Shown piece by piece: positions 1 to 10,401 of a DNA stretch of 10,401 bases (position 1 is the first letter of the stretch; every line of letters begins with the position of its first letter). The stretch comes from an uncultured Porphyromonas sp. (GTDB lineage Bacteria > Bacteroidota > Bacteroidia > Bacteroidales > Porphyromonadaceae): the NCBI GenBank assembly GCA_927910985.1, contig CAKMOP010000162.1, positions 1 to 10,401 on the forward strand. Direction: 5' to 3'. The translations under genes were made by a program, and so were the position numbers. Below the pieces are notes generated by a model. It made no database searches and was not told where the DNA came from. It saw nothing but the letters and a program-made list of their open reading frames with translations.

Positions 1-768
1 TGCCGGTGGTGATGGGGGTTAAGAGTTACGGGCAAGGGGCTGGTGCAGACGACGATGCAGCTGCCCTATGTGGGACGATCAAGCTCACCACTGCCAAGTA
101 CTACATCCCCAGCGGTCGCTGTATTCAGCGCATTGACTACCAGTCGATGCGCGAAGGTAAGGGGGCGAAGGTGCTTCCCGACAGCCTGACGAAGGTCTTC
201 CACACACGTGCTGGCCGTGAGGTGCGTGATGCAGGCGGCATCCTCCCCGATATTACGCTCACCAGTGACACGCTCCCGACGATGGTCTACTACCTGCGCT
301 TCAATAATGATGCCTTCGACTGGGTCACGGACTACGTGCGCAGTCACCGCTCCATCGCTTCGCCCCGTGACTTCCGCTTGACGGAAGCGGACTATGCGTC
401 CTTCTCCGAGCGACTCATCGAGAAGAAGTTCGACTACGACCGCCAGAGTGGTAAGGAGCTGCAGAAGCTCGAGGACTTGGCGAAGTTCGAGGGGTATTAC
501 AGCAAGAGTCGTGAAGCCTTTGAGACGCTGAAGAAGATTCTTGTGCCCGACCTCAAGCACGACTTGCAGGCACACCGCCCATTCATCGAGGAGTATCTGA
601 CCGGTGCCATCCTGACCCGCTACTATTATAATAGAGGTGCGCTGGAGCGTCGCGTCCCCGAACGACAAATAGGTGCGCGCTGCTATCGAGCTACTCGGCG
701 ACCCCGTGCGCTATGCTAAGACCCTGAGTACGCCTGAAGCTAAGCCAGCCTCTTCCCCTTCCAAGTAG
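1..768 (+). pseudogene. S41 carboxy-terminal processing protease, 3' part, with frame defects
   Basis: This is the C-terminal part of a CtpA/Tsp-like periplasmic serine protease (S41), which cleaves proteins near their C-termini with a Ser/Lys dyad. The gene enters from the left edge, so the PDZ domain and catalytic Ser are outside the window. The frame beginning at base 3 reads PVVMGVKSYG and then loses the family pattern. Removing the C at 33 restores GKGLVQTTMQLPY, including the catalytic Lys; adding one G near 70 then restores GGTIKLTTAKYYIPSGRCIQR, the typical S41 strand region. The frame stays open through a helical C-terminal tail with RYYYNRGALERRV. An extra G near 660 breaks it again; the expected continuation (VRAAIELLGDPVRYAKTL, stop 766-768) is present in the next frame, but a TAG at 670-672 precedes it. 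As written, the ORF stops at 719. The near-perfect conservation between defects means they are recent or are sequence errors. The next gene starts 4 bp after the restored stop. Confidence 0.82.
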
Positions 769-772
769 TGCG

Positions 773-1321
773 ATGAAGAAGATATTTTGCCCCAAGTGCG
801 ATACCGCTATCCCTCTGAAGAAGGAGCGTATCGAGGAGCTACAAGCCAGTGGCGAAGACCGCCTCTCGCTCATCTGTCCGCAGTGTACCCACCAGCTCAA
901 CCTGCGTCTGCGCTTGCCTTCGTCCAAGAGTGCGAAGCGTCAAGAGCAGCGACCTTCGGTAGGTCATCTCATCGTCGTGGAGAACGTCTTCGGCTACAAG
1001 CAACTCTTCCCCCTCTATGTGGGGATGAATGCCATCGGTCGCCGCAACAAGGATACCTCCACCGACATTCCGATTATCACGGGCGACCCCAGTATGGACC
1101 GTCACCACGCACTCATTCGCGTCACCGAAGGGCGTACGGGACAGCTCCGCTTTGCCGTCTCTGATGACGATAGTCGTGTGGGGACCTTCCTCGCAGGCGA
1201 ACTTCTTGCTCCGAAGGAATGGCGTTACCTCCAGCCCGGTGACGTGCTGACGCTCGGAGCCACCTCGATTATCTTCAGCGACGAGCCCCTCAGTGAGGAG
1301 GCTACCCTCGAGGAGTCTTAA
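773..1321 (+). CDS. Zinc-ribbon and FHA-domain protein
   Basis: A 182-aa soluble protein with two parts. The N-terminus carries CPKC (Cys6, Cys9) and CPQC (Cys35, Cys38), a probable four-Cys zinc ribbon. A basic linker (about 47-62) follows. Residues about 64-170 look like a forkhead-associated fold: an IGRR motif at 88-91, DPSMDRHHA at 105-113, VGTFLAGE further on, and a last strand LQPGDVLTLGATSIIF. FHA domains usually bind phosphothreonine peptides. Here the canonical serine of the SRxH motif appears to be Asp109 and the usual Asn-Gly-Thr reads Val-Gly-Thr, so phosphopeptide binding is doubtful. No signal peptide or membrane segment is visible. The ATG at 773 lies 4 bp after the restored stop of the protease gene, which suggests co-transcription. 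Partner and role are unknown. Confidence 0.8.
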   Translation: MKKIFCPKCDTAIPLKKERIEELQASGEDRLSLICPQCTHQLNLRLRLPSSKSAKRQEQRPSVGHLIVVENVFGYKQLFPLYVGMNAIGRRNKDTSTDIPIITGDPSMDRHHALIRVTEGRTGQLRFAVSDDDSRVGTFLAGELLAPKEWRYLQPGDVLTLGATSIIFSDEPLSEEATLEES

Positions 1322-1366
1322 GTTGCGACTTGTCGGGGCGGGCTCTTTGCTGCGCCCTGCGCCCTC

Positions 1367-1404
1367 GTTCCACCTTTAGAACGTATTCTTTCTAAAGGTG
1401 GAAC
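1367..1404. repeat. 15-bp perfect inverted repeat with 8-nt loop
   Basis: GTTCCACCTTTAGAA (1367-1381) and TTCTAAAGGTGGAAC (1390-1404) are exact reverse complements separated by 8 nt. The hairpin lies 46 bp after the FHA gene, but it is followed by AAAGAC rather than a T-run, so it is not a canonical terminator on the + strand. It forms the first two units of the periodic array at 1368-1455. Confidence 0.85.
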
Positions 1405-1455
1405 AAAGACTTTCCACAGCTGGAATATTTGCTTTCCACGGCAGGTATGTCGGTG
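1368..1455. repeat. 22-bp-periodic array of TTCCAC/GGAA quasi-palindromes
   Basis: Four consecutive 22-bp units start at 1368, 1390, 1412 and 1434. The first 14 bases of each form a quasi-palindrome: TTCCACCTTTAGAA, TTCTAAAGGTGGAA, TTCCACAGCTGGAA and TTCCACGGCAGGTA. Each is followed by an unrelated 8-bp spacer. Units 1 and 2 are exact reverse complements, and unit 4 is the most degenerate. TTCCAC recurs at 1368, 1412 and 1434, which are exact multiples of 22 bp. The array occupies the space between the FHA gene and the rpmB promoter. Its function is unknown; an array of protein-binding sites or a remnant of a small non-autonomous repeat element are both possible. Confidence 0.65.
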
Positions 1456-1518
1456 GAAAATACCTCAAGGTTGCTCCGCCCATTAGGAGCAAAATGAAAT
1501 GTCGATAGGGACTCGTCG

Positions 1519-1550
1519 GTTGCTTATGTGCGTAAAAATTGCTTACTTTG
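1519..1550 (+). promoter_or_regulatory. Probable rpmB operon promoter
   Basis: TTACTTTG (1543-1550) differs from the Bacteroidetes -7 consensus TAnnTTTG at one base. GTTG (1519-1522) lies 20 bp upstream in the -33 position. Transcription would begin shortly after 1550, leaving a leader of roughly 80 nt before rpmB. Just upstream, TTGCTCC (1471-1477) and GGAGCAA (1486-1492) form a 7-bp inverted repeat with an 8-nt loop. Confidence 0.5.
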
Positions 1551-1636
1551 CAGACCGATTGTAGAGTCTTCTTATAGAGGGTGAAACTACAAGTCGCTGA
1601 TAGTGTTAGAAATAACAAACTAAAATATAAAGAGTA

Positions 1637-1888
1637 ATGTCAAAGATTTGTCAGATTACAGGTAAGAAAGCCCTGGTCGGCAACAATGTCTCGCACTCCA
1701 ACCGCAAGACAAAGCGCCGCTTCGAAGTCAACCTGTTTACCAAGAAGTTCTTCTGGCCAGAAGAAGGATGCTGGATCGTCCTGAAGGTATCTGCCGCAGG
1801 CCTCCGCCTCATCAACAAGATCGGTCTCGATGCTGCTGTGCGTCAGGCTGCGAACAATGGCTACCTAAGTGAAATCAAAGTAAAGTAG
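1637..1888 (+). CDS. rpmB: Large-subunit ribosomal protein bL28
   Basis: An 83-aa basic protein recognisable as bL28 of the 50S subunit. It begins [42 protein letters not shown], matching the family signature (CxxTGKxxxxGNxVSHxxxxTKRxxxxNL), and has the later [19 protein letters not shown] segment. Its length fits Bacteroidetes homologues. The ATG at 1637 is preceded by an A-rich leader with no strong Shine-Dalgarno, which is normal in this phylum. It is the first gene of a three-gene cluster with rpmG and a DUF4295 gene, separated from rpmG by 9 bp. Confidence 0.97.
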
Positions 1889-1897
1889 TAGGAGATC

Positions 1898-2086
1898 ATG
1901 GCAAAGAAAGCTAAAGGAAACAGAGTACAGGTCATCCTCGAGTGCACCGAGCACAAGGAGAGTGGTATGCCAGGGACGTCCCGCTACATCACGACCAAGA
2001 ACAGAAAGAATACGACCGAGCGTCTTGAGCTGAGAAAGTACAATCCCATCCTCAAGCGTATGACGCTCCATAAGGAAATCAAGTAA
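1898..2086 (+). CDS. rpmG: Large-subunit ribosomal protein bL33
   Basis: A 62-aa basic protein that is clearly bL33: [19 protein letters not shown] at the start, a [24 protein letters not shown] core and a [11 protein letters not shown] end. Only one cysteine is present, so this is the zinc-independent (C-minus) form. It starts 9 bp after the rpmB stop with a GGAG-containing spacer and is almost certainly co-transcribed with rpmB and the downstream small gene. Confidence 0.97.
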
Positions 2087-2104
2087 TCACGAGGAGACAA
2101 GACA

Positions 2105-2254
2105 ATGGCAAAGAAAGCAGTCGCATCATTCAAGAAGGCCGATGGTCGTACCTACTCTAAGGTCATCAAGATGGTCAAGTCCCCTAAGACGGGTGCTTAC
2201 ATCTTCCAGGAAGAGATGGTCCCCAACGAAGCCGTCAAGGAGTTCTTCTCTTAA
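2105..2254 (+). CDS. DUF4295 small basic protein
   Basis: A 49-aa ORF beginning MAKKAVASFKKADGRTYSKV and ending NEAVKEFFS. It resembles the DUF4295 family, a Bacteroidetes-restricted small basic protein normally encoded directly after rpmG; a ribosome-associated role is inferred from location only. The ATG at 2105 is preceded by a purine-rich GAGGAGAC stretch and lies 18 bp after the rpmG stop. It is the last gene before the terminator at 2336-2377. In many Bacteroidetes ftsY follows this gene; here an unrelated MATE gene does. Confidence 0.92.
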   Translation: MAKKAVASFKKADGRTYSKVIKMVKSPKTGAYIFQEEMVPNEAVKEFFS

Positions 2255-2335
2255 TCAAGTAAGCTCCTTCGGGTGCATCACCCTCATGACTGAGGCCGCA
2301 CCCCGCACAGCTACCACAGTGTAGCACACACTACA

Positions 2336-2377
2336 GAGGCTGCCCACGCAACGTAAGCGGGCAGCCTCTTCTCTTTT
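2336..2377 (+). terminator. Rho-independent terminator of the ribosomal cluster
   Basis: GAGGCTGCCC (2336-2345) pairs perfectly with GGGCAGCCTC (2359-2368) across a 13-nt loop and is followed by the T-rich TTCTCTTTT. It lies 81 bp after the DUF4295 stop and separates the ribosomal cluster from the MATE gene. Confidence 0.88.
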
Positions 2378-2453
2378 GCAAGCCCCCTCGAATAGCCACA
2401 GCAACCGCGCTTGGAGTGGTGTCGTGGATGGTATTAAAAAACACAGATCGTCT

Positions 2454-3845
2454 ATGCCTACGCAGGCCGAAAATACAGAGCGCATCGAGCGATTAGCGCA
2501 CGAGCGTATTCCCAAGCTCCTTCTTCACTATGGCGTCCCCGCGGTCGTCGGGACGATGGTCAATGCCCTCTACAGCGTCGTCGACCGCGTCTTCATCGGG
2601 CAGGGAGTCAGTGAGTTTGCCATTACAGGGCTTGCTCTGACCTTCCCTATCCTGATCTTTATCCAAGCCTTCGGTATGCTCATCGGGGTAGGGGCTTCGG
2701 CACGTGTGTCTATTCTCTTAGGAGAAGATAAGCACGACCAAGCCGAACGTATCCTGAGCAACGCACTCCTGCTCACGCTGGTCACTCAGCTACTGACCTT
2801 AGTCCCGGTAATGATCTGGCTGGAGGATATCCTTCGTGCGCTGGGGGCTAACGACCGAACGCTGCCCTTCGCTTATGATTATCTGAAGATCATGATCCCA
2901 GGGAATATCTTCTCGACCCTGTGCTTCAGCTTCAATGCGGTCATGCGTGCTTCAGGCTATCCCTACAAGGCGATGATCACGATGCTCATCGGGGCTGGGC
3001 TTAATACTGTCTTAGATGCGCTCTTCATTTATGGTTTTGGCTGGGGGATCGAAGGTGCAGCGTGGGCTACGGTCATCGCCATGGCCGTATCTGCAGCTTT
3101 CGTGATGCAACACTTTCTCGACAGTAAGAGCGAGGTGCAATTCCGCCGGCGCAATATGCGCTTCTCTGGCGAACAGATTCTTGCGATCCTCTCGATCGGG
3201 ATGTCCCCCTTCTTCCTGCAGCTCCTTAGTAGCGGGATTACCTTCCTCATCAACTCCACCTTAGCTCGCTATGCCGAGAACCCTCTGATGGCTGACCGCG
3301 CTGTAGGAGCTTATGGGATCATTAATAGTGCGGCACTTGTTGGCTTCATGATCATGCTTGGGATTGCTCAGGGGATGCAGCCTGTCGTAGGCTACAACTA
3401 TGGGGCGCGTGCTATGGGACGTGTGCGCCAGACCTTCAAGATCTGCTCGTGGATGAACTTCGGTATCGGCGCCTTCGTGACCCTGGTGGCGGTGGTTGCC
3501 CCAGGCTTGATTGCTTCTTTGTTCACCAGTTCTCCTGAGATGATCGAAGCCTCTGTGCACGCCCTTCGTCTCTGCCTCTATGGATTTGCTTTTGTAGGCT
3601 TCCAGGTCACAGCTACGCAGTTCTTCCAGAGCATAGGCTTTGGAGGGAAGGCGCTCCTGCTGAGCCTCTCGCGTCAAGTGCTGTTCTTACTCCCTGCGCT
3701 CTTCCTCTTCCCTCTGATGTGGGGGGCTACTGGGGTGTGGCTCGCCCTTCCCTTCTCGGATATCGCCGCAGGGGTGTTGGGGATGATTCTGATGAGCATC
3801 CAGTTCAAGCTCTTCGACCGAAAGTTTACTCCCGAAGGGCTGTAA
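2454..3845 (+). CDS. MATE-family multidrug exporter, MepA-like
   Basis: A 463-aa polytopic inner-membrane protein of the MATE family, which exports drugs or other organic cations using a Na+ or H+ gradient. The N-terminal half shows the MepA-like signature VPAVVGTMVNALYSVVDRVFIGQG (about 28-51, with Asp44), then TGLALTFPILIFIQAFGMLIGVGASARVSILLGE. The second half repeats the fold with QGMQPVVGYNYGA (about 306-318). About 12 hydrophobic segments and the length fit a complete protein. The frame is open upstream to 2376, but the ATG at 2454 is preferred: the upstream extension is polar, non-conserved-looking and abuts the terminator T-run. The metallophosphoesterase gene follows after 45 bp. The substrate cannot be deduced. 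Confidence 0.93.
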   Translation: MPTQAENTERIERLAHERIPKLLLHYGVPAVVGTMVNALYSVVDRVFIGQGVSEFAITGLALTFPILIFIQAFGMLIGVGASARVSILLGEDKHDQAERILSNALLLTLVTQLLTLVPVMIWLEDILRALGANDRTLPFAYDYLKIMIPGNIFSTLCFSFNAVMRASGYPYKAMITMLIGAGLNTVLDALFIYGFGWGIEGAAWATVIAMAVSAAFVMQHFLDSKSEVQFRRRNMRFSGEQILAILSIGMSPFFLQLLSSGITFLINSTLARYAENPLMADRAVGAYGIINSAALVGFMIMLGIAQGMQPVVGYNYGARAMGRVRQTFKICSWMNFGIGAFVTLVAVVAPGLIASLFTSSPEMIEASVHALRLCLYGFAFVGFQVTATQFFQSIGFGGKALLLSLSRQVLFLLPALFLFPLMWGATGVWLALPFSDIAAGVLGMILMSIQFKLFDRKFTPEGL

Positions 3846-3890
3846 GAAGCAACGGACTCTGCACCGCACCTCTTTGTATACTCTTGTATT

Positions 3891-5024
3891 ATGGTTTATT
3901 TGTACTCGGTACTCTGTTGCCTCTTCCTCTTCCCGTACCTCGGGTGGCGTGGTGGTCAAGTCTTGCCGGCAAGATTGCGCCGACTCTTCTGGGCAATACT
4001 CTTACTGATCTTCGTCCTCTTCTCCATCGCGCTCCTCGTGCATCGGCATATCGAAGCCGACTGGATGAGTGCGCTGATGAATGGGAGCGTGTACATCTTC
4101 TTCTCCACGCTCTACGTCACTGCCTTCATCGTCGGGGTGAATGTGCTGCGACATATCGATGAACGTACGCTGAGTCTCTATGCTTCGGCACGCCCTGCTG
4201 TCAAGCAATGGACGAAGGTGCTGACCTTCATCGTGTCTCTTGTCGTGTTTGTCGGGACAATGATCATAGGGCACCGCAACGTGCGCTATCCAAGGGTGAT
4301 TTATCGCTCGCTGGTCGTGCATCGCTTGACGCCCGAAGGGAAGAAGCCCGAGAAGCGTCTGCGCCTGGTCTTTTTCTCCGATCTGCATATTGGCGAGGCA
4401 ATGACCCCCGACTATATCGCACGGGCGGTCAAGCTCATTCAAGACCAGCATCCTGATCTCATCCTCTGTGGGGGCGACTTTATTGATCATCGTGCGGTCT
4501 ATGCCTATGACCCGAGAGTCCTGGCTTCACTTCGCTCACTCCGTGCCCCAATGGGTGTGTACTTTGTCTTGGGTAATCACGAATATCGGGATGATCTCGA
4601 GGCGAACATCCGCTTTGTCTCTGAGGTGGGGGCGACACTCCTCCGCGATAGCCTCGCTTATCCCGGGGATAGCCTCCTGACGCTCATCGGACGTGATGAC
4701 TTCGTGAATGGCGATCGAAAGCCTTTCGATGTGATCGCTAATGAAGCGGATCCCAAGCGTGGTCCCGTGGTGATGATGGAGCATACGCCTGCCTCCATCG
4801 ATAGTATCGGGGATAGTCCGGTGGACTTAATCCTCTGCGGGCACACGCACGGCGGACAGATTTGGCCAGGTCAGCTGATGGTGTGGTGGCGCTACGGGAT
4901 GGTCTCGGGTACGCACCCTGTGGGTAGTCGCGAGATCTGTATCTCCTCGGGCATCGGCTCCGCTGGAGCTACTTACCGCATCGGCACGCGCAGCGAGCTC
5001 TGCGTCTACGACCTCTACTGGTAG
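3891..5024 (+). CDS. Membrane-anchored calcineurin-like metallophosphoesterase, YkuE-like
   Basis: A 377-aa protein with about four N-terminal membrane segments (near 2-17, 34-50, 66-86 and 110-127) followed by a metallophosphoesterase domain (about 155-377). All binuclear metal motifs are present: SDLHIG (Asp164, His166), GGDFID (Asp196), GNHEY (Asn229, His230), EHTP (His298) and GHTHGGQ (His318, His320). This arrangement resembles YkuE-type enzymes, some of which act on membrane lipids or UDP-diacylglucosamine-like molecules; the substrate here is not determinable. The ATG at 3891 follows the MATE stop by 45 bp with no clear terminator, so the two may be co-transcribed. The end, a VYDLYW-like C-terminus, is complete. 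Confidence 0.93.
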   Translation: MVYLYSVLCCLFLFPYLGWRGGQVLPARLRRLFWAILLLIFVLFSIALLVHRHIEADWMSALMNGSVYIFFSTLYVTAFIVGVNVLRHIDERTLSLYASARPAVKQWTKVLTFIVSLVVFVGTMIIGHRNVRYPRVIYRSLVVHRLTPEGKKPEKRLRLVFFSDLHIGEAMTPDYIARAVKLIQDQHPDLILCGGDFIDHRAVYAYDPRVLASLRSLRAPMGVYFVLGNHEYRDDLEANIRFVSEVGATLLRDSLAYPGDSLLTLIGRDDFVNGDRKPFDVIANEADPKRGPVVMMEHTPASIDSIGDSPVDLILCGHTHGGQIWPGQLMVWWRYGMVSGTHPVGSREICISSGIGSAGATYRIGTRSELCVYDLYW

Positions 5025-5130
5025 CGGAGCTCATGTCGCCTTGCGCTACTCTGTGGGTGAACCTTACCTCCCTATTATTCAACTCGTAACGCAGATGTGT
5101 GCAAGGGTGTTATTGCACCTCTTTTATCTC

Positions 5131-5138
5131 TATCTTTG
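5131..5138 (+). promoter_or_regulatory. Probable -7 element of the transferase gene
   Basis: TATCTTTG matches the Bacteroidetes -7 consensus TAnnTTTG exactly, 46 bp before the ATG at 5185. The -33 element is weak (TGTT at 5108-5111, 19 bp away). A small inverted repeat, GTGCAA (5099-5104) and TTGCAC (5113-5118) with an 8-nt loop, covers the expected -33 region and could be an operator. Confidence 0.55.
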
Positions 5139-5184
5139 CAGTGAGCCTGTTTGCGCTATATAGTAAAGAATAAAGTCAAATAAT

Positions 5185-6940
5185 ATGGTCAGAAAGTTCC
5201 TACAACGGATGAGCGATTCGGCTTATGTCGCTCGTTTGGCGAAGACATTTCCTATCTTCGCTTTCATTCTTCTCCTGCAAGCTATCCTGTGCGTGCATCT
5301 GCTTTGGGCTGCTTCAGCAGTGCAGATGGGGATGAGGGTCTTCTTGCACTTCTTCTTCGTTGCAACTTTTAGATCTCTTTTCTGGGCTTCTCTTGCCTGG
5401 GCGTTGGTTGCCTGGGTGAAGTCTGAAGGTAGAAGGCGCTTCGTTGCGACTATCGTCGTGGTCCTTTTTAGTATACTGCATCTTTTTGAAAGTTACCTCT
5501 TAGGTAAGTATGGGGAAGGGTATACCTTTTCTGTTGTGACTGTCCTTATGGCAACGACTCCAGCGGAAAGTCATGAGTATCTGACTACGGTCTTCTCCCC
5601 TATGGATTTACTTCGCGGTGTCCTGGAAGTAGGGGTTGCCCTTCTACTTACGCTCTGGCTGATGAAGCGTTTGTGTAGTAGATTCTGCTCTATGGGTAAG
5701 CACCTATTGTGCATTTTGCTCATTATAATAGGGGTAGCCAATATTTGTAACCTTGCTATTTTCATGCCAAGAGTATATGAATATACCCAAACTTCTGGAG
5801 CTCCTATAGATGCTTTGCTGAGTCCGGTGGATCGTGTAATTTGGAATACTGGTCTTGCATATGGCGAGATCAATAAGATAGAGGCAAGGATTCATGAGAT
5901 TGAGCAGATTGATTTGGGTAACTTAGAGTCATCGCACCCCTATGGACAAATAAACGTAGTCGTTATTATCGGTGAGTCATTGAGACGAGACTATATGCAT
6001 TGCTATGGTTATCCTCTTGAGAATACTCCTAAATTAGATAGCCTAATTGCCGATGGATCGGTTGTAGCTTATTCGGATGTCATAAGCCCAGCCACGATGA
6101 CAGCGGAGTCTTTAACGAAGGTACTCACCTATCTTTCTCTTGGTTCAAAGGGGGGGGTGGTATGATTATCCCGCCTTGCCCAATGTCCTTTCTCGGAGTG
6201 GTTATGATACCTATTGGATGAGTAATCAGGAGGTGACGGGGACATATGTACAGCCAATTAATACAATTGCTCGTATGTCACAGGCTGTGCGATATCTCAA
6301 GATGAAAACGGGGAATGCAGACTATAATCCTATTGAAGCCAAGGGGCTTGATATGGAAGTCCTCCCTTATTTACGCAAGTCCGATCCTCGTAGTTCGAAG
6401 AGCTTTGTGCAATTTGTCCATCTAATGGGATCACACTTTGCTTATGAGAGACGCTATCCCAAGAGCTATGCTCGCTTCTCGAGTCGAGATATAAAGGCAA
6501 AGGGTGATAAGGTGCAGATTGCCGACTATGTCAATAGTGTTTACTATAATGATGATGTGGTTGCAAGCATTGTGAAGCACTATCAAGATGAGAAGACTTT
6601 ACTGTTCTATTTCTCGGACCATGGAGAGACGTTGTTTGATGGTGTAGGAGGGGATGGTGGTCGTGGCCATGGACGCTCAGAGCGGTCAAATGTTGAGATT
6701 CCTTTTATGGTATATGTCTCGCCTAAGTTGAGAGCGGAGTTCCCAGAGCTTTACGATCGGATCGTTCGCTGTAAGGATCGACCAATCGTGAATGACCTCT
6801 TCACGAATTCATTGCTGGCTCTTCTGGGGATCAAGAGTAAGTATAGTAACGAAAAACTGGAGTATTTCTCGGATGGCTATGATACTTCTCGCCCACGGAG
6901 ACCTGTGACGATGAATCGTAGCTTCTCTTACGAGAAGTAG
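5185..6940 (+). CDS. EptA-like phosphoethanolamine transferase, frameshifted at a G8 tract
   Basis: An inner-membrane sulfatase-fold enzyme of the EptA/YhjW type, which transfers phosphoethanolamine from phosphatidylethanolamine to lipid A, lowering negative charge. About five membrane segments (residues 22-190) precede the periplasmic catalytic domain. VVVIIGESLRRDYMHCYGYP gives the metal-binding Glu264, and ATMTAESL the probable nucleophile Thr306. As written, translation stops after SLGSKGGVV at residue 326 (stop 6163-6165). The rest lies in the next frame from a G8 run at 6150-6157: WYDYPALPNVL, VHLMGSHFAYE, FSDHGETLFD and GHGRSERSNVEIPFM, i.e. the remaining metal ligands. Deleting one G gives a continuous 584-aa protein of normal length, so the current state is off. 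The short product lacks the Asp/His metal ligands. The gene looks more AT-rich than its neighbours, especially after about 5690. Confidence 0.88.
6150..6157. repeat. G8 homopolymer in the transferase ORF (candidate phase switch)
   Basis: Eight consecutive G residues follow TTCAAA. Seven G read Ser-Lys-Gly-Gly-Trp-Tyr-Asp-Tyr and join the two halves of the transferase; eight G lead to a stop three codons later. The position is inside the catalytic domain, between the nucleophile Thr and the other metal ligands. It may be slipped-strand phase variation or a homopolymer sequencing error. Confidence 0.8.
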
Positions 6941-6960
6941 CTCGGGGAGCTCAGAGGTAG

Positions 6961-7015
6961 GAGCAACCGCGAGTCTGCTTACCTATGTGTAGCTGACGCG
7001 TGGTTGCTCTTGTTT
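6961..7015 (+). terminator. Possible terminator after the transferase
   Basis: GAGCAACC (6961-6968) pairs with GGTTGCTC (7002-7009), followed by TTGTTT. The loop of 33 nt contains further partial pairing (GCG with CGC next to the stem). It begins 20 bp after the transferase stop. The long loop and interrupted T-run make it a moderate candidate. Confidence 0.55.
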
Positions 7016-7175
7016 ATGTTGTCTACGCCTTCCTTCTTGCTTGTCTTGGAGAGTTACGAGGCTCTTTGCTGTGACTTTGTGTGTTTACAGGCAAGGGTTC
7101 TTCTTTCGAGGTGACTCATTAAGTGTGACGAAGTCAGAAGGGGGGCCGTAAGTATATAATCTGCTTGATTGATAT

Positions 7176-7766
7176 ATGCTCAAGAAACTATTTACTTTCG
7201 GGGCGGTCGTGTGCCTCGCATCGGCTACGGCTGTCGCTCAGGAAACCGCAACCTCGTCCTTCGGCGTCGAGCTCGGCGGTCGAAACGGCGTGTACTACGA
7301 GCGAGTGCTCAGCCCTCGCTTTAGCGTGACGGGCCGAGCCGGGCTATCGCTCGGCCTTGGGACGGCAAGCTCCAGCCATAAACTATCCTTCTCGGGGCTG
7401 ACTCCTTATGTGGAAGTCGCTCCTCGTTATTATTTCTCGGGAGCTTCCGAGACTGCTACCTACCATACGGGCGGTTACGTCGCCCTTCGTGGTGGCGTGC
7501 AGCTGGATAAGTGGACGCTCTTCCCGCCCACGAAGAGCAAGCACCTCTACCACAATACGACCTTCGAGCCAGCGGCTACCTATTGGGCGGCACCTACGGT
7601 CGGGTGGATCTTTGGGATTGGTCAGACCAGCTACCTCGGTCTCTCGCTCGGGGTGGGCTTCACGTGGACGCGCTACACGGCAGGCGATGAGACTTATTGG
7701 TCACGTTCGTCGCAGGGCTCAAAGTTCCCGCTACTCATAGGCTTTAACTACGGCTTCAGCTTGTAG
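7176..7766 (+). CDS. Small outer-membrane beta-barrel protein
   Basis: A 196-aa protein with a clear Sec signal peptide: MLKK, a hydrophobic core FGAVVCLASAT, and a likely cleavage after AVA (residue 21). The mature part has alternating aromatic/polar strands (GVELGGRNGVYYERVLSP, FSVTGRAGLSLGLG, PYVEVAPRYYF, TGGYVALRGGVQL, PTVGWIFGIGQTSYLGLSLGVGFTW) and ends in GFNYGFSL, a typical aromatic-containing last strand of an outer-membrane barrel. About eight strands fit an OmpA/OmpX-like small barrel; no specific family is recognised. The ATG at 7176 gives the signal peptide directly. A strong terminator follows 20 bp after the stop, so the gene ends its transcript. It sits 235 bp after the transferase; no convincing promoter was found between them. 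Confidence 0.85.
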   Translation: MLKKLFTFGAVVCLASATAVAQETATSSFGVELGGRNGVYYERVLSPRFSVTGRAGLSLGLGTASSSHKLSFSGLTPYVEVAPRYYFSGASETATYHTGGYVALRGGVQLDKWTLFPPTKSKHLYHNTTFEPAATYWAAPTVGWIFGIGQTSYLGLSLGVGFTWTRYTAGDETYWSRSSQGSKFPLLIGFNYGFSL

Positions 7767-7786
7767 CCGGATTTGCCGTACAGGTG

Positions 7787-7832
7787 CTGCGCCGCCTTAT
7801 CCTCCGTGGGTAAGGCGGCGCAGTGCGTTTTT
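7787..7832 (+). terminator. Rho-independent terminator of the barrel gene
   Basis: CTGCGCCGCCTTA (7787-7799) pairs perfectly with TAAGGCGGCGCAG (7811-7823) across 11 nt, followed by TGCG and TTTTT (7828-7832). It is a 13-bp GC-rich stem 20 bp after the stop codon. Confidence 0.93.
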
Positions 7833-7885
7833 CGGGGGGCTTTTCTGTTTGACGCGGTGTCGGGAATGCTCTTGCGCAAGGACCT

Positions 7886-8061
7886 ACATATAGGATGGCG
7901 AGCAAGTGGCTATTGGGTTGCACTCCATCCTATATTGCTTTGCTCACGAAGCTATATTGCTTCGCACTCGATCCTATATAGGTTCGCTGTCGAAGCAATA
8001 TAGGTTGGGACGCTAACCTATATTGCTTCGTCTTAAGACGGCTATTGGGCTGTATCTGATG
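7886..8061. repeat. 22-bp-periodic array of TATAT-centred quasi-palindromes
   Basis: Eight units of exactly 22 bp can be laid out from 7886. The clear central sites are ATCCTATATTGCTT, AAGCTATATTGCTT, ATCCTATATAGGTT, AAGCAATATAGGTT and AACCTATATTGCTT, each followed by an 8-bp spacer that varies. The outer units are degenerate; GGCTATTGGG occurs at 7908 and again at 8040, exactly 132 bp (6 x 22) apart. The sites behave as mosaics of two half-arms (AAGC/GCTT and AWCC/GGTT) around a TATAT core. Two adjacent sites are reverse complements, giving a perfect 16-bp inverted repeat (7991-8006 with 8015-8030, 8-nt loop). A 12-bp palindrome CGTCTTAAGACG lies at 8029-8040. The array ends about 190 bp before the lipoprotein operon promoter. 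Function unknown. Confidence 0.75.
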
Positions 8062-8200
8062 TCCTTGCCTCTGGTGCCGCCTCCTCCGTCTTTGGGCTTG
8101 AGTCCAGAGGCTGAATGGCGGGTGAACTGCGGATAAGTGCGCTTGTAAATTCTTAGTTACAGATCTGGATATTATAGATGTTTGTGCCTGTATTACAGTG
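8062..8200. other. Non-coding stretch with little structure
   Basis: This part of the 562-bp gap between the barrel gene and the small acidic ORF holds no supportable gene. CCTCTGG (8068-8074) and CCAGAGG (8104-8110) form a 7-bp inverted repeat with a 29-nt loop. After about 8140 the sequence becomes AT-rich, as expected upstream of a promoter. The 53 bp between the terminator and the array (7833-7885) likewise show nothing but a G6 run. Confidence 0.5.
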
Positions 8201-8227
8201 GTTTACCTTGCGGGGGGGGGGGTAAAC
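8201..8227. repeat. G11 tract inside a GTTTACC/GGTAAAC inverted repeat
   Basis: Eleven consecutive G residues (8212-8222) sit between GTTTACC (8201-8207) and GGTAAAC (8221-8227), which are exact reverse complements; the last two G belong to the right arm. The tract ends 27 bp before the -33 element of the promoter at 8250-8280. A change in G number would alter the spacing between anything bound upstream and the promoter. Confidence 0.85.
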
Positions 8228-8249
8228 GAATGTAAATACTTGGAGGTGC

Positions 8250-8280
8250 TTTGGCGTTTGCTGTGGAGTAGTTACCTTTG
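8250..8280 (+). promoter_or_regulatory. Promoter of the small ORF-lipoprotein operon
   Basis: TTTG (8250-8253), a 19-bp spacer and TACCTTTG (8273-8280) match the Bacteroidetes consensus TTTG-N19-TAnnTTTG at every specified base. Transcription should start near 8287, leaving a leader of about 40 nt before the ATG at 8329. The G11 tract lies immediately upstream. Confidence 0.78.
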
Positions 8281-8328
8281 CAAAAATTTTAAGCAAACGC
8301 GAATTCGTTTAGACTAAGACCCCGAATC

Positions 8329-8466
8329 ATGTTTTTGAAAGAAGAGTATCAGCGACCAGTCGTAGAGCTGATGCGAGTGCTTGTGCCATCAGTGTTGGTG
8401 CAGTTTAGTGTTCCCAGTGAAGAGAAAGTAGAAGTAGAAGGTTATGAATTCGATGATGACTTTTAG
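8329..8466 (+). CDS. Small acidic protein upstream of surface lipoprotein
   Basis: A 45-aa ORF: a start MFLKEEYQRPVVELMRVLVP, a hydrophobic stretch (LVPSVLVQFSVP), and an acidic end with EEKVEVEGYEFDDDF. The YxxPxVExxxV-like start followed by an acidic tail resembles small uncharacterised Bacteroidales ORFs often found just before fimbrillin-like or other surface lipoproteins; this comparison is from memory and is not a family assignment. It is the first ORF after a well-matched promoter and overlaps the lipoprotein start by 23 nt in another frame, which suggests translational coupling. No signal peptide or catalytic motif is visible. Confidence 0.65.
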   Translation: MFLKEEYQRPVVELMRVLVPSVLVQFSVPSEEKVEVEGYEFDDDF

Positions 8467-10401
8467 ACGTGTATTGGGTGGCCTCTGTGTCGCCGTCTGC
8501 TTGGGTGCACAGTCTTGCCGCCAAGAAGCCGCTGAGCCTACCGCAAAGCAATCCCCAGTAAAGGAAACGGTTTATAAAGAAGGTAATATTGAGCTACCCT
8601 TGTATGCTGATCTTGGTGTCGACCTCTCGGAGGAAACGAATCAGCTGAAGGCGCTGGATGCCACTGTCGGCACTCAGAAGGATGCTCGAGGACGTCTGTC
8701 GGTGGGCTATGGAGATAAGTTCCCCGTGGTCTGTATCATCCGCAGTGATCAGAATGACCCCATCACGTATATAGATGATGTGGAAGCCGTCAAGCAACAA
8801 AATGGTGTCTACCAGCTGAACAAGGAGCGCGTCCATTTGGCTGCGGGCTCTGCCTTGGCAGCAGGCAAGAAGTGGTATATGATGGTCGTGACCAAGAATA
8901 GCTTCAATAAGAATAATGGTGAGCTATCTGTTAGTGCTAATGGTGATGCCGAGACACTGAAAGCAGGCGCTACGCGCGTGATGGACATCCCAGCAGCTTC
9001 GGCTTGGATCGAACTGCCTACGTTCGCTAACGGTCAACCTAAGTGGCCAAAGGACTGGACCGATGCACGTCGGCAGGCCAAGCTCACGCTCTATCCTCAG
9101 GGCGTCCTCTGCCGTGCTACCCTTCGTCTCGATAATGACTATAAAGCAAAGCTCGGGAATAATAGTGTAGATCTGAAGGTCACACAGCTGAAGGTCGTCT
9201 CGACGGCACTGAGCTTCTCGGGTAAGTTCAAGTTCGATGAGGCTTCTCTTCCTCCTCTTTCGCAGACTTCGGGTCGCCCAACTATCGCCTGGGAGGCAAC
9301 TCAGACTGCGAGCGCTGCCCGCGAATATCGCTCGCTGGATGCAAATACGCCAGAGTATCAGAAGGTCTTCAATGCGCCTGCTGGTGGTGCTGTGCTGCAG
9401 GTGAGCGGTAGCGGGTCTACGGCAGCTCTCTTCTCGGATAGTAATAGCCCCACTAAGGTGGAGAATAAAGTGCTGCAGGACGGTGTGCAGTCCATCCTCT
9501 TCTGGGCTGTCCCTGTGAAGGGAGCTACGAATCGCCATACGACGCTGATTGCTGAGGCGGGATCGAGCTCTTTGGGTGAAGTCCTTCAGCCTTCGCATAC
9601 CTATATCTATGGTAAGAAGCATACGAAGGATGCTAAGCCTGGGAGCGTCGTCTCCTTCGATGCCGTGTACTACAACCCATATACCCCGCTGGACTATATG
9701 GCGGAGTATAACGTGGCGCGCAAGAACCCGGAGCAGTTCTATCCTAAGGGGACGATTCCAAATGGTTCGTCTAATCAATTGGATGGAAGCCACGGGATAA
9801 ATTCATTTACGTTCTTGCCTTGGGAAGAAGTCAAAAAGGTTTCTCTTTCTTCTGGAGGGCGAACCTATGTTTCCCCCACGCATGCACAGTGGAGTAGTAT
9901 TATTCCATATGAAGGTGCAGCTGCAATTAATACGGTTGGGGGTCCTGATGTTGATAATGCCGATGTTGAGGCTGAGGTTGGACAGCTTAAGAGCTGGACA
10001 GAGTTCTCTTCTCGGAAAAACCCTAAAGCTAATATCCGTTATGCTTTAGCCTTAACAAACTTAGGTGGATCTCAGAAGTATCGTACAGCGTATAGGTATA
10101 AGATGGAATATGGCGCACCTAATCAGACGACCATAGCATCAAGGTATATAGAGATAGGCTCAGAGGTTATTTTGAGGAATGTGCAGAATCGACAGCCTCC
10201 TTATATTAGATTCCAGTCACAGTTTTCTGGAAATGGAGCATGGGCTACCTTCCCTTATTTAGTTCTTGAGATACAGGCCGTGCAGCTTGGGGCTGGGTTT
10301 GTCGGTACGGTTGATGATATTGCCAACGAGGATTTTTGGGCTAATACAGCAAATCAGCGTAAGGATAAGCGTGTGCTTCCTGCTAATTATACGACCTATA
10401 A
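8444..10401 (+). CDS. Large surface lipoprotein, fimbrial accessory/FISUMP-like (3' partial)
   Basis: The frame is open for 652 codons from the ATG at 8444 to the right edge, so the C-terminus is missing. The N-terminus (MTFRRVLGGLCVAVCLGAQSC) is a lipoprotein signal with Cys25 as the probable acylated residue; in-frame ATGs at 8453 and 8456 are alternative starts. Residues about 45-380 look like beta-rich modules with no motif I recognise. From about 411 the sequence NPYTPLDYMAEYNVARKNP, then SFTFLPWEEVKKV and HAQWSSIIPYEG resembles the C-terminal module of Porphyromonas fimbrial accessory proteins and FISUMP domains (compare LPSxEEWxxIIP), continuing with IRYALAL and YRTAYRYKMEYG. It is probably exported to the outer-membrane surface, perhaps as a fimbrial tip or accessory subunit. 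Codon use shifts to AT-rich codons (TTA, ATA, AGG) after about 9760. The start overlaps the preceding small ORF. Confidence 0.75.
   Translation, partial: MNSMMTFRRVLGGLCVAVCLGAQSCRQEAAEPTAKQSPVKETVYKEGNIELPLYADLGVDLSEETNQLKALDATVGTQKDARGRLSVGYGDKFPVVCIIRSDQNDPITYIDDVEAVKQQNGVYQLNKERVHLAAGSALAAGKKWYMMVVTKNSFNKNNGELSVSANGDAETLKAGATRVMDIPAASAWIELPTFANGQPKWPKDWTDARRQAKLTLYPQGVLCRATLRLDNDYKAKLGNNSVDLKVTQLKVVSTALSFSGKFKFDEASLPPLSQTSGRPTIAWEATQTASAAREYRSLDANTPEYQKVFNAPAGGAVLQVSGSGSTAALFSDSNSPTKVENKVLQDGVQSILFWAVPVKGATNRHTTLIAEAGSSSLGEVLQPSHTYIYGKKHTKDAKPGSVVSFDAVYYNPYTPLDYMAEYNVARKNPEQFYPKGTIPNGSSNQLDGSHGINSFTFLPWEEVKKVSLSSGGRTYVSPTHAQWSSIIPYEGAAAINTVGGPDVDNADVEAEVGQLKSWTEFSSRKNPKANIRYALALTNLGGSQKYRTAYRYKMEYGAPNQTTIASRYIEIGSEVILRNVQNRQPPYIRFQSQFSGNGAWATFPYLVLEIQAVQLGAGFVGTVDDIANEDFWANTANQRKDKRVLPANYTTY

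What the first reader, a model, noticed from the sequence alone, without database searches (positions are those of the whole stretch)
6140..6165. Eight-G tract may switch a lipid A phosphoethanolamine transferase on and off
The G8 run at 6150-6157 splits an otherwise intact EptA-like gene. Seven G (or ten) give one continuous 584-aa enzyme with all expected metal ligands; eight give a 326-residue product lacking most of them. No other defect is visible in the gene. A slippery tract inside the catalytic domain is the classic form of slipped-strand phase variation, and here it would toggle surface charge and sensitivity to cationic antimicrobial peptides. I know of no described phase-variable EptA in Porphyromonas, but cannot search. 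A homopolymer sequencing error is the main alternative.
Basis: partly seen in the sequence, partly recalled or inferred. Interest (0 to 1): 0.78.

Follow-up and report, generated by a model that had tools for sequence, protein, structure and literature searches.

The report
Broken surface-charge gene at G tract
A gene for an enzyme that decorates the bacterial surface is cut in two by a run of eight Gs in a Porphyromonas-like genome, while an intact, nearly identical copy is known; this fits a genetic on/off switch of a type already known from Neisseria, but a lasting mutation or a sequencing error is not excluded.

Summary
The G8 run (6150-6157) is real and lies where one phosphoethanolamine-transferase gene changes frame (N piece 5185-6165; C-piece frame 6140-6940). 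The pieces are 98.1% and 99.6% identical to an intact 584-aa database protein, P0037, and show no other defect. The nearest solved relative is EptC, then MCR-1, so 'lipid A EptA' is too specific. Reversible slipped-strand switching is the single most likely reading (0.43) but is not shown: no second tract length was seen, none of 32 relatives' ORFs has the tract, and long G/C runs are not significantly enriched in the family. A second frame break in the window, in a peptidase gene and not at a long homopolymer, keeps assembly error or decay alive. The gene is accessory: synteny with the nearest held genome ends just before it. The same segment has an intergenic G11 run near a promoter-like site. 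Neisseria eptA and pptA are direct precedents, so this is at most a new member of a known kind.

The parts
5185..6165 (+). N-terminal piece of a phosphoethanolamine-transferase gene (membrane part, conserved E and catalytic-type T); stops just after the G tract; 326 aa
6150..6157 (+). G8 tract at the frame break, in the variable loop between the catalytic-type Thr and the conserved W-Y-x-Y-P
6140..6940 (+). open frame holding the C-terminal piece (later metal-ligand residues, Sulfatase profile 80-301); searched from 6161
3891..5024 (+). metallophosphoesterase gene just upstream; last gene shared in order with the nearest held genome (G482)
8212..8222 (+). intergenic G11 tract followed by TAAA; same accessory segment
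8250..8280 (+). promoter-like site TTTG-N19-TACCTTTG (Bacteroidota motif, recalled) between the G11 and the 8444 gene
8444..10399 (+). putative lipoprotein gene (signal-like N-terminus by reading), no family match, runs off the window
3..719 (+). C-terminal-processing-peptidase-like gene whose conserved tail lies in another frame: second frame break of the window, not at a long homopolymer

Best explanation
An accessory EptC/CptA-like phosphoethanolamine transferase gene of a Porphyromonas-like bacterium carries a G8 tract in a variable, often glycine-containing loop. In this sequence the gene is out of frame at the tract, so the product ends before the D478, H479 and H495 metal-ligand residues and should be inactive. 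Slippage of the tract during replication would reversibly restore or remove the frame, so that part of the population decorates its lipopolysaccharide (lipid A or core) with phosphoethanolamine and part does not. Shown: the tract, the frame break, the sound state of both pieces, and an intact near-identical protein elsewhere. Inferred: that the tract is what differs between the two states, that the change is reversible and frequent, the substrate, and the effect on surface charge.
For: The break lies at the tract. Both pieces are free of other defects and 98.1% / 99.6% identical to intact P0037, the head of a cluster of 73 member sequences, so any loss is recent. The loop is variable between conserved blocks and holds Gly in several relatives. 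Same architecture in Neisseria: pptA has a G tract coding glycine, switching in about 1 of 100 colonies, and the commonest working tract there is also short (PMC3656113, passages); Neisseria eptA has a homopolymeric tract in its ORF (PMC10525099, passages). A related gene in G801 carries an in-frame C9 in its linker (L053). The accessory segment also carries an intergenic G11.
Against: No DNA of a second tract length was available. Of 32 relatives' ORFs examined, none has the tract at this site and one has any G/C run of eight or more. Two genes with such runs among 33 (window included, and chosen for its run) is not significant: expected 0.62, P about 0.13. GGG is an ordinary glycine codon here (69 of 209 outside the tract). 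In Neisseria pptA an in-frame form with one more glycine was inactive (PMC3656113, passage), so glycine tolerance of such a loop cannot be assumed. The peptidase gene of the same window is also frame-broken, away from any long homopolymer. Other family members are broken with no long G/C run nearby (L055) or end in foreign-frame tails of unknown cause (P0122, P0128).
Confidence: 0.43

Rival explanations
1. A lasting loss-of-function mutation: slippage at an incidental G run broke this gene once in this strain; there is no regular switching.
For: The tract is private to this gene among those examined. G/C runs of eight or more occur about 23 times per genome in the genus, without significant enrichment in this family. 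The family is multi-copy and often broken: G785's copy lies in two frames with no G/C run of seven or more near it, P0122 and P0128 end in foreign-frame tails, G795 and G801 hold fragments.
Against: No second defect has accumulated in either piece; a change in a homopolymer can also revert easily (general knowledge).
Confidence: 0.29
2. Sequencing or assembly error at the homopolymer; the real gene is intact.
For: Homopolymers are the usual place for such errors (general knowledge); the peptidase gene has its conserved tail in another frame with several clustered differences; P0037 is intact.
Against: FHA, L28, MATE and metallophosphoesterase align with G482 in single unbroken matches (MATE from residue 27), so the error rate is not generally high.
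Confidence: 0.24
3. Programmed recoding or transcriptional slippage at the G run makes some full-length enzyme from the same DNA.
For: A G run can be slippery (general knowledge).
Against: The tract is not found in relatives, and the surrounding RNA folds no better than shuffles (z 0.21).
Confidence: 0.04

Closest known systems
Neisseria pptA (pilin phosphorylcholine transferase), phase variable by a poly-G tract
   Same: G tract inside the coding region, coding glycine, of similar length (PMC3656113 and PMC10434233, passages). Membership of the phosphoethanolamine-transferase family is recalled; a review of that family cites it (reference list).
   Different: Acts on pilin; tract variation and switching are demonstrated there, not here. 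Whether the tract lies at the same place in the fold was not tested.
Neisseria eptA (lptA), lipid A phosphoethanolamine transferase with a homopolymeric tract in its ORF
   Same: Phosphoethanolamine transferase with a homopolymer in the ORF (PMC10525099, passages).
   Different: Different phylum; the enzyme here scores nearer EptC/CptA than EptA.
EptC/CptA (PDB 5zzu, 6a82, 6a83)
   Same: Best sequence match among solved structures, E 4e-34, over most of the catalytic domain.
   Different: No tract known to me; E. coli EptC acts on core heptose (recalled). The substrate here is unknown.
Capnocytophaga canimorsus EptA
   Same: A Bacteroidota lipid A phosphoethanolamine transferase affecting polymyxin B sensitivity (PMC4730577, passages).
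   Different: The paper's text holds no word beginning with 'phase'.

Membership tests
Phosphoethanolamine transferase (EptA/EptC/CptA/MCR) family | Sulfatase-like catalytic domain (PF00884) | tested here: met
   N piece 47.1 bits, C piece 108 bits, cut-off 25; P0037 162.2 bits
Phosphoethanolamine transferase (EptA/EptC/CptA/MCR) family | Conserved Glu, Thr nucleophile and Asp/His metal ligands | tested here: met
   E264, T306, H412, H417, D478, H479 invariant in 63 aligned sequences and H495 nearly so; all present, split between the two pieces. Their roles are recalled from EptA/MCR structures.
Phosphoethanolamine transferase (EptA/EptC/CptA/MCR) family | N-terminal EptA_B_N membrane domain | tested here: inconclusive
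   N piece 19.9 bits against cut-off 22.3; not listed for P0037 at E 0.001
Lipid A-specific EptA / MCR | Curated EptA or MCR model cut-offs reached | tested here: not met
   P0037: EptA models 82.1 and 60.4 bits against 561 and 660; MCR-1 52.8 against 1100
CptA/EptC | Curated CptA model cut-offs reached | tested here: not met
   best of all models, but 204.7 against 404 and 181.9 against 900
Slipped-strand phase-variable gene | Homopolymer in the ORF at the frame break | tested here: met
Slipped-strand phase-variable gene | Open and broken forms both exist in the species | tested here: inconclusive
   window broken; P0037 intact and near-identical. That P0037 is of the same species is inferred from identity alone.
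Slipped-strand phase-variable gene | Tract length varies between clones or strains | not testable with these tools
   no DNA for P0037 or other strains; no held genome has the gene above 50% identity
Slipped-strand phase-variable gene | Tract conserved or recurrent in relatives | tested here: not met
   0 of 32 relatives' ORFs have it at the site; one has a C9 elsewhere

The most novel reading that the evidence does not exclude
This Porphyromonas-like lineage uses poly-G contingency loci: on one accessory surface-gene segment an ORF tract switches a phosphoethanolamine transferase, while an intergenic G11 beside a promoter tunes a putative lipoprotein, so that single cells combine surface charge and surface protein at random. 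Poly-G followed by TAAA, found in 17 of 26 genomes of the genus (33 matches against 6 for the reversed control), would be a recurring form of intergenic tract there, though only 2 of the 31 such sites read have the promoter pattern downstream.
Probability: 0.2. Interest if true: 0.6.

Novelty: new member of a known kind. Interest (0 to 1): 0.4.

Why it matters
If the tract switches, it would be an independent origin of homopolymer control over a phosphoethanolamine transferase outside Neisseria, in a genus for which the listings seen here name no such switch. It would predict mixed surface charge and mixed susceptibility to cationic peptides inside one population. If it does not switch, the case is a caution about reading one homopolymer frameshift as a switch.

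Tried and rejected
Own genome: none held. The genome-contig scan gave 4 distant loci. One viral-contig scan found none. Phylum, order, genus and family were searched stepwise: 18 of 395, 79 of 393, 23 of 26 and 23 of 38 genomes matched. Short database proteins matching each piece were looked at for an 'off' form of the same species: among those covering at least 80% of the query, none is above 64% identity to the N piece or 71% to the C piece; shorter forms may be hidden inside the 90% clusters, so this is inconclusive. GGG codon rarity as a sign of selection: rejected, GGG is common. Recoding signal: none. Enrichment of long G/C runs in the family: not significant. The window's metallophosphoesterase, 7176 and 8444 genes beside relatives' copies: no match at E 1e-8 in the loci then held, most with 1.5-kb flanks. 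An in-frame ATG of the C piece directly after the N stop: none seen; the next lies well inside the piece (reading; other start codons not excluded). A general promoter role of poly-G-TAAA: not supported.

Papers. Seen as passages only: PMC10525099, PMC3656113, PMC4730577, PMC10434233, PMC3711429; the others as search listings with title and start of abstract only. Statements that a thing is not reported rest on those listings in an open-licence library alone.

Full report
What was checked. The finding says that a run of eight G splits an otherwise intact EptA-like gene. The sequence confirms it. G8 stands at 6150-6157. An ORF of 326 residues from 5185 ends at 6165, eight bases after the run, and a second open frame on the same strand covers 6140-6940. 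Searched apart, the N piece matches the start of Pfam Sulfatase (profile 2-61) and, below the cut-off, the EptA/EptB membrane domain; the C piece matches the rest of Sulfatase (80-301). Both match CptA best among NCBIfam models, below all cut-offs. This is one gene that changes frame at the tract.

Is the rest of the gene sound? Intact relatives were found with a natural relative as query (133 proteins, 120 listed, from the 7996 best-sharing candidates). One of them, P0037 (584 aa, a cluster of 73 member sequences), is 98.1% identical to the N piece and 99.6% to the C piece: six and one differences over 324 and 259 residues. The residues that are invariant or nearly so in 63 aligned relatives and correspond to the expected catalytic and metal sites are present: Glu264 and Thr306 in the N piece; His412, His417, Asp478, His479 and His495 in the C piece (the roles are recalled from EptA and MCR). 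The short N product therefore lacks most ligands. A near-identical intact protein exists, and the broken gene has not decayed further.

What enzyme is it? By sequence the nearest solved structure is EptC (5zzu, E 4e-34), then MCR-1 (E 1e-13). No NCBIfam model reaches its cut-off, CptA being best. 'Phosphoethanolamine transferase' is well supported; 'lipid A' as the target is not.

Where is the tract in the protein? Aligned with relatives, it lies in a loop of variable sequence between the catalytic-type Thr and a conserved W-Y-x-Y-P block; several relatives have a Gly there. Such a loop may tolerate change, but in Neisseria pptA an in-frame form with one more glycine was inactive (PMC3656113, passage).

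Whose genome is it? None is held. Stepwise searches reached one genus of mostly 1.8-2.5-Mb genomes in which 23 of 26 have at least one match at E 0.001, distant paralogues included, and 0 of 12 genomes from the rest of the family. The peptidase gene of the window is 83% identical to that of G482 and 77% to G795. The nearest held copies of the transferase are at most 50% identical (C piece) or 45% (P0037).

The gene is accessory. In G482 the order peptidase - FHA - L28 - MATE - metallophosphoesterase is that of the window, at 82-100% identity; in the 14-kb stretch fetched no counterpart of the transferase, the 7176 gene or the 8444 gene follows at E 1e-4, and ribosomal-protein-like genes come next (those names are from reading the translations). 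In the stretches fetched from G795 and G785 the peptidase and FHA genes are shared, with only a distant MATE (27%) in G795. GC is 0.44-0.46 over the transferase against 0.49-0.58 in the windows before it. G482 has other copies of the family elsewhere.

Does the tract recur? Of 32 relatives' ORFs given to the script (the 30 loci of that family then held from the genus, plus L036 and L037; other matches listed had no locus or lay in other genera), none has a G run at this site. One, L053 of G801, has a C9 in frame in the linker before the catalytic domain. A plain search of the loci then held found G8 on either strand in only two of L001-L078: L053, and L036 in its flank. Five further stretches fetched later have no G/C run of seven or more. 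Across 26 genomes of the genus there are 599 G/C runs of eight or more in about 55.8 Mb (rounded genome sizes): 0.11 per 10.4 kb, 0.019 per gene of this size. Two genes with such runs among 33 is not beyond chance (expected 0.62, P about 0.13), the more so as the window was chosen for its run. Two runs in this window is less expected (P about 0.006; shuffles agree), because of the G11 at 8212-8222. GGG is a common glycine codon in the window (69 of 209 outside the tract), so the tract needs no special selection to exist.

The G11. It lies between the 7176 and 8444 genes, is followed by TAAA, and ends 27 bases before TTTG-N19-TACCTTTG, a match to the Bacteroidota promoter motif (recalled). Of one G9-or-longer tract taken from each of the 26 genomes, 16 lie outside any stop-to-stop frame of 150 aa or more (frames, not genes). 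G8 followed by TAAA was found 33 times in 17 of 26 genomes, against 6 for the reversed control (summed by hand). Among the 31 such sites read only the window's and one other (L148) have the promoter pattern downstream within 300 bases, so a general promoter role is not supported.

Evidence for error or decay. The peptidase gene at 3-719 ends in a tail unlike its relatives', and the tail that matches them is in another frame. That break is not at a long homopolymer. FHA, L28, MATE (from residue 27) and metallophosphoesterase align with G482 in single unbroken matches, so the sequence is not generally poor, but one extra break in 10 kb keeps error or decay alive. The family is also often broken elsewhere: G785 has one copy in two frames with no G/C run of seven or more in its locus; P0122 and P0128 seem to end in foreign-frame tails, and P0123 and P0133 both leave frame after the same Asn-Phe-Phe. 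The causes cannot be read from proteins alone.

Known precedents. [quoted passage not shown] Neisseria pptA has a G tract coding glycine inside the coding region, switching in about 1 of 100 colonies (PMC3656113, passages). So a tract of about this length can switch, in an enzyme that I recall as a member of the same family. By title and start of abstract, no listing described such a switch in Porphyromonas; most subscription journals are outside that library.

Verdict. If true it is a new member of a known kind.

Noticed in passing
window 8212-8222: Intergenic G11 run followed by TAAA, flanked by GTTTAC/GTAAAC, ending 27 bases before a TTTG-N19-TACCTTTG promoter-like site ahead of a putative lipoprotein gene; by length a better candidate contingency tract than the G8.
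   Followed up: partly
genus of G482 (26 genomes), loci L139-L168: G8 or longer followed by TAAA is over-represented (33 matches against 6 for the reversed control), often in A/T-rich flanks; role unknown, some at contig ends.
   Followed up: partly
window 3-719: Peptidase (CTP-like) gene: conserved C-terminal tail lies in another frame, with clustered differences from relatives.
   Followed up: yes
window 5025-10401: Gene order shared with the nearest held genome (G482) ends after the metallophosphoesterase; transferase, 7176 and 8444 genes are accessory, the transferase being lower in GC.
   Followed up: yes
P0058 against P0037: Last 34 residues identical and 98% in the 50 before, while the other 50-residue blocks are 28-86%: mosaic genes, probably recombination between family members.
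   Followed up: partly
L169 (G795:C10) 573-2150 and 3416-3745; L170 (G801:C10) 1858-2106: Partial extra copies (3' end or internal piece) of the transferase family, possible recombination donors or remnants.
   Followed up: partly
L053 (G801:C72) 2487-2495: C9 run (gene strand) in frame in the linker of an intact related transferase.
   Followed up: partly
   Followed up: no
L098 1501-1511: C11 run where two plus-strand frames overlap, as in a possible phase-variable gene.
   Followed up: no
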